A stretch of DNA of 64,000 nucleotides from Calothrix brevissima NIES-22 (GTDB lineage Bacteria; Cyanobacteriota; Cyanobacteriia; Cyanobacteriales; Nostocaceae), in NCBI RefSeq assembly GCF_002367995.1, contig NZ_AP018207.1, forward strand, positions 7,612,199 to 7,676,198, written 5' to 3'. Both the position numbers and the translations under genes were made by a program. This document shows, in pieces, positions 1 through 64,000 of the stretch (its first letter is position 1; each line of letters starts with the position of its first letter). Under the pieces are notes generated by a model, which worked only from the letters and a program-made list of their open reading frames with translations, was not told the DNA's origin and searched no databases.

Positions 1-1217
1 TGAGGGTACGACCATCAGGACTAAAGGCGATCGCCCAGATTTGACTGTAATGACCTCGTAAGGTTTGTAAACATTCACTGCGTGCAATATCCCAGATTTT
101 AATTGTTCTATCTTCACCAGAACTAGCTAAAATTTTTCCATCAGGACAAAATCGCACAGAATAAATTTTTTTCTTATGTCCTTCCAAGATTTGCTGACAT
201 TTACCTGTATTCACATCCCACAGTCTGACAGTCAAGTCTCTACTACTACTGGCGATTGTTCGCCCATCAGGACTGAAGGCTACAGAATAAACATCACTGG
301 TATGATCGCTTAATGTTTTCAGACATTTACCCGTGTTGATATCCCACAGTTTAATTGTGCAATCGGCACTACCACTAGCAAGTAAAGGACTATTGTTATG
401 AGTGGGAGATGGTTGAAAGTTGATAGACCACACCCAACCATCATGATCGCGGAATGTTTGCTGACAAATTCCTGTCGCAATATCCCAAATTTTAATAGTT
501 TGGTCTTCACTAGCACTAACTAACAAAGAACCATCTTGACTGAAAGCTATTGAATAAACTTTATTGGTATGTCCTTCTAGAGTTTTGAGACATTCACCTG
601 TTTCTACATCCCACAGATGGATTTTTTTGTCAGCACTACCACTAGCTAGAAATTTACTGTCTGGACTAAAAGCGAAAGTCCATACCCAGCCAGTATGACC
701 TCGATAAATACGAATTTGCATGTTATCGGTAGTGCGCCACAGCCTAATTTCACCGGTCATTAAACCGGTAGCAAACAATTTCCCATCAGGGCTAAATCTC
801 ACAGAAACAATACTAGACATTGTTTCTGTAAATACTGAACCAGTTAAATCAGCACGAGCAAAGCTGGTATTTTGTAAGTTGACATCTTTAAGATAAGCTT
901 GCCAGATAGTTAAACCAGAAAAATCGCGCCCACTTAAATCAATTGGAGAATCTGGCTGAGATTTATCTATTTGCAGTTGTCGCAGGAGATTAATCAAGTT
1001 ACCAGCTGCATAACCTGGTTTTGGCGGCGATTCCTGCTGTAAATTTCGCAGCATTCGCCGCAAATATGACTCTAATTCTGGTTTTGTGCCAAAAGCTTTG
1101 AGTAGCTGTTGTTTAACTGGTTCTAATATCAGCCGTTCTTGTGTTTGGCGGATATGATCGAGCGATCGCGCTTGAATTAAAGGGTGGTGATTAACAAACT
1201 CCGGTTTTTTTTTTCGC
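1..1217 (-). pseudogene. WD40-repeat C-terminal part of the NB-ARC/WD40 protein (out of frame, runs off window)
   Basis: The minus strand is open in one frame from about 1217 to the window edge and encodes WD40 repeats. The recurring pattern is FSPDGK..ASGS.D.TI.LWD, with six complete repeats and the start of a seventh visible. Before the repeats comes a linker similar to the one in other cyanobacterial STAND/WD40 proteins (FVNHHPLIQARSLDHIRQTQ) and a short pentapeptide-like stretch (LSGRDFSG..ADLTG). WD40 propellers act as sensor or protein-docking modules. The frame differs from that of the NB-ARC ORF upstream by one base, and the shift lies at a run of ten A (plus-strand T 1205-1214). One more A, or two fewer, would join the parts as one protein. 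No convincing start codon or ribosome binding site is seen for this part alone. The C-terminus is outside the window. Confidence 0.8.
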
Positions 1218-2562
1218 TAATCTCATGAGTTACCTGTTCGATATAGCGTTTACTCACATATTCCATCACCACAGACGGTTGACGGAATCTGCTCGCATTT
1301 GCTTCTTTTTCAATTAGCGATCGCCTTAACAAGGACTCCACAACTTCTAATATTTTTGATTCTGCTTCTGTGGTGCGTAATTCATCTTTCATCTGTGTCA
1401 GCGAAATATATTCTCGATGAATTGCTAACCGATACATTACTTGTTTTTCTAAGTCTGACAAGCGGTTAAATTGGGTATCTAGTAAGGTGCGAATATCTCC
1501 GTAAACAATACTGGCTGCTTCAATTTCTGTTAAAAATTCTGTAATGTTATTGCTAAATAAGTCATAAACTGTTGTGCCAACTATCTTTAAAGCTAAAGGA
1601 TTTCCCGAATATTTATCAACTAATTTTTGCAATTGCTCGTTAGTACATTCGCAGCCTTTATCTAGTAAAATTCCTCTAGCTGCTGCTAAATCCAGGCTAG
1701 ATAATTGTAAAACTTTCACTGGTAACTTTTTCCCTTCTAGTGCAGCTACTTCTTTGGGTTTCTCCCGACTAGTTAATAGCAAGCAACTTTGATGATAAGC
1801 TTCCGCTACCTTGGTGAAAAAATAACCATATTTTTCATGTTCGGGTTCATATTCCCCAGCTAATTCTTGAGGTTTACCCTCACTACTGCGCAGCAATGAT
1901 TCGACATTATCTAAAATCAACAAGCATCGATGTTTTCTTAAAATCTCAATCAGTAACAGTATTTTGTCATTTTCACTAACTTTTAAGTCATCCTCTGACT
2001 CATTTGGTAGAAATCGTAAAAGTTGCGTCAGAATATCATCTAAAGGTGGGGCGTTGCGGAGCGATCGCCAAATCAGATAATCAAACTGTGGCTGCACTTG
2101 TTTGGCGATTTTAGCCGCGATTACCGTCTTACCAATTCCCCCCATTCCCAAAATTGCTACCAATCGACATCTGAGGGTATCATCACTAACTATCCATTCT
2201 TCTAAGTCTTGAATTTCTGCATTTCTACCCCGAAAACCTTCGACATCAACGGCTTCTCCCCAGTCTTCTTTTGATAATCTGACATCTTCATTAATACCTT
2301 GATATTGCGCATATAGCTTTTGTTTTAGATTCTGAATTTTTTTATTCCCGCTTCCTTCTATACCTAATTTCCGGTAGCTTTCGCCTAATCTTTTTCTGAC
2401 TGCTGGTTGAGAAATCTTCAGTTTCTCCGCAATTTCTGCACCAGAATCACCTTTTAACGCCAGTATTAATGCATCTAGCTCGGTTTTCGTGACACCATGT
2501 TTATTGGCAACTTCTTTAATAAAATCATCAGGAAATAGAGGCATATTAGTTGCGCTCTTCAT
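1177..2562 (-). CDS. NB-ARC (STAND) ATPase with N-terminal HTH-like domain, truncated by frameshift before WD40 domain
   Basis: STAND-class signalling ATPase. The N-terminal roughly 85 residues (LKGDSGAEIAEKLKISQPAVRKRLGES) resemble the helix-turn-helix adaptor found at the front of many cyanobacterial effector and NB-ARC proteins. The NB-ARC core follows, with P-loop ILGMGGIGKT, Walker B LLILDNVES, the LLTSRE motif and the GNPLALKIVG motif, then a winged-helix part. Such proteins oligomerise after sensing a ligand through C-terminal repeats. Here the reading frame stops 10 codons after the A10 tract, and the WD40 propeller lies in another frame. The ATG at 2562 (MKSATNMP) or the one at 2544 (MPLFPDD) is preferred over the GTG at 2580. 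It could be a true pseudogene, a slippage-corrected gene or a sequence error. Confidence 0.8.
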   Translation of the reverse strand: MKSATNMPLFPDDFIKEVANKHGVTKTELDALILALKGDSGAEIAEKLKISQPAVRKRLGESYRKLGIEGSGNKKIQNLKQKLYAQYQGINEDVRLSKEDWGEAVDVEGFRGRNAEIQDLEEWIVSDDTLRCRLVAILGMGGIGKTVIAAKIAKQVQPQFDYLIWRSLRNAPPLDDILTQLLRFLPNESEDDLKVSENDKILLLIEILRKHRCLLILDNVESLLRSSEGKPQELAGEYEPEHEKYGYFFTKVAEAYHQSCLLLTSREKPKEVAALEGKKLPVKVLQLSSLDLAAARGILLDKGCECTNEQLQKLVDKYSGNPLALKIVGTTVYDLFSNNITEFLTEIEAASIVYGDIRTLLDTQFNRLSDLEKQVMYRLAIHREYISLTQMKDELRTTEAESKILEVVESLLRRSLIEKEANASRFRQPSVVMEYVSKRYIEQVTHEISEKKNRSLLITTL

Positions 2563-3041
2563 CACATTTAAGCTCCACACGATATATGTTATTTATCAGT
2601 ATGTGAGAATACCTATAGCATGACTATTGAGTCTAGATAAAGAGTAGCTTGTACCATTTTTCTAGATTTCCTAGTAACTAGACGATTATATTACTAGTTG
2701 GTAGTTATGCATTTAAGCTTTACCAACAGTTTATACTTATTTTTTCTTTCAAAAAATTAAAAAAATGGTAGTTTACACCCAGTAAATTCTAGCCAGACAA
2801 AAGTTTTTTGTATAAAATCCTACTTATAGTATAGCTTTTTATATATACGTGAGATTATTTCTGCCAAGAAGTATATATTTTTTTACAAAACCTCACCAAG
2901 CTCAAGAAATATTCCTATTAGTTGCTTGCTTTTTTTGGGGTAATGCGTGTATTGTTATAGCTATGTACCTTCTGTGTGAGGTATATGTGAGGTAGACGGA
3001 TAAGTTTCAAGTTCAACGGCTAACATCACGGAGCAACTAAC
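2563..3041. other. AT-rich intergenic region between divergent genes
   Basis: No convincing coding frame. Very AT-rich, as expected for back-to-back promoters of the STAND gene (minus) and the 133-aa gene (plus). The plus gene has a GGAG ribosome site about nine bases before its ATG at 3042. Confidence 0.5.
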
Positions 3042-3443
3042 ATGGACAGCTTCTCACGATTGCCAGACTTTATCAAAAGTTCCAATAATATCAAAACCGT
3101 CTTGAGAATAGGGGAACAACCCCCAGAACCTTTACCAAGACTCAAAGCGCAAGAAAGAGGTAGTCCCGAAATTACTGCTAAACCCAAACAGTTTTATGTA
3201 ACGGAGTTACTACCAGTCTTTTCCCATCTCAACTTTTTGCTGATTGAAACCTTGGCGGAAACTCAACATGGTGAGCTAATTATTTCCAGTAAAAAGGCTA
3301 AATATGAAACCATTGTGGAACTAGGGGGTCATATTAGTCACCGTTACAAGTTGAGTTCTCAAGATTTGCAAGAAATTCAACAGTTACATCACTTCATCAT
3401 TGAAAACTGGATAGTATGGAGGCAATTACACAAAGGAAAATAA
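3042..3443 (+). CDS. Hypothetical protein, 133 aa
   Basis: I do not recognise this family. The ATG is preceded by GGAG at a good distance, and the frame is clean. The protein has no signal peptide or membrane span. Its N-terminal third is proline- and charge-rich (EQPPEPLPRLKAQERG). The C-terminal two-thirds (from about residue 50) are predicted to be globular and mostly helical, with a hydrophobic patch FSHLNFLLIETLAE and a C-terminal helix rich in Gln and His. It stands alone upstream of a strong terminator hairpin (3564-3598), so it is probably a monocistronic, cytoplasmic protein. No function can be assigned. Confidence 0.6.
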   Translation: MDSFSRLPDFIKSSNNIKTVLRIGEQPPEPLPRLKAQERGSPEITAKPKQFYVTELLPVFSHLNFLLIETLAETQHGELIISSKKAKYETIVELGGHISHRYKLSSQDLQEIQQLHHFIIENWIVWRQLHKGK

Positions 3444-3563
3444 TTCGCCACATCGTTAATGCTACCCAAAGTGAAGAGGATTGGTAGCTGAATCAGGTCA
3501 TTCACACAATTGAATATCTAATTTTCTAAAGACATTTGGCTTTTGATAAATGAGAAGTTTACA

Positions 3564-3598
3564 AGCTGGTGGTGCAATTAGCACTGACCGGCTTTTTT
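3564..3598 (+). terminator. Rho-independent terminator
   Basis: Two-part stem with apical loop AATTA (GTGC/GCAC upper part, AGCTGGT/ACCGGCT lower part with one G-T pair) followed by a run of six T. It lies 120 bp after the 133-aa gene and just before the next gene's ribosome site, so it terminates the first or attenuates the second. Confidence 0.65.
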
Positions 3599-3616
3599 AA
3601 TCCCGGAGGAAATTTG

Positions 3617-3904
3617 ATGCACAGTAATAAACAGCATGAAACGTCTCTTGTTCAACTCCCTACTGAAGACAGGAAAAAAACTATGAAAACTAATCCCCTA
3701 TTAATTGTGACAGGTAAAGGACTGAAGTATTTGGTATTGGCTGCTGCTGGTTTTGCGATCGCTGTTGTTGTGTTTCAAGTTTTCGGTGCATTCTCACTAG
3801 CTAACAGCTTACTATCTATTGATGTCTGGATCTGGTTTTTACGGGTTGGGGTAGCACTATGTTGCTTATTTGCGATCGCCATGATTTTTGAGTCTTGGCG
3901 TTAA
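3617..3904 (+). CDS. Small two-span membrane protein, 95 aa
   Basis: The frame opens earlier, but the ATG at 3617 is chosen because GGAGGA sits seven bases upstream; the earlier part of the frame overlaps a terminator stem. The N-terminal 35 residues are polar and charged. Two hydrophobic segments follow: about residues 36-58 (LVLAAAGFAIAVVVFQVFG) and 68-90 (IWFLRVGVALCCLFAIAMIF). The C-terminus is short (ESWR). It is probably an inner or thylakoid membrane protein of unknown role. I do not recognise the family, and no partner gene is adjacent on the same strand within 150 bp. Confidence 0.65.
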   Translation: MHSNKQHETSLVQLPTEDRKKTMKTNPLLIVTGKGLKYLVLAAAGFAIAVVVFQVFGAFSLANSLLSIDVWIWFLRVGVALCCLFAIAMIFESWR

Positions 3905-4085
3905 CCCCAGTTTACACGGCTGCTTGAGATATTGCCTTTAGCTCTTTCTCATTCAGCTAAAGGCTGCAAATTAAACTCTTGAGAAAATATTTCTGCTCTA
4001 AACCCTATTTTCACAGCCACAACCTCTCAGAGTTGTTGGGTGGTTTTGGTATGCATCGCCAACCATCACAAGGGTAATCTCAACA

Positions 4086-4718
4086 ATGATACAAAACGAT
4101 TTTTCTTATCAAGATTGGAATGGCTGCGATCGCAAAAATCAAGACCTTTCTTATCATATATTTATCGGTACAAAAATCAATGGTAGCGATCTGAGAGGTT
4201 GTATTTTCAACGGTTCCAAGCTTCAGAACGCTCAACTATGCGGTACCGATTTACGTAATGCCAGTTTACGGGGTGCTAACTTATGTAACGCTAATTTAAA
4301 AGGTGCTGATTTAAGGGAAGCAATTTTCATCGGTGCTGATTTATCTAATGCTAATTTACAGCACACAAAACTCAATGGTGCTGACTTCAGTGGTACTAAT
4401 GTTCAGTCTGCTTTATTTTCAGACAGTAGTGGACTGTCACCAGAAATGAAAGAAGTACTCAAAAATAGCGGTGCTATTTTTAGTAATTCACTCACCACCA
4501 CAAATATTAAATGGTGGATACAATATGTACTCATACCACTGACAGCAATTATTATTGGCAGTGGCGGTATTATTGGCTTTATAGACTATATAAAAAAGCA
4601 GTCTTCTAGTAATTCAATACCGTCACCTGCAACTGAATATGTCAAGCAGAAACTTCCATCACAAAAGAATGAATCAACTAATTCCCAGCCTACTCCATCT
4701 ACTAGCAAAAATAACTAA
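4086..4718 (+). CDS. Pentapeptide-repeat protein with C-terminal membrane anchor, 210 aa
   Basis: Residues of about 32-108 carry consecutive pentapeptide repeats of the A(D/N)LXX type (ADLREAIFIGADLSNANLQ and neighbours), which fold into a right-handed quadrilateral beta-helix. After a short spacer there is one hydrophobic segment, about residues 142-165 (YVLIPLTAIIIGSGGIIGF). A low-complexity Ser/Pro/Gln/Asn tail follows. The layout suggests a membrane-tethered beta-helix, with the repeats on one side of the membrane and the disordered tail on the other. Pentapeptide proteins are abundant in cyanobacteria and mostly have no known function. The family assignment is secure; the role is not known. 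Confidence 0.85.
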   Translation: MIQNDFSYQDWNGCDRKNQDLSYHIFIGTKINGSDLRGCIFNGSKLQNAQLCGTDLRNASLRGANLCNANLKGADLREAIFIGADLSNANLQHTKLNGADFSGTNVQSALFSDSSGLSPEMKEVLKNSGAIFSNSLTTTNIKWWIQYVLIPLTAIIIGSGGIIGFIDYIKKQSSSNSIPSPATEYVKQKLPSQKNESTNSQPTPSTSKNN

Positions 4719-5001
4719 AGGAATCACATCAATCATCGATTTCTGGCAAAATTCTTGATTCTTTCCTTATGTTTTGTATCTATGTGGCTACTCTGCGAGA
4801 GGCTTCACCAAAGCGGAGGTGTTTCGTTACTTTTCTTAAAAGAATTAAACCCATCTTCATCCAGAATTAACATCAAATACCGATGCATTTTTAACTATGA
4901 GCTTATTGTCAAGCTTTGTTGCAACTTGCATTCAGTCTAGAAAAATCTCGCTAACTTAAATATAACTCTGTACTGAAATTAAATCGGGGGAGTTATTAGT
5001 C
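4719..5001. other. Intergenic region with small dispersed repeat
   Basis: No convincing gene. Around 4790-4830 lies a partial copy of a dispersed element (ctctgcgagaggc), half of the palindrome seen complete at 51848-51890. A short open frame across it (4755-4940) is not supported. Confidence 0.4.
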
Positions 5002-5100
5002 ATGACAGGAATAATTCTAGTTTCGATTTTCTTATTACTTTGGTTGGTTGGCTTTACACTTTTAGCGGAAGTTTGGTTTTTTGAAGAAGAACAGCAATAA
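5002..5100 (+). CDS. Very small single-span membrane protein, 32 aa
   Basis: ATG at 5002 has a GGGGGAG ribosome site about nine bases upstream. The translation is one hydrophobic helix of about 22 residues (IILVSIFLLLWLVGFTLLAE) followed by a short aromatic and acidic tail (VWFFEEEQQ). Size and layout are like the single-helix subunits of photosynthetic and respiratory complexes, but I cannot match it to a named one. A strong ribosome site together with an ideal transmembrane length argues that it is a real gene. It stands alone between two non-coding stretches. Confidence 0.5.
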   Translation: MTGIILVSIFLLLWLVGFTLLAEVWFFEEEQQ

Positions 5101-5493
5101 ACTCCTAATGTTTAGACATGCTAGTAGGTGCGTTACACTTGGTGGTAACGCACCCTATTCTAGACTTTAGTGCTACGTAATTGGTTCAAAAATCAAATAT
5201 GAATCCTATATCTCAATACGGTTCAGTTAGCGTCAAAAAACTGATTGGCGTAGGTTGGGGAGCCACTGCGTTGGACGGGTTTCCCGGCTTGAAGCAAGTG
5301 GCGTTTGAGGGACGAAACCCAACATTTTCGACGCTTTGTTGGGTTTCACTTCGTACCCTTCGGGAAGCAAGCTACAACCCAACCTACATTTATCCTTAAC
5401 TGAACCGTATTGTCCTATATCTACCATACCAAGCTTGCTTAAAGACAAATTACGAATTAGTCCGGATGAGTTGATTTTGCCTTGGGTAACGGA
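5101..5493. other. Intergenic region filled by a 199-bp inverted-repeat element
   Basis: Apart from the element described at 5214-5412, I see no gene. Opposite-strand open frames here are products of the palindromic structure. Confidence 0.5.
5214..5412. repeat. MITE-like nested inverted-repeat element, 199 bp
   Basis: The ends are exact 16-bp inverted repeats (caatacggttcagtta / taactgaaccgtattg). Inside are the arms of a second palindrome (gtaggttggg 5250-5259 / cccaacctac 5378-5387) and a third inverted pair (gaaacccaac / gttgggtttc). The inner palindrome belongs to a dispersed family that also occurs at 24722-24817 and 51540-51618. No coding content. It looks like one small element inside another. 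Confidence 0.75.
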
Positions 5494-6753
5494 TTACCTT
5501 TGATGAAAATATTCCCTAATTACCTGAATGTTTTTCTCAATTTCTCTTTGAGGATAGCGAGGATAGGTAGGCAAATACAATAATTCTTGCTCAACTTTTT
5601 TTGAGTTGGGACAATCTCGATAAAACTCTTGATATTGCGGTGCATCAGCAGTGCTAGTAAAATGACCAGCAGCTATATCTCGATGACGACTGTACATAAA
5701 CCGCAGCAGTTCATCCCGACGAGAATATTGTACTGGAAACCACAGATAGGTATGGGAGCCATCAGTCCGCAGAGGTGGTAAAATTAACTCATCAATATCT
5801 TTCAAACCTTCATAATAAATTAGGGCATTATCAATTCTCTTCTTAATATCACGATTGATATGTTTGAGTTGTGATAATCCCAGGCGAGCTTGAAATGTTG
5901 TGTACCGTGACTTATATACATCAGGTAAATGTGTTGCTGGTTGGCTTTCTTGGGGTTTTCTGCGAACTGCTTCGTTAACAACTTCAATCTGCTTGAGATA
6001 GCTATATCGAAGTATGGGGTAGGTAAATAGCTGAAAAATTCCAGGTAAGCTGGCAATATCTTGGATTAATCCTGACTTAACTTTACCTGTAATTCGCGGC
6101 AGTGGCGGATAGATAAAACTCTCGATTTCTGTGCGAATTTTTTCTACTAGATCTGTGCGGTTGGTAATTACTGCGCCTCCCAGCCAGGTAGTTAAATTCT
6201 TATGCATTTCAAAGCTGAAGACACCGACATCGCCAATTGTGGCGACTGCTTTACCTTGTTCGTAAGCGCCGAAAGACTGAGCGCAATCTTCAATTATGGG
6301 GATGTGAACGCGATCGCAAATTTCCTTAATCCGATGTCCCTCAGCCGCAAGTCCATGTAAATGAGTAATTAATACTGCACCTGTATGCGGATTAATCAGC
6401 CGTTCTACTTCCCCAGGAGAGATATTGCAACTTTGGCGATCCACATCTGCAAATACAGGACGCCCTCCCGCAAAAATCACCATATTGATGACATCTGCGA
6501 TCGTATAAGGAGACAAAATCACTTCTTGTCCCGGCTTAATTAAAGCTTTAACAGCAAGATATATCCCCACTCGACATTGATATACGCAAATAGCATGTTT
6601 AGCCCCAAACCGCTCGCACAGCGCCTTTTCAAATAGCTCAATATCTTTTCTCTCTTGCTGAAATCGCTCCCCTAGAACATAACCCAAATACAACAGGTAA
6701 CTGTTCACATTGGTATACAGGCGATTCTTAGGATGAGTCCCAAAATTTCGCAT
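5494..6753 (-). CDS. DegT/DnrJ/EryC1/StrS-family aminotransferase
   Basis: PLP-dependent fold-type I enzyme of the sugar aminotransferase (DegT/StrS) family. The N-terminal part has the cofactor/substrate region (FGAKHAICVYQCRVGIYLA), then LSPYTIADVINMVIFAGGRPVFADVD, PIIEDCAQSFGA (the Asp that contacts the pyridine nitrogen) and FSFEMHKNLTTWLGGAV with the probable Schiff-base Lys. Family members transfer an amino group from glutamate to nucleotide-linked keto-sugars for surface polysaccharides or antibiotics. The active-site Lys context (MHKNLT rather than the usual PTKNLG) suggests a divergent subgroup. The start at 6753 (MRNFGTHP) is preferred because GAGG lies 11 bases upstream; a longer frame starts at 6774. 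No other sugar-biosynthesis gene is adjacent. Confidence 0.8.
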   Translation of the reverse strand: MRNFGTHPKNRLYTNVNSYLLYLGYVLGERFQQERKDIELFEKALCERFGAKHAICVYQCRVGIYLAVKALIKPGQEVILSPYTIADVINMVIFAGGRPVFADVDRQSCNISPGEVERLINPHTGAVLITHLHGLAAEGHRIKEICDRVHIPIIEDCAQSFGAYEQGKAVATIGDVGVFSFEMHKNLTTWLGGAVITNRTDLVEKIRTEIESFIYPPLPRITGKVKSGLIQDIASLPGIFQLFTYPILRYSYLKQIEVVNEAVRRKPQESQPATHLPDVYKSRYTTFQARLGLSQLKHINRDIKKRIDNALIYYEGLKDIDELILPPLRTDGSHTYLWFPVQYSRRDELLRFMYSRHRDIAAGHFTSTADAPQYQEFYRDCPNSKKVEQELLYLPTYPRYPQREIEKNIQVIREYFHQR

Positions 6754-7080
6754 ATTCTTATCTTTGCCTCTCAAACTTGAGTTCTCAAAATTTGGCGATG
6801 CTGTCTAAAATATTTGGTGGTTTTTAAACAAAATGCTGATATGATTTGTCATCAGTTTAATATACGTAACCAGAAAATATTGTGGTTTTCTCTGATTTTA
6901 TTGATTTCTTTATCTAAACTTTATTTTTGGCTAAGTAATTATACTAAATATTAGTTGTTTTTAGTGACTTTAGTTAATAGTGTGCAGGATAAAGCCGCTT
7001 ACTATACAGCAAAAATGCAGTTATATTAAATATAACTTTATCGTTATTTTACATACAGTCCAATCAAGTAAGAGAAAAAG
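6754..7080. other. AT-rich divergent promoter region
   Basis: Spacer between the aminotransferase (minus) and the SnoaL-like gene (plus). Strongly AT-rich, with no open frame or palindrome that I can support. It should hold the promoters of both genes. Confidence 0.4.
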
Positions 7081-7476
7081 ATGATGCCAGATTCAGAACA
7101 TACCTTAAAAATTGCCCAGCAAGCATTTGTGCATTTTCAGCATGGTTTAGCAACTGCCCAATGGCAAGGGTTTTTCGATATGCTGACAGAAGACTTTACC
7201 TTTTGGTTTCCCATCGGTAAATTTCAAGGCTGGAATCAAGGAAAAGAACGAGCTGAAGAGTTTTTTCAATATGTTTCTGCTGTTTTTACTCAAGGGATAA
7301 AGTTAACTTCTTTAGATAGAATTACTAGTAATCAAACAACAGTTGTTTTTGAATTTAGAGATGAAGGGCTATTATTAGGACAACCTTATAAAAATCGGGT
7401 AGCTGTCTTTTTTGAGGTGCGTGACGACAAGATTTGTAGTCATCGGGAATATTTTGGTAGTGATGGCTACTCTTAG
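7081..7476 (+). CDS. SnoaL/NTF2-like protein, 131 aa
   Basis: Short alpha+beta-barrel protein of the SnoaL-like (NTF2 superfamily) type. An N-terminal helical part with the family pattern is followed by DMLTEDFTFWFPIGKFQGWNQGKE, where the strand-turn and the recruiting Gly are characteristic, then beta strands (TVVFEFRDEGLLLGQPYKNRVAVFFEV) and the terminal HREYFGSDGYS. Family members are polyketide cyclases, isomerases, dehydratases or ligand-binding proteins, so the substrate cannot be predicted. The start is the first ATG of MMPDSEH, with a weak purine-rich ribosome site. It is probably monocistronic; a palindrome follows at 7514. Confidence 0.75.
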   Translation: MMPDSEHTLKIAQQAFVHFQHGLATAQWQGFFDMLTEDFTFWFPIGKFQGWNQGKERAEEFFQYVSAVFTQGIKLTSLDRITSNQTTVVFEFRDEGLLLGQPYKNRVAVFFEVRDDKICSHREYFGSDGYS

Positions 7477-7513
7477 AGCTTGTGGGAGACTCATACAGTA
7501 TCCTACAATTTTT

Positions 7514-7546
7514 AGATCCCCGACTTCTTCAAGAAGTCGGGGATCT
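7514..7546. repeat. 33-bp palindrome (16-bp arms), also at 45520-45552
   Basis: Perfect 16-bp arms around a single central base (agatccccgacttctt / aagaagtcggggatct). A second copy, identical except for the central base (c here, t there), lies at 45520-45552. It could act as a terminator for the upstream gene, although no T run follows. Confidence 0.85.
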
Positions 7547-7581
7547 GATCGATGGCGATTTGATATTCATTCAGTTATGTA

Positions 7582-7983
7582 TTAATTCCACATACTGACT
7601 GAATCTTGTGCATACAAGCAAAAATCATTAGTGTTAACGAAAATAAACTTTTCTCGCACATCATATTGTGGCAATTTTATTTTACATTGGAGTTTGGTTT
7701 GTATCTTTGCTAGCTTCTTCCAAGCTGTATTAATTCTTTCAATGGTTTGTAATTCACTGATTTTGCCAGTATTGTATAATTTATAAATATAAGCTTGGTG
7801 TCGAAAAAAAGCTTGTAAATAAGCTTGAAAAATTGCATTATCTACATTAAATACATCATCTTCGTAGGTAGAAAATGCCAGAAAATTTTGTGCTTCCATA
7901 AATGTTGTGTCTCTACTTAATACTACTTGGTGAAATGTGTTACCTCGGAAATTTCTTTTTCTGAAGTAATTTTTAGGTATCAA
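7582..7983 (-). CDS. Hypothetical protein, 133 aa
   Basis: I do not recognise the family. The frame begins with TTG (MIPKNYFRKR); an internal ATG (MEAQNFLAF, residue 29) is an alternative, so the start is uncertain. The protein is cytoplasmic in character, aromatic-rich and largely helical (DNAIFQAYLQAFFRHQAYIY, ISELQTIERINTAWKKLAK), and has no known motif. It is flanked by non-coding DNA on both sides. It may be a lineage-specific gene. Confidence 0.45.
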   Translation of the reverse strand: MIPKNYFRKRNFRGNTFHQVVLSRDTTFMEAQNFLAFSTYEDDVFNVDNAIFQAYLQAFFRHQAYIYKLYNTGKISELQTIERINTAWKKLAKIQTKLQCKIKLPQYDVREKFIFVNTNDFCLYAQDSVSMWN

Positions 7984-8357
7984 GTCTCATCAACAGATAA
8001 ATTCAGTCTTCACAAAACTAGTAAAGTCTGTGTATAAATAAACCACCAATGAGAAATGTCTAATACCATTTTGCATTCCATAAAAAGTCTCGCCAACAGC
8101 TTACCAGAGTCACCCTCTTTACAAAAAGCATTGTGTCGCCTGACTATGGAATATGCTGGCGTGGAGTGTCACTTGATCAATAGATTTTAGTTTGGGAATT
8201 GTCTGGGAAATTTCGCTTAGATAAATATATTTGTCGCCATTCTCGTCAAATTGGTATAAAACCTTTTCTAATTAGGTAATTAGAAATTAAGCACAGCATT
8301 ACTAGAAATTGCAATTAATACTTGTTGATAACTTGAATTATGCAACCAAAAATTCAG
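7984..8357. other. Intergenic region, possible 44-aa ORF
   Basis: No supported gene. A plus-strand frame at 8056-8190 (44 codons, starting MSNTILHSIKSLAN) has no clear ribosome site and could be a gene fragment. The rest is AT-rich. Confidence 0.3.
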
Positions 8358-8735
8358 TTAATTCCAGCCTAAAATACATGCTACTTGGTCTGCTAATTTT
8401 AAAGGGTCAAAAGGTTTGCTAATTACCCCAGCAATACCTAATTCGTCATATTGGTTATGCTTAGTAGGTTCGACTTTAGCAGTAATTAACATGACAGGAA
8501 TAGCTTGGGTCAGTGGATTTTTTTTCAGCTCTTGTAAGACGGTAAATCCATCTACATCGGGCATCATAACATCCAACAAAATAGCATTCAGCTTTTCAGT
8601 TTGAGCCTTAATTAAACCTTCTTTACCAGATTCGGCTTTAAGTACTGTCCAATCTGCTAAGTTTTCCAGACAAGCTTGAATGACTGTGGCTAGAGATTTT
8701 TCATCATCTATCAAGAGAATACGCTTTTTGGACAT
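8358..8735 (-). CDS. Single-domain response regulator (CheY-like receiver), 125 aa
   Basis: A receiver domain and nothing else. The acidic pair is in ILLIDDEKS, the phosphoacceptor Asp in AILLDVMMPDVDG, the Thr switch in PVMLITAK and the conserved Lys in ISKPFDP. It should take phosphate from a histidine kinase and act by protein contact, since it has no output domain. The start at 8735 (MSKKRILLIDDEK) fits the domain exactly; the frame upstream adds 46 residues without homology character. No kinase gene adjoins it, so it is an orphan regulator. Confidence 0.88.
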   Translation of the reverse strand: MSKKRILLIDDEKSLATVIQACLENLADWTVLKAESGKEGLIKAQTEKLNAILLDVMMPDVDGFTVLQELKKNPLTQAIPVMLITAKVEPTKHNQYDELGIAGVISKPFDPLKLADQVACILGWN

Positions 8736-9180
8736 AGAAAAGTTCCAATTTTGAGTATCTAAACACCATAGATATTGTTTGTGATGTAGAAAGGAAGAAC
8801 AATCGTCAGCCAAACTATTCCCTGATATCTGGAGTACGGTTCGGTTAATCAAATATATATTGTTGACGGGCAATACTTAAGCCAAATCTTCTACATCTTT
8901 ATTAATTCTCTTGCCCAGTTTGACAATTTTTTATCCCAACCGTATTACTTGCTACCCTGTTTTCCAACTGTTTCCCAACTAACTTGAAGTTAATAGTAAA
9001 GAATAATTATGAGGAAAATCTGAAGATATTATTTAATTTATCAATTTTTCAGATCGATCGCTAACAACTTAATCTCAAACAATAGAAATGTGACTGTAAC
9101 TTTTGGTTTATTTGGACTACATCAACAATCAAGCTTTACAATACTGAGGATCGACGTTTGAAGGCCAATAGCTAATCATC
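8736..9180. other. Intergenic region between divergent genes
   Basis: AT-rich spacer with no gene that I can support. It should hold promoters for the response regulator (minus) and rqcH (plus). Confidence 0.4.
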
Positions 9181-10899
9181 GTGCAACCAGTAGACTATAC
9201 GACTCTCTCAGCTGCTTGTAGCGAACTCCGCGTTCACTGGCTACCATCCCGGATGGAACAGGTTTTTCAGCGCGATCGCTATACAATTTCCATAGCATTA
9301 CGTACCTTAAAACAACGGGGTTGGCTAGAGATATCTTGGCATCCTCAAGCCGCACGCCTGTGCATTGGTAATCCCCCACCGCGCACGCCGGATACTTTTA
9401 CTTTTAGTCAACAACTGATCCATCAGTTGGGTGGTTTGGCTTTAATCGCCATTGAAGCGATCGCCCCTTGGGAACGTGTGGTAGATTTACAATTTGCCCG
9501 TCGTCCGGGAGAAAGCCCTTTATATCACGTTTACGTGGAAATTATGGGCAAATACAGTAATGTCATTCTTACTGATGCCAGTAACTTAATTATCACTGCC
9601 GCCCATCAAGTTAGTCAACAACAATCTAGCGTCCGTCCGATTCTCACCGGACAAGTTTACGAAACACCACCGAAACTTACAGGCCCGGTTCCTAGTATCA
9701 ACGAACCGCTACAACGTTGGCAAGAGCGAGTGAGTTTAGTCCCCGGTGCGATTAAGCGTCAGTTACTCAAAAGTTATAGTGGTTTGAGTGCATCATTAGT
9801 AGAATCAATGGTGCGCGCGGCAAATTTAGCGCCAGAAGCCAATACTGATGAGTTAACTGCACAAAATTGGCAAGAATTATTTGCTCAATGGCAAGAATGG
9901 TTACAAGCTTTAAAAGCAGAAAAATTTCACCCCGCTTGGACTGCTGATGGTTACACTGTCATGGGTTGGGGTGGAGTGGAAGCAGCTAAGGATATCCAAG
10001 AGTTACTTAACCGTTATTATAGCGATCGCCTGAACGAACAATTATTTGCGCAACTGCGCCATCAACTCAGTCAAAAGCTAAATAATATTTTGGCAAAATT
10101 ACGCCTAAAAGCCAACACCTTTAGCGATCGCTTACAGCAATCGGATCGTGCTGATGAATATCGCCAAAAAGCTGATTTATTAATGGCGCATCTGCAAAAC
10201 TGGGAACCAGGGATGAAAGAAATTATGCTCCCAGATTTTGAAACAGGTACACCAATTGCGATCGCTTTACAACCAGATAAAAATGCTGTACAAAATGCCC
10301 AAGGCTTATATAAGCAACATCAAAAGCTCAAACGGGCGCGCGCAGCAGTAGAACCCTTACTAGCAGAAGTAAATAGCGAAATTGAATATTTAGAACAAGT
10401 AGAAGATGCGATCGCGCAAATAGACAAATATCAGATAGCAGAAGACTTACAAGCCCTAGAAGAAATCCGCGACGAACTCATTGGACAAAAGTATCTTGAA
10501 GATCCAGAATACCGCGATCGCAGTAACAATGAAACCAAAAGCAATTTTCATCGTTACCGCACCCCCAATGGTTTTGAAATCTTAATCGGTCGTAATAATC
10601 GCCAAAATGACCAATTAACCTTTAGAGTAGCTGGGGATTATGATTTATGGTTCCACGCCCAAGAAATTCCTGGTAGTCATGTATTACTGCGCCTAGAACC
10701 CGGTGCTGTTGCTGAAGAAACTGATTTACAATTTACCGCTAACTTAGCCGCTTACTACAGCCGCGCTCGCCAAAGCGACCAAGTACCAGTAGTCTATACA
10801 CAGCCCAAGTATGTCTACAAACCTAAAGGTGCGAAACCAGGAATTGCTATTTACAAACAAGAACGTATTCTTTGGGGTAAACCACAGAATGGTCAATAG
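9181..10899 (+). CDS. rqcH: RqcH/Rqc2 (NFACT) ribosome-associated quality control protein
   Basis: NFACT-family protein, the bacterial homologue of Rqc2/NEMF. RqcH binds obstructed 50S subunits and recruits tRNA-Ala to add Ala tails that mark stalled nascent chains for degradation. Domain order is NFACT-N (about residues 1-200, with FARRPGESPLYHVYVEIMGKYSNVIL), a helical middle region, a long coiled coil (about 370-440, EVNSEIEYLEQVEDAIAQI) and NFACT-R (about 460-560, YRTPNGFEILIGRNNRQND and DLWFHAQEIPGSHVLLR). At 572 aa it has the usual length. Translation begins at GTG (MQPVDYTTLSAACSEL), which matches the family N-terminus. Older annotations call it a fibronectin-binding protein. It is a solitary gene. 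Confidence 0.9.
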   Translation: MQPVDYTTLSAACSELRVHWLPSRMEQVFQRDRYTISIALRTLKQRGWLEISWHPQAARLCIGNPPPRTPDTFTFSQQLIHQLGGLALIAIEAIAPWERVVDLQFARRPGESPLYHVYVEIMGKYSNVILTDASNLIITAAHQVSQQQSSVRPILTGQVYETPPKLTGPVPSINEPLQRWQERVSLVPGAIKRQLLKSYSGLSASLVESMVRAANLAPEANTDELTAQNWQELFAQWQEWLQALKAEKFHPAWTADGYTVMGWGGVEAAKDIQELLNRYYSDRLNEQLFAQLRHQLSQKLNNILAKLRLKANTFSDRLQQSDRADEYRQKADLLMAHLQNWEPGMKEIMLPDFETGTPIAIALQPDKNAVQNAQGLYKQHQKLKRARAAVEPLLAEVNSEIEYLEQVEDAIAQIDKYQIAEDLQALEEIRDELIGQKYLEDPEYRDRSNNETKSNFHRYRTPNGFEILIGRNNRQNDQLTFRVAGDYDLWFHAQEIPGSHVLLRLEPGAVAEETDLQFTANLAAYYSRARQSDQVPVVYTQPKYVYKPKGAKPGIAIYKQERILWGKPQNGQ

Positions 10900-11021
10900 T
10901 CAGTTGTCAGTTGTCAGTTGTCAGTTGTTCTCCTTATAGAAAATAATCGATAGGCACAAAACCCTGTGTCTTCAGACCAGGGATGTAGTGCCAACTTAGA
11001 ATTTATTCTAAGTGACATTTT
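10900..11021. repeat. Short tandem repeat and left-end hairpin of the IS200/IS605 element
   Basis: The 7-mer gtcagtt repeats about four times at 10899-10926. A perfect 9-bp hairpin with a 2-nt loop follows at 10994-11013 (acttagaat / attctaagt); its position beside tnpA fits the subterminal left-end hairpin bound by Y1 transposases. Confidence 0.6.
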
Positions 11022-11423
11022 CTATTTGTGGTGTGGGTCTTCAATATATTTCTTGATTACTGCCGCGCTAACATTTCCGGCAGTTGAATAAAAATAGCTA
11101 TTTGTCCACATACTAGGCATCTTTTTTAAATCTGCAAACTCGCTTCTAAGCAGATAAGATGACCTACCCTTAAAGAATTTAACTATTTGATTAATAGCGT
11201 AAGTTGGTTGATATTCCACAAATAAATGTATGTGGTCTGGTGCTATTTCCAGTGCCAGAATATCCCAATCTTTTTCTTTTGCTAAATCATAAAATATCTG
11301 TCTTACTCGTTTGGCAACTTCACCCACTAATACTTTACGTCTACGTTTAGGAATCCATACCAGATGAACGACAGCGTTACCTACAGAATGGTTGTTGTGC
11401 CTGGGTTCTAGCGAATTAGTCAT
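11022..11423 (-). CDS. tnpA: IS200/IS605 TnpA (Y1 transposase)
   Basis: HUH-type single-strand transposase. It has the metal-binding HUH motif (PDHIHLFVEY) and the downstream catalytic Tyr region (WTNSYFYSTAGNVSAAVIKKYIE). At 133 aa it has the expected length for a Y1 transposase. It cleaves and rejoins the hairpin-marked element ends as a dimer. The start at 11423 (MTNSLEPRHN) is a plausible ATG. It is divergent from tnpB with an 87-bp gap that must hold both promoters. Nothing suggests inactivation. Confidence 0.92.
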   Translation of the reverse strand: MTNSLEPRHNNHSVGNAVVHLVWIPKRRRKVLVGEVAKRVRQIFYDLAKEKDWDILALEIAPDHIHLFVEYQPTYAINQIVKFFKGRSSYLLRSEFADLKKMPSMWTNSYFYSTAGNVSAAVIKKYIEDPHHK

Positions 11424-11510
11424 GTTGTTTGCTCAGAACTATTGACATTTAAATAATAACTCGCTACTATATTTACAGTCAAGAAATTAAACCAAGGAGG
11501 TGATTAAGTA

Positions 11511-12725
11511 ATGCTGGTTTTAGAGTACAAAGTTAAAGGTAAAAAACATCAATACGATGCAATTAATGAAGCTATCCGTACAACTCAATTCATCAGAAAT
11601 AAAGCTATTCGCTATTGGATGGATGCACCCAAGGAAGCTAAAGTTAATAAAATTGCTTTAAATAATTACTCAACAGCATTGCGGAAAAAATTTAAATTTG
11701 TTGAGGAATTAAACTCAATGGCTTGTCAGTCTGCTACTGAAAGAGCATGGTTAGCCATTGACAGGTTTTACCAGAATTGCAAGAAGAAAGTATCAGGTAA
11801 AAAAGGATATCCCAGGTTCCAAAAAGATAACCGTTCGGTTGAGTATAAAACCTCTGGATGGTCATTAAACCAAGTTAAAAGACGCATCACTTTTACTGAT
11901 AAAAAAGGTATTGGTGAGGTTAAATTACTCGGTAAATGGGATATACAAACTTACCCTGTTAAGCAAATTAAGCGTGTTAGGCTACTTAAAAAAGCTGATG
12001 GTTACTATTGTCAATTCTGCATTGATACTGATGTCAAATTTGAATCTAGAATTGATGATGGTGAGATAGGTTTAGATGTCGGCTTAGAGTTTTTCTACTC
12101 AGATTCCAACGGTAATCATGAGGAGAATCCTAGATTTTTACGCAAAGCTGAAAAAGCGATTAAACACGCTCAACGCCAAATTTACAAAAAAGAAAAAGGT
12201 AAAAATCAACGCCGGAAAGCTAGACAGCGATATGCACGGAAGCATTTAAAAGTAAGTAGGCAACGGAAAGAACACGCCCTTGAATTAGCGCGTAACGTAT
12301 GCAAAGCTAACGCTTTAGTAGCCTATGAAGATTTAAATGTTAAAGGCATGGTAAAAAATCATTGTCTAGCCAAGAGTATTAATGATGCTTCTTGGTCACT
12401 GTTCCGTCGTTGGTTAGAATATTTTGCAGCTAAATTTAATTCTCAAGTTGTTGCCGTCAATCCTAGAATGACATCTCAAAAATGCTCTGATTGCGGAACA
12501 ATTGTTAAAAAATCTCTTTCAACTCGTAGCCATAAATGTGAATGTGGTTGCGAGCTTCAAAGAGATGTTAATGCTGCAATAAATATTTTAAATCTTGCAA
12601 AAGCTAGGGTAGGGCATACCCGAAGTAACTCTTCAGGAGTTGGAATCACTACGCTAGTTGGTGTAAACCTGCTAGAGCAAATTCTAACGGTGAATGAAGA
12701 ATCCCCCGACTTTACGACTAAGTGA
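11511..12725 (+). CDS. tnpB: TnpB, RNA-guided endonuclease of IS200/IS605
   Basis: TnpB-family nuclease, the ancestor-type of Cas12. It cuts DNA guided by an omega RNA made from the element's right end and so helps retain the element. It has an N-terminal helical/OB part, the RuvC-I Asp in EIGLDVGLEFF, the RuvC-II Glu in LVAYEDLNVKGM, a zinc ribbon (CSDCG...CECG) and the RuvC-III Asp in QRDVNAAINIL. All catalytic residues are present, and 404 aa is full length. The start ATG follows GGAGG at about eight bases. The stop codon lies inside the right-end hairpin, so the 3' coding end overlaps the omega RNA scaffold. Confidence 0.93.
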   Translation: MLVLEYKVKGKKHQYDAINEAIRTTQFIRNKAIRYWMDAPKEAKVNKIALNNYSTALRKKFKFVEELNSMACQSATERAWLAIDRFYQNCKKKVSGKKGYPRFQKDNRSVEYKTSGWSLNQVKRRITFTDKKGIGEVKLLGKWDIQTYPVKQIKRVRLLKKADGYYCQFCIDTDVKFESRIDDGEIGLDVGLEFFYSDSNGNHEENPRFLRKAEKAIKHAQRQIYKKEKGKNQRRKARQRYARKHLKVSRQRKEHALELARNVCKANALVAYEDLNVKGMVKNHCLAKSINDASWSLFRRWLEYFAAKFNSQVVAVNPRMTSQKCSDCGTIVKKSLSTRSHKCECGCELQRDVNAAINILNLAKARVGHTRSNSSGVGITTLVGVNLLEQILTVNEESPDFTTK

Positions 12726-12760
12726 GCGAAGCGATACTTAGTCAGTCGGGGGAGTGTCAA
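12620..12760 (+). ncRNA. Probable omega RNA (reRNA) scaffold at the tnpB 3' end
   Basis: In IS200/IS605 elements the guide RNA scaffold spans the tnpB 3' end and right end, with the guide just outside the element. Here a two-level hairpin (outer arms tcccccgact 12702-12711 / agtcggggga 12744-12753; inner arms gactaagt 12716-12723 / acttagtc 12736-12743) sits exactly there. The 5' limit is a guess. Confidence 0.4.
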
Positions 12761-12790
12761 CCTCTCATTTTGATAAAAATGTACTAAATT

Positions 12791-12836
12791 ATGCTGCCAG
12801 ATAGAGGTAAGAAATTGAAGGCAGCATCTTTTTTTT
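12791..12836 (+). terminator. Rho-independent terminator downstream of tnpB
   Basis: Perfect 8-bp stem (atgctgcc / ggcagcat) with a 21-nt loop, then c and eight T. Confidence 0.65.
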
Positions 12837-12880
12837 GTAAATTTTTACTAAAAAACTGTGTTGACTGCTACAATATTGTT

Positions 12881-12992
12881 AAGAAAAGTTGCCCGTCGTA
12901 TTTTGGGAACGCGCAACTTGGTTTTAACTCTATTGAGAAGACAACGCGGAAAATATTTGTGAGACCAGCTGTGGGAGGCTGGTCATTTTTTT
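12881..12992 (+). ncRNA. Candidate small non-coding RNA
   Basis: An extended -10 box (tgcTACAAT, 12866-12874) would start a transcript near 12881. The transcript would hold a hairpin with a 7-bp stem (aagttgc 12886-12892 / gcaactt 12913-12919) and end in a strong terminator (gaccagc / gctggtc, 12963-12984, then seven T). The implied length is about 112 nt. A separate terminator upstream (12791-12836) isolates it from tnpB. No convincing ORF lies inside. I cannot match it to a named cyanobacterial sRNA family. Confidence 0.45.
12963..12992 (+). terminator. Strong Rho-independent terminator (3' end of sRNA candidate)
   Basis: Seven-bp GC-rich stem gaccagc / gctggtc, 8-nt loop, followed by A and seven T. 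No coding gene ends nearby on this strand, so it implies a non-coding transcript. Confidence 0.75.
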
Positions 12993-13584
12993 GACTGATA
13001 TTGAGCGATAATATTCACTTGCTACTAACGATACTATTCTTATTAGTTAATGTAGCGTCTGCTTACTGGAGTAGCTATCACAGACTATTGCTATAACTAC
13101 TGCACTTCAACAGATATGGTAAATAATCAACTGCCTACTAAGGCTGATTGCATCATCCACTACCAGTATTTTCCGCAAATTTTTTATACTATCTCAGTTA
13201 CATTTACTAGATGATACATATCAAGTTTTGCTGAGAAGTTTTAGCCCTACTAGATTTTACTGAAATATTAGTTAAATGCAAAATAAATGAATACGCTTTA
13301 TTGATTTATCTGCATATAAATACTGAACAAAATTGAATACTTATACATGGAAAACTGTTTTTCAATAAGCGCTTAATTCTATCTTTAGAGTCACTGCAAT
13401 AAAATATTTTTTCGGTTAAAAATATTGCTTTACTCTACACAATTCTTAGCTTTATATGTCATCTTATACATAAGAAACGGGCGAAATCACGCTCTGTCTA
13501 AACTTTTTAACAGCAACAGACACATGAGGTGAGATAAAGCCTTGAGATTAAAAGATAAACAACGGTAATTTGGGGTAACAAAAC

Positions 13585-13609
13585 AAGCCCAGCCATTATG
13601 GCTGGGTTT
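13585..13609. terminator. Hairpin, probable terminator of the porin gene (minus), possibly bidirectional
   Basis: Stem cccagcca / tggctggg (13588-13595 / 13599-13606), extended by AAG/TTT pairs, with a TTA loop. T-rich sequence follows on both strands. It lies about 180 bp after the porin stop. Confidence 0.6.
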
Positions 13610-13787
13610 TACTTTATAAGGTCATTTTTATACTAAACTGCAATCTAAAACGTAACATTTAAACCCATACAAGGGCGGGGAAAACCCACCCCTACCAAAA
13701 TCTTAATTACCTTTAGACGCGGATTGGTATCATTGTACAGACGCGATTAATCGCGTCTCTAACAATTGACTTGACTGTTGACTGTGG

Positions 13788-15425
13788 TTAAAAACTAAAT
13801 GTAGTTCTTAAAGCACCAATGACAACATCATCATTGTTTTCGTTGTGATCTGGTGCTGTTAACCAAATCACTCCTGGTGTAATGGTGATATTGTCGCTTA
13901 ATTTGTACTGATAGAATGCTTCAATGTGATATGAGGTATCTTGGTCTTTAGGAAGTTGGCTAATGCTGGAACTGGTAACTTTTGGTTCCATACCCAAGAT
14001 AATACCCGCTAAGTTACCTGGTTTACCTAAGTCGGGAAAGCCAAGAGTAACAGCATAATTCCAGATGTCAACATCGCCAGTATCAACTAAGCCATCAGCG
14101 CTGGATAAGCTCCGAACGTTACTGTATCCTACCCAACCACCAAGGACAAATTTCTGGCTAATTGCAAAGGATGCTTGGATACCGTAGGAATTACTCGAAG
14201 TCGGGATGGAAGTGGCTTCTTCACTTCCGGTTATACCTTGAACAACCCCACCTAAAAACGAGCCTACGTTAGCTCTGTTGCTACCTGTAGCCAATTCCTG
14301 ATTGTAAGCATTAATGTAGGTGAAGGCAACTTTTAGGCGATCGCTAGGTTTAAAGGTAAGCTGGGCTAAAGCACCATACCCACCATTAAACAAACCATTC
14401 CCCGCACTAGGATCGTTATTGGAATTAGCCAAATATCCCAAACTCAGTGCCAATTTGTCGCTAAAATCATAATTGACGCCTAAACCAGCACCATCCATCT
14501 GATAATAAATCGGGTTGCGCGTCCCAAAGGTAGATAAAGCGCCAAAGCTACCATCGCCGTCAAACAAGTTTACAGTATCTGTAATATCATCTGCTGCACC
14601 AGCATTAGCCAGAGCAATTACTTGGAGTTTTTCACCAACCGGGAATTGATAATATAGTGCATCAATAAATGCTTCATTCGTACCATCTTCGCCAGCAAAG
14701 GATAAGTTACCTTCTGGCGTGCCAATGTTAGGGCTAAGGATATTATTCATTTGGATTCTGGTGAATAATGTATCTTTACCCGTAAAACTGGTGACTAATT
14801 CAACCCTTGCCCTGGCTCCAAGAGTGGTATTCTTGTCTGTAATTTCTGCACCGTTAACTTGTTTGCCTGAGAAAACATCGCTGATGACGGCGACAACTTC
14901 ACCTTGCAGTTTGGTTGTGGTAGAAAATTGATTAGCTTCTAACTCTGCTGTTTTTGCTTCTAAACCATCGACTCGTCCCCGTAATGTCGCCAATTCTGCT
15001 GCGAAACTTTCTTGTAATCTTTGCAGTGTGGCTAAATCTTCTTTGGTAACTAAGTCAGCTGTTGCAGTTGCAATCAGTTCGTTAACACGGTTGAGACAAG
15101 CATTCAAACCAGCTGCAAATTCATATCTTGTCATGGCGCGGTTACCCCGGAATGTTCCACTGGGATAACCTGCAATACAGCCATAACGCTCTACCAACGA
15201 TTGCAATGCTTGAAACGCCCAATCTGTAGGCTGTACATCTGATAGTTGAGATACGGAGGTAACTTGAGACATTCCTTGTTGTTGCATAGAATTCTCAGTT
15301 TCTTGTTCCCCATCAGCTGCAACAATTGTTTGACTAATTTCTCCAGCAATTGCTGCTGTGCTTAAAAACAGCATAGCACTGCTAACTGCAGAACTAGTCA
15401 GCAGCGACTTCCATATTTTACGCAT
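13788..15425 (-). CDS. Cyanobacterial porin with SLH domain (OprB-type, iron-uptake porin family)
   Basis: Outer-membrane porin typical of cyanobacteria. A signal peptide (residues about 1-27, LLTSSAVSSAMLFLSTAAIA) is followed by an SLH domain (about 60-118, DVQPTDWAFQALQSLVERYG..) that binds the peptidoglycan-linked polymer, then a coiled-coil segment (about 125-170, LATLRGRVDGLEAKTAELEAN) and an OprB-like beta-barrel ending in Phe (ALRTTFSF), the usual barrel-assembly signal. These porins pass small solutes and inorganic ions. It is divergent from znuA across a 271-bp region with Zur-box-like sites, so a role in metal entry is plausible but inferred. Confidence 0.9.
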   Translation of the reverse strand: MRKIWKSLLTSSAVSSAMLFLSTAAIAGEISQTIVAADGEQETENSMQQQGMSQVTSVSQLSDVQPTDWAFQALQSLVERYGCIAGYPSGTFRGNRAMTRYEFAAGLNACLNRVNELIATATADLVTKEDLATLQRLQESFAAELATLRGRVDGLEAKTAELEANQFSTTTKLQGEVVAVISDVFSGKQVNGAEITDKNTTLGARARVELVTSFTGKDTLFTRIQMNNILSPNIGTPEGNLSFAGEDGTNEAFIDALYYQFPVGEKLQVIALANAGAADDITDTVNLFDGDGSFGALSTFGTRNPIYYQMDGAGLGVNYDFSDKLALSLGYLANSNNDPSAGNGLFNGGYGALAQLTFKPSDRLKVAFTYINAYNQELATGSNRANVGSFLGGVVQGITGSEEATSIPTSSNSYGIQASFAISQKFVLGGWVGYSNVRSLSSADGLVDTGDVDIWNYAVTLGFPDLGKPGNLAGIILGMEPKVTSSSISQLPKDQDTSYHIEAFYQYKLSDNITITPGVIWLTAPDHNENNDDVVIGALRTTFSF

Positions 15426-15592
15426 CTTTTGTCCTCACACCTAATGAGATTAACTCTCTATACTACCTAGTCCTTAAACCAGACTTATTAAAAACTATTG
15501 TCAATATATTATCAGGAGCCAAGCTTTTTTTGCAGAAGATTCAGTCAGGAAATCATCATTGATCAAATTACACACATGTAATTGCATGAGAA

Positions 15593-15607
15593 TGAGAATT
15601 ATTATAA
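15593..15607. promoter_or_regulatory. Putative Zur box
   Basis: tgagaattattataa is close to the cyanobacterial Zur 7-1-7 palindrome (tgataatnattatca), differing at two of the fourteen defined positions. It lies 90 bp upstream of the znuA GTG and in the region shared with the divergent porin. Known for the family: Zur represses zinc importers when zinc is sufficient. Binding here is inferred. Confidence 0.55.
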
Positions 15608-15621
15608 TATAGTATTTATAA

Positions 15622-15636
15622 TGGATATCATTATCG
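15622..15636. promoter_or_regulatory. Second, weaker Zur-box-like site
   Basis: tggatatcattatcg keeps the right half of the Zur palindrome (attatc) but a poor left half. It lies between the first site and znuA. Confidence 0.3.
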
Positions 15637-15696
15637 ATCGTTGTCAAAAAACTTTTGACGAAGACAGCGCCAGACAAATCTGGAGGGGAAAAAACT

Positions 15697-16680
15697 GTGG
15701 TTCGCACTGGTATAGAACCGAAAAACGGCAGGAGAAGAAGTGGTATTCTGCCTTTAATTGCACTGCTGATATTATCAAGTTTTGGTTGTAACCAATCGCC
15801 CACAGATAAAAAAGCAGTATCTCAAGAACAACCATCGGCGAAAAAAACCAAAATAGTAACGACATTTTTACCGATTTATTGGTTTACAAAAGCAGTAGCT
15901 GGGGATGTAGCAGAAGTAGAAATTTTAGTACCGCCAGGTACGGAGGTACACGAGTATCAAGCAAAACCAGAAAATGTGAAAGCGATCGCCACTGCGAATA
16001 TACTGGTAAAAAACGGTTTGGGTTTGGAAGGATTTCTTGAAGAAACAGTCAAAAATGCCCAAAATCCCAAACTAATTGAAATCGATACCAGTAAAGGTAT
16101 TAAACCAGTAGAAGCAATTTCACCTGTTGTCAAAACTAGTAAAGAAGAAAAAGACCACAACCACGAACATACTAGTGGTAATCCGCATATTTGGCTCGAT
16201 CCTGTAATGGCGAAACAACAGGTAATCAATATTCGTGATGGATTGATAGCAGCCGATCCGCAAAATAAAGCGACCTATGAAGCTAATAGTGCAGCTTATA
16301 TTCAAAAATTAGATCAATTAAATAGCGAATTTCAGCAGACTTTGCAGAAATATCCTAACTGCACCTTTGTCACCTTTCATGATGCTTATCCCTACCTAGC
16401 TCAACGTTATAAACTCAAGCAAGTTGCTGTAGTCGAGATTCCTGAAGATCAACTCTCACCCACAGATGTGCAAAATGCAGTCAACGCGGTAAAGAAATAT
16501 CAAGTAAAAGCTTTGTTTACTGAACCAGGAACAGATAACAAATTGCTCAAAAGTCTCTCCCAAGATTTGAAGTTAAATTTACAAACATTAGATTCCTTGG
16601 AAAATGGCGAAACAGATCCGCAGCATTATTTCCAAGGGATGAAAGCAAATTTACAAACCTTGGAAGCCGCTTGCAAGTAA
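15697..16680 (+). CDS. znuA: Zinc ABC transporter substrate-binding lipoprotein (ZnuA-like)
   Basis: Cluster A-I (cluster 9) metal-binding protein. It starts at GTG 15697, chosen because GGAGGGG lies eight bases upstream. A lipoprotein signal follows (ILPLIALLILSSFGC, with the lipobox Cys about residue 33). Probable ligand residues are the His in GTEVHEYQ, the His in NPHIWLDP, the His in FVTFHDAYPYLAQRY and an acidic residue in FTEPGTD. A short His/acid loop (KDHNHEH) between the first two ligands is typical of zinc rather than manganese proteins. It captures zinc in the periplasm and hands it to ZnuB. First gene of znuA-znuC-znuB, downstream of putative Zur boxes. Confidence 0.88.
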   Translation: MVRTGIEPKNGRRRSGILPLIALLILSSFGCNQSPTDKKAVSQEQPSAKKTKIVTTFLPIYWFTKAVAGDVAEVEILVPPGTEVHEYQAKPENVKAIATANILVKNGLGLEGFLEETVKNAQNPKLIEIDTSKGIKPVEAISPVVKTSKEEKDHNHEHTSGNPHIWLDPVMAKQQVINIRDGLIAADPQNKATYEANSAAYIQKLDQLNSEFQQTLQKYPNCTFVTFHDAYPYLAQRYKLKQVAVVEIPEDQLSPTDVQNAVNAVKKYQVKALFTEPGTDNKLLKSLSQDLKLNLQTLDSLENGETDPQHYFQGMKANLQTLEAACK

Positions 16681-16849
16681 CTAGAAATAGCCAATTTTTA
16701 AGATGCAAAAGTCAATAAGCAATGGATGATAAAAATCATCTTGACTTATTTATGAAGTGCGCTTAATTGCTGGTGTATCCTTATTTAGCAATCATCAATT
16801 GTCACTGTCAATATTTCCAACAACCAAGAAATTAAATTAAATAACCGAT

Positions 16850-17647
16850 ATGATTAATGAGCAAAAAATGAATTTACCTATTTTAAAAGTAGAAGGATTA
16901 ACCGTATATCAAGGAAATTACCTAGCACTACGAGATGTTTCTTTTGAATTATTACCAGGAACAGATACAGCTATAGTAGGGCCGAATGGAGCAGGTAAAA
17001 GTACTTTAGTTAAAGCTATTTTAGAATTAATTCCCCACAATAGCGGCAAAATTGAAATATTTGGCAGAAAAGTGAAAAACTTAGGTAATTTACGCCATTT
17101 ATTGGGTTACATGCCCCAAAATTTTATTTTTGACCGCAGCTTTCCCATTTCAGTGAAAGAACTAGTAGAGCTAGGATGGGAGAAAATGACTAATAAAAAC
17201 CAATCCAGAGGTTCTTTCTGGAAAAATATATTCAGACAAGACAGGGAAAAATCACTAGCAGTAGAGCAAGCTTTAGTAAGGTGTGACGCTTATCATTTAA
17301 GAAATCAAGCTATTGGCACTCTCAGTGGTGGTCAACTTAAACGGGTATTATTAGCTTACTGTTTGGTTACACCACGCAAACTTTTAGTATTAGACGAAGC
17401 CTTTGCTGGGGTAGATATGCAAGGTGCTGCTGATTTTTATCAGTTGTTAAACGAGTTAAAGCAGCAGGAAGGGTGGACAATATTGCAGGTTTCCCATGAT
17501 ATTGATATGGTAAGCCATCATTGCGATCGCGTTCTTTGTCTCAACCAAACCGTTGTATGTACTGGTAAACCAGAAATAGCGCTTTCACCACAAAACCTAT
17601 TAGCAACCTATGGGCCTGGTTTTAGCCGTTATCAACATCATCATTAA
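16850..17647 (+). CDS. znuC: Zinc ABC transporter ATP-binding protein (ZnuC-like)
   Basis: ABC ATPase with Walker A GPNGAGKST, the Q-loop in GYMPQNF, signature LSGGQLKR, Walker B LLVLDEAF (LVLDEAFAGVD) and the H-loop in VSHDIDMV. Full-length at 265 aa, with the family C-terminus (YGPGFSRYQHHH). The His-rich tail is notable for a metal transporter. It powers metal import through the permease encoded 200 bp downstream. It is 169 bp from znuA on the same strand, so the three genes probably form one transcription unit. The start at MINEQKMNLP could instead be the second Met. Confidence 0.9.
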   Translation: MINEQKMNLPILKVEGLTVYQGNYLALRDVSFELLPGTDTAIVGPNGAGKSTLVKAILELIPHNSGKIEIFGRKVKNLGNLRHLLGYMPQNFIFDRSFPISVKELVELGWEKMTNKNQSRGSFWKNIFRQDREKSLAVEQALVRCDAYHLRNQAIGTLSGGQLKRVLLAYCLVTPRKLLVLDEAFAGVDMQGAADFYQLLNELKQQEGWTILQVSHDIDMVSHHCDRVLCLNQTVVCTGKPEIALSPQNLLATYGPGFSRYQHHH

Positions 17648-17847
17648 GCAATTCAAAACTTGTACTGAGAGCTTCGTGAAGTATTCAAAAATAAATTACC
17701 TAAATATAGGTAGGAGACTTTAACAAGTTGTAACGTACCTTATGCCTGTGCAAATTTTAATTTATTTTGGTTGGGCTAGCTAATTTAAGGGAAAATTAGC
17801 GAATGATTTGTGATAAATAAAAGGCTAATCAGTTAAAAAGCTTACAC

Positions 17848-18717
17848 ATGAATTTATTCACTGATTGCCAGATAATTGGGTTAGCTGTCGTTAACGTTCA
17901 AGATTTACTGAAGTTATTAGAATTTCCGTTTATGCAGCGCGCGATCGCAGGTGCTGTATTAATGGGAATACTTGGCGGTTTATTAGGTTGTTTTGTCACC
18001 TTACGCCAGTTGTCTTTTTTTAGCCATGCTGTAGGTCATGCAGCCTTAGTTGGTGTAGCCTTAGGCGTACTCCTACAGTTAAATCCTACATGGATGTTGC
18101 TGCCATTTAGCTTAGTTTTTGGTGTAATTGTTCTTTACTTGATTGACAAAACAGATTTAGCTAGTGATAGCGTACTTAGTATAGTACTTTCCGGAGCTTT
18201 AGCGATCGGCGTGATTCTTGCCAGCCTCATTAAAGGCTATCGCGGTAACTTGATGGGAGTACTGTTTGGGGATATTCTTGCCATTGACAATACAGATTTA
18301 ATCTTGACACTGCTGGTGTTGCTCAGTAGTGGCCTATTCTTACTATCAACCTTAAGACAACAAATTTTATTGACCCTGAATGCAGATGTAGCGCAGGTAC
18401 AAGGTATCCCCGTTCAATTGTATCGCTATGGGTTTGTAGTATTGCTGTCACTAGCTGTAGCTGTTGCCATTAAGGCTGTTGGCGTTTTACTAGTCAATGC
18501 TTTTTTAGTCATTCCCGCCGCCACCGCTAAATTAATTAGTCATCATTTTACCTGCTTTCTCGTTCTGTCTGTGATTATCGGTTCTATTAGCAGCTTTGTT
18601 GGCATGATGGTTTCCGGTTTGTTTAACTTAGCCTCTGGCCCTAGTATTGTTCTAGTTCAGTTTCTCCTATTTATAGCTGTGTTCATCTGCCTCAAGTTGA
18701 TTGGGAAAGCAGCATAA
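17848..18717 (+). CDS. znuB: Zinc ABC transporter permease (ZnuB-like)
   Basis: ABC-3 family integral membrane permease, 289 aa with about eight or nine hydrophobic spans. Family motifs are visible: RQLSFFSHAVGHAALVGVA in the first third, DSVLSIVLSGALAIGV, and the conserved AFLVIPAATAKLI near the C-terminus. It forms the metal channel with ZnuC. The 200-bp gap to znuC contains a perfect 8-bp hairpin (17779-17800), which could tune expression between the two genes. The tRNA-Phe gene lies 77 bp downstream. Confidence 0.9.
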   Translation: MNLFTDCQIIGLAVVNVQDLLKLLEFPFMQRAIAGAVLMGILGGLLGCFVTLRQLSFFSHAVGHAALVGVALGVLLQLNPTWMLLPFSLVFGVIVLYLIDKTDLASDSVLSIVLSGALAIGVILASLIKGYRGNLMGVLFGDILAIDNTDLILTLLVLLSSGLFLLSTLRQQILLTLNADVAQVQGIPVQLYRYGFVVLLSLAVAVAIKAVGVLLVNAFLVIPAATAKLISHHFTCFLVLSVIIGSISSFVGMMVSGLFNLASGPSIVLVQFLLFIAVFICLKLIGKAA

Positions 18718-18794
18718 AAAATTTTTTCCTCATCCCCTTGCGCAATCCTGATAACTTTGCTAAATTTAGTAATCGTGGCAAAGAAAACGTCCCC

Positions 18795-18867
<73 letters not shown>

Positions 18868-19034
18868 TAACTACAAAATCTACATTTCTCCCACAGAGCA
18901 AGGGTTGTGGAGGTTTAGTAAAAAAAGCTGTAATCAAATTATTGGGTATGTTTAGGTCGATTTAGCGAAAAAAACGGTGTAAAGATGGTGTAATCCTTGT
19001 GTAGACTAGAATGTAGATTACACCCGAAACCCCC

Positions 19035-19655
19035 ATGAAAACGAAAACGCCAACTGGCAAGGCTTCCAAGGGTTCTGTCACAGCCATTATTTCTAATGGA
19101 CGCATTCAGTTGCGTTTCCTCTTTGCTGGCAAGCGTCATTATATTTCTACAGGCTATCCTGACACACCACAACATTGGAAGCTAGCCCAACTCAAAGCCT
19201 CAGAAATCGAAAAAGATATTTTGTGCGAGCGGTTTGACCCCAAGGATTTAAGCAAGTACAGCCCCGAAGGTTCTGTCCGTAAGGCTCAAGCAGGTACACC
19301 ATCGCAAAAGTCCCAACCAACCCTTCCCCAGTTGTGGGAGAAATATGTAGAATTTAAGCGACCAAATGCTTCTCCAAGTACCCTGGCAAAGGATTATCAG
19401 AAAGTTGACCGTTGTCTTAATTTGTACCTGCCAAAGAAGTCTATTGACGATGCAGTTGCAATTAGAGACTGGTTGGTGGCGAATAAAACGGCCAATTCTG
19501 CAAAACGTATTTTGACGCAAATAAATGCCTGTTGCAATTGGGCTGTGAAATCTCAACTTCTTCTGTGCAGCAATTATCGTTTCGCTTGTCAGCACCACCA
19601 GGACATTTACCCTCTCATAACTGGGCTGCGGGGACTCAAGTATGGCGACATTTGA
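19035..19655 (+). pseudogene. Tyrosine recombinase (phage-type integrase), truncated: catalytic domain missing
   Basis: The first about 170 residues match the N-terminal half of tyrosine integrases: an Arm-type DNA-binding domain (GRIQLRFLFAGKRHYISTGYPDT) and a SAM-like core-binding domain (TLPQLWEKYVEFKRPNASPSTLAKDYQK.. to ILTQINACCNWAVKS). After about residue 177 the homology stops, and the catalytic domain with its R-H-R-Y residues is absent. Just past the break another frame (about 19550-19690) reads SVQQLSFRLSAPPGHLPSHN and on to a stop, which looks like the C-terminal end of an unrelated protein. A deletion has therefore probably joined two gene remnants. Position just after tRNA-Phe indicates a former integrative element. 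Confidence 0.8.
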
Positions 19656-19690
19656 ATGCGTTAAATGCAAAATTGGCGAACTGTTATTAA

Positions 19691-20192
19691 TTTTAGATTT
19701 TAGATTTTGGATTTTAGATTAATCAATGCGGCGGTAGGATTGGGGTTTAGCTAAATTTGACATGGATAGGCATTTGTCGTACATGCTCAGACAAAATCAA
19801 CATATACGTTGATAAAATCAAATTTCGCTGAAATGAAACTTAGTAATAGATTGAGCAAATCGATAAATGCTGATAGCTAATTGATTAACGCTTAAATAAA
19901 ACTTATAAATGAGTTGAGCTAGTTGATTAACGCTTAAATAAAACTTATAAATGAGTTGAGCTAATTGATTAACGCTTAAATGAAACTTATAAATGAGTTG
20001 AGCTAATCGAATTACCCTTGTGTCTAATTAATTTATTTGATGATTCTTATTTCTAAAATTGTTGCACAGGGCGGGGAAACCCCGCCCCTACGGGGATGAT
20101 GTAACTACAAGGCGGATTGGTTGAAAATGCGATCGCCTACTTAATATTAAGTAACATATTAAAGATAACTATTAAACCCTCAACCCTTGCCC
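19691..20192. other. Intergenic region with tandem repeats
   Basis: Holds short ttttagattttgg-type repeats (19692-19721), the three 42-bp tandem repeats at 19881-20006 and a short G/C-rich dispersed repeat (gcggggaaaccccgcc, about 20071-20086). No gene is supported. Confidence 0.5.
19881..20006. repeat. Three tandem copies of a 42-bp unit
   Basis: Units at 19881-19922, 19923-19964 and 19965-20006 begin ttgattaacgcttaaat and end gagttgagcta. They differ at only one or two positions. A degenerate half copy precedes them. Stops occur within each unit in the plus frames inspected, so it is not a coding repeat. Confidence 0.9.
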
Positions 20193-20903
20193 ATGTCTTG
20201 TGCATATCTGCTGGTATCTCACGGAAGTCGCGATCCCCGTCCGGAAATTGCTGTGCAGCAGTTGTTGGGGTTGATCCGGGAGCAGGCAAAAGAAGGTATT
20301 TTTGATAGTGCTTGTTTAGAATTGCAATCGGAACCTTTGCATCAGCAGATTAAACAATTTGCTGTCACTGCTTTAGCTGCTGGGTACAGTTGCCTCCAGG
20401 TGATACCCCTATTTCTTGCGCCGGGAGTACATGCTATGAAAGATATTCCCGATGAAATAGCTTTAGCGCAACAAGCCCTTGGTGAAGATATGATTGTGGA
20501 TTTACAACCATATATAGGCACTCATCCAAATTTAAAAAGCTTACTCGCTCAACAAATTTCGCAAAAAAATACAGCTACATGGATTATTTTAGCACATGGT
20601 AGCCGTCGCCCTAGTTCTCAAGAGCAAGTGGCAGCAATGGCAGAAAATTTAGGGGCATTTGTCGCTTATTGGTCTATAGCTCCGAGTTTAGAAGCAAAAG
20701 TCAAAGATTTGATTGCTGTTGGTAAAAGAGAAATTGCAATTTTGCCATATTTTTTATTCCCTGGTAGCATCACCGATGCGATCGCCCAATCCATAGACCA
20801 GTTAAAATTACAATTTCCCCTTGTAAATTTTTATTTAGCACCGCCCTTGGGTGCCAATACACAGGAATTAGCTCAGTTAATCTGGGATTCTATAAATACA
20901 TGA
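20193..20903 (+). CDS. Sirohydrochlorin chelatase (CbiX/SirB-like, two-domain)
   Basis: Class II chelatase of the CbiX/SirB type, inserting Fe2+ (siroheme) or Co2+ (cobalamin) into sirohydrochlorin. It has two CbiX halves: the first begins LLVSHGSRDPRPE with the catalytic His, and has PLFLAPGVHAMKDIP as its second His region. The second begins IILAHGSRRPSSQEQ, and has ILPYFLFPGSITDAI where the second His is lost. That pattern suits a long chelatase in which the first half carries the active site. The ATG at 20193 (MSCAYLLVSHG) is preferred over the TTG two codons earlier. The stop overlaps the next gene's start (ATGA), so the two are translationally coupled. Confidence 0.88.
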   Translation: MSCAYLLVSHGSRDPRPEIAVQQLLGLIREQAKEGIFDSACLELQSEPLHQQIKQFAVTALAAGYSCLQVIPLFLAPGVHAMKDIPDEIALAQQALGEDMIVDLQPYIGTHPNLKSLLAQQISQKNTATWIILAHGSRRPSSQEQVAAMAENLGAFVAYWSIAPSLEAKVKDLIAVGKREIAILPYFLFPGSITDAIAQSIDQLKLQFPLVNFYLAPPLGANTQELAQLIWDSINT

Positions 20904-21679
20904 ACGCTACAGATACGCAGGAGAATAAGTTTTTGGGTAAAGTATATTTGTTAGGTGCGGGGCCTGGAGATCCAGGATTAATGACCCTCAAAGGTAAAGG
21001 TCTGCTGGAATGTGCCGATGTGGTAATTTATGATGCATTGGTGAGTCCCGCAATTCTAGCAATGATTAACCCCCAAGCAGAACAAATCAATGCGGGTAAG
21101 CGGATGGGAAGACATTCCCTTTTACAAGAAGATACAACCAAGCTGCTAATTGAGAAAGCCCAGGAACATGCCATAGTTGTACGCCTCAAAGGTGGCGATC
21201 CGTTTATTTTTGGTCGCGGTGGCGAAGAAATGGCAGAATTAGTAGAAGCAGGAATTTCTGTAGAAGTTGTGCCCGGAATTACATCGGGTATCGCCGCCCC
21301 AGCCTATGCAGGGATACCATTAACCCATAGATTATATAGTTCTTCTGTAACTTTTGTCACTGGTCACGAGTCAGCAGGTAAGTATAGACCGAGTATTAAT
21401 TGGAGTGCGATCGCTCAAGGTTCGGAAACAATTGTGATTTACATGGGAATTCACAATTTACCTTATATTGTCGAGCAATTGACCGCCGCCGGCTTGAGTT
21501 TAGACACCCCAATAGGTTTAGTCCGTTGGGGTACGCGCCCAGATCAAGAAGAATTAATTGGCAAAATCGGTACAATAGTCGAGCAAGTCGAAAACACCGG
21601 ATTTGAAGCTCCCGCGATCGCGGTTATTGGCGCAGTCGTCAACATGCACAGTATTTTATCTGGGTGTCGTCCAAAGTGA
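20900..21679 (+). CDS. cobA: Uroporphyrinogen-III C-methyltransferase (SUMT)
   Basis: Transfers two methyl groups from SAM to uroporphyrinogen III, giving precorrin-2, the branch point to siroheme and cobalamin. Motifs: GKVYLLGAGPGDPGLMTLKG near the N-terminus, VVRLKGGDPFIFGRGGEE, the VPGITSGIAAPAYAGIPLTHR loop and the SAM-binding TIVIYMG. At 259 aa it is the stand-alone type without the CysG dehydrogenase/chelatase half. It overlaps the chelatase gene by four bases, so together they form a siroheme pair; a precorrin-2 dehydrogenase must be encoded elsewhere. Confidence 0.93.
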   Translation: MNATDTQENKFLGKVYLLGAGPGDPGLMTLKGKGLLECADVVIYDALVSPAILAMINPQAEQINAGKRMGRHSLLQEDTTKLLIEKAQEHAIVVRLKGGDPFIFGRGGEEMAELVEAGISVEVVPGITSGIAAPAYAGIPLTHRLYSSSVTFVTGHESAGKYRPSINWSAIAQGSETIVIYMGIHNLPYIVEQLTAAGLSLDTPIGLVRWGTRPDQEELIGKIGTIVEQVENTGFEAPAIAVIGAVVNMHSILSGCRPK

Positions 21680-22035
21680 GGCTAGGGGGCAGGGGGCAGG
21701 GAGCAGGGGGACAGGGAGGACAAGGGGGACAAGGGGGACAAGGGGGACAAGAAAACTAACCATTGACTCTTGACTCTTGACCATTGACCGAATTTTAGAT
21801 TTTAGATTTTAAATTTTGGATTGAAGATTCAAAATTTAAAGAATCTAAACGGGTTCCAAGCCCCCGAATTAATTCGTGGAATAAATCTAAAATCCAAAAT
21901 CCACAATTTTTAATTAAAGCCCCTGCATTTATGCATGGGGTTAATCTAAAATCCAAAATCCAAAATCCAAAATTGATTGACTCTTGACCATTGACTCTTG
22001 ACCATTGACTCTTGACCATTGACCCTTGACTCTTG
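21680..22035. other. Intergenic region made almost entirely of short tandem and inverted repeats
   Basis: From 21684 to 21751 are G-rich heptamers (agggggc) and tenmers (gggggacaag). From 21756 to 21790 and 21977 to 22034 are ttgactcttgaccattgac repeats. Between them, attttagattttaaattttgg repeats face inverted copies (ccaaaatccaaaatcc), with a hairpin gcccctgcat..atgcatgggg (about 21919-21942). No gene is supported. Confidence 0.7.
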
Positions 22036-22446
22036 TTAAAGAGTAACAATTCGTGGTACAATATAACTCCACCTAGTTGCTGATTGAATTGCCCTCAGTA
22101 AATCTTCAGGAGTAAAAGGCTTAGTTAAATAAACATCGGCACCTTGTTTCCGCGCCCATAAGTTATCAATTGCCTGATTTTTATTGCTACAGACAACTAT
22201 TGGCACTTTTTGATGAGTTAAATGGATTTTCAAAAAGCGGCATAATTCAAAACCGCTTTTTGCTGGACTGACTACGTCGGTAACGATCGCATCTGGTTTT
22301 TCTTCTAACGCTATTTCTAAAGCCTCTTGAGCATGAGAAGCTTTAACAATGTTGTATCCCCCATCTGAGAGATAATGACTAATTACTTGCCATTCTCGCA
22401 GAGAATCTTTGATAATCAAAATTTTCCCAGCCCAAGTAATACTCAA
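22036..22446 (-). CDS. Response regulator receiver protein (PixH/CheY-like), 136 aa
   Basis: Single receiver domain with phosphoacceptor Asp in AIVTDVVSPAKSG and Lys in VYLTKPFTPEDL. The N-terminal acidic pair is reduced to KD (ILIIKDSLREW), so metal binding may be altered. The start is TTG (MSITWAGK), supported by AGGGGG seven bases upstream. It lies 71 bp after a PatA-type regulator on the same strand. That order (PatA-type then CheY-type) is the same as in cyanobacterial phototaxis and motility clusters (PixG-PixH type), but no CheW, MCP or CheA gene follows here. Confidence 0.82.
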   Translation of the reverse strand: MSITWAGKILIIKDSLREWQVISHYLSDGGYNIVKASHAQEALEIALEEKPDAIVTDVVSPAKSGFELCRFLKIHLTHQKVPIVVCSNKNQAIDNLWARKQGADVYLTKPFTPEDLLRAIQSATRWSYIVPRIVTL

Positions 22447-22517
22447 ACCTCAACCCCCTACAAAAATGTGTTGGCTTGGTATCGTTATACTGCTGATTTA
22501 GAAATTACACCACTTGC

Positions 22518-23615
22518 TTATACCATGTGTTTAAAGATAGTTTTGAGTAAATCGCCTTGGGTAAAAGGTTTGGTTAAATAACCTGAGGCTTTCACCATTT
22601 TGGCTTTGGCTCTATCAATTAACCCAGTTTTTCCCGTTACCATGATTACAGGTATGTTTTTAAATTGTGAATGTTTTCGCAATAGCGAACATAACTCATA
22701 TCCATCTAAATTAGGCATGGTAATGTCTAATAAAATTAAGTCGGGTTTGGTGCGGAGAATTTCCATTAAAGCTTTTAAGGAATCGGTAACACCGACAACA
22801 GAAAACATTTGCTCGTCCAAAAAGTTCTTGATGATATTCAATACACTGGGGCTATCATCAATGCAAAAAATCGTGTATGTTTTTGTGTCATTAATGGGAG
22901 GAGAAACTTGTTCCAAACTATGACCGCGATTGTGGGTATAATTGGGCATATAGTGCGGTCTTTCTGCTAGCTGAGTCGTCGGGTAATTCAGTGATGATGG
23001 TACTTTTACCCCAGGTTGGGATGGTTTTGGGTTGGTAAATGATCCTGGTTTAGAGTAATTAGGTGATGATGTGACGCGCCCAAGAGAATCTCCCCGATAT
23101 GTTTGACTATGTTCTACTAGTAAGCGCACATTTAAATGGCAGAATTTGGGTAAATCGTCTAAAAAACTTTCGGGAATAAATTCGTAACTACCTTCTTCTA
23201 GTTGTAAAAATGCTTCTAAAAATTCTCTGGCTAATTGTTCAATCAAAATTCCCGCATGGGTGGGAGTAATATATTTTTGATTAACTAACCAACAAATAGC
23301 TAAATAATCAGGATTTGGTATGGCTTGGTTGTCAATTCCCGTTTCAAATATGGCACGTAACTGCTCGTTAATTTTTGGGGGAATCGTGAGAATTTGTTTA
23401 CTTAAACGCTGCAAGTTCCGATAAAGCGGCTCAAACATTTTTTCGGAATAAGAAGCATATATGAGTTTACCTTCATCTATATATATTGACCAAGAACCTG
23501 ATGGAGTAAATACTTGTAAGCATCCGCTAACAGACTTATTAGTGATTTTCTTTAAAAGCGATAGGGGCTGAATCTTTTGAAAAAACCGATATCTACTAAT
23601 AGGAAGTGTCTTCAT
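22518..23615 (-). CDS. PatA-type response regulator (PatA N-terminal/DUF4388-like domain + receiver), 365 aa
   Basis: The N-terminal part (residues about 5-180) is a PatA-like domain (VSGCLQVFTPSGSWSIYIDE.. and FLQLEEGSYEFIPESFLDDL). A Pro/Ser-rich linker (about 180-245) connects it to a C-terminal receiver (about 248-362) with acidic pair FCIDDSPS, phosphoacceptor LILLDITMPNLDG and Lys GYLTKPF. PatA-family proteins act in heterocyst patterning (PatA) or in pilus-based motility (PixG). With the CheY-like gene behind it, this resembles the front of a chemotaxis-like cluster, and a motility role is the better guess. Family secure, pathway inferred. Confidence 0.85.
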   Translation of the reverse strand: MKTLPISRYRFFQKIQPLSLLKKITNKSVSGCLQVFTPSGSWSIYIDEGKLIYASYSEKMFEPLYRNLQRLSKQILTIPPKINEQLRAIFETGIDNQAIPNPDYLAICWLVNQKYITPTHAGILIEQLAREFLEAFLQLEEGSYEFIPESFLDDLPKFCHLNVRLLVEHSQTYRGDSLGRVTSSPNYSKPGSFTNPKPSQPGVKVPSSLNYPTTQLAERPHYMPNYTHNRGHSLEQVSPPINDTKTYTIFCIDDSPSVLNIIKNFLDEQMFSVVGVTDSLKALMEILRTKPDLILLDITMPNLDGYELCSLLRKHSQFKNIPVIMVTGKTGLIDRAKAKMVKASGYLTKPFTQGDLLKTIFKHMV

Positions 23616-25088
23616 TGGGAACGGCTCTAATATAAAAGCAATATTTGCAGTTGAATTTTGTGGAAACCCTTTCTCAGCATTCCAGGGATAAAGTCACAAG
23701 CGCCTTCAGTTAAACATAGCGCTTGACTATTGCATGAGTGTAGGCAATTTGCCCAATCTCCAACTCCCCACTCCCTGTCACACTATAGTGCATTAGGCTG
23801 CACGAGTGCTGAAGTAAAACAGCCATGCGATCGCTCAGTAGCAAAATGGCTATACTTCTTGCTAGGAAACAGTATTCCAAAAATCAGCTTTACATTCTGT
23901 ATCTTTGGCTAATCTCGCTCATATCGCGGTTACCCTAGCCTTGACAACTAAAGTACCGCCTTCAGCCTAAAACCGATGACAGCGCTACTGCTGGAGGTTT
24001 TGAGGCTTTGAAATTGCAGCTAATTTAGCCTTGGCTCTAACTCCTTTTAAACTCGCCGTATTTATTGTAACTAAGTGAAGAACCAATTGCTGATCCGGCT
24101 TACGTAAGTGTTTGAGAATTTATAGTTGAGACTGTCAAGATTCCCTAGTTCGCTGTAGGCTTTTGACAACCCTCACCTTGATTCATTGAGACAATTTCGT
24201 AAGTCGTAATGATTCGATCCCAGAGGGAGATTGTGGAGATTTTCTCTGTATTCTGGGATAAAATTATTACTTTTACAATAAATTACCACGAATTTAAACT
24301 TTACATTGACTGAACAAGGGAACTCTAAAAAATAAATTATTCCCTTCAAGTCATTAACAGTCAACAGTCAACCGTCAACTGTCAACAAGAAATTAATTTT
24401 AGTAGCGCCTATAAGCAACGTTTTTTAGTTTTATCGATCCATAGGCTAATTTCAGAGATTAAAGGATATTTACATAGTAAGTAGCTGAAATCTAGAATTT
24501 TTCAGCTAAATGGTAGATATTAATTAATTTGCTCAATAAAAACTAGGTTACTGCAAAACTTAGACAGTGGGACAGAAAATATATGAAATTTATGATAAGT
24601 CAATCCCGGAAATATGAAAAAAAATTTATTTAATTATTGCTATCGGAATCAGCAAAAATGTGCAGTAATTTATCATTTTTGATATTTGTCAGTTGTCAGT
24701 TGTTAGTTGTCAATTGTCAGATGTAGGTTGGGTTGAGGCTTTGCGAAACCCAACATGAATTTCAGAAACTCAACATAGATGCTGGTGTTGGGTTTCCTTA
24801 CGTCAACCCAACCTACATTTTTTTGCAATATTTTAGCCTTGCCACGCCACTACATAGATTCTAAGGCTTCAGCATGAATGAAAAAATGACAGGAGCAGGG
24901 CAATAAAATTTAGACCTAGAAATTATAGATAAATTACTGATATCCAAGTGAGGGGTGAAACACCTCATACCTAAAGATAATTTATTAGCTATGATTAAGG
25001 GCTGCAAAAAAGCTGTGGTTTGTTAAAATTAAATAGCCAAAACTTGACTAGCAGCAGTTCAAGACAGGGGAATTAAATTAGATAGATT
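23616..25088. other. 1.47-kb intergenic region with dispersed repeats
   Basis: No gene is supported; the scattered short frames lack homology character and ribosome sites. It contains tcaacngtcaac-type short repeats near 24360-24385, gtcagttgtcagttg repeats near 24688-24720 and the palindromic element at 24722-24817. The last 250 bp should hold the promoter of the pseudouridine synthase gene. Confidence 0.45.
24722..24817. repeat. 96-bp palindromic dispersed repeat (gtaggttggg family)
   Basis: Exact 15-bp terminal inverted repeats (tgtaggttgggttga / tcaacccaacctaca) around a second inverted pair (aaacccaaca / tgttgggttt). Same family as 51540-51618 and the inner part of 5214-5412. Confidence 0.85.
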
Positions 25089-26045
25089 GTGAGCGAATTT
25101 AATTTACAAGTTCAAGCCAACAGCGAACGCCTCGATCGCTACCTTTCGCAAGAATTACCTGATTTATCACGTTCGCGGATTCAACAGTTAATTGAGCAAG
25201 GTAACGTCCAACTTAATGGTACAGTTTGTACGTCCAAAAAAATCAATGTAAAAGTAGGCGATCGCATTTATTTAGAAATTCCCGAAGCCCAACCGCTAGA
25301 ACTGCAAGCACAAGAGATTGCTTTAGATATTCTCTATGAAGATGACCAAATTATCATTCTCAACAAACCCGCAGGTTTAGTTGTCCATCCTGCGCCCGGT
25401 CATCCTGATGGTACTTTAGTTAATGCCTTATTAGCCCATTGTCCCAACCTCCCTGGAATTGGGGGCGTACAGCGTCCGGGAATTGTCCATCGTTTAGATA
25501 AGGATACAACAGGCGCGATCGCGATCGCCAAAACAGATATCGCCTATCAACATTTGCAAGCCCAACTCCAAGCCAAAACAGCCAGACGGGAATATTTGGG
25601 TGTAGTTTACGGTGCGCCAAAAACCGAAAGCGGTACAATAGATTTACCCGTCGGTCGTAACCGCCAAGACCGCAAAAAAATGGCTGTAGTTCCCATTGAA
25701 GAAGGTGGACGTAATGCTGTCACCCATTGGCAAATTCAAGAAAGGCTGGGAAACTACACCTTAATTCACTTCCAACTGGAAACCGGACGCACCCATCAAA
25801 TCCGCGTCCATAGCGCCAAGATAGGACACCCCATAGTTGGCGATGCTGTTTATGGTTCTGGGCGTTCCGTGGGTGTAAATTTACCAGGGCAAGCCTTACA
25901 TGCTTGGAAACTCAAGTTACAGCATCCCCTTTCAGGTAACCTCATTGAAGTTACAGCACCCCCACCGCCCACATTTTTAAAGCTGCTGGAAGTTTTGCGC
26001 AGACGGGCTGATATTGGGCATGGGGCATTGGGCATTGGGCATTGA
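25089..26045 (+). CDS. RluA/RluD-family 23S rRNA pseudouridine synthase
   Basis: An N-terminal S4 RNA-binding domain (residues about 12-75, ERLDRYLSQELPDLSRSRIQ) is followed by the pseudouridine synthase domain with motif I LNKPAGLVVHPAPGH, the catalytic Asp in GIVHRLDKDTTG, motif PVGRNRQDRKKM and LETGRTHQIRVH. It isomerises uridines in ribosomal RNA (RluD type modifies helix 69), although exact sites cannot be read from sequence. The start is GTG. The last about 14 residues (ADIGHGALGIGH) come from a gggcattgg short repeat that has moved into the 3' end of the gene. Convergent with the HD gene, with only six bases between stops. Confidence 0.9.
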   Translation: MSEFNLQVQANSERLDRYLSQELPDLSRSRIQQLIEQGNVQLNGTVCTSKKINVKVGDRIYLEIPEAQPLELQAQEIALDILYEDDQIIILNKPAGLVVHPAPGHPDGTLVNALLAHCPNLPGIGGVQRPGIVHRLDKDTTGAIAIAKTDIAYQHLQAQLQAKTARREYLGVVYGAPKTESGTIDLPVGRNRQDRKKMAVVPIEEGGRNAVTHWQIQERLGNYTLIHFQLETGRTHQIRVHSAKIGHPIVGDAVYGSGRSVGVNLPGQALHAWKLKLQHPLSGNLIEVTAPPPPTFLKLLEVLRRRADIGHGALGIGH

Positions 26046-26051
26046 GAATAG

Positions 26052-26720
26052 TTATTTTTCCGCCTTATCCCCTTTCCCTTGCAGATACTCAATTTCCTGC
26101 TGAAGATTCCTGCGGGCAATTTCTTCGGCGGTTGCATACATGAAGGGGGTAAAATAAATGCGATCGCGCTGCAAAAATTTCTCTAATACCTGCTTACGTC
26201 CTGCAATATACTCAGCTTCGGGAACCCATGCATATTCTTGGCGGATAGCTGTGGCGTATTCCTGATATTGTATTGGGTCAGCAGCTAATATTGCTAAATC
26301 TGCATCGAGTAGAACTTGGCTATCAACATCATCCGCAGCCGCTTGATGGTGTTTGGTATGCAAAATCAGATTTTGAATATCAGAAATATTGTGATTTTTT
26401 AAACCTAAATCTGGCAATAAATCACCAGCATATTCAGCACTTTTTTCTTCATTATCTTTAGCCTGAGTATCATAAATTATATCATGAAACCAAGCAGCAA
26501 GTTGTACAGATTGTAAGTTTTTAGTATATGTTTTTAGATTATCAATAGTAATGAGAATATGCAGAAGATGTTTGCATGTATGGTAGTAACGGTCAGGTGT
26601 AGAATAGGCAGCGAGAATATCATTAAATATTTGATTAGCAGCTATTTGATTAACTGGTAAAGGTTTAACTGTTTTTTGCCAGCGAGATAATAAAATATTG
26701 TGTAAGTTTTCTTGGTGCAT
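26052..26720 (-). CDS. HD-domain metal-dependent phosphohydrolase-like protein, 222 aa
   Basis: Predicted HD-superfamily hydrolase. The pattern H...HD...D is visible: YYHTCKHLLHIL (first His), LAAWFHDIIYD (HD pair), LILHTKHH and a late Asp in LLDADLAIL. Members of this subgroup (COG4339-like) are about 200-220 aa and uncharacterised; HD enzymes hydrolyse phosphoesters such as nucleotides or cyclic nucleotides. Soluble, no other domain. Convergent with the pseudouridine synthase gene. A dispersed gccaaggacgccaag repeat lies just upstream (26763-26792). Confidence 0.82.
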   Translation of the reverse strand: MHQENLHNILLSRWQKTVKPLPVNQIAANQIFNDILAAYSTPDRYYHTCKHLLHILITIDNLKTYTKNLQSVQLAAWFHDIIYDTQAKDNEEKSAEYAGDLLPDLGLKNHNISDIQNLILHTKHHQAAADDVDSQVLLDADLAILAADPIQYQEYATAIRQEYAWVPEAEYIAGRKQVLEKFLQRDRIYFTPFMYATAEEIARRNLQQEIEYLQGKGDKAEK

Positions 26721-26816
26721 ATAGCAATCTTATCTGAGTTGTGAAAATATTTTTTTAATGAACCGCCAAGGACGCCAAGAACGCCAAGGATAAGAGAAGA
26801 AGCTGAGTATTTGTAG

Positions 26817-26833
26817 GGTGGGCATTGCCCACC
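26817..26833. repeat. 17-bp dispersed palindrome ggtgggcattgcccacc (also 30978-30994)
   Basis: Seven-bp arms around att. An identical copy at 30978-30994 is followed by T-rich sequence and may end the proline catabolism transcript. Confidence 0.8.
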
Positions 26834-26881
26834 ATATCTTTGAATTTTGAATTTTGAATTGTTATTTTCTATTAGAATTTT

Positions 26882-27721
26882 TTACTTTTGAAAAGACAGA
26901 ATCAAATAACGCAGTATTCCTAAACGACTGATAATTTCAGTCACAAAGGTAGAATTTGCTGATTCTGGATTTCCGGTTTCCGTTTGCAGTCGTCTTAGCA
27001 GTGGATAGGTAGGTATAGTATTGGCGGTGATGTCTTCTTCAATGAGTGATTTAAAGCCTGTATTTTTCGCTAGTTGACGGTAAGCAGAAAGGGTAAAAGT
27101 ACTATCAACTTGTCCGTAAGTATTACCGATTACTGGGCGCAGTACTTTTCCGCCAATCTTCATCAGGGGACTGACAAAGTCTTGGGGGACAAAGTCACAG
27201 ATAGCGAGTTTTCCACCTGGTTTGAGGACGCGCCACGCTTCCTGGAAAAATCGCTCCCGGCTGGGAAAATGGAAGATACATTCAACAGCTAAGACTAAAT
27301 CAAAGGAATTATCGGCAAAACTTAGCTGACAAGCATCTCCTTGGACAAATTTTATCTGGTTGTGGTTGCGGGGTTTAACTTGATCTCTCGCTCTTTCGAG
27401 TTGGCGATTGTCAATATTTACACCAGTTAGCTCTAAATGATGGAAGCGATCGCTTAAACTGGCAATAGTCCCCCCAAAGCCACAACCACAATCTAAAATA
27501 CTTTGTCCATGCGCAGCACCGCCAGCATCGCAGACTCTTCTGGTTAAATTTTCTGCGGCGGTAGCAAAGTCATCAATGGAACCATCTGCTAATGCAGGAT
27601 TCGCCCAATAACCCCAGTGTACATGCAGACCAAAAGCTTTGATAACTTCTGTATTTCCTTTACCAATGTCTGCTAATAACTGGTCAAAATAAGGTAGATC
27701 CACTGGCTGATTGTTAATCAT
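26882..27721 (-). CDS. SAM-dependent methyltransferase (class I, cyclopropane/tocopherol methyltransferase-like)
   Basis: Class I methyltransferase. Motif I is SILDCGCGFGGTIASLSDRF, followed by GVNIDNRQLERAR (acidic residue for the SAM ribose), VQGDACQLSFADNSFDLVLAV and WRVLKPGGKLAICDF. The N-terminal portion (HVHWGYWANPALADGS) resembles small-molecule methyltransferases of the tocopherol, sterol and cyclopropane type, where an HWGYW-like motif is common. The natural substrate is unknown. The start at 27721 (MINNQPVDLPYF) is preferred; the frame extends to 27790 without extra domain content. Divergent from the proline gene with about 175 bp between. Confidence 0.85.
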   Translation of the reverse strand: MINNQPVDLPYFDQLLADIGKGNTEVIKAFGLHVHWGYWANPALADGSIDDFATAAENLTRRVCDAGGAAHGQSILDCGCGFGGTIASLSDRFHHLELTGVNIDNRQLERARDQVKPRNHNQIKFVQGDACQLSFADNSFDLVLAVECIFHFPSRERFFQEAWRVLKPGGKLAICDFVPQDFVSPLMKIGGKVLRPVIGNTYGQVDSTFTLSAYRQLAKNTGFKSLIEEDITANTIPTYPLLRRLQTETGNPESANSTFVTEIISRLGILRYLILSFQK

Positions 27722-27897
27722 GTGATTTTTCTCTAACTCTCCCCAATTTTTACCACGATTGGGTAGCATATCTGTTTGGCGATTCCCCAAGTCAACTTTA
27801 CACTCAGGAAATATGGTGAGTACAAAATCTAAGAGTCAAAATAGAAAACAGAGGCTTGGAATAACAAGCTTTACCTGGAATTAGGAGTTTACTATCC

Positions 27898-30882
27898 GTG
27901 GTATTACAAGTACAAACCAGCACTTACGAAGCTAAAACCCAAGAAATTGCTAAACAACTTCTTGAAGTCACCCAAGAAAATCGCTCGTTTTTTGCTTCCC
28001 TGCGCGATCAAATGCGCTGGGATGATAAATTACTAGCTTGGGCAATGAGCAATCCAGGTTTACGGGTGCAATTGTTTCGCTTTATCGACACATTACCAGC
28101 TTTACGCAGCAAACCAGAAATTGCTGCCCATTTACAAGAATATTTAGGAGATGAATCTGTAGAATTACCCGCAGCTTTAAAGGGAATGCTGAATTTTGCT
28201 AACCCTGATTCTATGCCGGGACAAGTAGCAGCCACAACAGTAGCAACAGCAGTAGAAACTCTCGCCCATAAATATATTTCTGGGGAAAATATTACACAAG
28301 TTATCAAAACCGTTGAACGGTTACGTAAAGATAAAATGGCTTTCACCATTGACTTACTTGGTGAAGCGGTAATTACGGAAACAGAAGCTAAATCTTACTT
28401 AGAACGCTATTCAGAATTAATTACACAATTGGTAGCAGCTGCGCAAAATTGGAAAACAATTCCCGCCATTGATGAAGCAGATGGGGAACAGCTACCAAAA
28501 GTCCAGGTTTCTGTGAAGTTAACGGCATTTTATTCTCAATTCGATCCTTTAGATGCTCTTGGTAGCGAGGCGAGAGTTAGCGATCGCATTCGGACTCTTT
28601 TACGTCATGCTAAAGAATTAGGCGCAGCTGTTCATTTTGATATGGAACAGTATGCTTATAAAGATATAACTCTTCACATCCTGAAAAATTTATTAATGGA
28701 AGAAGAGTTTCGCCAAAGAACAGATATTGGCATTACCATCCAAGCATATTTACGCGATAGCGAGCAAGATGCTAGAGATGTCATCGCTTGGTTGAAGCAG
28801 CGCGGTTATCCGTTAACCATTCGCTTAGTTAAAGGCGCATATTGGGATCAGGAAACTATCAAAGCTGCTCAAAAACATTGGACTCAGCCTGTATATAATG
28901 ACAAAGCCGCTAGTGATGCTAACTTTGAGGCGATAACTCAGCTATTGCTAGAAAATCATCAATATGTGTATGCTGCCATTGGTAGTCATAATGTGCGATC
29001 GCAAGCTAGAGCAATTGCCATAGCAGAAAGTTTACAAGTTCCCCGCCGTTGTTTTGAAATGCAAGTTCTCTACGGTATGGGCGATAAACTGGCGAAGGCT
29101 TTGGTGGATAAGGGTTACCGAGTTCGCGTTTATTGTCCCTACGGCGATTTATTACCGGGGATGGCTTATTTAATTCGGCGGTTGTTGGAAAATACGGCGA
29201 ATAGTTCGTTTTTACGGCAAAATTTGGAGAATAGACCTGTTGAGGAGTTAATAGCGCCTCCGAAGGTGGATTTGGCTCACGCAGAGACGCAGAGACGCAG
29301 AGAGGAGAAAGCAGGGTTTGTGGGTGCGGCGGATACTGATTATGCTGAGGAGGAGGCGAGAAGGAAGTCTGCTGTGGCTTTTGAGGCGGTTCATCAGCAG
29401 TTGGGAAGGACTTATTTACCGTTGATTAATGGTGAGTACGCTAATACTTCCATATTTATTGATTCTCTCAATCCTTCTAATTTTAGTCAGGTAGTTGGTA
29501 AGGTTGGACTAATTAGTATTGAACAAGCTGAAGAGGCGATGAAAGCAGCGAAGGCGGCTTTTCCTGCTTGGCGGAAAACTCCAGCGAAGCAACGCGCGGA
29601 TATTTTACGCAAAGCTGGGGATTTGATGTCACAACGACGCGCTGAACTTTCGGCTTGGATTGTCTTGGAAGTTGGCAAGCCTGTTAAGGAAGCAGATGCA
29701 GAGGTTTCTGAGGCGATAGACTTTTGTAAGTACTACGCCGATGAAATGGAACGGTTGGATAAAGGGGTAAATTATGATGTTTCGGGAGAAACCAACCGTT
29801 ATCTTTACCAACCACGGGGAATTGCGGTAGTAATTTCGCCTTGGAATTTCCCTTTAGCGATCGCCTGTGGTATGACTGTAGCAGCCTTAGTTGCTGGTAA
29901 TTGTACTCTCCTCAAACCTGCGGAAACATCTTCGGTAATTACCGCCAAACTCACAGAAATTTTAGTAGAAGCGGGGATTCCCCAAGGTGTCTATCAATAT
30001 GTACCCGGTAAAGGTTCCCAAGTTGGTGCATATTTGGTAAATCATCCCGATACCCATGTAATTGCTTTTACTGGTTCCCAAGAAGTAGGCTGTAGAATTT
30101 ACGCAGAAGCTTCTATCCTCAAACCCGGTCAAAAGCACATGAAACGAGTCATTGCCGAGATGGGTGGGAAGAATGCTATTATTGTAGATGAAAGTGCCGA
30201 TTTAGACCAAGCTGTTGTCGGCGTAGTGCAATCAGCCTTTGGTTATAGCGGACAAAAATGTTCTGCTTGTTCCAGAGTAATTGTCCTAGAATCAATTTAC
30301 GATAGCTTTGTGGAAAGGTTAGTAGAAGCCACCAAATCCTTGAATATTGGCGAAACCGAGTTACCAGGTACTCAAATCGGCCCGGTAATTGATGCCAACG
30401 CCCGCGATCGCATTCGCGAGTATATTGAAAAAGGGAAATCAGAAGCAAAATTAGCTTTAGAGTTACCCGCACCAGCACAAGGATATTTTATCGGCCCCGT
30501 TATCTTTAGCGAAGTCCCTCCCAATGGGATAATTGCCCAACAAGAAATATTTGGCCCTGTACTCGCTGTAATTCGCGTTAAAAACTTTGAGGAAGCATTA
30601 ACAGTAGCTAACGGTACTAACTATGCTTTAACTGGGGGACTGTATTCGCGCACCCCATCCCACATCCAGCAAGCACAGCAAGAGTTTGAAGTCGGGAATT
30701 TATACATTAACCGTACCATCACAGGTGCGATCGTTGCTCGTCAACCCTTTGGTGGCTTCAATCTTTCTGGCGTTGGTTCCAAAGCCGGCGGCCCCGACTA
30801 CCTGCTACAATTCCTAGAACCGCGCACCATCACAGAAAACATTCAACGCCAAGGTTTCGCACCCATCGAAGGCGCAGAATAA
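27898..30882 (+). CDS. pruA: Bifunctional proline dehydrogenase / L-glutamate gamma-semialdehyde dehydrogenase
   Basis: Fused proline catabolic enzyme, 994 aa. The N-terminal ProDH barrel (about residues 130-450: VSVKLTAFYSQFDP, HFDMEQYAYKD, IRLVKGAYWDQE and SHNVRSQARAIA) oxidises proline to P5C with FAD. The C-terminal aldehyde dehydrogenase (about 520-980: VISPWNFPLAIACG, FTGSQEVGC, catalytic Glu in IAEMGGKNAIIV and catalytic Cys in YSGQKCSACSR) oxidises the semialdehyde to glutamate. There is no DNA-binding domain, unlike enterobacterial PutA. GTG start with AGGAG ten bases upstream. The inter-domain linker holds AHAETQRRREE, the translation of an intergenic-type dispersed repeat (29276-29307). 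A palindrome at 30978 probably ends the transcript. Confidence 0.93.
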   Translation: MVLQVQTSTYEAKTQEIAKQLLEVTQENRSFFASLRDQMRWDDKLLAWAMSNPGLRVQLFRFIDTLPALRSKPEIAAHLQEYLGDESVELPAALKGMLNFANPDSMPGQVAATTVATAVETLAHKYISGENITQVIKTVERLRKDKMAFTIDLLGEAVITETEAKSYLERYSELITQLVAAAQNWKTIPAIDEADGEQLPKVQVSVKLTAFYSQFDPLDALGSEARVSDRIRTLLRHAKELGAAVHFDMEQYAYKDITLHILKNLLMEEEFRQRTDIGITIQAYLRDSEQDARDVIAWLKQRGYPLTIRLVKGAYWDQETIKAAQKHWTQPVYNDKAASDANFEAITQLLLENHQYVYAAIGSHNVRSQARAIAIAESLQVPRRCFEMQVLYGMGDKLAKALVDKGYRVRVYCPYGDLLPGMAYLIRRLLENTANSSFLRQNLENRPVEELIAPPKVDLAHAETQRRREEKAGFVGAADTDYAEEEARRKSAVAFEAVHQQLGRTYLPLINGEYANTSIFIDSLNPSNFSQVVGKVGLISIEQAEEAMKAAKAAFPAWRKTPAKQRADILRKAGDLMSQRRAELSAWIVLEVGKPVKEADAEVSEAIDFCKYYADEMERLDKGVNYDVSGETNRYLYQPRGIAVVISPWNFPLAIACGMTVAALVAGNCTLLKPAETSSVITAKLTEILVEAGIPQGVYQYVPGKGSQVGAYLVNHPDTHVIAFTGSQEVGCRIYAEASILKPGQKHMKRVIAEMGGKNAIIVDESADLDQAVVGVVQSAFGYSGQKCSACSRVIVLESIYDSFVERLVEATKSLNIGETELPGTQIGPVIDANARDRIREYIEKGKSEAKLALELPAPAQGYFIGPVIFSEVPPNGIIAQQEIFGPVLAVIRVKNFEEALTVANGTNYALTGGLYSRTPSHIQQAQQEFEVGNLYINRTITGAIVARQPFGGFNLSGVGSKAGGPDYLLQFLEPRTITENIQRQGFAPIEGAE

Positions 30883-30975
30883 CTTACCTCTGTTTCCTTT
30901 TCTTGGCGTCCTTGGCGTCTTGGCGGTTAATTTATTAATATTAACTGCACTGTCGCAAATAAATACTATATAAAT

Positions 30976-30998
30976 AAGGTGGGCATTGCCCACCTTTT
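30976..30998 (+). terminator. Probable terminator after the proline gene (dispersed palindrome)
   Basis: aaggtgggc-att-gcccacctt followed by TTA. The same palindrome occurs at 26817-26833. Confidence 0.5.
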
Positions 30999-31198
30999 AT
31001 TGAACCACAGAGACGCAGCGAAAAGTCGGAGCGCCGGCTTCCGGCGATGGCTTCTCCCAAGGGGAGACGCTGCGCGAACGCCAACGTCTTCGACGAACAG
31101 AACTTTTCAAGACAGAGAACGCAGAGAAATGATGAACAGAGATTTAATCATTAAAACAGTTGAATCTCCAGAGGAATTTACAGCAATCAAAGCAATTA

Positions 31199-32702
31199 CT
31201 GGAGTTTAGACTAAATGGGAGAGATGAAAGAGAAAAAGGGGATGTCTGATTGAAGACAGTCCCCCTTTCGGCAGAAGCTAAGAGAGAATCACCTACTCTT
31301 ATCTGCCAATATGAAACGTGCCAGACTCGAAGAATTTCGTCAAGCCGCCTATACGCATCTAGGCAAAGCACATGATGCAACATTTGAACTAACAGATGCG
31401 ATACTGTTGACCCGTAATGTCTACAGTCTGGCAGATTTATCTTTATCGCCAGTGTTTAGACGTAAATGGCCGAGTATCTATGAAGCGATACAAGATACCA
31501 AACCAGACCGTGAGAAATTAATGGAGTTATATATCAAGCAAATACCAACAGAAAAACGCATATTGTTGGCAGGAGACCATACAGCTTGGTCACGCCCAGA
31601 TGCGGTGACACTCAAAGAACGGACAATAGAACACAGTAGCACAGCGATCGCGGGAAATAAACCGATTACGATTGGGCAGGGATATAGTACTATAGCTTGG
31701 ATACCAGAGGATTCAGGAAGTTGGGCACTACCGCTGAGGCATGAACGGATTACCAGTTGGGACAATCCGATTGAGAAAGCAGTTGAACAACTCAAAAAGG
31801 TATGTGAATCAATGTCTGTTCGACCAATTTCGCTTTGGGACAGTGAATATGGTTGTGCGCCTTTCGTATTAAAGACAGCTAGTATAAAAGCCGATATCTT
31901 AGTTAGACTGCGTTCAAATCTGTGTCTATGGGGCGCACCACCTGCTTACTCTGGCAAGGGTCGTCCTCGCAAGCATGGTGCTCAATTTAAACTCAATGAA
32001 CCCTCAACCTGGGGCGAAGTGGCATCTGTGCTGGAAGTAAATGACCCAAAATTGGGACGAGTTAAAGTCAGTCTGTGGGAAGATTTGCATTTTCGCAAAG
32101 CTGCTGCACGCCCAATGATGCTACTGAAGGTGGAACGTCTTGATCTTGATGGCAATTTGAGAGTATTAAGACCCTTGTGGTTGGCTTGGGTTGGGGAACA
32201 AATGCCACCATTGGATGAAGTTTGGCGATTGTACTTGCGCCGATTCACGATTGACCATTGGTATCGTTTTCTTAAGCAACGCTTACATTGGACAGTACCA
32301 AAATTCAGTACTCCAGAACAATGTGAACATTGGAGTGACTTAATGCCGTTAATCACTTGGGAGTTATGGTTAGCTTGTGATATCGTTGCTGATAATCCTC
32401 TTCCTTGGCAGAAGTCAATGGATAAATTGACCCCAGGACGAGTTGCTCAAGCTATGGGTGGAGTTTTCGCCGCGATTGGTACTCCTACCTCTCCACCCAA
32501 ACCTCGTGGAAAGTCCCTTGGGTGGACACCAGGTAAAGTCCGTAACCGGAAAATACGATATCCAATTGTTAAAAAGACTGCTTCTAAACCACGCAAAGAG
32601 GAACAAAAATCTGCTTAATCTCAAATATCTTCATTCTTGAAGGTTGTGTTTTATTAACTCAGCACTGCTGGGTCATTTGTTGCTGTCTAGTCTAAACTCA
32701 AA
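31199..32702 (+). mobile_element. DDE-type insertion sequence, 1504 bp, 15-bp inverted ends, 6-bp target duplication
   Basis: The ends ctggagtttagacta (31199-31213) and tagtctaaactcaaa (32688-32702) are inverted repeats with 12 identical inner bases. The target duplication caatta is at 31193-31198 and 32703-32708. One transposase gene fills the element. Intact ends, an undamaged transposase and an exact target duplication suggest a recent insertion. Confidence 0.92.
31311..32618 (+). CDS. IS transposase, DDE type (IS4-superfamily-like)
   Basis: 435-aa transposase of the RNase-H-like DDE class. Candidate catalytic residues: first Asp in ILLAGDHTAWSRP, second Asp in PISLWDSEYGCAP, and the C-terminal YLRRFTIDHWYRFLKQRL, which follows the IS4-type Y-2-R-3-E-6-K pattern with Asp in place of Glu. 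The start at 31311 is the first good ATG (MKRARLEEFRQAAYTHL). It is complete inside the element and shows no frameshift. I do not assign a named IS family: the 6-bp target duplication does not fit typical IS701 (4 bp) or IS4 (9 bp or more). Confidence 0.88.
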   Translation: MKRARLEEFRQAAYTHLGKAHDATFELTDAILLTRNVYSLADLSLSPVFRRKWPSIYEAIQDTKPDREKLMELYIKQIPTEKRILLAGDHTAWSRPDAVTLKERTIEHSSTAIAGNKPITIGQGYSTIAWIPEDSGSWALPLRHERITSWDNPIEKAVEQLKKVCESMSVRPISLWDSEYGCAPFVLKTASIKADILVRLRSNLCLWGAPPAYSGKGRPRKHGAQFKLNEPSTWGEVASVLEVNDPKLGRVKVSLWEDLHFRKAAARPMMLLKVERLDLDGNLRVLRPLWLAWVGEQMPPLDEVWRLYLRRFTIDHWYRFLKQRLHWTVPKFSTPEQCEHWSDLMPLITWELWLACDIVADNPLPWQKSMDKLTPGRVAQAMGGVFAAIGTPTSPPKPRGKSLGWTPGKVRNRKIRYPIVKKTASKPRKEEQKSA

Positions 32703-33282
32703 CAATTAGAATCGCCGTATTTCAACAAGAACAAGGAGTAGATTCTGCCCTAGAATTTGATGGTAAAGATGAAACATCTCAACATTTAATTGCTTATTTA
32801 AATCGGGAAGCCGTCGGTACTACGAGAATTAGATATTTAGATAATCAAACAGCAAAAATAGAAAGACTCGCTGTTTTATCACCAGCCAGAGGAAAGGGTA
32901 TTGCTAAAAAAATTATGGAAAAAGCAATAGAAATTATTGCTAATCAAAATATTCCAGAAATTGTAGTGCATTCTCAAGCATATATCAAAGCTTTATATGA
33001 AAATTTAGGTTTTATCCCTGAAGGAGAAATCTTTATAGAAGCGGATATTCCTCATGTAAAAATGAAAAAGAAATTATCAGATAAATATCAAGATATATAA
33101 TGTAAACGCTCAAAAAAAACAGGGATGCCTAAATTCCTGGTAATTATACGGAAATAAAAAATATTTCTTATAAAAATGCTTATCAGCGTAAAACTTATGT
33201 AAATAAGCGCTTCTAAGCCTTTTCAATATGTAAAAAATGACGTTAATTTATCAACAAATGTATCCAGAGACATCAATCAACT

Positions 33283-33456
33283 ATGCGATTAACAAAACCA
33301 CAAAAGAGTACAATTAAACAGTTACCAAACTTGACAGAACTGAGCGATCGCGATTTAGAAATACTAGTCGGGGGAAAAAGCTCTACTACTTGGGATAATG
33401 GTAGTACTGTCGGTTATAGTATTGGTAGTACAGGCGGTATTATTATCGGTTGGTAG
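33283..33456 (+). CDS. Double-glycine leader peptide (putative bacteriocin/RiPP precursor), 57 aa
   Basis: A small frame encoding a 31-aa N-terminal segment that ends in LSDRDLEILVGG. This fits the double-glycine leader consensus LSxxELxxIxGG at every key position: Leu -12, Ser -11, acidic -8, Leu -7, hydrophobic -4, Gly -2, Gly -1. The remaining 26 residues begin KSSTTWDNGS and end GGIIIGW; they are rich in Gly, Ser, Thr and Ile, with spaced Gly residues as in helix-pairing bacteriocins. Known for the family: a C39-peptidase ABC exporter cleaves after GG. No such exporter, immunity or modification gene lies within this window, so it is an orphan precursor, as is frequent in cyanobacteria. 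The ribosome site is weak (AGAGA). The function as a secreted peptide is inferred. Confidence 0.65.
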   Translation: MRLTKPQKSTIKQLPNLTELSDRDLEILVGGKSSTTWDNGSTVGYSIGSTGGIIIGW

Positions 33457-33606
33457 TTGAAAAAGTGAATTCATCCAGGTAGATATAAATTATGGGTAGG
33501 GTGTGTTATGCCGTAGGCTAACGCACCTTAAATTATTAATTATGCATTGGTGCGTTGCGCTGCGCGACAACACACCCTACTTATAAATGTCTTTAATTTT
33601 GAATTG

Positions 33607-35625
33607 TTAACAGCTACTATCCTCATCCACCGAATATGCTCGATCTGGTAAAAACAGAGTAAATCTACTACCCTTACCTAAAGTCGATTCTACCGTTACA
33701 TCACCACCATGTAACCTGGCTAATTTGCGCGTTAAAGCTAAACCTAAACCAGTACCTTCATATTGACGATTTAACCGACTATCAAGTTGTTTAAAAGGCT
33801 CAAAAAGAAAATGAAATTGATTAGCATCAATCCCAATACCAGTATCTGCAACTGTAAATGTAATTCCATTGCTAACTTTTTTCACCTCTAAAGCAACCTC
33901 TCCCTTAGGAGTAAATTTAATCGCATTAGTAAGTAAATTTAACAGCATTTGTTTAATCCGCCGCTCATCAGCAACACAAATATCAGCTTGGGGTGCTATA
34001 TGGCTGGTGATTTGTAATCCTTTATCTAAAGCTTGATCGCCAACTGTAGAAATTACAGAATTACATATATCTATCACTCGTAAAGGTAATAGCAAAAGTT
34101 CTTCTTTACCTGCTTCTACCTTCGATAAATCGAGAATATCGTTGATCAGTGCTAATAAATGTTCGCCACTACTATACACACAACTAATATACTCTTTTTG
34201 CTTGTCATTGAGAGTCCCTACCATTTCCTGTTGCAGCAATTGAGATAAACCCATAATTGCATTCAGAGGCGTGCGCAATTCATGACTCATAGTAGCTAGA
34301 AATTCACTTTTAGCACGACTCCCAGCTTCAGCCGCAGCTTGGGATGCACGCAATTTTAATTCTGTTTGCTTGCGTTCGGTAATATCTTCAATAATAGTTA
34401 AGAAATATTCCGGTTTACCATAACTATCGGGAATGACGGAAACTGATAAATGAGTCCAAACTAATCCTCCCTGTTTATGTAAAAACAGCCTTTCCATTTC
34501 CAGGCGATGTCTTTCAATTAGCTGTTGTGGATCTGCACTAATTCCCGAAATTAGTTGTTCTAAAAGTTCTAAATCGCCAGTTTGCGGAGAGACATAATTT
34601 GTGAATTGTTTACCACATAATTCTTCACGGCTATAACCCAGCATTTGACATAGTGCGGGATTGACATCGACTATTTGCGCTTGCATATCTATCAGTCCAA
34701 TCCCGATAGAAGAACATTCAAAAATTGCCCGAAATTTTGCTTCACTTTGACGTAGTGCAGCTTCTGCGGCGTTGCGTTCGCTGGCTTCTATGGCGAGGGT
34801 GACAAAATCTGCAATCGAGCCGGCAAAGTTCTCTTCTTCTAATGTCCATTGACGCACTTCACCGCAATGTTCGTGGGAGACTACGCCGACTAATCTACCT
34901 CCCAACCAAATTGGCGCATTCAATAGAGATGCAATTCCTAATTCAAAAAGATAAGATTGAGATAATTCTTCAGTTCTACTATCGTTGATGGCATCATCAA
35001 CCGCAAGGCTACGCTCTGCTTCTAAAGCTTGGAAATAATTAGGGTAATTAGCTTTGAGCAGTGATAAGCCATTGCTGTGTTCTTTGGTTCTGACATCATA
35101 CAAATCTACACATTCCAAGGTAGAGTGGTCTTGATTATATAACCACACCCCTACTCGCTCTACTGAGATGGTACGTGCAGCAGCTTCTGTAATCTCTTGG
35201 AAGGCGGCTTTGAGATTACCTTGTTGAAATGTCTTACTTCTTGCTAGTTGCACTAGGGTTTGGCTTTGTTTTCGGCGCGCATTTTCTCGGATTTGCAACA
35301 CTTCTTGGGAATTTTTAGATTCAGTAATATCTCTAGCCGCAACCACCTGCATTTTTTGACCTGAGTAAGAAATCACTTTGCCTTGAAATTCTGCTGAAAA
35401 AGTAGAGCCATCCTTTCTGACTACAATGACTTCACAAGGGATTTCCGAACCAGAAAGTATATTTTTTGTCATTAACTCTTGTGATTCTAGCGCAATCAGT
35501 TCCCGGCCGTTTTTACCGATCGCTTCTGCAAGTTCATAATCAGTCATTTCTACCAGGACATAATTAGCATTGAAAATTATTCCCCGATCTTGTATTATTA
35601 TGCCTTCAAACGTTGCTTCAGACAT
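33607..35625 (-). CDS. PAS-GAF-PAS sensor histidine kinase, 672 aa
   Basis: Cytoplasmic sensor kinase without membrane spans. Domain order: PAS (about 1-105, ending [16 protein letters not shown]), GAF (about 125-285, [18 protein letters not shown]), second PAS with PAC (about 295-420, [18 protein letters not shown] to [13 protein letters not shown]), HisKA with phosphoacceptor His448 in [13 protein letters not shown], and HATPase_c with N-box [13 protein letters not shown]1 VADTGIGID and G2 GTGLGLAL. No receiver or Hpt domain follows, so phosphate goes to a separate regulator. The N-terminus starts inside the usual PAS first strand and may be shortened. The gene stands alone; the small GG-leader peptide lies 150 bp beyond its stop, on the opposite strand. 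Confidence 0.9.
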
Positions 35626-35860
35626 AAAACGCCATTTTGAGTTAGCAAGCGCGCATCAGAGATGGTTTTTAAATCTTTATCATCCTTTAGGCAGAAATTC
35701 AAGCCTTTGAGGTATAGAAATTTTACCTTTAGATCGGTAACCATCTCAGTTTATTACTAAATGTTAATGAAAAACACTGGTCTATTTCTTTAGATAGAGA
35801 TACGCGACCTCATATATTTTGCGACAATTAGATTAGAGCAGCTGTTGCAGAGGTGGAGCG

Positions 35861-36823
35861 ATGAAAGATAGCAGTATAAGAATTGTCTCTCTCATTCCCA
35901 GTGGAACAGAGATTTTAGCGGCACTGGGTTTGACTGATGCTATTGTCGGGCGATCGCATGAATGTGACTATCCCCCAGAAATCCAAAATCGCCCGATTTG
36001 TACCAAAGCACGGTTAAATAGCAATGCTTCCAGTCAGGAAATTGATCAACAGGTGAATAATTTATTGCAATCGGCTGTGAGTATCTACGAAATTAATACT
36101 GAGATTCTCCAGCAGGTCAAGCCCACCCATATTGTGACTCAAGACCAATGTGATGTCTGTGCTGTGAGTCTGCAAGAAGTAGAAAAAGCAGTTGCCAATC
36201 TGATTGACACCTCACCGCAAATTATTTCTTTGCAGCCTAATTTACTGGCAGATGTTTGGCAAGATATTGAGCGGGTCGGTAATATTTTTGAAGTAGACTC
36301 AGTAAAATTGCTAGAAGACCTGGAAGCGCGGGTGAAGATTTGTCAGCAAAGAATCCAAGGATTGTCTTTAACAGAACTACCTACTGTCGCTTGCATTGAA
36401 TGGATAGATCCTTTGATGGTAGGTGCTAATTGGATTCCTGAATTAGTCAACTTAGTAGGCGGACAAAGCTTATTTAGTTCTTCCGGTCAGCCATCAGCTA
36501 CCATATCTTGGGAAACACTGGTAGCCAGCAACCCCGATGTCATTATTTTTATGCCTTGCGGTTGGGATTTACAGCGCACTCGTCAAGAAGCGCGGTTATT
36601 AACTAAACTTCCAGAATGGCCAGGACTCCATGCTGTGCAAACTGGTAGAGTCTACATTACTGATGGCAATGCTTACTTTAACCGTCCCGGCCCCAGGTTA
36701 GTAGATTCCCTAGAAATTTTGGCAGAAATGTTACATCCAGAAATTTTTGCTTATGGTTACAAAGGTACAGCTTGGGAAGTTTTAGCGACTGATGAAGTAG
36801 CGGCGATGGCGGTTGGTAAATAA
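35861..36823 (+). CDS. Cobalamin-binding-like protein (BtuF/periplasmic-binding fold), 320 aa
   Basis: Class III periplasmic-binding fold (TroA/BtuF-like): IVSLIPSGTEILAALGLTDAIVGRSHECDYP at the N-terminus, THIVTQDQCDVCAVS, a central long helix, and VACIEWIDPLMVGANWIPELV in the C-terminal lobe. It is commonly annotated as a cobalamin-binding or iron-siderophore-type ABC substrate protein. There is no signal peptide or lipobox at this start, and no better upstream start, so a cytosolic role is possible. No permease or ATPase gene is adjacent, and I see no cobalamin riboswitch upstream. Confidence 0.8.
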   Translation: MKDSSIRIVSLIPSGTEILAALGLTDAIVGRSHECDYPPEIQNRPICTKARLNSNASSQEIDQQVNNLLQSAVSIYEINTEILQQVKPTHIVTQDQCDVCAVSLQEVEKAVANLIDTSPQIISLQPNLLADVWQDIERVGNIFEVDSVKLLEDLEARVKICQQRIQGLSLTELPTVACIEWIDPLMVGANWIPELVNLVGGQSLFSSSGQPSATISWETLVASNPDVIIFMPCGWDLQRTRQEARLLTKLPEWPGLHAVQTGRVYITDGNAYFNRPGPRLVDSLEILAEMLHPEIFAYGYKGTAWEVLATDEVAAMAVGK

Positions 36824-38028
36824 GTCAGGACTTAGGCGACAATAATGTGAAAGCCTTGATTTAATCTTGGGGCAATGTATGTAGACCTTCAGAGGCTTGC
36901 CGCAGAGTATATTAGTGTCAACTTACAGCAGTGTTTATGTATTTAGACGACAAGCTGGTATCTGTATTTCTTTGTACCTTTGCGCCTACCCTGCGGGTTC
37001 CGCCTTTGGCGGTATGCGTGAGATAAAAAAATGTGGGTTCATTTACCTGAAAATCGCTGTAAGCTAAAGCTATATAGGGCAAATCCTCCCATCTACGCCA
37101 GTTGCAATCCCATAACTAAGCAAAAAAATATCCACGAAGACTTCAGTTTAAAAGAAACAGGCTTTATGGATAGAAATCATTTATATTCTTTTTAACTCGT
37201 AAAGGCAATTCTTTCGGATTAGCCATTCGTACAGTTAAACTCAAAATTAACAATTTCACATACAATGAGATCGCCTTTGGTATTTTCCAATTTAGTGTTT
37301 GGAAAATTAACATAAATGCGTCGTTTTCTAAATTTGCTTTCCTATTTTCTAGTTATTTCTTTATTCCCTCCCTGGTTCTTCGTCATCTATAAATCTGATT
37401 AATTGGATTATTTCTTGCAAACTTTTCCAAAAACCTAATCTTGGCTGTTCCTGATTCTGATTATTTATATTAACTGCTTGGATTATGGTATTTTTGATTG
37501 ATTGAGTCATGTCGCTTTGCTCCCAATTCAAAATTCAAAACTCAAAATTAAACAAGTAGGAAGGCGGAAGTACAGTTTTGTCACAGGGATTTAAAACCCA
37601 CCACAAAACTTGCGGCTTGTTAGAAGCCGGGGACTGAAACCCACAGAAGTTTTTTAGCAATCCCCATAAATAAATTTACGGGCTGCAAATGAAAAAAATG
37701 TCTATAATTTACATAATATGCTACAGTTAAAAACTTTTATTTATCTCTTTCTTATAGTAATGATAGAGTAAGTTCTAAGTATTTCCCCTTGGTCGCGTAA
37801 CAAGCAATACTTTTCGGTTAAGGAAAAAAGGGGAATGGGTAAGGGGAAAGAAAAAATCTTTAACTTTTACTCATTTTGAGTTGAAAACGCTTAACCGAGT
37901 GCCTGTACATTTCGTATTTGATGCGTAAGTCCTATAAGTTTGATGCAATACCCTTCTTGGCTGTGGGTGGATTTGCAACCATATTTTGTGATGATGAGGA
38001 ACTCATCAAAATTTGGTGATGGAATGTT
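36824..38028. other. 1.2-kb intergenic region with nested repeats and two possible small minus-strand ORFs
   Basis: At 36975-37025 a short palindromic insert (ctgcgggttccgcctttggcgg) sits inside a cctttgcg..tgcgtgag dispersed repeat. On the minus strand, frames at 37361-37510 (49 aa, listed separately) and 37164-37313 (49 codons starting MLIFQTLNWKIPK) read protein-like, but the second has no clear ribosome site and may be relic. A hairpin gcggcttgttagaagccg lies near 37610-37627. The rest appears non-coding. Confidence 0.4.
37361..37510 (-). CDS. Possible small protein, 49 aa
   Basis: ATG at 37510 has GGGAG nine bases upstream. The 49-aa product is polar at the N-terminus (TQSIKNTIIQAVNINNQNQE), then carries an amphipathic helix (FWKSLQEIIQLIRFIDDE). 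There is no known motif. Support is only the ribosome site and a protein-like composition, so it may be spurious. Confidence 0.3.
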   Translation of the reverse strand: MTQSIKNTIIQAVNINNQNQEQPRLGFWKSLQEIIQLIRFIDDEEPGRE

Positions 38029-38331
38029 TTAAGAAGAACGCCGTGCTACTTGATTTAGCCATTCTATCAGGGGTCTTAAGGTTCCTGGTAATGCTGCTTC
38101 ACTGACTGTGACTGTATGTTGTTTACCCTGGTCTTCCACTGTTAATTTATATTGAAAGCGATCGCTCTGGGGATTAGGTGAAGTAATTTTTTCTGGTAAA
38201 TTAAACAAACCAGCCGCTTCCACCAGTCTAGGTAGTTCTTGGGCTTCGTTGGGTGGCAGAGTAGTTGTATCAACGGTTGTTTTCTTGCTAATTCCAGCAA
38301 AGCCGCCTGTGCGTTCAAAGGAGATCCGCAT
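38029..38331 (-). CDS. Emfourin-like inhibitor of protealysin-type proteases, 100 aa
   Basis: Matches the emfourin family (protealysin inhibitor): MRISFERTGGFAGISKKTTVDT at the N-terminus, LPPNEAQELPRLVEAAGLFNLP in the middle and a C-terminal VSEAALPGTLRPLIEWLNQ. Emfourin is a slow-binding protein inhibitor of the M4 protease protealysin in Serratia, encoded beside it. Here the gene lies 264 bp downstream of an M4 protease gene of the protealysin type on the same strand, the same arrangement. No signal peptide: both are cytoplasmic in their primary sequence. The family call rests on pattern and context. Confidence 0.85.
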   Translation of the reverse strand: MRISFERTGGFAGISKKTTVDTTTLPPNEAQELPRLVEAAGLFNLPEKITSPNPQSDRFQYKLTVEDQGKQHTVTVSEAALPGTLRPLIEWLNQVARRSS

Positions 38332-38595
38332 TGTTTACTCTCCGTTGTCCTATCTAGGGGAAAATAAAAAAACTGGAAGATTTTAACTGTCATCTTCCAG
38401 TGTAACAACAAAGGACAACTTAGTATAAATGCTGAATACTAAATGATGAGTGATGAAAACTTCATCATTGTACTAAGGGAACTCCAAACAATAAACAACA
38501 GCTTCATTTCGTTGACGGTTGACGGTTGACTGTGAACTGTCAACGGTGAACAATAGCAATGAAATATTTTTTACTTGGATGTCCCTAACTGTTGG

Positions 38596-39678
38596 CTATT
38601 TGATTACACCTACTTTTTGCCAAGCATTCTGTACAGCTTTTTGTTCCTTACTATTGTTACCGTACAGTTCGCCAGCTACTTTAATTGTGGTGTTGGCGGC
38701 TGTTTTAAAATTAGCATTACCACGTAGGCGATCGCGCAAAGTAATATACCAAATTTTTCCAGCTTTTTCCCAAGCATAGCCGCCAATTTCCACAGCCGCT
38801 AGGTAAAAAGCATAGTTAGGAATACCGGAATTAATATGTACTCCGGCGTTATCTTCCGTACCAGTATATTTATCTTTCATATATGCTGGTTGGGGATCTT
38901 TACCTAAAACTGGATCGTCGTATGCGGTTCCTGGTGCTTTGAGGGAACGAATACCCACCCCTTTGACTTTTGGTGCTAAAAGTCCTTCGCCAATAATCCA
39001 GTCTGCTGCTTCTGCTGTTTGATTTTTACTTTTCTGCTTAACTAAAGCGCCAAATACATCAGAAAATGACTCATTCAGTGCTCCTGATTCAGCGTAATAC
39101 TGTAAACCAGCTTCATATTGAGTCACACCATGAGTTAATTCATGGGCAATCACATCTATCGATTTAGTGAAGCGTTGGAATAATTCACCATCACCATCAC
39201 CGTAAACCATTTGGTCGCCATTCCAGAAGGCATTATCATATTTAACGCCGTAATGGACGGTAGAATCTAAACGCAGTCCTTTGTCATCTATAGAATTGCG
39301 ATCGAATATCTCATAAAACATGTCATAGGTCGCACCAGCTGCATCATAAGCTTCATTTACGGCTTGATCGGTACTAGGCGGATCGCCTTCACCCCGTACT
39401 AATTTACCTGGTAAATTTTCTGAGAATTGGGCATCATAAATAGTGCGGCGCTTTACACCTGGGGATGGTGCAAAGGAAACAGCACCTACTATATTTCTTC
39501 TACCGCGCAATTGTGCGGAAACATTTAATGTTTGAAAAGCCCAACTACGCTGTTCTGGGTTACCATTTACGGCAACATTTTGCAGCATATGTGGGGGAAT
39601 AATACAACAGATAGGGCATCTAGAGTAGCCTGGATGTTTACAGTTAAAACCAGTAGATTTATTCTTATTTCGAGCCAT
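38596..39678 (-). CDS. M4-family metalloprotease, protealysin-like
   Basis: Thermolysin-family zinc protease, 360 aa. The catalytic zinc motif is in VIAHELTHGVTQYEAG (HExxH), the third ligand Glu in GALNESFSDVFGALV, and the active-site His is in DNAGVHINSGIPNYAFYLA. It has a short propeptide with the protealysin-type motif (CPICCIIPPHML) rather than the long thermolysin propeptide, and no signal peptide, so it is likely made as an intracellular precursor. It is followed by the emfourin-like gene. The start at 39678 (MARNKNKSTG) has GGAG ten bases upstream. An extra Cys cluster (CKHPGYSRCPICC) in the propeptide may bind metal or form disulfides. Confidence 0.92.
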   Translation of the reverse strand: MARNKNKSTGFNCKHPGYSRCPICCIIPPHMLQNVAVNGNPEQRSWAFQTLNVSAQLRGRRNIVGAVSFAPSPGVKRRTIYDAQFSENLPGKLVRGEGDPPSTDQAVNEAYDAAGATYDMFYEIFDRNSIDDKGLRLDSTVHYGVKYDNAFWNGDQMVYGDGDGELFQRFTKSIDVIAHELTHGVTQYEAGLQYYAESGALNESFSDVFGALVKQKSKNQTAEAADWIIGEGLLAPKVKGVGIRSLKAPGTAYDDPVLGKDPQPAYMKDKYTGTEDNAGVHINSGIPNYAFYLAAVEIGGYAWEKAGKIWYITLRDRLRGNANFKTAANTTIKVAGELYGNNSKEQKAVQNAWQKVGVIK

Positions 39679-40085
39679 CCGAGATATTCTCCTTTTTTAA
39701 CTAACTGATGGCAGACAAAGGAACAAAAAAATTAATGTCAGTTGCTTGTCCCTATTTTTTCTAATTCCGAAAACTTTCTACTCTATTTTTTAGGATAGTT
39801 CTGTTGAGAATGGACGGGTAGCATCGCCAGATATTTTAATGTTAGGACATGACATAAAAACACAACAAAAAATCAGATTCCGCAAATTTCCGCCAAAATC
39901 TTGAATCTTCTCATGCACCACCTCCTTGACAACCCAACGGCTTTATATAATAAGTCTTGTTATCAAGAAAAGTGTAATTTATTACTTATTTGTTACTTAA
40001 AGGGCAGGGGGCAGGGGGACAAGGAAGACAAGGAGGACAAGGAAGACCAATGACTATTGACTATTGACTATTGACTATTGACTAA
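39679..40085. other. Intergenic region ending in short tandem repeats
   Basis: No gene is supported. From 40001 to 40085 it holds G-rich agggggc/gacaagga repeats and about five copies of the 7-mer tgactat. The AT-rich first part should hold the protease promoter. Confidence 0.5.
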
Positions 40086-40811
40086 CTAAAATTTGCGCAA
40101 CCAACCGCCAAAAACTGCCAAACCGTAATATTTCCAAGGTACTACTACAGTTTCAAAACCAGCATTTGTCAGCATTTGCAAATGTGCGTTCAAAGTCGCT
40201 AACTGGTCTTGGCTGGAATAGCCTTGAGTGCTACTTGTACCCACCTTAGCACGAACTTCCGCTAGGGTTTTACCTTGTTGGGCTGCCCATTCCTCTCTTG
40301 CGGCTTGGTAGACTTCTACTAGTAAGGGTGATTCGGGTAAGGTTGGGTCAGCATTCCAAAAACAACCATCCGAACTGAGACTAGCAGCAATTTGTTGAAA
40401 TAGCTGGAATTTCATTTCATCTTGGAGATGGTGAATCGCCAAAGATGATACACAAGCAGCAAATTCTCTATTTATAGCAAATTTCTCCGGATTATTTGCC
40501 CAATCGCCAAAATCGGCTTCAATCCCACTCCAGCGATTTGCATACCCAGCTGCGGCGATTTTATTTTGAGCATATTCCAACATTCGCGGTGAGTAATCTA
40601 ACGCTACTACTTGCGCCTGTGGACAGCGTTGGAGTATTTTCAGACTCAATTCGCCTGTACCGCAACCTAATTCTAAAATGCGATCGCAACTCGAAGGTAC
40701 ACAACGGCTAATTACCTCCAACATTTCGTCATATCGCGGTAATAGCTGACGAATCCCCGCATCGAAATCAGCAGTTTTGGCAAATACTTCACCGGGAAAT
40801 AGTTGTTGCAT
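40086..40811 (-). CDS. Class I SAM-dependent methyltransferase, 241 aa
   Basis: Methyltransferase fold with motif I RILELGCGTGELSLKIL, motif II VVALDYSPRMLEYAQN, an acidic adenine contact (GIEADFGDW) and the motif IV-like FAACVSSLAIHHLQDEMKF. The C-terminal part (TNAGFETVVVPWKYYGLAVFGGWLRK) has the typical final strands. Related to Trans-aconitate/CmoA-like small-molecule methyltransferases, but the substrate is unknown. Soluble. Transcribed alone; the next gene upstream is divergent. Confidence 0.85.
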   Translation of the reverse strand: MQQLFPGEVFAKTADFDAGIRQLLPRYDEMLEVISRCVPSSCDRILELGCGTGELSLKILQRCPQAQVVALDYSPRMLEYAQNKIAAAGYANRWSGIEADFGDWANNPEKFAINREFAACVSSLAIHHLQDEMKFQLFQQIAASLSSDGCFWNADPTLPESPLLVEVYQAAREEWAAQQGKTLAEVRAKVGTSSTQGYSSQDQLATLNAHLQMLTNAGFETVVVPWKYYGLAVFGGWLRKF

Positions 40812-40950
40812 ATCGCTGGTGTCAAGTGTTGCGTCTATGCATCAATCTTAAAGCATCGTGACCGATTACAGGCTAGCGATATTATTCGTTCATGTTCTTG
40901 ATGACGATCTTGAACTTAATTCTGATTAGCCGGAAATAACCGATAAAGAT

Positions 40951-41202
40951 ATGCTCCCAGAATACGATTTTACAACTGGTGTACGTGGAAAGCACTACCA
41001 AGCTTATCGCCTGGGACATGATGTTACCATTCATCAAGCTGATGGTACAACTACTGTACAGCACTTCACTGTCGAAGATGGCGCTGTAATGCTCGATCCT
41101 GATGTGCGAGAGTATTTTCCTGATGGAGAAGCTGTGAACCAAGCTTTACGTACATTGATCAGCCTATTCCCCAAAAATCGCGAATCCTCTACACCACAAT
41201 GA
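40951..41202 (+). CDS. Antitoxin-like small protein, 83 aa, orphan
   Basis: The sequence pattern (YDFTTGVRGKHYQAYRLGHDV.. DGAVMLDPDVREYFPDGEAV) is that of a small cyanobacterial family in which YDFs.gvRGK at the N-terminus and dPDVre.FPdseaVN.aLr at the C-terminus recur. These are often labelled antitoxin-like because paralogues sit beside toxin genes. No toxin gene is adjacent here: the neighbours are a methyltransferase and a dynamin-like GTPase, both on the other strand. The antitoxin role is therefore only a family-based guess. Confidence 0.6.
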   Translation: MLPEYDFTTGVRGKHYQAYRLGHDVTIHQADGTTTVQHFTVEDGAVMLDPDVREYFPDGEAVNQALRTLISLFPKNRESSTPQ

Positions 41203-41297
41203 TCATATTTGCGATCGCACTTCCTTGGCGTTAGTAGTAATATGCACTAAGTAATAAAACCATAGCTAAACACATCTGTTGAAATTTCTGGAATTAT

Positions 41298-43712
41298 TTA
41301 TCGCTTAGGTAATAACCGTTTTGTATTTTCCAGTAAATTATTTGATTTCTCTATGAGGTGATCAATTTCTAATTTGTCAGTACCATCTGCAAATGAATCA
41401 AGAGCTTGCTTTAATTCTTCTAGCTTTTGTAACGGTAAATTCTTATCTTTCACCGATTGTTCTAGTTCATTTCTATAATTACCTAGATAAGAGTCAAGCG
41501 ACTGAAAGTATAGCTCAACTTTTTGTTGAAAATAATCTTTAATATAGGTTTCAGCTTGTGTTTTAATTTTATCTGCCTCATTTTCAATCAATTTAATAAC
41601 TTCGTCAATATAAGGCATGATTTTGATAATATATCTTCCCTTTTCTTCTGTTTTAAAGCCAAAAAATGAAGCAACAGCCTTAAACCCATCATGAATAGCC
41701 TTCACAATAGGATTCTGTAAAATTACATACTCCCAAATAAATGCAAGTATGTTGTCAAATAACCTATTGAATATATCTTGTAAATCAACGTTATATGGAT
41801 AATCGAAATCAGATTTATTGCGGTAAGCAATTCCTGGCTCATTTACATTGCTGTAAACATTTATAAGTTTTATTGGATCTAAATCTAGGCTAATATCAAA
41901 GTCTGTTTTTAAGCGTTTTCTAGCATTATCAATAATTGGCTTGGTTTTCACATCCAATAAGTCAGACAATTTTTTGATTAGATACTCTGTTTGTTCTTCA
42001 GTTTCTTTACTGGTATTATTCAACTCGGTTTTAACTATCTGATTTGTACATTCTGCTAATGTATAAGCAAATGAATTGGCATCATCCTGGCTTTCAAATC
42101 CAAATACTCCTGGATTAGGAATTATTTTAAAATAACGAGAAAAGAGGGAATTAAAAGAGTTATTTGCGTAATCAGGTAAATGATTCTTAAGTTGTACTTT
42201 AATATTAATCTTTAATTTTTCGATGCTTTTGTTTACTTGTTGGCGAAGTTGCTTTTTGATTTCATCTACTTCTCGATCCAAACTATCACGACACTTTTTT
42301 AAATTCTCAATTTCTGTATTGAGAGCTTTCACACTTGCCTGAATTTCTTCTGCTTTTTTGTTAATTCCACTTCGTCTTAATTTCGTGTCTTCACATAAAC
42401 CTTCTAGACGCACAAGGCAAAGGTTAAGCGCAGATTCCATACACCGTGGGGCAACTTGTTCCATAATTGCATTGATTGCTTTTTCTAGAAATAGCGCAAA
42501 TCCAGACTGCTCCCAAAGCATTTCTGCATACATTGCTAATTTCTCATTTTGCTCACGCTCAAGAGATTTTTTCCACAGCAGAGGCCCAAATGCTTCCTGT
42601 GCAAATGCTTGTGCTGTTTTCATCTCAGATGCTTTAATATTTGGATACTCTTGTAATTCTTGTTGAAAATTAGTAGAGCAAAATGCTTGTTTTGCTGAAA
42701 CTTCAAATACTCGATCCATGTCACTGGAATCAATTAGCTTGAGGTTGTTAGCAACAAATTGTTTTACTTGCTCAGGAGTAATATCCCCATCTCCACGCTG
42801 ATCAACTTTATTGACTAGAACATACAGATTATTTTTGCCTCTTGTTCTGATAACCTTTTGTACTTCCTCTTTAATTTTTTCTGCTGCTTCGGCTCTTAGT
42901 GAGGTGAAATCCAGCACAATTAGCACAAGTTGACTGTTACCAAGCTGTTTAGACACTACAGATTCAAGCTTACTGCTAACTCCCGCCTCATTTGGGCCAG
43001 GTGTATCAATGATTATAAGATTACCTAGTTTTTCTGGTTGTTCGTTGTGCTGCGATCGCCAAAAAGGTGTTTCAATGCAAGGAATGTCAGTTTCTGTTAC
43101 AGACTTTAAAGGGTCTTCAGAAAGCTCCAGAATACTGCAAAGGCGAATAATATGGTTTAGGTCAGTCAGTTTCTTATTGACTTCTTCACAACCAGAAATT
43201 TCCCCAGGAACTGGGAAATCTACCATATTGTGGATTCTTTTCAGCAAGTCTGCTAGATGAGGGTACTCAGCAGTATCTTTTAGAACTTGGTCAATCCCTT
43301 GTTTATCAATTTTTTGCTTCAGCGCGATAAATGCTTGCTGAAATGCTGATAGTATTTGAGTACTTAGCTTGAGAATTGGCTCTTTTGCATTAGCCTTAAA
43401 AACAATTTCAGTTGGTAGTGTTGTCATCGCTGTAGCACAGCTTGGCAAAAGTTCTTGCCCAATAATGGCGTTGATAATTGTGGATTTACCAGCATTCATC
43501 GGTGCTGCAATCGCCATTCTCAACTCAAGGTTTTCTACCTTGCGGCGTTCCTTATCTATTTGTTGCTGATATTTTTTATATTTACTTTCTGAGCCATCCT
43601 CGAACCAAAGCTGCGTACTAGCACGGTTCATCAGAATGCTAACTTGCTCTAGCAAGTTGATTACATCTTGTTGCAAATCTTGCACATTCGGCTTCAGCAC
43701 CTCAGCAACCAT
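41298..43712 (-). CDS. Bacterial dynamin-like GTPase, 804 aa
   Basis: Large GTPase of the dynamin superfamily. G1 P-loop is AAPMNAGKSTIINAI (about residues 66-80), the G2 Thr lies in ATAMTTLPTEIV, G3 is IIIDTPGPNEAG and G4 is VNKVDQRGD. A long helical stalk with coiled coils follows (about 430-490, EEIQASVKALNTEIENLKKC), then a middle region with a hydrophobic patch (about 640-690, DNILAFIWEYVILQNPIVKA) that could insert in membranes, and a C-terminal assembly domain. Bacterial dynamins remodel or protect membranes under stress. No second dynamin gene is adjacent, although such proteins often occur in pairs. Confidence 0.88.
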   Translation of the reverse strand: MVAEVLKPNVQDLQQDVINLLEQVSILMNRASTQLWFEDGSESKYKKYQQQIDKERRKVENLELRMAIAAPMNAGKSTIINAIIGQELLPSCATAMTTLPTEIVFKANAKEPILKLSTQILSAFQQAFIALKQKIDKQGIDQVLKDTAEYPHLADLLKRIHNMVDFPVPGEISGCEEVNKKLTDLNHIIRLCSILELSEDPLKSVTETDIPCIETPFWRSQHNEQPEKLGNLIIIDTPGPNEAGVSSKLESVVSKQLGNSQLVLIVLDFTSLRAEAAEKIKEEVQKVIRTRGKNNLYVLVNKVDQRGDGDITPEQVKQFVANNLKLIDSSDMDRVFEVSAKQAFCSTNFQQELQEYPNIKASEMKTAQAFAQEAFGPLLWKKSLEREQNEKLAMYAEMLWEQSGFALFLEKAINAIMEQVAPRCMESALNLCLVRLEGLCEDTKLRRSGINKKAEEIQASVKALNTEIENLKKCRDSLDREVDEIKKQLRQQVNKSIEKLKINIKVQLKNHLPDYANNSFNSLFSRYFKIIPNPGVFGFESQDDANSFAYTLAECTNQIVKTELNNTSKETEEQTEYLIKKLSDLLDVKTKPIIDNARKRLKTDFDISLDLDPIKLINVYSNVNEPGIAYRNKSDFDYPYNVDLQDIFNRLFDNILAFIWEYVILQNPIVKAIHDGFKAVASFFGFKTEEKGRYIIKIMPYIDEVIKLIENEADKIKTQAETYIKDYFQQKVELYFQSLDSYLGNYRNELEQSVKDKNLPLQKLEELKQALDSFADGTDKLEIDHLIEKSNNLLENTKRLLPKR

Positions 43713-43848
43713 CGTCTTATGCTCCGCGCCATTCTAAATACACTCCGTATATGCTGGCTTAACAAAAAAGACAATGGAAACAGTAAAATTACTGCATAAG
43801 CGCACCACTCTGTGCCCTCAGCGCCTCTGCGGTTCAATTTTCTTTTAA

Positions 43849-45417
43849 TCACTCCTCGCGCAACCCAAAACCCCCTCCCCCAGGCGTTTCTATCACAAAA
43901 ATATCTCCAGCTTCCATCTCAACAGTAGCGGTACTATCTAACTCCTGTTGCGTTCCATCATGACGCTGTATCCAGTTACGTCCAATTTTTCCTGCTTCCC
44001 CACTATTTAAACCAAAGGGAGAAACACGACGATGATTAGAAAGAATATTCGCTGTCATGGGTTCTAAAAACTTGATGCGACGAATCACGCCATTACCACC
44101 AGAATACTTTCCTTTACCACCGCTATCGGGACGCAAACTAAAGCTTTCTACCAATACAGGATAGCGGGTTTCTAAAACTTCTGGGTCAGTTAGGCGAGAG
44201 TTTGTCATGTGGGTGTGAACTGCGTCAGTCCCATGAAAGTTAGCACCTGCACCCGAACCGCCGCAGATGGTTTCATAATATTGATAGCGTTGATTGCCAA
44301 AGGTAAAATTATTCATGGTTCCTTGGGAAGCTGCGATCGCACTTAAGGCACCATATAAAGCATCGACAATAGTTTGGGATGTCTCTACATTACCCGCTAC
44401 TACTGCTGCTGGGTAGGTAGGATTGAGCATACAACCTTCAGGCACAATAATTTCTAAAGGTTTTAAACATCCAGCATTTAGAGGAATACTATCATCAACT
44501 AAAGTCCGAAAGACATATAAAACTGCAGCTTGGGTAACCGCTTTGGGCGCATTAAAGTTACTATTTAATTGGGCAGATGTGCCAGTAAAATCAATAATTG
44601 CACTGCGATGTGCTTGGTTAATTGTGACTTTAACTTGAATTTTAGCGCCGCTATCCATTTCATAGATAAATTCCCCATCTTTGAGTACAGAAATTGCCCT
44701 TCTTACTGCTTCTTCTGCATTATTTTGGACAAATTTCATGTAAGCCTGTACAGTTTCTAATCCATATTGCTTAACCATTTTACGGAGTTCTTGTACTCCC
44801 CGTTCGTTAGCCGCAATTTGAGCTTGAAAGTCAGCAATATTTTGGTCGGGATTACGCGCTGGATAGGGATGATTGGCTAAAATTTCTCTGACTGCGGTTT
44901 CGCGAAAATTACCTGCTTCAACTAATAAAAAATTATCAAATAAAATACCTTCTTCTTCTACTGTGGTACTATGGGGAGGCATAGAACCGGGAGTTATTCC
45001 ACCAATATCTGCTTGATGTCCGCGCGAAGCGACGTAAAAAATGGGCATGGGGCAGAGATTATTTTCACCGCTTGCCAAAAATACAGGGGTAATGGCTGTG
45101 ACATCAGGTAGGTGAGTTCCGCCGTTATAGGGATTATTTGATAAATAGACGTTTCCCTGTTTAATATTATTGCCTTTATCATTAATTAAACTGCGGACGC
45201 TTTCACTCATTGAGCCTAAATGTACAGGTATGTGAGGAGCATTAGCTACTAATAATCCCGATTCATCAAAGATAGCGCAGGAAAAATCTAAGCGTTCTTT
45301 GATATTGACTGATGCTGCTGTATTTTGCAGCACAATTCCCATTTGTTCCGCGATAAATTGATAAAGGTTTTTAAATATTTCTAAACGTACTGGATCGGGT
45401 TGAGATATCGGTTGCAT
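43849..45417 (-). CDS. hyuB: Hydantoinase B / 5-oxoprolinase-type subunit (HyuB)
   Basis: HyuB-family subunit, 522 aa full length. Visible family landmarks: ERLDFSCAIFDESGLLVANAPHIPVHLGSM, VYLSNNPYNGGTHLPDVTAITP, GHQADIGGITPGSMPP, NFRETAVREIL and the Gly-rich C-terminus (GGNGVIRRIKFLEP and IETPGGGGFG). HyuA/HyuB enzymes use ATP to open cyclic amides such as hydantoins or 5-oxoproline (A and B halves are fused in eukaryotic OPLAH). The matching HyuA is at 52965-55058 on the same strand, with a kinase and a phosphatase gene between, so the two subunits are not in one operon. Substrate unknown; 5-oxoproline recycling is the likeliest. Confidence 0.9.
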   Translation of the reverse strand: MQPISQPDPVRLEIFKNLYQFIAEQMGIVLQNTAASVNIKERLDFSCAIFDESGLLVANAPHIPVHLGSMSESVRSLINDKGNNIKQGNVYLSNNPYNGGTHLPDVTAITPVFLASGENNLCPMPIFYVASRGHQADIGGITPGSMPPHSTTVEEEGILFDNFLLVEAGNFRETAVREILANHPYPARNPDQNIADFQAQIAANERGVQELRKMVKQYGLETVQAYMKFVQNNAEEAVRRAISVLKDGEFIYEMDSGAKIQVKVTINQAHRSAIIDFTGTSAQLNSNFNAPKAVTQAAVLYVFRTLVDDSIPLNAGCLKPLEIIVPEGCMLNPTYPAAVVAGNVETSQTIVDALYGALSAIAASQGTMNNFTFGNQRYQYYETICGGSGAGANFHGTDAVHTHMTNSRLTDPEVLETRYPVLVESFSLRPDSGGKGKYSGGNGVIRRIKFLEPMTANILSNHRRVSPFGLNSGEAGKIGRNWIQRHDGTQQELDSTATVEMEAGDIFVIETPGGGGFGLREE

Positions 45418-46032
45418 TTTAGTTCCTAGTTATTGAGATCAGACAACCACCTCTGTCGTAGTCGTAGGGGCAAGGCATTGACAATCTTTTGGTACATACA
45501 ATAATTTTGCTGGGTTGCTAGATCCCCGACTTCTTTAAGAAGTCGGGGATCTGACCACCACCAACTTCTCACAACTAATGCGATAGACCACTAGTGGTTC
45601 ATCGCATTAATTCTGTGGGGTAAGTTTCTTCTTATTTTCTCTTCCTTTGTGTACTTCGTGTCTTTGCGGTTCGTTTTGTACCCCTCGAAATTTTTGCGAC
45701 AGACTACTAGGTATAATTGGGTTAGCAGTGCATTCCAATGAGGGATTACGTATCCCGGTATTTATCTTAGTTTGTTTTGGGGTGGCGAGTATTGGGGATG
45801 CTTGGTTAGGGGGAATGTTGCAAACAATCCCCATTGCAACGATCGCAGTTTAGAAGATACCTTAAGGAATTCCCAACTAAAAAAATATACAACCTCTTTG
45901 GTAAGCAGGGGGAGTAGGGGGAGAAAGAATTTTTGAATTTTTAATACATATTACGATGTAATAGTTGAATTTCTGAATTTTGGGGGAATTATAACCATGA
46001 GATAAATTTCCTACATACTTTTAATTGATAAT
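45418..46032. other. Intergenic region with palindrome and possible gene relic
   Basis: Contains the 33-bp palindrome at 45520-45552 and a dispersed cttcgtgtctttgcggttcg repeat (45653-45672). The plus-strand stretch 45700-45853 reads GLRIPVFILVCFGVASIGDA and on to a stop, like the C-terminal membrane span of a lost gene, without a start or ribosome site. A G-rich repeat is at 45907-45925. Confidence 0.4.
45520..45552. repeat. 33-bp palindrome, second copy of 7514-7546
   Basis: agatccccgacttctt / aagaagtcggggatct around a central t. The arms are identical to the copy 38 kb away. Confidence 0.85.
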
Positions 46033-49000
46033 ATGACACTGGCGACAAGCAGCTACGCGAATCTATTCCCCGAAATTCCTGGCTATAAAATCGTTGAACA
46101 ATTATATGTGGGTTCTCGGACGATTGTTTATCAAGCAGTGGAAGAATTAAGCCAGCGTCAGGTTGTCATAAAATTGCTACAACAAGATTATCCTAGCTTC
46201 AGCGAATTGTTACGTTTTCGTAATCAATATACTATTGCTAAAAACTTGCATATTTCTGGTGTGATTCGTCCCGATCGCCTGATAGCATATCGCAATAGCT
46301 ATGCCCTCGTAATGGAAGATTTTGGTGGTGTGGCGCTATCAACATATAGCCGCAAGCATCAGTTAACACTATCAGATATACTAGCGATCGCGCTGCAACT
46401 AGCCGATATTCTCCATGAGCTTTATCAGCATCGGGTAATTCATAAGGACATTAAACCCGCTAATATCCTAATTCATCCAGAATCGCAACAAGTCAAATTA
46501 ATTGATTTTAGTATCGCTTCCCTATTACCGAAAGAAAACGAAGAAATAAAGCACCCAAATGTATTAGAAGGCACATTAGCCTATATTGCACCAGAGCAAA
46601 CCGGGCGGATGAATCGGGGCGTTGACTACCGTACAGACTTTTATAGTCTAGGTGTGACGTTGTTTGAATTGTTGACGGGACAGTTACCTTTTGCTAGTAA
46701 CGATCCTTTAGAACTGGTGCATAGTCACATTGCCAAACCTGCTCCCAGGATAGACGAAATTAACTCCCAAATACCAGAAGCGATCGCGCAAATTGTCGCT
46801 AAATTAATGAGCAAAAATGCCGAAGACCGCTACCAAAGTGCTTTAGGCTTAAAGCATGATTTGGCAATTTGCTTAGAACAGTTAAACCAAACAGGACATA
46901 TTGAACAGTTTATCATTGGGCAACGGGATATATGCGATCGCTTTTCCATCCCGGAAAAACTCTATGGAAGAGAAGCAGAAGTTCAGACACTATTAGATGC
47001 TTTTGCGCGAGTCAGCAACGGTACTTCAGAATTACTGCTAGTAGCTGGTTTCTCTGGAATTGGTAAGACGGCGGTTGTCAATGAAGTTCATAAACCCATT
47101 GTGCGGCAACGGGGCTATTTTATTAAAGGTAAATTTGACCAGTATAATCGTAATATCCCTTTCTCTGCTTTTGTCCAAGCCTTTCGGGATTTAATGGGAC
47201 AGTTGCTTTCAGAATCGGATATCCAACTAAAAGCATGGAAAGCCAGGATTCTTGAGGCTTTGGGAGATAATGCCCATGTAATTATTGATGTCATCCCGGA
47301 ATTGGAATGTATTCTTGGCATACAACCACCTGTAGCAGAACTATCGGGTACGGCGGCGCAGAATCGGTTTAATTTGCTGTTCCAGAAATTTACTCAAGTT
47401 TTTACCACTCCCGAACATCCCTTGGTGATGTTTTTGGATGACTTGCAATGGGCAGATGCCGCATCATTAAAGTTGATGCAGTTGTTGATGAGTGAGAGAG
47501 AACAGGGTTATTTACTGCTGATTGGGGCTTATCGGGATAACGAAGTATTTCCCGGACATCCGTTAATGCTGACTTTAAACGAAGTCAGCAAAGTAAAAGC
47601 TACAATCAACAGAATTACCTTAGCATCGTTGAGTAGAACCAGCCTGAATCAGTTAGTTGCAGATATGCTCAAATGTGCTGAAACCTTGGCGCAACCTCTA
47701 GCAGAATTAGTTTATCAAAAAACCCAAGGGAATCCCTTTTTTGCCACACAATTTCTCAAAACTCTGCATCAAGAGCAATTCATTACCTTTAATATTCAGG
47801 CTGGACATTGGCAATGTAATATTACTCAGGTACGCGAGGCTGCATTAACCGATGATGTGGTGGAGTTCATGGCCAAGCAGTTGCAAAAATTACCTGATGA
47901 GACTCAGAATATCCTCAAACTGGCAGCTTGTATTGGTAATCAATTTGACTTGAATACTTTGGCGATCGTTTCGGAGCAATTGCCGCAGCAGGTAGCAACC
48001 GACTTGTGGACAGGGTTACAGGAAGGATTCATTTTACCCATCAGTGAAACCTACAAGTTTTTTCAAGGGGATGGTTTAAATGATACCTACAGTGATGGAA
48101 TTACCGTTGCTTACAAATTCTTACATGATCGCGTCCAGCAAGCTGCTTATTCCCTGATTCCCCAACAAGAGAAACAGGTTGTACATCTTAGCATTGGTCG
48201 TCACTTATTAAACCATACATCTGCGGAACAATTAGAGGAGCAAATTTTTGATATCGTCAACCAATTGAATATTGGCTGTAAGCTCATCAATGATACCCTA
48301 GAGCAAGGAAGGCTAGTAGAGCTGAATTTAAGAGCCGGACAAAAAGCGATCGCTACTACTGCCTATGATACTGCTACCTATTGCTTAAAATATGCCTGTA
48401 ATTTGCTGCCGACTGATAGCTGGCAAACTCAGTATGATTTGGCATTAGCTTGCTATAGTAGCGCAGCTGAGGCTGCTTATCTGAATACAGATTTGGTGCA
48501 GATGGAAACTTTGGCAGAAATTGTCTTGCAACAAGCGCGGAGTTTGTTGGATGCTGCTAAGGTATATGAAATTAAAATCGATGCTTACACAAGCCAAGGT
48601 GAATTTACCAAAGCTGTCACCACGGGTTTAAACTTTCTCAAATCTTTTGGGATTGAATTTCCCAGTCAGCCGAATAAACAAGATTTTGTTGATTTTCTCC
48701 AACAAACCCGACAGCAATTAGCAGGACGTTCAACAGATGAGCTGTTAAACTTACCTGTGATGACTTCGCCTCAATTCCAAGCACTGCTGCGAATGTTAGT
48801 TCAGATTAGTGGCCCTACTTACTTAGCATCTCCATCCCTGTATCCTTTAATTTGCTGTCAGCAGGTGCAGCTATCAGTCACCCACGGTAATATTCCCGCC
48901 TCCAGCTTTGGATATGTGGTTTACGGATTATTACTTTGTGCTGTCGTTGGTGATATTAAAACAGGTTATGAATTTGGTCAACTCGCTTTACAGTTAGTAG

Positions 49001-51441
49001 ATAAATTTAATAATCAAGAATATGCCGCTAAAGTTTTATACATGACCAATAAGTTTACTGTTCACTGGGTAAAAAATGCGGCGACAACTCTACAACCATT
49101 ACAAGAAGCCTATACCCTGGGACTAAAAGTTGGCGATCTTGCTTATGCTGGCTATTCTGGTTATACTTACGCCTTTCATGCTTATTTTGTCGGTAAAGAA
49201 CTCACAGCCTTAGAAACAGAATGTCAGGCTTACAGCATAGGCTTGGCAAACATCAAACAACAAGCACTTTTAGGATATTTGCATATCGTCCATCAAACCG
49301 TTGCCAATCTCTTAGGAAAATGTGAGAACCCAACCAAATTAGTAGGCACAATTTTTGATGAAGGGGTAACTTGGGCAAATCTGGAAAAAGCCAACGATAA
49401 AACGGGGTTATGGCATTTCCATATGTGCAAAGTAACTTTAACCTATTTATTTGAGTGCCATGACCAGACATTTTATCATTGCCAACAAGCAAAGCTAAAT
49501 TCTGGCGGCGGTACTGGGATGCTGAATGTACCAACACTGTATTTTTATACAGCTTTAGCCTGTTTCACCCAGTTATCAGCAAATTTAGCCGCAAATTCTC
49601 AGACAGATGAGTTATGGACATTAATTGCGGATGCTAAAGAAAAGCTGCAAAATTGGGCTACCTATGCACCCATGAATTGTCAGCATCGATACGATTTGAT
49701 TTGTGCTGAAGAACAGCGTGTTTTAGGACATCCACAACAAGCAATTGATTTTTACGATCGCGCTATTTCTCTAGCTCAAGAAAATGGCTATATCCTAGAA
49801 CAAGCGATCGCTAATGAACTTACTGCTAAATTCTACCTTAGTTGGGGCAAAGAAAAAATTGCTGCTGTCTATATGCAGGAAGCTTATTACTGCTATGCTC
49901 GTTGGGGAGCGAAAGCAAAAAGTAACGATCTAGAACATCGCTATCCCCATTTACTGCGTCCGATTCTACATTCAGTTTCCCAACCCCTGAACCTGTGGGA
50001 AAGCTTGACAAGCACAATTCCAGATATTTCCCTGAATACCTCACAATCTAGCCTGGGTCATAGCACAAACATCAATAACGCTATTGATATTGCCACTATG
50101 ATCAAGGCTTCTCAAAGCCTATCTGCTACTCTGCAACTCAATGATTTACTACATCAACTCACAAAAATTATTTTACAAAACTCCGGGGGCGATCGCTGTG
50201 CTTTAATCTGTCCTAATTCTGAGGGTGAATGGCAAGTTGTCGCTATAGCTACACCAGAAACTACACAACTTTGTTCAGAACTACTCGATGGTAATCCCAG
50301 CCTACCTGTAAAATTGATTCAGTATGTCAAGAACACGCAACAAATCGTAACGATTGACAATCTCAAAACAGATTTACCCGTTATAGATGAATATCTGATT
50401 CGTCAACAACCAAAGAGTTTGTTATGCTTGCCAATTATTAGCCACGGACAATTAATTGGCATTGTATCCTTAAAAAATCGCTCAACTAGTGGAGTATTTA
50501 CTAGCGATCGCATTTTTATCCTTAACTTCCTCTGCACTCAGGCGGCGATTTCTCTAGAAAATGCCCGACTTTATCAAAAAGCACAAACCTACGCCCAAAA
50601 ACTAGAACAATCGCAACTGCAAATAGTCCAGAGTGAAAAAATGGCATCCTTGGGTAACTTAGTTGCCGGTGTCGCCCACGAAATCAACAATCCCATCGGC
50701 TTCCTGAATGGCAGTATTAATAATGCCCAAGAATATGTCCAGGATTTACTCGACTATATCGCCCTATATCAACAATATCATCCCGATGCTGCCGCACCTG
50801 TGCAAGAAAAGGCTCAAGACATTGATTTAGAATATTTAAGCGAGGATTTACCAAAATTACTTTATTCCATGCAAGGTGCAAGCGATCGCATTCAGTCTAT
50901 CAGCACCAGCCTCCGCACCTTCTCCCGTGCTGATACTGAGTATAAAGTCAGAGCTAACCTGCACGAAGGTATCAACAGCACAATACTGATTTTGAAATAT
51001 CGCCTGAAAGCTAATGATTCCCGTCCCGCCATTCAAGTAATTACCGAATATGGAGAGTTACCAGAAATACAATGCTTTCCAGGGCAATTAAATCAGGTAT
51101 TTATGAATATCCTGGCTAATGCCATTGATATGTTCGATGAGATGGCAAGAAACCAATCATATCAAGAAATAGCCGCCCATCCGCAAAAAATCACGATTCG
51201 CACAGCAATGGTGGAAAATCAAGTTCTCATCTCGATTCGGGATAATGGCAAGGGGATGAGCGAAGATATAAAAGCGAGAATCTTCGACCATTTATTTACC
51301 ACTAAAGGCGTAGGTAAAGGAACAGGCTTAGGATTAGCGATCGCTCGGCAAATCGTGGTAGAAAAACATGGTGGTAGTTTAGAAGTACAATCTCAGTTAG
51401 GTAAAGGTAGTGAGTTCTGCATTCAACTGCCAGTTTTGTGA
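46033..51441 (+). CDS. HstK-type hybrid: Ser/Thr kinase - AAA/STAND ATPase - GAF - histidine kinase, 1802 aa
   Basis: Giant dual kinase typical of heterocystous cyanobacteria. Ser/Thr kinase domain at about residues 15-280, with catalytic loop VIHKDIKPANIL and the Mg-binding motif LIDFSIAS (DFS instead of DFG, as often seen in this family). An ATPase region starts at about 315 with P-loop AGFSGIGKTAVV and Walker B VMFLDDLQWAD. A long helical TPR-like region runs from about 690 to 1330. GAF at about 1355-1520 (LLCLPIISHGQLIGIVSLKN). Histidine kinase with phosphoacceptor His about 1549 (GVAHEINNPIGF), N-box ILANAIDMFDE and GKGTGLGLAIAR. It links Ser/Thr and His phosphorylation; HstK relatives have been tied to nitrogen/iron stress and development. 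No regulator gene is adjacent. Confidence 0.93.
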   Translation: MTLATSSYANLFPEIPGYKIVEQLYVGSRTIVYQAVEELSQRQVVIKLLQQDYPSFSELLRFRNQYTIAKNLHISGVIRPDRLIAYRNSYALVMEDFGGVALSTYSRKHQLTLSDILAIALQLADILHELYQHRVIHKDIKPANILIHPESQQVKLIDFSIASLLPKENEEIKHPNVLEGTLAYIAPEQTGRMNRGVDYRTDFYSLGVTLFELLTGQLPFASNDPLELVHSHIAKPAPRIDEINSQIPEAIAQIVAKLMSKNAEDRYQSALGLKHDLAICLEQLNQTGHIEQFIIGQRDICDRFSIPEKLYGREAEVQTLLDAFARVSNGTSELLLVAGFSGIGKTAVVNEVHKPIVRQRGYFIKGKFDQYNRNIPFSAFVQAFRDLMGQLLSESDIQLKAWKARILEALGDNAHVIIDVIPELECILGIQPPVAELSGTAAQNRFNLLFQKFTQVFTTPEHPLVMFLDDLQWADAASLKLMQLLMSEREQGYLLLIGAYRDNEVFPGHPLMLTLNEVSKVKATINRITLASLSRTSLNQLVADMLKCAETLAQPLAELVYQKTQGNPFFATQFLKTLHQEQFITFNIQAGHWQCNITQVREAALTDDVVEFMAKQLQKLPDETQNILKLAACIGNQFDLNTLAIVSEQLPQQVATDLWTGLQEGFILPISETYKFFQGDGLNDTYSDGITVAYKFLHDRVQQAAYSLIPQQEKQVVHLSIGRHLLNHTSAEQLEEQIFDIVNQLNIGCKLINDTLEQGRLVELNLRAGQKAIATTAYDTATYCLKYACNLLPTDSWQTQYDLALACYSSAAEAAYLNTDLVQMETLAEIVLQQARSLLDAAKVYEIKIDAYTSQGEFTKAVTTGLNFLKSFGIEFPSQPNKQDFVDFLQQTRQQLAGRSTDELLNLPVMTSPQFQALLRMLVQISGPTYLASPSLYPLICCQQVQLSVTHGNIPASSFGYVVYGLLLCAVVGDIKTGYEFGQLALQLVDKFNNQEYAAKVLYMTNKFTVHWVKNAATTLQPLQEAYTLGLKVGDLAYAGYSGYTYAFHAYFVGKELTALETECQAYSIGLANIKQQALLGYLHIVHQTVANLLGKCENPTKLVGTIFDEGVTWANLEKANDKTGLWHFHMCKVTLTYLFECHDQTFYHCQQAKLNSGGGTGMLNVPTLYFYTALACFTQLSANLAANSQTDELWTLIADAKEKLQNWATYAPMNCQHRYDLICAEEQRVLGHPQQAIDFYDRAISLAQENGYILEQAIANELTAKFYLSWGKEKIAAVYMQEAYYCYARWGAKAKSNDLEHRYPHLLRPILHSVSQPLNLWESLTSTIPDISLNTSQSSLGHSTNINNAIDIATMIKASQSLSATLQLNDLLHQLTKIILQNSGGDRCALICPNSEGEWQVVAIATPETTQLCSELLDGNPSLPVKLIQYVKNTQQIVTIDNLKTDLPVIDEYLIRQQPKSLLCLPIISHGQLIGIVSLKNRSTSGVFTSDRIFILNFLCTQAAISLENARLYQKAQTYAQKLEQSQLQIVQSEKMASLGNLVAGVAHEINNPIGFLNGSINNAQEYVQDLLDYIALYQQYHPDAAAPVQEKAQDIDLEYLSEDLPKLLYSMQGASDRIQSISTSLRTFSRADTEYKVRANLHEGINSTILILKYRLKANDSRPAIQVITEYGELPEIQCFPGQLNQVFMNILANAIDMFDEMARNQSYQEIAAHPQKITIRTAMVENQVLISIRDNGKGMSEDIKARIFDHLFTTKGVGKGTGLGLAIARQIVVEKHGGSLEVQSQLGKGSEFCIQLPVL

Positions 51442-51539
51442 ACGTTTAGGAATAGCAGGTTTTAGCAGATAGCGATCGCTCCTACAAATTAAAACTTGGT
51501 TAAATTAATACCAATTTAAAAAAAGAATGCGACAGATGC

Positions 51540-51618
51540 GTAGGTTGGGTTAAACGAAGTGAAACCCAACATATACAAGGCGTTGGGGTGTTGGGTTTCG
51601 TTCCTCAACCCAACCTAC
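51540..51618. repeat. 79-bp palindromic dispersed repeat (gtaggttggg family)
   Basis: Terminal arms gtaggttgggtt / aacccaacctac (12 bp exact) with inner pairs gaaacccaaca / tgttgggtttc. Same family as 24722-24817. Confidence 0.85.
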
Positions 51619-51685
51619 ATTTGTAGCTAGTGCTGCATGGCGTAAATAACCATACCATTTTATAAATTCATTTTGATAATCTAGA

Positions 51686-51737
51686 GTAGTGCGAGCATCT
51701 TGCTCGCTGACAAACGCGAGCAAGATGCTCGCACTAC
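51686..51737. repeat. 52-bp hairpin with 22-bp perfect arms
   Basis: Arms 51686-51707 (gtagtgcgagcatcttgctc..) and 51716-51737 are exact inverted copies around the 8-nt loop tgacaaac. It could serve as a terminator for the 1802-aa kinase gene or be a mobile palindrome; no T run follows. Confidence 0.85.
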
Positions 51738-51847
51738 AATGGTATGCTCATTTCCGCCGACCTGTACTAGCTTATAGCAATCCTAAATCATTGGTGAAAT
51801 TTGCTAATTCTCCGTTTTTCTCTAATCCTTGGCGTACTTGGCGTCTT

Positions 51848-51890
51848 CTCTGCGAGACGCTACGCGTTGGCGGAAGCCTCTCGCAGAGAA
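51848..51890. repeat. 43-bp palindromic element inserted within another dispersed repeat
   Basis: The element starts ctctgcgaga and ends tctcgcagagaa (10-bp inverted ends). It sits between gtctt and ggcggtt of a cttggcgt..cttggcgtcttggcggtt repeat whose uninterrupted copies are at 30901-30928 and 52763-52792. Confidence 0.8.
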
Positions 51891-51950
51891 GGCGGTTCAT
51901 CAAAAAAAATATTTTCACAACTCAGATAGGATTGCTATATTGACCATTGA

Positions 51951-52487
51951 CTATTGACTATTTTGACGACAATCATCAAGCAGTGCATTTAACTCTGCAA
52001 TAACTTTCCAAGGATTTCGACCTTTTAAAAAAGCTACAATCGCTGCTTCATAGGGATTTCTACCAGTTTTTCTCACTGCTGAGATTGCTGCTTGATTGGA
52101 AAATCCTCGTCCCCTAACTAACCAAGCAGCTAAAACATGTCCCGTGCGTCCAATTCCTCCAGCACAGTGAACTACTACCTTTTCATTTTGCTGATTTGCT
52201 AATAATAGAAAAGGTAAAATTTTCTCTTGTAAAGTTTCCCGACTGACTAATTGAAAATCTTCAATTGGTGCCCAACATACCCTTTCACTGCCAAATTTAT
52301 CTTGATATATTCCGAGCAAATCTGAATATTTATTTAGTTGCACAGGAGCAAGTAAACAGCAAACACGTTGAATATTTTGGCTTTGCATAAATTCGAGCCA
52401 TTGCTGAATTTGCACATCACTGTATCCAGGTTTTGCAGCACCAAATACAATCTCTTCCTGTTCGCAAGCCGCCGCAAATTTATACAT
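51951..52487 (-). CDS. Protein tyrosine/dual-specificity phosphatase-like protein, 178 aa
   Basis: Cys-based phosphatase. The P-loop is VVHCAGGIGRTGHVLAAWLV (HCxxGxxR(T/S)), with catalytic Cys and Arg present. The upstream part (IQRVCCLLAPVQLNKYSDLLG) corresponds to the region that usually precedes the general acid. Size and layout suit the dual-specificity/tyrosine phosphatase group seen in bacteria and archaea. It is located just after the Ser/Thr-His kinase gene but on the opposite strand, so a functional link is possible but not shown. It is a solitary gene with repeats on both sides. Confidence 0.85.
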   Translation of the reverse strand: MYKFAAACEQEEIVFGAAKPGYSDVQIQQWLEFMQSQNIQRVCCLLAPVQLNKYSDLLGIYQDKFGSERVCWAPIEDFQLVSRETLQEKILPFLLLANQQNEKVVVHCAGGIGRTGHVLAAWLVRGRGFSNQAAISAVRKTGRNPYEAAIVAFLKGRNPWKVIAELNALLDDCRQNSQ

Positions 52488-52964
52488 ATTTTTAGAAGTT
52501 GTTAGAGGTAATATTAAATTTAATGCTGATGAAAATATTTTGCTGAGTTAAAATCAACCCTCAGCCGAGAATCGTGATAATTATACATAACCAATAAATC
52601 CTCACTTCGCTGCTTAACCACCTGGGAATGAATTCCTAGGCTCATAGCTAAAGTTTACTGAAGTAGACTAATACCCATTTCTAACGCAAAAATTTATATC
52701 TAGGAAGAGTTTATTAATTAAAATTTTTTCCTTTCCTTTAGGACTTACGCATACTCTACTAATTCTTGGCGTTCTTGGCGTCTTGGCGGTTCAATAAATT
52801 AAGCTTTTTGGCAATTTTTGCGTAAGTCCTATCCTTTACAGCCTTGATATTAGTTACATACCCCAGTCCACTTGAGTGGACTTACGCTATTAGCCCTACA
52901 GTTTACTGTAGGGCGGGATATCTATCAACACGATATTGTGAAATTGAAAATCCATCATAAAATT
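52488..52964. other. Intergenic region with a 91-bp inverted-repeat element and two hairpins
   Basis: The element 52740-52830 is described separately. Two hairpins follow: agtccact-tg-agtggact (52865-52882) and gccctaca-gtttac-tgtagggc (52893-52914), about 50-100 bp past the hyuA stop, where they could end that transcript. No gene is supported. Confidence 0.5.
52740..52830. repeat. 91-bp element with 12-bp terminal inverted repeats
   Basis: Ends aggacttacgca / tgcgtaagtcct. The interior carries an intact cttggcgttcttggcgtcttggcggtt repeat. A single end (tgcgtaagtcctata) is also present near 37922. Confidence 0.75.
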
Positions 52965-55058
52965 TTATAAATGCTGTAAAATCAAATGATTGCGTTCAGT
53001 TAACCTAGCTATCCAGTTAGGCTCTACAACAATTGTACTAATTTTCTCCACAATAATCGCCGGGCCATTAATAATATCTTCAGGCTGTAAATCTTCCCGG
53101 CGATAAACTGGTGTATCATGCCATATATCGCCTGCAAACATCTTCACAGTCTCCACAGATTGCGGATATTCATCTAAAGCGCGATCGCGAATTATTAAAG
53201 ATTCCTCTGGTGTATCCATTTTCTGAATTAATTCTACAGAAACAGACTCAACAATTAAGGGTTTCTCTAATTGCAAAAACCCATAACGCGATTTATGCTC
53301 GACCTCAAATTTCGCCTGCATTATCGCTACATCTGTATCAAAATCAATCGTCAATATTGAATTAGTTCCTTGATATTTTAAATTGACTTTTTGCACTACC
53401 TGATTATTTCCAACATCTCCCTCGCTGAGTTCGTTTCTCGCCTGAATCAGCAAACTCTGCATTAACTGTTGTAATTGAGGAATTAATGCAGCCGTTAAAG
53501 GTAGTTCTACTCCTTTTTCTCTCATAGCGCGGACATCAGCTAATCCCATTCCATAAGCTGATAAAACCCCCGCATAAGGATGGAGAAAAATCTGCTTCAT
53601 TCCTAAAGTATCAGCAATTAAACAAGCAACTTGTGCGCCAGCACCACCAAAACAACAAAGCACATATCGGCTGACATCATAACCTCTTTGCAAGCTAATT
53701 TTTTTAATCGCATTCGCCATATTCTCAACTGCGATCGCTATAAATCCTGCTGCTACCTGTTCTGGTGTACGATGGTTACCTGTAGCTGTGGCAATTTCTT
53801 GAGCTAATTGACTAAATTTCTCGACTACAATCTCTTGATCTAGAGGTAAATTCCCCGCAACGCCAAACACCGCAGGAAAATATTGCGGGTGAATTTTACC
53901 TAACATTACATTAGCATCAGTTACCGCTAAAGTCCCGCCACGGCGATAACAAGCAGGGCCAGGATTGGAACCCGCCGATTCCGGGCCGACGCGATAACTA
54001 GAACCGTCAAAAAATAAAATTGAACCGCCTCCAGCCGCGATAGTATTAATTGCTAATACGGGGACTCGCATTCTCGCGCCAGCAATTTCTGAATCTAATT
54101 GGCGTTCGTACTCTCCTTGAAAATGAGCAACATCTGTACTAGTTCCACCCATATCAAAGGTAATAACTAAGTCAAAACCCGCCCTTTTACTCGTTTGTAC
54201 CGCACCAACAATTCCCCCAGCCGGGCCGCTTAAAATACTATCTTTACCTTGAAATTTCTCCGCCGCCACTAAACCGCCGTCAGATTTCATAAACATTAAT
54301 TTCACCCCAGGTAACTGACTCGCTACTTGGTTGACATAGCGGCGCAAAATCGGCGTTAGATAAGCATCAACAACGGTTGTATCGCCTCGACTGACCAGTT
54401 TCATTAACGGACTAACTTCATGGGATACTGAGATTTGAGTAAATCCTACTTCTTGGGCGAGTTGCTGAACTTGTTGTTCGTGGTGCGGATAGCGATCGCT
54501 ATGCATGAAAACAATTGCACAACTGCGTATCCCTATGCTGTATAATCTTTCCAGGTCTTGTTTTACCTGAGCAATATTAACTGCAATTAATTCTTGACCG
54601 TTAGCATCATAGCGTTCCTCTACCTCAATCACTTGTTCGTAAAGCATTGTGGGTAAAATAATCTGACGCGCAAAGATATCTGGACGGTTTTGATAGCCAA
54701 TGCGCAACGCATCTTTAAAGCCTTTGGTAATTAACAGTGCAACTCTATCGCCTTTTCTTTCTAACAGCGCATTTGTCGCCACTGTTGTTCCCATCTTCAC
54801 TACTTCTATTGCGGTGCTGGGGATAGGTTCATCCCTAGCCAAACCAATAATATCCCGCATCCCTTGAATCGCTGCATCTTGATATTGTTCCGGATTTTCC
54901 GAAAGTAACTTGTAGACTATAATCCATTCTCTTTGAGGAAGGGGCACAATCAAAAAACGTTCTTTATGCCTGGATAATCTTTCGACAATCGCCTGATTGT
55001 TCGTTACAGCTACAATATCTGTAAATGTTCCACCCCGATCGGCAAAAACTTTTAACAT
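52965..55058 (-). CDS. hyuA: Hydantoinase A / 5-oxoprolinase-type subunit (HyuA)
   Basis: HyuA-family ATP-dependent subunit with an acetate/sugar kinase-like (actin-fold) core. It starts FADRGGTFTDIVAV (phosphate-binding loop), then KMGTTVATNALLERKGDRVALLITKGF, the helix-turn region SHEVSPLMKLVSRGDTTVVDAYL, LSGPAGGIVGAVQ, ITFDMGGTSTDVAHFQGEY and INTIAAGGGSI. The C-terminal domain ends PAIIVEKISTIVVEPNW. With HyuB it opens cyclic amides at ATP cost. At 697 aa it has the normal length. Its partner gene hyuB is about 7.5 kb away, downstream on the same strand, so the subunits are transcribed apart. Confidence 0.9.
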   Translation of the reverse strand: MLKVFADRGGTFTDIVAVTNNQAIVERLSRHKERFLIVPLPQREWIIVYKLLSENPEQYQDAAIQGMRDIIGLARDEPIPSTAIEVVKMGTTVATNALLERKGDRVALLITKGFKDALRIGYQNRPDIFARQIILPTMLYEQVIEVEERYDANGQELIAVNIAQVKQDLERLYSIGIRSCAIVFMHSDRYPHHEQQVQQLAQEVGFTQISVSHEVSPLMKLVSRGDTTVVDAYLTPILRRYVNQVASQLPGVKLMFMKSDGGLVAAEKFQGKDSILSGPAGGIVGAVQTSKRAGFDLVITFDMGGTSTDVAHFQGEYERQLDSEIAGARMRVPVLAINTIAAGGGSILFFDGSSYRVGPESAGSNPGPACYRRGGTLAVTDANVMLGKIHPQYFPAVFGVAGNLPLDQEIVVEKFSQLAQEIATATGNHRTPEQVAAGFIAIAVENMANAIKKISLQRGYDVSRYVLCCFGGAGAQVACLIADTLGMKQIFLHPYAGVLSAYGMGLADVRAMREKGVELPLTAALIPQLQQLMQSLLIQARNELSEGDVGNNQVVQKVNLKYQGTNSILTIDFDTDVAIMQAKFEVEHKSRYGFLQLEKPLIVESVSVELIQKMDTPEESLIIRDRALDEYPQSVETVKMFAGDIWHDTPVYRREDLQPEDIINGPAIIVEKISTIVVEPNWIARLTERNHLILQHL

Positions 55059-56537
55059 TTGTTTGTTTTCTAGATTACTTAGTTGAATTACTTAACAGTA
55101 AAATAGTAATATTGGTTTTTCAACACGCCTTAGCACATTTAAAATGTCTTGAATTTTGAATTGTTAATTTCTGGAACTCCCCAAACAACTGAACAATGAG
55201 CAAATCTTAATCAATAATCTGCCATTCAATAACATTTTCTTAACCTAGAGCCTCGTATTATAAATTCATGCAAATCGCAAACCCAAATTGCCTCAATCTC
55301 TGCCGTAGTCATTCCTAGCCCAAACCCTCAAACAAAAAACTGTTTTGCTGTCAAGTTGCATGAGACATATACTTTTCATAGTAGGATAGCGATCGCTTTC
55401 CATAGACTTAGCTCCATAGTTGAAAATCAATAAACATAGCAACTAGCTTGATATTTGCTATACATGAACGGCTAACCCTACAAAAATAGCCGATGTATTT
55501 GCTTGCTTAATGAAATCTATATATATTTGCTGACCATACACCGAGTTAATTCATAAAATCTATATAAATTTACTATCTGAGAAGTGCTATATATCTCAGA
55601 TATAACTGTAATATCTCAGATATTGCAGTTTATAAACTCAGATCCATATTCAGTGAAATCAAGTAATAATAGAATTATCAAAACTTGGTTCATTAATTTG
55701 AGGGTCATCTATTGCTAGGAGGGTAATTAAGAGTCAGTCAAATAAAACTGACGCGGTAAGCTAAAGCTTGACAGCCTAAATCAAAACACACTTTTTAGAA
55801 TTTTCTTGTCGATCGCACATATAGATTAACAAGGCAAATTTTTATTACATTCATCATGCGCTCAATAGGTGTACCTAATTTGGAAAAATCACTTTCAGAT
55901 TAGAAGTTGCTCTTGTTCGCACAAAGACTAAAAGCGGCTTCCCATCTCGTAGACTGACTAATCAGACTATAAATGATTTTTTTGAGACTTACTGGGTTTG
56001 ATATTTTTTTGCCTCACAAAATTGAGTCGTTATATAGCTCTCGCCAAATTAGGATACACCGGATAAAGCGGCTAAATACATATCCACATCCATGCTCTCA
56101 TCATATTTATTTATCAAGAGCGCCTGGAACTAACTTATTGCAAATATGCATAGGTGAATAGTTGCAGGAATATAGGTTTGTCTTTATTCTCTAATTACAT
56201 CTGTAAGTAGGAAACATTGCGATCGCTAATAATTCCTACTACATAATTATTGCGAAGCTCTGCTGTCATGCAAATTATTACATTCTACGCATTTTAGCGG
56301 CAAATACAGCTCAATCTATAGTGTGTTTGCTAGAACAAATAGTTCCATTAAGCGATCGCCTATTAACCGAAGCTCACAATAATAGCCAACATCCCCAAAA
56401 CCTCTCACTTCGATGCAGAACTAAATCACAATCACCTAAATAGAACCGATTGCTCTTGTTGAGAACTGCGTACTTGTAAAGGGTATAAACAGACTAGAGA
56501 AATATAATTCACAACTTAATCCAGTGCCACAAACATC
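55059..56537. other. 1.48-kb intergenic region, no gene seen
   Basis: AT-rich. Contains two direct copies of atatctcagatat (about 55590-55625) and a short hairpin gtcag..ctgac followed by a purine-rich stretch (about 55733-55760). A 62-codon frame at 55973-56161 has no ribosome site and mixed composition. Nothing here supports a gene; the region before 56538 may be the promoter area of the decayed paralogue. Confidence 0.4.
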
Positions 56538-57520
56538 ATGCCTAAGAATAAAGAATTAGACAATTTCAGTCCCCTACAACTAGTACAAATTTTCGACGAT
56601 CGTGGCAATAATATATACTTAAGCACCAGAAGAAACTACGGTGCTATCAGTGCTAACACTACTATCAGTGGAAACGGAAACACAATCTTCACATTTATTC
56701 CCAATTCTATCGGTTTAAATACTAGTGGTAATCTCATTCAATTTTGGGATGGTACGGCTGCCGGATTAGATGCTACTAACAGCATCGATGGTTTTGCTCT
56801 AGGCTAGACCCCTGAAAACAAAAGAAAGCTAGGAAATTAAGAGACTACTAAGGCAATTGGGTGTGACAGGGTTGATGAATCGCAAAACGGACAATAATTT
56901 GATAACGGGTGCATTTGTAATCAAAGCCAGCGATGATGATGGCTTGATTCACCAATCTCAGTATCAGGGTTTCACTGACTCAGCGAGAAACAAAAGATTT
57001 TTTTTATTAAGAAACGGTAAAGACGATCGAATACAATCGGACGTTACCGCGATCGCACTTTCAGCGCCAATCATCGGTTTAAGTCACGCTAAAGCGGCAA
57101 TTGATGCGATCGCCATAGTCGCAGATGGTCGTTTCATCATGAGTACAATCGGCACAATCGATCGATTTATCCTCCCCGCAGTTTTTGGGGAGGATGAAGA
57201 CTGGCTCACCTTTACATCAACCACACCTACAGCCATAGGAGTCAACACCAAGCAGTACCGGCTCTATTTTGATAGCTCTGACAAGGGTCTCAACAATGCC
57301 AACAGCAAAGATATTAACGGTGTAGGAATTGACAGTCATGGAGGTATTTAACTAACTACATTTAGAGCTTTTAACGTTTCCGATCTGATGGAGGAGGTGA
57401 TGACATTTTCAAACTTAGCCCTAGCTTATTAGCTATCAACACAAGCGGTAACTACAGTTCATGTAGGGACGGCTCCGCTAGTGGATTTTCCGGGATAATT
57501 GATGGCTGGTTTTTCTAGCT
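56538..57520 (+). pseudogene. Decayed paralogue of the C-terminal module of the downstream FG-GAP protein
   Basis: Three fragments in different frames: 56538-56807 (IYLSTRRNYGAISANTTISG, IQFWDGTAAGLDATNS), 56857-57354 (DDRIQSDVTAIALSAPIIGL, YRLYFDSSDKGLNNANSKDI) and about 57410-57520 (DDIFKLSPSLLAINTSGNYS, DGWFF then stop). Each resembles part of the C-terminal about 260 residues of the next gene (FLSTRRNAVLGIGDTSITGS, WELYFVGAQIGLDTNTDEDV). Frameshifts and stops separate them. The first frame alone has a usable ATG (56538) and could still be made as an 89-aa protein. It probably arose by duplication of the neighbouring gene, then decayed. Confidence 0.7.
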
Positions 57521-57593
57521 ACTGTAACAACTTTTACTGACGTATTGACGGCGATCGCCATTGTTCTATAACCCAGAGATAAAAAGCATCATT

Positions 57594-59459
57594 ATGGCTA
57601 CTACTAAATTCTCTCTGACTCAAACTTTACTCAATCCCGCACCCAATAGCACCCTATTTGCCAATGCAGTTGCTATTTCCGGGACTCACGCCTTAGTTTC
57701 CTCAGTTGGAGGTGAGGAAGGCGAATCTGGTAATGCTAAAGTCTATCTGTTTGACACCCTTACAGGGAAAGCAATACAGACTTATCTCAACCCCTCTGCC
57801 AAGAGTGGTGATATGTATGGTAATTCCATAGATATTTCTGAGAAAACTGTATTGATCGGTGCCCCTCGTCATAACGATAAAGGAGAGGTTTATCTTTATG
57901 ACAAAATATCAGGGCAACTTTTACAAACTTTCTCCAAACCCAATGCCTCAGGAGGTGACTACTTTGGCTACTCAGTAGCAATATCTGGCAACTACGTGCT
58001 AATTGGTACGCCCTACGACGATCGGGGAGAATCCAACAGTGGCAGAGCATACTTGTATAACGCCACTACTGGCGAACTTTTGCGAACTTTCGACAACCCC
58101 GATCCTAGCCCTGGAGACTTGTTTGCCTCCTCGGTGGCGATATCTGGTAAGAATGTCGTTATCGGTGCTTTCTTAGATGATACAGGTGCAGCTGATACAG
58201 GCAGTGTTTATGTATTTAATGCCGAAACTGGAGAACTAGTACATACCATCCTCAATCCCCAAGCTGATGAAGCTGACTTATTTGGTAGTGCTGTAGCTAT
58301 TGATGGTGACAAAATCGTCGTTGGTGCTCGCGCTGACGATTTAGGTGCCGTTGACGCTGGTTCAGCTTATCTGTTTGATGCTGTCACCGGGACATTGTTG
58401 CAAACCTTTGCGAATCCTACCCCAGAGGCAGGTGACAAGTTTGGGGTTTCCGTCGCCATCGCCGACAACAAAGTGTTGGTTGGTGCGAGTGGTGATAACA
58501 CTGGTGCAGACAACAGTGGCTCTGCCTACTTGTTTGATACTAGAACAGGCAATTTATTAGAAACCTTAACAAACCCTGATATTGGCAATGGCGACCTCTT
58601 TGCGAATGCTGTCGATATTCAAGACGGTGATGCACTGGTAATTGGTGCTATTGGCCATGACGGCATTAAACCTAATATTGGTGCAGCTTACATATTCGAG
58701 ACAGCTAGCCAAAAATACTATGTCAGTGCCAATGAAAATGGCAATATCAATGGCGTAGCTTACTCAGATGAAGATATTTTGGAGTATGACAGCAAACAAG
58801 GAACCTGGTCAGTATTCTTTGACGGTTCTAAAGTTGGCTTAGATGCCAAAGGTGTGGATATTGATGCTTTCTCCGTTCAAGATGATGGCAGTATTTTAAT
58901 CAGCCTTGATAAGAGTGGTGTAAAATTAGGCAATTTAACTGTGGATAATTCTGACATTATCCGCTTTAAACCAACAAAGCCAGGTGATTACAGTTCTGGA
59001 GCCTACGAATTATTCCTCGATGGTTCCACAGTCGGGTTGGAAGATACGGACAGAGAAAATATAGATGCCATTACCTTGACAGCAAAAGGCGAATTAGTTA
59101 TCAGCGTCAACGGTAACTTCAATGCAGGCGGAGTGACTGCCAAAGACGAGGATTTACTGAAATTCAATTCCAGCAGTAAAACTTGGGAACTATATTTTGT
59201 TGGTGCGCAAATAGGACTGGATACTAACACCGATGAAGATGTAGATAGTGCCTGGATCGATCGCTCAGGCAATCTTTTCCTCAGTACCAGAAGAAATGCG
59301 GTTCTTGGCATAGGTGATACCAGCATCACCGGTAGCGGCAGTTCTATCTTTAAAGTTGCTCTCAACAGTGACAACACCATCAGTGGTATTAGTGCTTTTT
59401 GGGATGCTGCCAGTGCCGGTTTGCCCAGTGGCGTTGATGGTTTCCAGCTAGTTTCTTAG
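57594..59459 (+). CDS. FG-GAP repeat (integrin-alpha-like propeller) protein, 621 aa
   Basis: About seven FG-GAP-type repeats over residues 1-375, each with the pattern FG.SVAISG..VLIGA..DD.G..SG.AYLFD..TG.LL.T..NP, which form a beta-propeller with Ca-binding loops. The C-terminal about 245 residues contain a second kind of repeat (DGSKVGLDAKGVDIDAFSVQ, DGSTVGLEDTDRENIDAITL, GAQIGLDTNTDEDVDSAWID). The start at 57594 (MATTKFSLTQTLLNP) is preferred over one 33 bases earlier. There is no N-terminal signal peptide, so export, if any, would be by a type I or other system using the C-terminus. Probably a surface or secreted Ca-binding protein; the substrate is unknown. Confidence 0.85.
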   Translation: MATTKFSLTQTLLNPAPNSTLFANAVAISGTHALVSSVGGEEGESGNAKVYLFDTLTGKAIQTYLNPSAKSGDMYGNSIDISEKTVLIGAPRHNDKGEVYLYDKISGQLLQTFSKPNASGGDYFGYSVAISGNYVLIGTPYDDRGESNSGRAYLYNATTGELLRTFDNPDPSPGDLFASSVAISGKNVVIGAFLDDTGAADTGSVYVFNAETGELVHTILNPQADEADLFGSAVAIDGDKIVVGARADDLGAVDAGSAYLFDAVTGTLLQTFANPTPEAGDKFGVSVAIADNKVLVGASGDNTGADNSGSAYLFDTRTGNLLETLTNPDIGNGDLFANAVDIQDGDALVIGAIGHDGIKPNIGAAYIFETASQKYYVSANENGNINGVAYSDEDILEYDSKQGTWSVFFDGSKVGLDAKGVDIDAFSVQDDGSILISLDKSGVKLGNLTVDNSDIIRFKPTKPGDYSSGAYELFLDGSTVGLEDTDRENIDAITLTAKGELVISVNGNFNAGGVTAKDEDLLKFNSSSKTWELYFVGAQIGLDTNTDEDVDSAWIDRSGNLFLSTRRNAVLGIGDTSITGSGSSIFKVALNSDNTISGISAFWDAASAGLPSGVDGFQLVS

Positions 59460-59804
59460 TGCCGTCTAGTAATTGGTAATTCGTAATTTTAAATTCGCGA
59501 TGAATTACCAATGTAATTATTTAAATTTGTGAAGTCACCACTTTCACAAACAAAATTACATTGAAAAACAGCCGAATTATTAGTTACGAATTACCTCACT
59601 TTTGTTTGCCTGTTCAATTTAGTTATTTGTATGTGCTTTACCCAATAAAATCATGAAAATTCTTCACTTTTTGCATGTTTTTGCATAATTAAAAACCTGT
59701 CTTGGTGACTATTTTTAGTTTTTATCTACCAATTAGTAGATATTTCGGTTCATCATAATTAAAAGCCAACAAAGCAAAATTACTTAAAATCTAAGTGAAA
59801 AATT
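59460..59804. other. Intergenic region with hairpin
   Basis: The hairpin attggtaattc / gaattaccaat (about 59470-59511) follows the FG-GAP gene; an inverted copy of ggtaattcgtaa recurs near 59585. AT-rich, no gene. Confidence 0.45.
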
Positions 59805-62759
59805 ATGGTTAATTTAACATTACGACGCACCATTGATACCTCAAAATTTTCGCCTGCTAGTCCCGATCCATCAGGTATTGCTTACAACCCATATACAGAT
59901 CGGCTAGTGATTGTTGATGGCGAAGTGGAAGAGATGCAAATCTTTCAAGGATCTAACGTCTTTGAACTTGGTATCAACAATACGCAAACGGTTTGGGATC
60001 GCCGATGGAGTACAACATCTTTCACTAATGAACCTACTGATGTAGATATATACTTTAATGCTAGTAATCCCAACGATCCGTTGAACGGATTCATGCTGAT
60101 TTCTGATGACGACCAAAGAAGAATCTATACGATTAATCCTGTCAATGGAGTTTATGGCGATGCTGGTGATATCCGGGAAGTCTTTTCTACCACACCTTTT
60201 GCTAGTGGTGACCCTGAAGGCGTAGCTTGGGGCCCCAACGGCACGATTTTTATTCTGGATGGGGTGAACGCAGAAATATATCAGGTAAGCAGATCGGGGA
60301 CTTTACTAAACCATTTTGATACGGCTAGTTTAGGAATTCTCGATCCGGAGGGTATCGATTATAATCCAGTAACTAATTCCATCTACATCATTGGTAACCC
60401 GATAAATACCATCGCCGAAATTAGCACCACTGGAACTTTAATCCGCAATTTGACTATTTCCGCAGATGGTTTACACAAACCAGCCGGTTTAACAATTGCG
60501 CCTACTAGTAATGACCCCAATAGCTTAAGTATATATGTTGCCGATCGCGGCATTGATAACGACAACAACCCCAATGAAAATGATGGGAAGATTTTCGAGT
60601 TTATCCTACCACCACCAGTCCAACCACCTACAGGCGCAGATTTAGAACTGACGCAAACAGTTAGTAACGCCACCCCCACTGGCGGTGAAAATGTTACCTT
60701 TACCCTGAGATTAAATAACAAAGGCCCGCAAAGCACCAACAATGTCACAGTTACAGACCAATTACCAACAGGATTAACTTTTGTATCTGCTACTGCTAGC
60801 CAGGGGAGTTACAACAGCAGCACTGGTGTTTGGACTGTGGGTACAGTTAACAGTGGTAGCAGCTTGACACTGAATCTAGTCGCTAGAGTCAACACCACAC
60901 CAACTACTATTATTACCAATACTGCCCAGGTAACAGCCTCATCTGTGACTGACCCCGACTCTACACCGAACAACAACAACGCTACCGAAGATGACCAAGC
61001 CAGCGCCAATATTGGGCCAAATATCATCACCGTACAAAGTCGGATTACTGCTGGTAGCGATGATGCTGAACAAAGCGGAACCAGGGTTGATTTAGTCAGT
61101 TCGGATTTAGAGTTGGTGACTGATAGTAGTACTCAAACCGTTGGGTTACGCTTCAACACCATTAATATTCCTAAAGGGGTGACGATTACTAATGCTTATA
61201 TTCAGTTTAAGGCTGATGAAACCTCAACCACTGCAACTAATCTGATAATTCATGGGGAAGCAGTTGATAATGCTGTGACATTTACCACAGCTAGCAACAA
61301 TATTTCTAGCCGCAGCAGAACCGCAGCTTCTGTAGCCTGGAATCCGGCTAACTGGAATACTGTAGGCGCAGCAGGTACTGACCAACGCACCAGTAATATT
61401 GCTGCAATTATTCAAGAAATTATCAATCGACCTGGTTGGACAAGTGGTAATTCCATAGCCACAATTATTACTGGTACTGGTAAACAAGTAGCGGAGTCAT
61501 TTGAGGGTGATGCCGCAGGCGCGCCACTGTTGCATATTGAATATATTAATCAACCACCAGCACCACTCGCTTCAATTGGCGATCGCATTTGGAGTGACGC
61601 TAATAGCAATGGCACCCAAGATAATGGTGAAAGTGGAATTACGGGTGTGAGAGTTAACCTACTCTCAGGTAATAGTGTGATTGCCACTCAGTTAACAGAT
61701 ACTAATGGTGGCTACTTATTTAACAATCTCCAAGCGGGCAGTTACACTGTACAGATTGATACTACTACTCTACTCAGTGGAGCTACCTTAACTGCCGATC
61801 CTGATGGTGGTAACGATAACAGATCCTTAGTTACCCTAGCCGCAGGTCAGAACAATCTCAGCCAGGATTTTGGTTATCAACTTCCTTTAGTGGGTTCAAT
61901 TGGCGATCGCATTTGGAATGATGCTAATAGCAATGGCACCCAAGATAATGGTGAAGGCGGAATTACGGGTGTAAGAGTTAACTTGCTATCAGATAACAAT
62001 GTGATTGCCACCCAGTTAACAGGTGCTAATGGTAGCTACTTATTTAATAATCTCCAAGCGGGCAGTTATACTGTACAGGTAGATACCAGTACCTTACCCA
62101 ATGGCACTATCCTCACTGGCGATCCTGATGGTAGTAACGATAACAGATCCCTAGTTACCCTAACCGCAGGTGAGAACAACCTCGGCCAGGACTTTGGTTA
62201 TCGATTCCCAACAGCGCCAACAGCTATCCAAGTTAGAGTTGCAACTAGTAGCGATGATGCTGAACAAAGTTCTTCTGGAAGCATGAGTTTGACCAGTACA
62301 GATTTAGAACTTATTAATGATGGCGGCGATCAACTTGTAGGTTTACGTTTTGTCGGCGTGAATATTCCTCAAGCAGCAACAATCACTAATGCTTATATTC
62401 AATTTAAGGTTGATGAACGAACCTCAGTAGCAACTAACCTGATAATTCACGGACAAGATGTGGATAATGCTGGCACATTCACCACGACTAGAGGAGATAT
62501 TTCTTCCCGTACCCTCACAGATGCTAATGCTGTCTGGAATTCTGTACCCACCTGGAATACAGTGGGTGCAGCAGGTGTCGATCAACGTACTTCCAATCTG
62601 GCTGCGGTGATTCAAGAAATTGTCAATCGTCCTGGTTGGAGTAGCGGTAATGCGCTGGCGACAATTATTAGCGGTACAGGTCATCGAGTGGCGGAAGCCT
62701 TTGATGGCGACCAACTCGGCGCGCCTTCACTCTATGTAGAGTTTATCGCCAATCAATAA
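59805..62759 (+). CDS. Large modular surface/secreted protein: propeller + DUF11-type + duplicated module around two SdrD-B-like domains, 984 aa
   Basis: Residues about 1-265 resemble a beta-propeller of the NHL/SdiA-regulated type (DPSGIAYNPYTDRLVIVDGE, DPEGVAWGPNGTIFILDG, GIDYNPVTNSIYIIG). A Pro-rich linker leads to a DUF11-type domain (about 278-398, LTQTVSNATPTGGENVTFTL). Then comes module A (about 406-585), two Cna-B/SdrD-B-like domains (about 589-695 and 697-802, GDRIWSDANSNGTQDNGESG) and module B (about 805-984), clearly a duplicate of A (RVATSSDDAEQSS, AYIQFKVDE, NTVGAAGVDQRTSN). No N-terminal signal peptide or C-terminal sorting motif is visible. Probably an extracellular matrix or adhesion protein. 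Confidence 0.82.
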   Translation: MVNLTLRRTIDTSKFSPASPDPSGIAYNPYTDRLVIVDGEVEEMQIFQGSNVFELGINNTQTVWDRRWSTTSFTNEPTDVDIYFNASNPNDPLNGFMLISDDDQRRIYTINPVNGVYGDAGDIREVFSTTPFASGDPEGVAWGPNGTIFILDGVNAEIYQVSRSGTLLNHFDTASLGILDPEGIDYNPVTNSIYIIGNPINTIAEISTTGTLIRNLTISADGLHKPAGLTIAPTSNDPNSLSIYVADRGIDNDNNPNENDGKIFEFILPPPVQPPTGADLELTQTVSNATPTGGENVTFTLRLNNKGPQSTNNVTVTDQLPTGLTFVSATASQGSYNSSTGVWTVGTVNSGSSLTLNLVARVNTTPTTIITNTAQVTASSVTDPDSTPNNNNATEDDQASANIGPNIITVQSRITAGSDDAEQSGTRVDLVSSDLELVTDSSTQTVGLRFNTINIPKGVTITNAYIQFKADETSTTATNLIIHGEAVDNAVTFTTASNNISSRSRTAASVAWNPANWNTVGAAGTDQRTSNIAAIIQEIINRPGWTSGNSIATIITGTGKQVAESFEGDAAGAPLLHIEYINQPPAPLASIGDRIWSDANSNGTQDNGESGITGVRVNLLSGNSVIATQLTDTNGGYLFNNLQAGSYTVQIDTTTLLSGATLTADPDGGNDNRSLVTLAAGQNNLSQDFGYQLPLVGSIGDRIWNDANSNGTQDNGEGGITGVRVNLLSDNNVIATQLTGANGSYLFNNLQAGSYTVQVDTSTLPNGTILTGDPDGSNDNRSLVTLTAGENNLGQDFGYRFPTAPTAIQVRVATSSDDAEQSSSGSMSLTSTDLELINDGGDQLVGLRFVGVNIPQAATITNAYIQFKVDERTSVATNLIIHGQDVDNAGTFTTTRGDISSRTLTDANAVWNSVPTWNTVGAAGVDQRTSNLAAVIQEIVNRPGWSSGNALATIISGTGHRVAEAFDGDQLGAPSLYVEFIANQ

Positions 62760-63155
62760 GTAAAAGGTAAGTAGATCCGCAACTCACAAGCCTTTTTCCC
62801 CTCCCCGTTTACGGGGAGGGGATGTTTTAGTTTTAGACAAAACTGGGGTGGGGTAACGCGGATCTTAATGGTAGAGAATTTGAGGGTAGTGATAAAATAT
62901 CGGGCATGGGTTGATTGTGGCTTTTGAGTTGTCGTTTGGGAAGACAATAACTCTACTACATCAGCTCTCTCTCTTCAGCCTCTTATTTTGGCAAAGGTAT
63001 TGTGGATGAAGGGACATTACATACAGCGAATTGCAAGTTGGTGAGGTACAAATAATCGTTGATTGTAGGGGCATTGGCACTGCCATGCCCCGAAGCGCGT
63101 ACCTCATTTACCTAAAATATGCTGTATAGCCCATTACCTCTTTGTTCATGTTTCT
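62760..63155. other. Intergenic region with terminator-like hairpin
   Basis: The hairpin at 62798-62821 (cccctccccgt / acggggagggg, 2-nt loop) follows the 984-aa gene by about 40 bp and is followed by atgtttta. A dispersed gtaggggcattgg..atgcccc repeat is near 63066-63092. No gene. Confidence 0.5.
62798..62821 (+). terminator. GC-rich hairpin, possible terminator
   Basis: Eleven-bp perfect stem with a TT loop. The downstream T content is modest, so it may be a dispersed repeat that also terminates. Confidence 0.5.
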
Positions 63156-63581
63156 GTGGAACCTAATAACCAAGATTTAGCAACCTTTGCTAAATTAATT
63201 GCTGTGCCAGATGTGGCGATTTATCTTCAGCAGCAAGAAGCTGTTTTAATTGAGAGAACTTTAACCAGGGGACATAAACGAATTCCCAATATTTCCTATG
63301 CGCAAGTAGAGAAGTTTATTAGATTTACTGTATCTACTCTTGAGGAAATAGTCAAATTTTCTACTATTAAAAATAATGTATTAATAGTAAATTGCGATCG
63401 CAAAATTCACCCAGTGCAAGATAATCAAAATAATTCATCACTGCTGTTAGCGAGGAAACTACTAGAACAAGGAATAAATATAGCGAATCAGGAGAGTATA
63501 GAGGAAATTAGTCTTATACAACAGGGGCTAGGGGCTAGGAAGGGAGACAAGGAGGACAAGGGAGACAAGGAGGACAAATGA
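63156..63581 (+). CDS. Hypothetical protein, 141 aa, with repeat-derived C-terminus
   Basis: Not recognised. GTG start (MEPNNQDLATFAKLIAVPDV). Helical, soluble, with a possible amphipathic segment (VEKFIRFTVSTLEEIVKFST). The last 12 residues (GDKEDKGDKEDK) are encoded by a gggagacaaggaggacaa short tandem repeat (63540-63577) of the same kind found in intergenic regions at 21684 and 40001. The true C-terminus may therefore originally have ended earlier. It lies 75 bp upstream of galE on the same strand. Confidence 0.5.
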   Translation: MEPNNQDLATFAKLIAVPDVAIYLQQQEAVLIERTLTRGHKRIPNISYAQVEKFIRFTVSTLEEIVKFSTIKNNVLIVNCDRKIHPVQDNQNNSSLLLARKLLEQGINIANQESIEEISLIQQGLGARKGDKEDKGDKEDK

Positions 63582-63656
63582 CAATTGTACAGACAAATGA
63601 CAAATGACAAATGACTAATGACTTAGGTTGCATTTAATCGATCGGGGTGAAAATCT

Positions 63657-64000
63657 ATGACACATCAAATTCTCGTCACTGGGGGAGCGGGTTATATCGG
63701 TTCCCATGTAGTACGCCAGCTAGGAGAAGCAGGGTATGACGTAGTAGTTTATGATAACTGCTCTACAGGTGTTGCTACTGCGGTGCTTGCGGGAAAATTG
63801 GTGGTTGGAGATTTAGCAGATATTGAGAGTTTGTACCGCACTTTTGCCGCAAATAAATTTGCAGCAGTTTTACATTTTGCTGCTAGTACAGTGGTTCCTG
63901 AATCTGTCGCCCAGCCCTTAGATTATTATGCAAATAATACTCGCAATACTTTAAATTTATTGCGTTGTTGTCAAACTTTTGGAGTCAAAAAATTAGTATT
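63657..64000 (+). CDS. galE: UDP-glucose 4-epimerase (GalE), N-terminal part, runs off window
   Basis: Extended short-chain dehydrogenase. The NAD-binding loop is ILVTGGAGYIGSHVV, followed by VVVYDNCSTG (acidic residue for the adenosine ribose), GDLAD (adenine contact) and VLHFAASTVVPESVAQPLDYYANN, which is characteristic of GalE. It interconverts UDP-glucose and UDP-galactose for polysaccharide and galactolipid synthesis. The ATG follows GGGGTGA by six bases. Only the first about 114 residues are in the window; the catalytic YxxxK is beyond the edge. Confidence 0.93.
   Translation, partial: MTHQILVTGGAGYIGSHVVRQLGEAGYDVVVYDNCSTGVATAVLAGKLVVGDLADIESLYRTFAANKFAAVLHFAASTVVPESVAQPLDYYANNTRNTLNLLRCCQTFGVKKLV

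Follow-up and report, generated by a model that had tools for sequence, protein, structure and literature searches.

A double-glycine-leader peptide gene of Calothrix brevissima NIES-22 and the family of Gly/Ser-rich precursors to which it belongs

The peptide gene and its surroundings

The sequence analysed was a stretch of 64,000 nucleotides, referred to below as the window. An earlier note on this DNA had pointed out a 57-aa frame with a double-glycine leader motif and a 26-residue core, situated between a disrupted acetyltransferase gene and a PAS/GAF kinase gene. The frame was confirmed by translation and by a strict leader pattern; its placement was confirmed as well, as a GNAT acetyltransferase gene split by a DDE_5 element lies on one side and a convergent kinase gene on the other. 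The features of the locus are as follows, with the evidence for each in brackets.

27898..30882, + strand: PutA (proline dehydrogenase/aldehyde dehydrogenase), used as synteny anchor (Pfam; synteny)
31112..31198, + strand: 5' remnant of the GNAT acetyltransferase gene (alignment with the intact Tolypothrix gene)
31202..32699, + strand: insertion element with 12-bp terminal inverted repeats, ends approximate (DDE_5 transposase ORF 31311-32618)
32698..33105, + strand: 3' remnant of the GNAT acetyltransferase gene (alignment with the intact Tolypothrix gene)
33101..33282, + strand: conserved upstream region (162/182 bases the same as in Tolypothrix)
33283..33456, + strand, stop codon included: double-glycine-leader precursor gene, 57 aa (ORF reading; orthologue at L035:6001-6156)
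33283..33375, + strand: leader, residues 1-31, GG-terminated, with Leu-12, Leu-7 and Leu-4 (dN 0.057, dS 0.367 versus Tolypothrix)
33376..33453, + strand: predicted core KSSTTWDNGSTVGYSIGSTGGIIIGW, 26 residues, without Cys, Trp-terminated (translation; core DNA comparison with Tolypothrix)
33493..33586, no strand assigned: dispersed repeat, palindromic and about 94 nt long, located between the peptide gene and the kinase gene convergent to it (very stable fold, z -7.6 for 33490-33590)
33607..35625, - strand: PAS/GAF histidine kinase, convergent to the peptide gene and kept in the orthologous locus (Pfam; Tolypothrix locus)

The terminal inverted repeats of the insertion element were located at 31202-31213 and 32688-32699. 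The own genome contains at least 46 matches to the repeat at 33493-33586, and two of these fall at that same place (best 40 of 78 candidates scored). A promoter/terminator consensus scan near the peptide gene gave a result no better than shuffles, and no promoter was identified by it.

Translation of 33283-33456 on the + strand gives MRLTKPQKSTIKQLPNLTELSDRDLEILVGG and, following the predicted cut, KSSTTWDNGSTVGYSIGSTGGIIIGW. The leader of this ORF contains the motif LSDRDLEILVGG, with hydrophobic residues at -4, -7 and -12 and a terminal GG, as in substrates of peptidase-containing ABC transporters. The consensus for GG leaders is given as hydrophobic residues at these three positions and GG, GA or GS at -2/-1 (PMC6363468). 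Position -8 is Asp in the window peptide; the ComA consensus is reported to have Glu there (PMC6363468).

Short ORFs (35-120 aa) were scanned for leader patterns in the window and, as controls, in 60 dinucleotide-preserving shuffles of it. The strict pattern occurred once in the window, in the ORF at 33283-33456, versus 0 times in the 60 shuffles. A looser hydrophobic/GG pattern occurred twice in the window versus 32 times in the 60 shuffles; the informative pattern is therefore the strict one alone. Taken with the syntenic orthologue described below, the strict pattern rejects a chance origin, and 33283-33456 is a real gene. To place 57 aa below gene-calling limits, as had been done, looks too strong a statement. 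Within the codons for leader residues SDRD, at 33344-33351, lies the octamer GCGATCGC, which we take to be HIP1 and which is present in 63 copies in the window.

For the gene content of the window, 39 non-overlapping ORFs of at least 100 aa were run against Pfam. None of these was recognised as a C39 exporter or contained a domain characteristic of RiPP modification, which upholds, for ORFs of this size, the earlier claim of a window free of exporter and modification genes; an M4 peptidase, a zinc ABC transporter and two methyltransferases of generic type are among them. As to immunity, the claim is narrowed to the statement that no such gene beside the peptide was recognised among these ORFs by Pfam or among the ORFs of the Tolypothrix locus L035 by eye; to our knowledge, no general model for bacteriocin immunity genes exists. 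The thermolysin-type M4 peptidase gene, at 38032-39678, adjoins an emfourin gene.

The window peptide has no family in Pfam or PHROGs, and no NCBIfam cut-off was passed by the peptide or by nine relatives tested. The core had been described as unlike any bacteriocin that could be named, and indeed no curated bacteriocin family was found above its cut-off.

The orthologue in Tolypothrix

A peptide search of genome contigs returned one relative, in Tolypothrix sp. FACHB-123 (L035:6001-6156), in a locus having the gene order PutA - GNAT - peptide - convergent kinase in common with the window. The GNAT gene is intact in Tolypothrix sp. FACHB-123 and split in the window. Beside the orthologue, no exporter gene was recognised among the L035 ORFs by eye. 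Weak matches at L034, L021 and L024 were rejected as relatives, being chance-like with stop-filled frames (for L024 and L021 in one orientation only).

DNA identity between the two loci is 96.0% for putA, 93.2% for the 3' part of the GNAT gene, 89.0% (162/182) upstream of the peptide gene, 91.3% (84/92) for the leader, 92.0% (138/150) downstream, adjoining but outside an insertion in Tolypothrix, and 88.6% for the kinase gene. For the core it is 73.0% (46/63), with 17 mismatches plus 18 gap positions. The leader is thus conserved and the core DNA diverged between well-matched flanks; therefore, the leader has been kept while the core has been rewritten. At the protein level, 27 of the 31 leader residues are the same. 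The Tolypothrix core is six residues shorter than that of the window, and both cores have an early TW and a terminal W.

The leader has a dN/dS of about 0.16, and its residues 10-31 have dN 0.020 and dS 0.428, with five synonymous changes and one non-synonymous change. Values for comparison genes of the same pair are dN 0.010 and dS 0.159 for putA and dN 0.045 and dS 0.508 for the kinase gene. The leader, in a frame open in both species, thus appears to be under purifying selection, as supported by estimates from one pair and 10 changes. For the core, alignment by hand gave unreliable values of dN 0.56 and dS 0.74; its divergence may reflect relaxed or diversifying selection, which one species pair does not distinguish. 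The earlier note had made its reading depend on an orthologous small ORF in a related genome and on a synonymous/non-synonymous ratio away from neutrality, and both were found, the latter for the leader. Of the conservation that it had proposed to look for, the leader part was recovered and the core part was not.

At the PutA-GNAT locus of seven other genomes of the genus, neither peptide DNA nor a protein match was found, within a check limited in G002, G003 and G004 by contig ends within 1.6 kb of putA. In G006 this locus has kept the kinase gene and has a different gene in between.

The peptide family, the TPS-domain exoprotein and candidate exporters

The window peptide is a member of a family of Gly/Ser-rich, Trp-containing GG precursors. 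Single-sequence searches gave matches in 6 of 58 genomes at E 0.01, the own genome included and all within the genus, and in 5 of the 217 genomes of the taxonomic family at E 0.001. A profile of 19 members (A1), with the best 29 candidates per genome scored, gave 19 matches at E 1.3e-8 or better in six of the eight genus genomes, weak matches (1e-5 to 1e-3) in 8 further genomes of the 217 and nothing at E 0.001 in the remaining 203. Five members are in the own genome by the same search (best 29 candidates scored). The earlier description as an orphan secreted-peptide precursor therefore holds for the C39-type leader and for C39 matches, which lie only outside the window, but the peptide is not alone.

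Among the 19 A1 cores, all contain Trp, 8 are Trp-terminated and 13 are without Cys; the mean Gly+Ser fraction is 0.47. Trp in every core is partly a matter of construction, because the rows were gathered by whole-peptide similarity. A leader-only profile in which the core was unused (A2; best 34 candidates scored) gave 18 strong matches in the same six genus genomes and two weak ones outside, one having a core with Trp and the other a His/Lys-rich core without Trp. The family is more fairly checked by the leader-only search, which recovers almost the same members. That cores are more substituted than leaders family-wide failed to hold: 1 of 11 pairs was nominally significant (uncorrected p 0.0035). 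In nine of the ten remaining pairs, the core exceeded the leader in gap positions.

Plasmids gave nothing in a tblastn search; among viral contigs scanned with the family alignment there were 36 pattern matches, none of them a relative. To date the family is known only from one genus plus Tolypothrix sp. FACHB-123. As a separate observation, genome G028 (L190, L104, L110) contains GG precursors with His/Lys-rich cores (SGHHKHNKREHYKHEHKHNKK...), which are perhaps metal-binding secreted peptides.

In six of six genomes, namely the own one and G001, G002, G003, G005 and G007, a member of the family is encoded directly upstream of a large protein of some 1180 aa. In the own genome this protein contains a TPS secretion domain (E 5.4e-64); along its length, the five others share 74-76% identity with it. 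Among the eight genus genomes searched, only these six have full-length relatives at that level; G004 and G006 have partial matches only (42-52% identity). Peptide tandem and TPS gene form a single physical block, and several siblings next to the TPS exoprotein have low-complexity Gly/Ser repeats. On the far side of the exoprotein (L081:8595-15393 and L138-L142, six genomes), three similar small proteins are encoded, of which the one tested has a vWA domain.

The window peptide has no adjacent TPS gene, and neither have four other members in the genomes of A1. A tandem of three members lies at L080 in the own genome, where no TPS relative was found at E 1e-100; three further members, at L143 and at the syntenic pair L144/L145, are solitary in the stretches read. 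A search for literature on GG peptides beside TPS exoproteins or on this family returned nothing in titles and abstract openings, with subscription journals mostly outside its scope.

The genome search for C39-domain ABC transporters that had been suggested gave nine C39-peptidase matches above cut-off, six of them strong, all outside the window. A short-type C39 ABC protein of the own genome, L077 (G000:C1:5524497), lies beside genes for a CTB peptide, a cNMP-binding protein, HlyD and a second ABC protein, about 2.1 Mb from the window peptide gene. When 44 short-type C39 proteins (<820 aa; L130 of G004 not included) were clustered, they fell into 17 groups, of which only that of L077 was distributed over precisely the six genomes that have the peptide family. 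A wider clustering comprised 71 C39 proteins of short and long types (330 residues from the C39 start). Here the L077 group again matched the six-genome distribution when the identity threshold was 75% (1 of 23 groups) or 80% (1 of 24). At 70% it merged with relatives including L130 (G004) and L154 (G006), which are 72-73% identical to L077, and the pattern was gone. A tree of 19 L077-like rows placed the six group members on one side of a branch that is not well supported (77/76), and given this branch L130 and L154 may or may not be orthologues of L077.

The distance from the L077-group exporter to the peptides is 24.6 kb in G001, 24.7 kb in G002, 20.5 kb in G003, 40.2 kb in G005 and 950 kb in G007; in the own genome it is 613 kb to the nearest peptide cluster. 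In G007, relatives (69-82% identity) of the own CTB, cNMP and HlyD genes adjoin the peptides; in the stretches fetched from G001, G002, G003 and G005, no cNMP/HlyD relatives were found at E 1e-40. L077 is the best single candidate exporter for the window peptide. The link is a weak one, because the six-genome pattern depends on the identity threshold, and the CTB peptide of its own cluster may be the real substrate of L077. The two genomes without the peptide family, G004 and G006, also have the PutA least like that of the window (92%), so the patterns may reflect kinship alone, through a single ancestral gain or loss.

Proposed role and known systems

We consider it fairly probable that the window holds a functional secreted-peptide gene, with C39 export in trans and a core that is probably a cell-surface or matrix peptide. 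The 31-residue leader would be bound, by way of Leu-12, Leu-7 and Leu-4, by the C39 domain of an ABC transporter whose gene lies elsewhere in the genome; the groove of the C39 domain LahT150 is reported to accommodate the positions equivalent to Leu-12/Leu-7/Leu-4/GG (PMC6363468). This transporter would cut the precursor after Gly31 and export the 26-residue Gly/Ser/Thr core to the surface or the medium. At the cell surface or in the matrix, the core would serve as one of a family of peptides whose other members are often encoded next to a TPS-domain exoprotein; the window copy is a dispersed member, and its core is strongly different between two species. Export and trimming in trans by a C39 exporter are proposed because of established knowledge of the GG leader type.

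A class II-type (microcin-like) bacteriocin killing related cyanobacteria, with immunity conferred by a gene located elsewhere or by a small one that escaped recognition, would suit a leader type common to bacteriocins (PMC6363468), the strong difference between the cores of the orthologue pair and the presence of several paralogues. It is nevertheless judged unlikely: no immunity-like or exporter gene was recognised nearby (window ORFs of at least 100 aa; L035 by eye), no bacteriocin model was above cut-off, and the low-complexity Gly/Ser repeats of several siblings beside the TPS exoprotein look structural. A surface or matrix role is somewhat likelier.

HetC of Nostoc PCC 7120 is a C39 exporter whose substrate is described as an open question and may be encoded elsewhere in the genome (PMC10986499), and C39 proteins in frames of >1000 aa are present in the own genome. 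A signalling peptide, perhaps exported by such a HetC-like long-type protein, is still quite improbable. A general heterocyst signal is ruled out because 203 of the 217 genomes of the taxonomic family gave nothing at E 0.001 when the best 29 candidates of each genome were scored, and no linked receptor was recognised.

Alteration of the core before export, for instance at W-x-D/N motifs by a radical-SAM enzyme, would make the product a modified RiPP. Radical-SAM action on such motifs is an idea from cyclophane peptides, and Trp in all 19 A1 cores agrees with it, as do sub-threshold matches to TIGR04149 (rSAM target; cut-off 25 bits) of 16.7 bits for the window peptide and 19.0 for the Tolypothrix orthologue. 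Against these stand the lack of a typical modifying enzyme among the window ORFs of at least 100 aa and the core without Cys: lanthipeptides have Cys and Ser/Thr in the core, and no lanthionine can form in this one because it has no Cys. A GrrM radical-SAM maturase was rejected as partner, as the corresponding model (TIGR04261) was over cut-off in only one of the eight genus genomes, the own best match having 112.9 of 310 bits. Modification is accordingly thought very improbable. Finally, the ORF could be functionless, either a decaying orphan copy or a chance frame. Its occurrence as a single gene without a match at the PutA-GNAT locus in the other genus genomes, and the poorly conserved core, might point that way. 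This is regarded as very improbable too, since the leader is apparently under purifying selection, the frame is open in both species and the strict pattern was seen 0 times in 60 shuffles.

As a tentative extension of the surface or matrix reading, GG peptides exported by a C39 (type I-like) route and the TPS exoprotein (type V) might together build a composite sheath, adhesin or recognition layer on the cyanobacterial filaments, with the window peptide as a dispersed member. If so, changing cores would give strain identity. GG-motif proteins are reported to be prevalent in cyanobacteria, few having a tested job (PMC4997328). With a fixed genomic partner, the TPS exoprotein, for part of its members, this small family is a compact model for asking if such peptides act as antibiotics, as signals or as building material.

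Three known systems were compared. The CTB family of bacteriocins (NF038167) likewise has cyanobacterial GG leaders. The window peptide reaches 15.2 bits against a cut-off of 32, with the match around the leader end only, whereas the CTB peptide beside L077, taken as comparison, passes the NCBIfam cut-off. CTB cores are mostly without Trp (Trp in 2 of 36 ORFs from the genomes of the window family, under a loose filter with possible wrong frames), in contrast to the Trp-containing cores of the window family.

The NHLP/N11P leader models are contained in NCBIfam, and none of them was among the NCBIfam matches up to E 10. NHLP/N11P precursors are, like the window peptide, cyanobacterial and of GG type, with cores described as rich in Gly, Cys, Ser and Thr (Wang et al. 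2011, PMC3140520). That survey is described as having screened regions around exporter clusters, so solitary genes like that of the window peptide would lie beyond its reach (PMC3140520).

In the EbfG1-4/PteB system of Synechococcus elongatus PCC 7942, in which the EbfG members are biofilm proteins with a GG motif, there are likewise small GG precursors, a C39 exporter and several paralogues per genome, and the tandem siblings of the window peptide are a further likeness. The EbfG genes adjoin the exporter gene (locus numbers 1133, 1134; PMC4997328), whereas the window peptide gene has no linked exporter, no C39 match and hence no adjacent pteB-type exporter being found in the window. The mature EbfG parts are given as 6-7 kDa, compared with a predicted core of 26 residues here, and are said to have no homologues in other cyanobacteria (PMC4997328); amyloid data have been reported for the EbfG proteins (PMC9981879). 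By analogy with EbfG (PMC4997328, PMC9981879), the Gly/Ser-rich, Trp-framed cores and the siblings beside the TPS exoprotein would fit a part of the cell surface or matrix.
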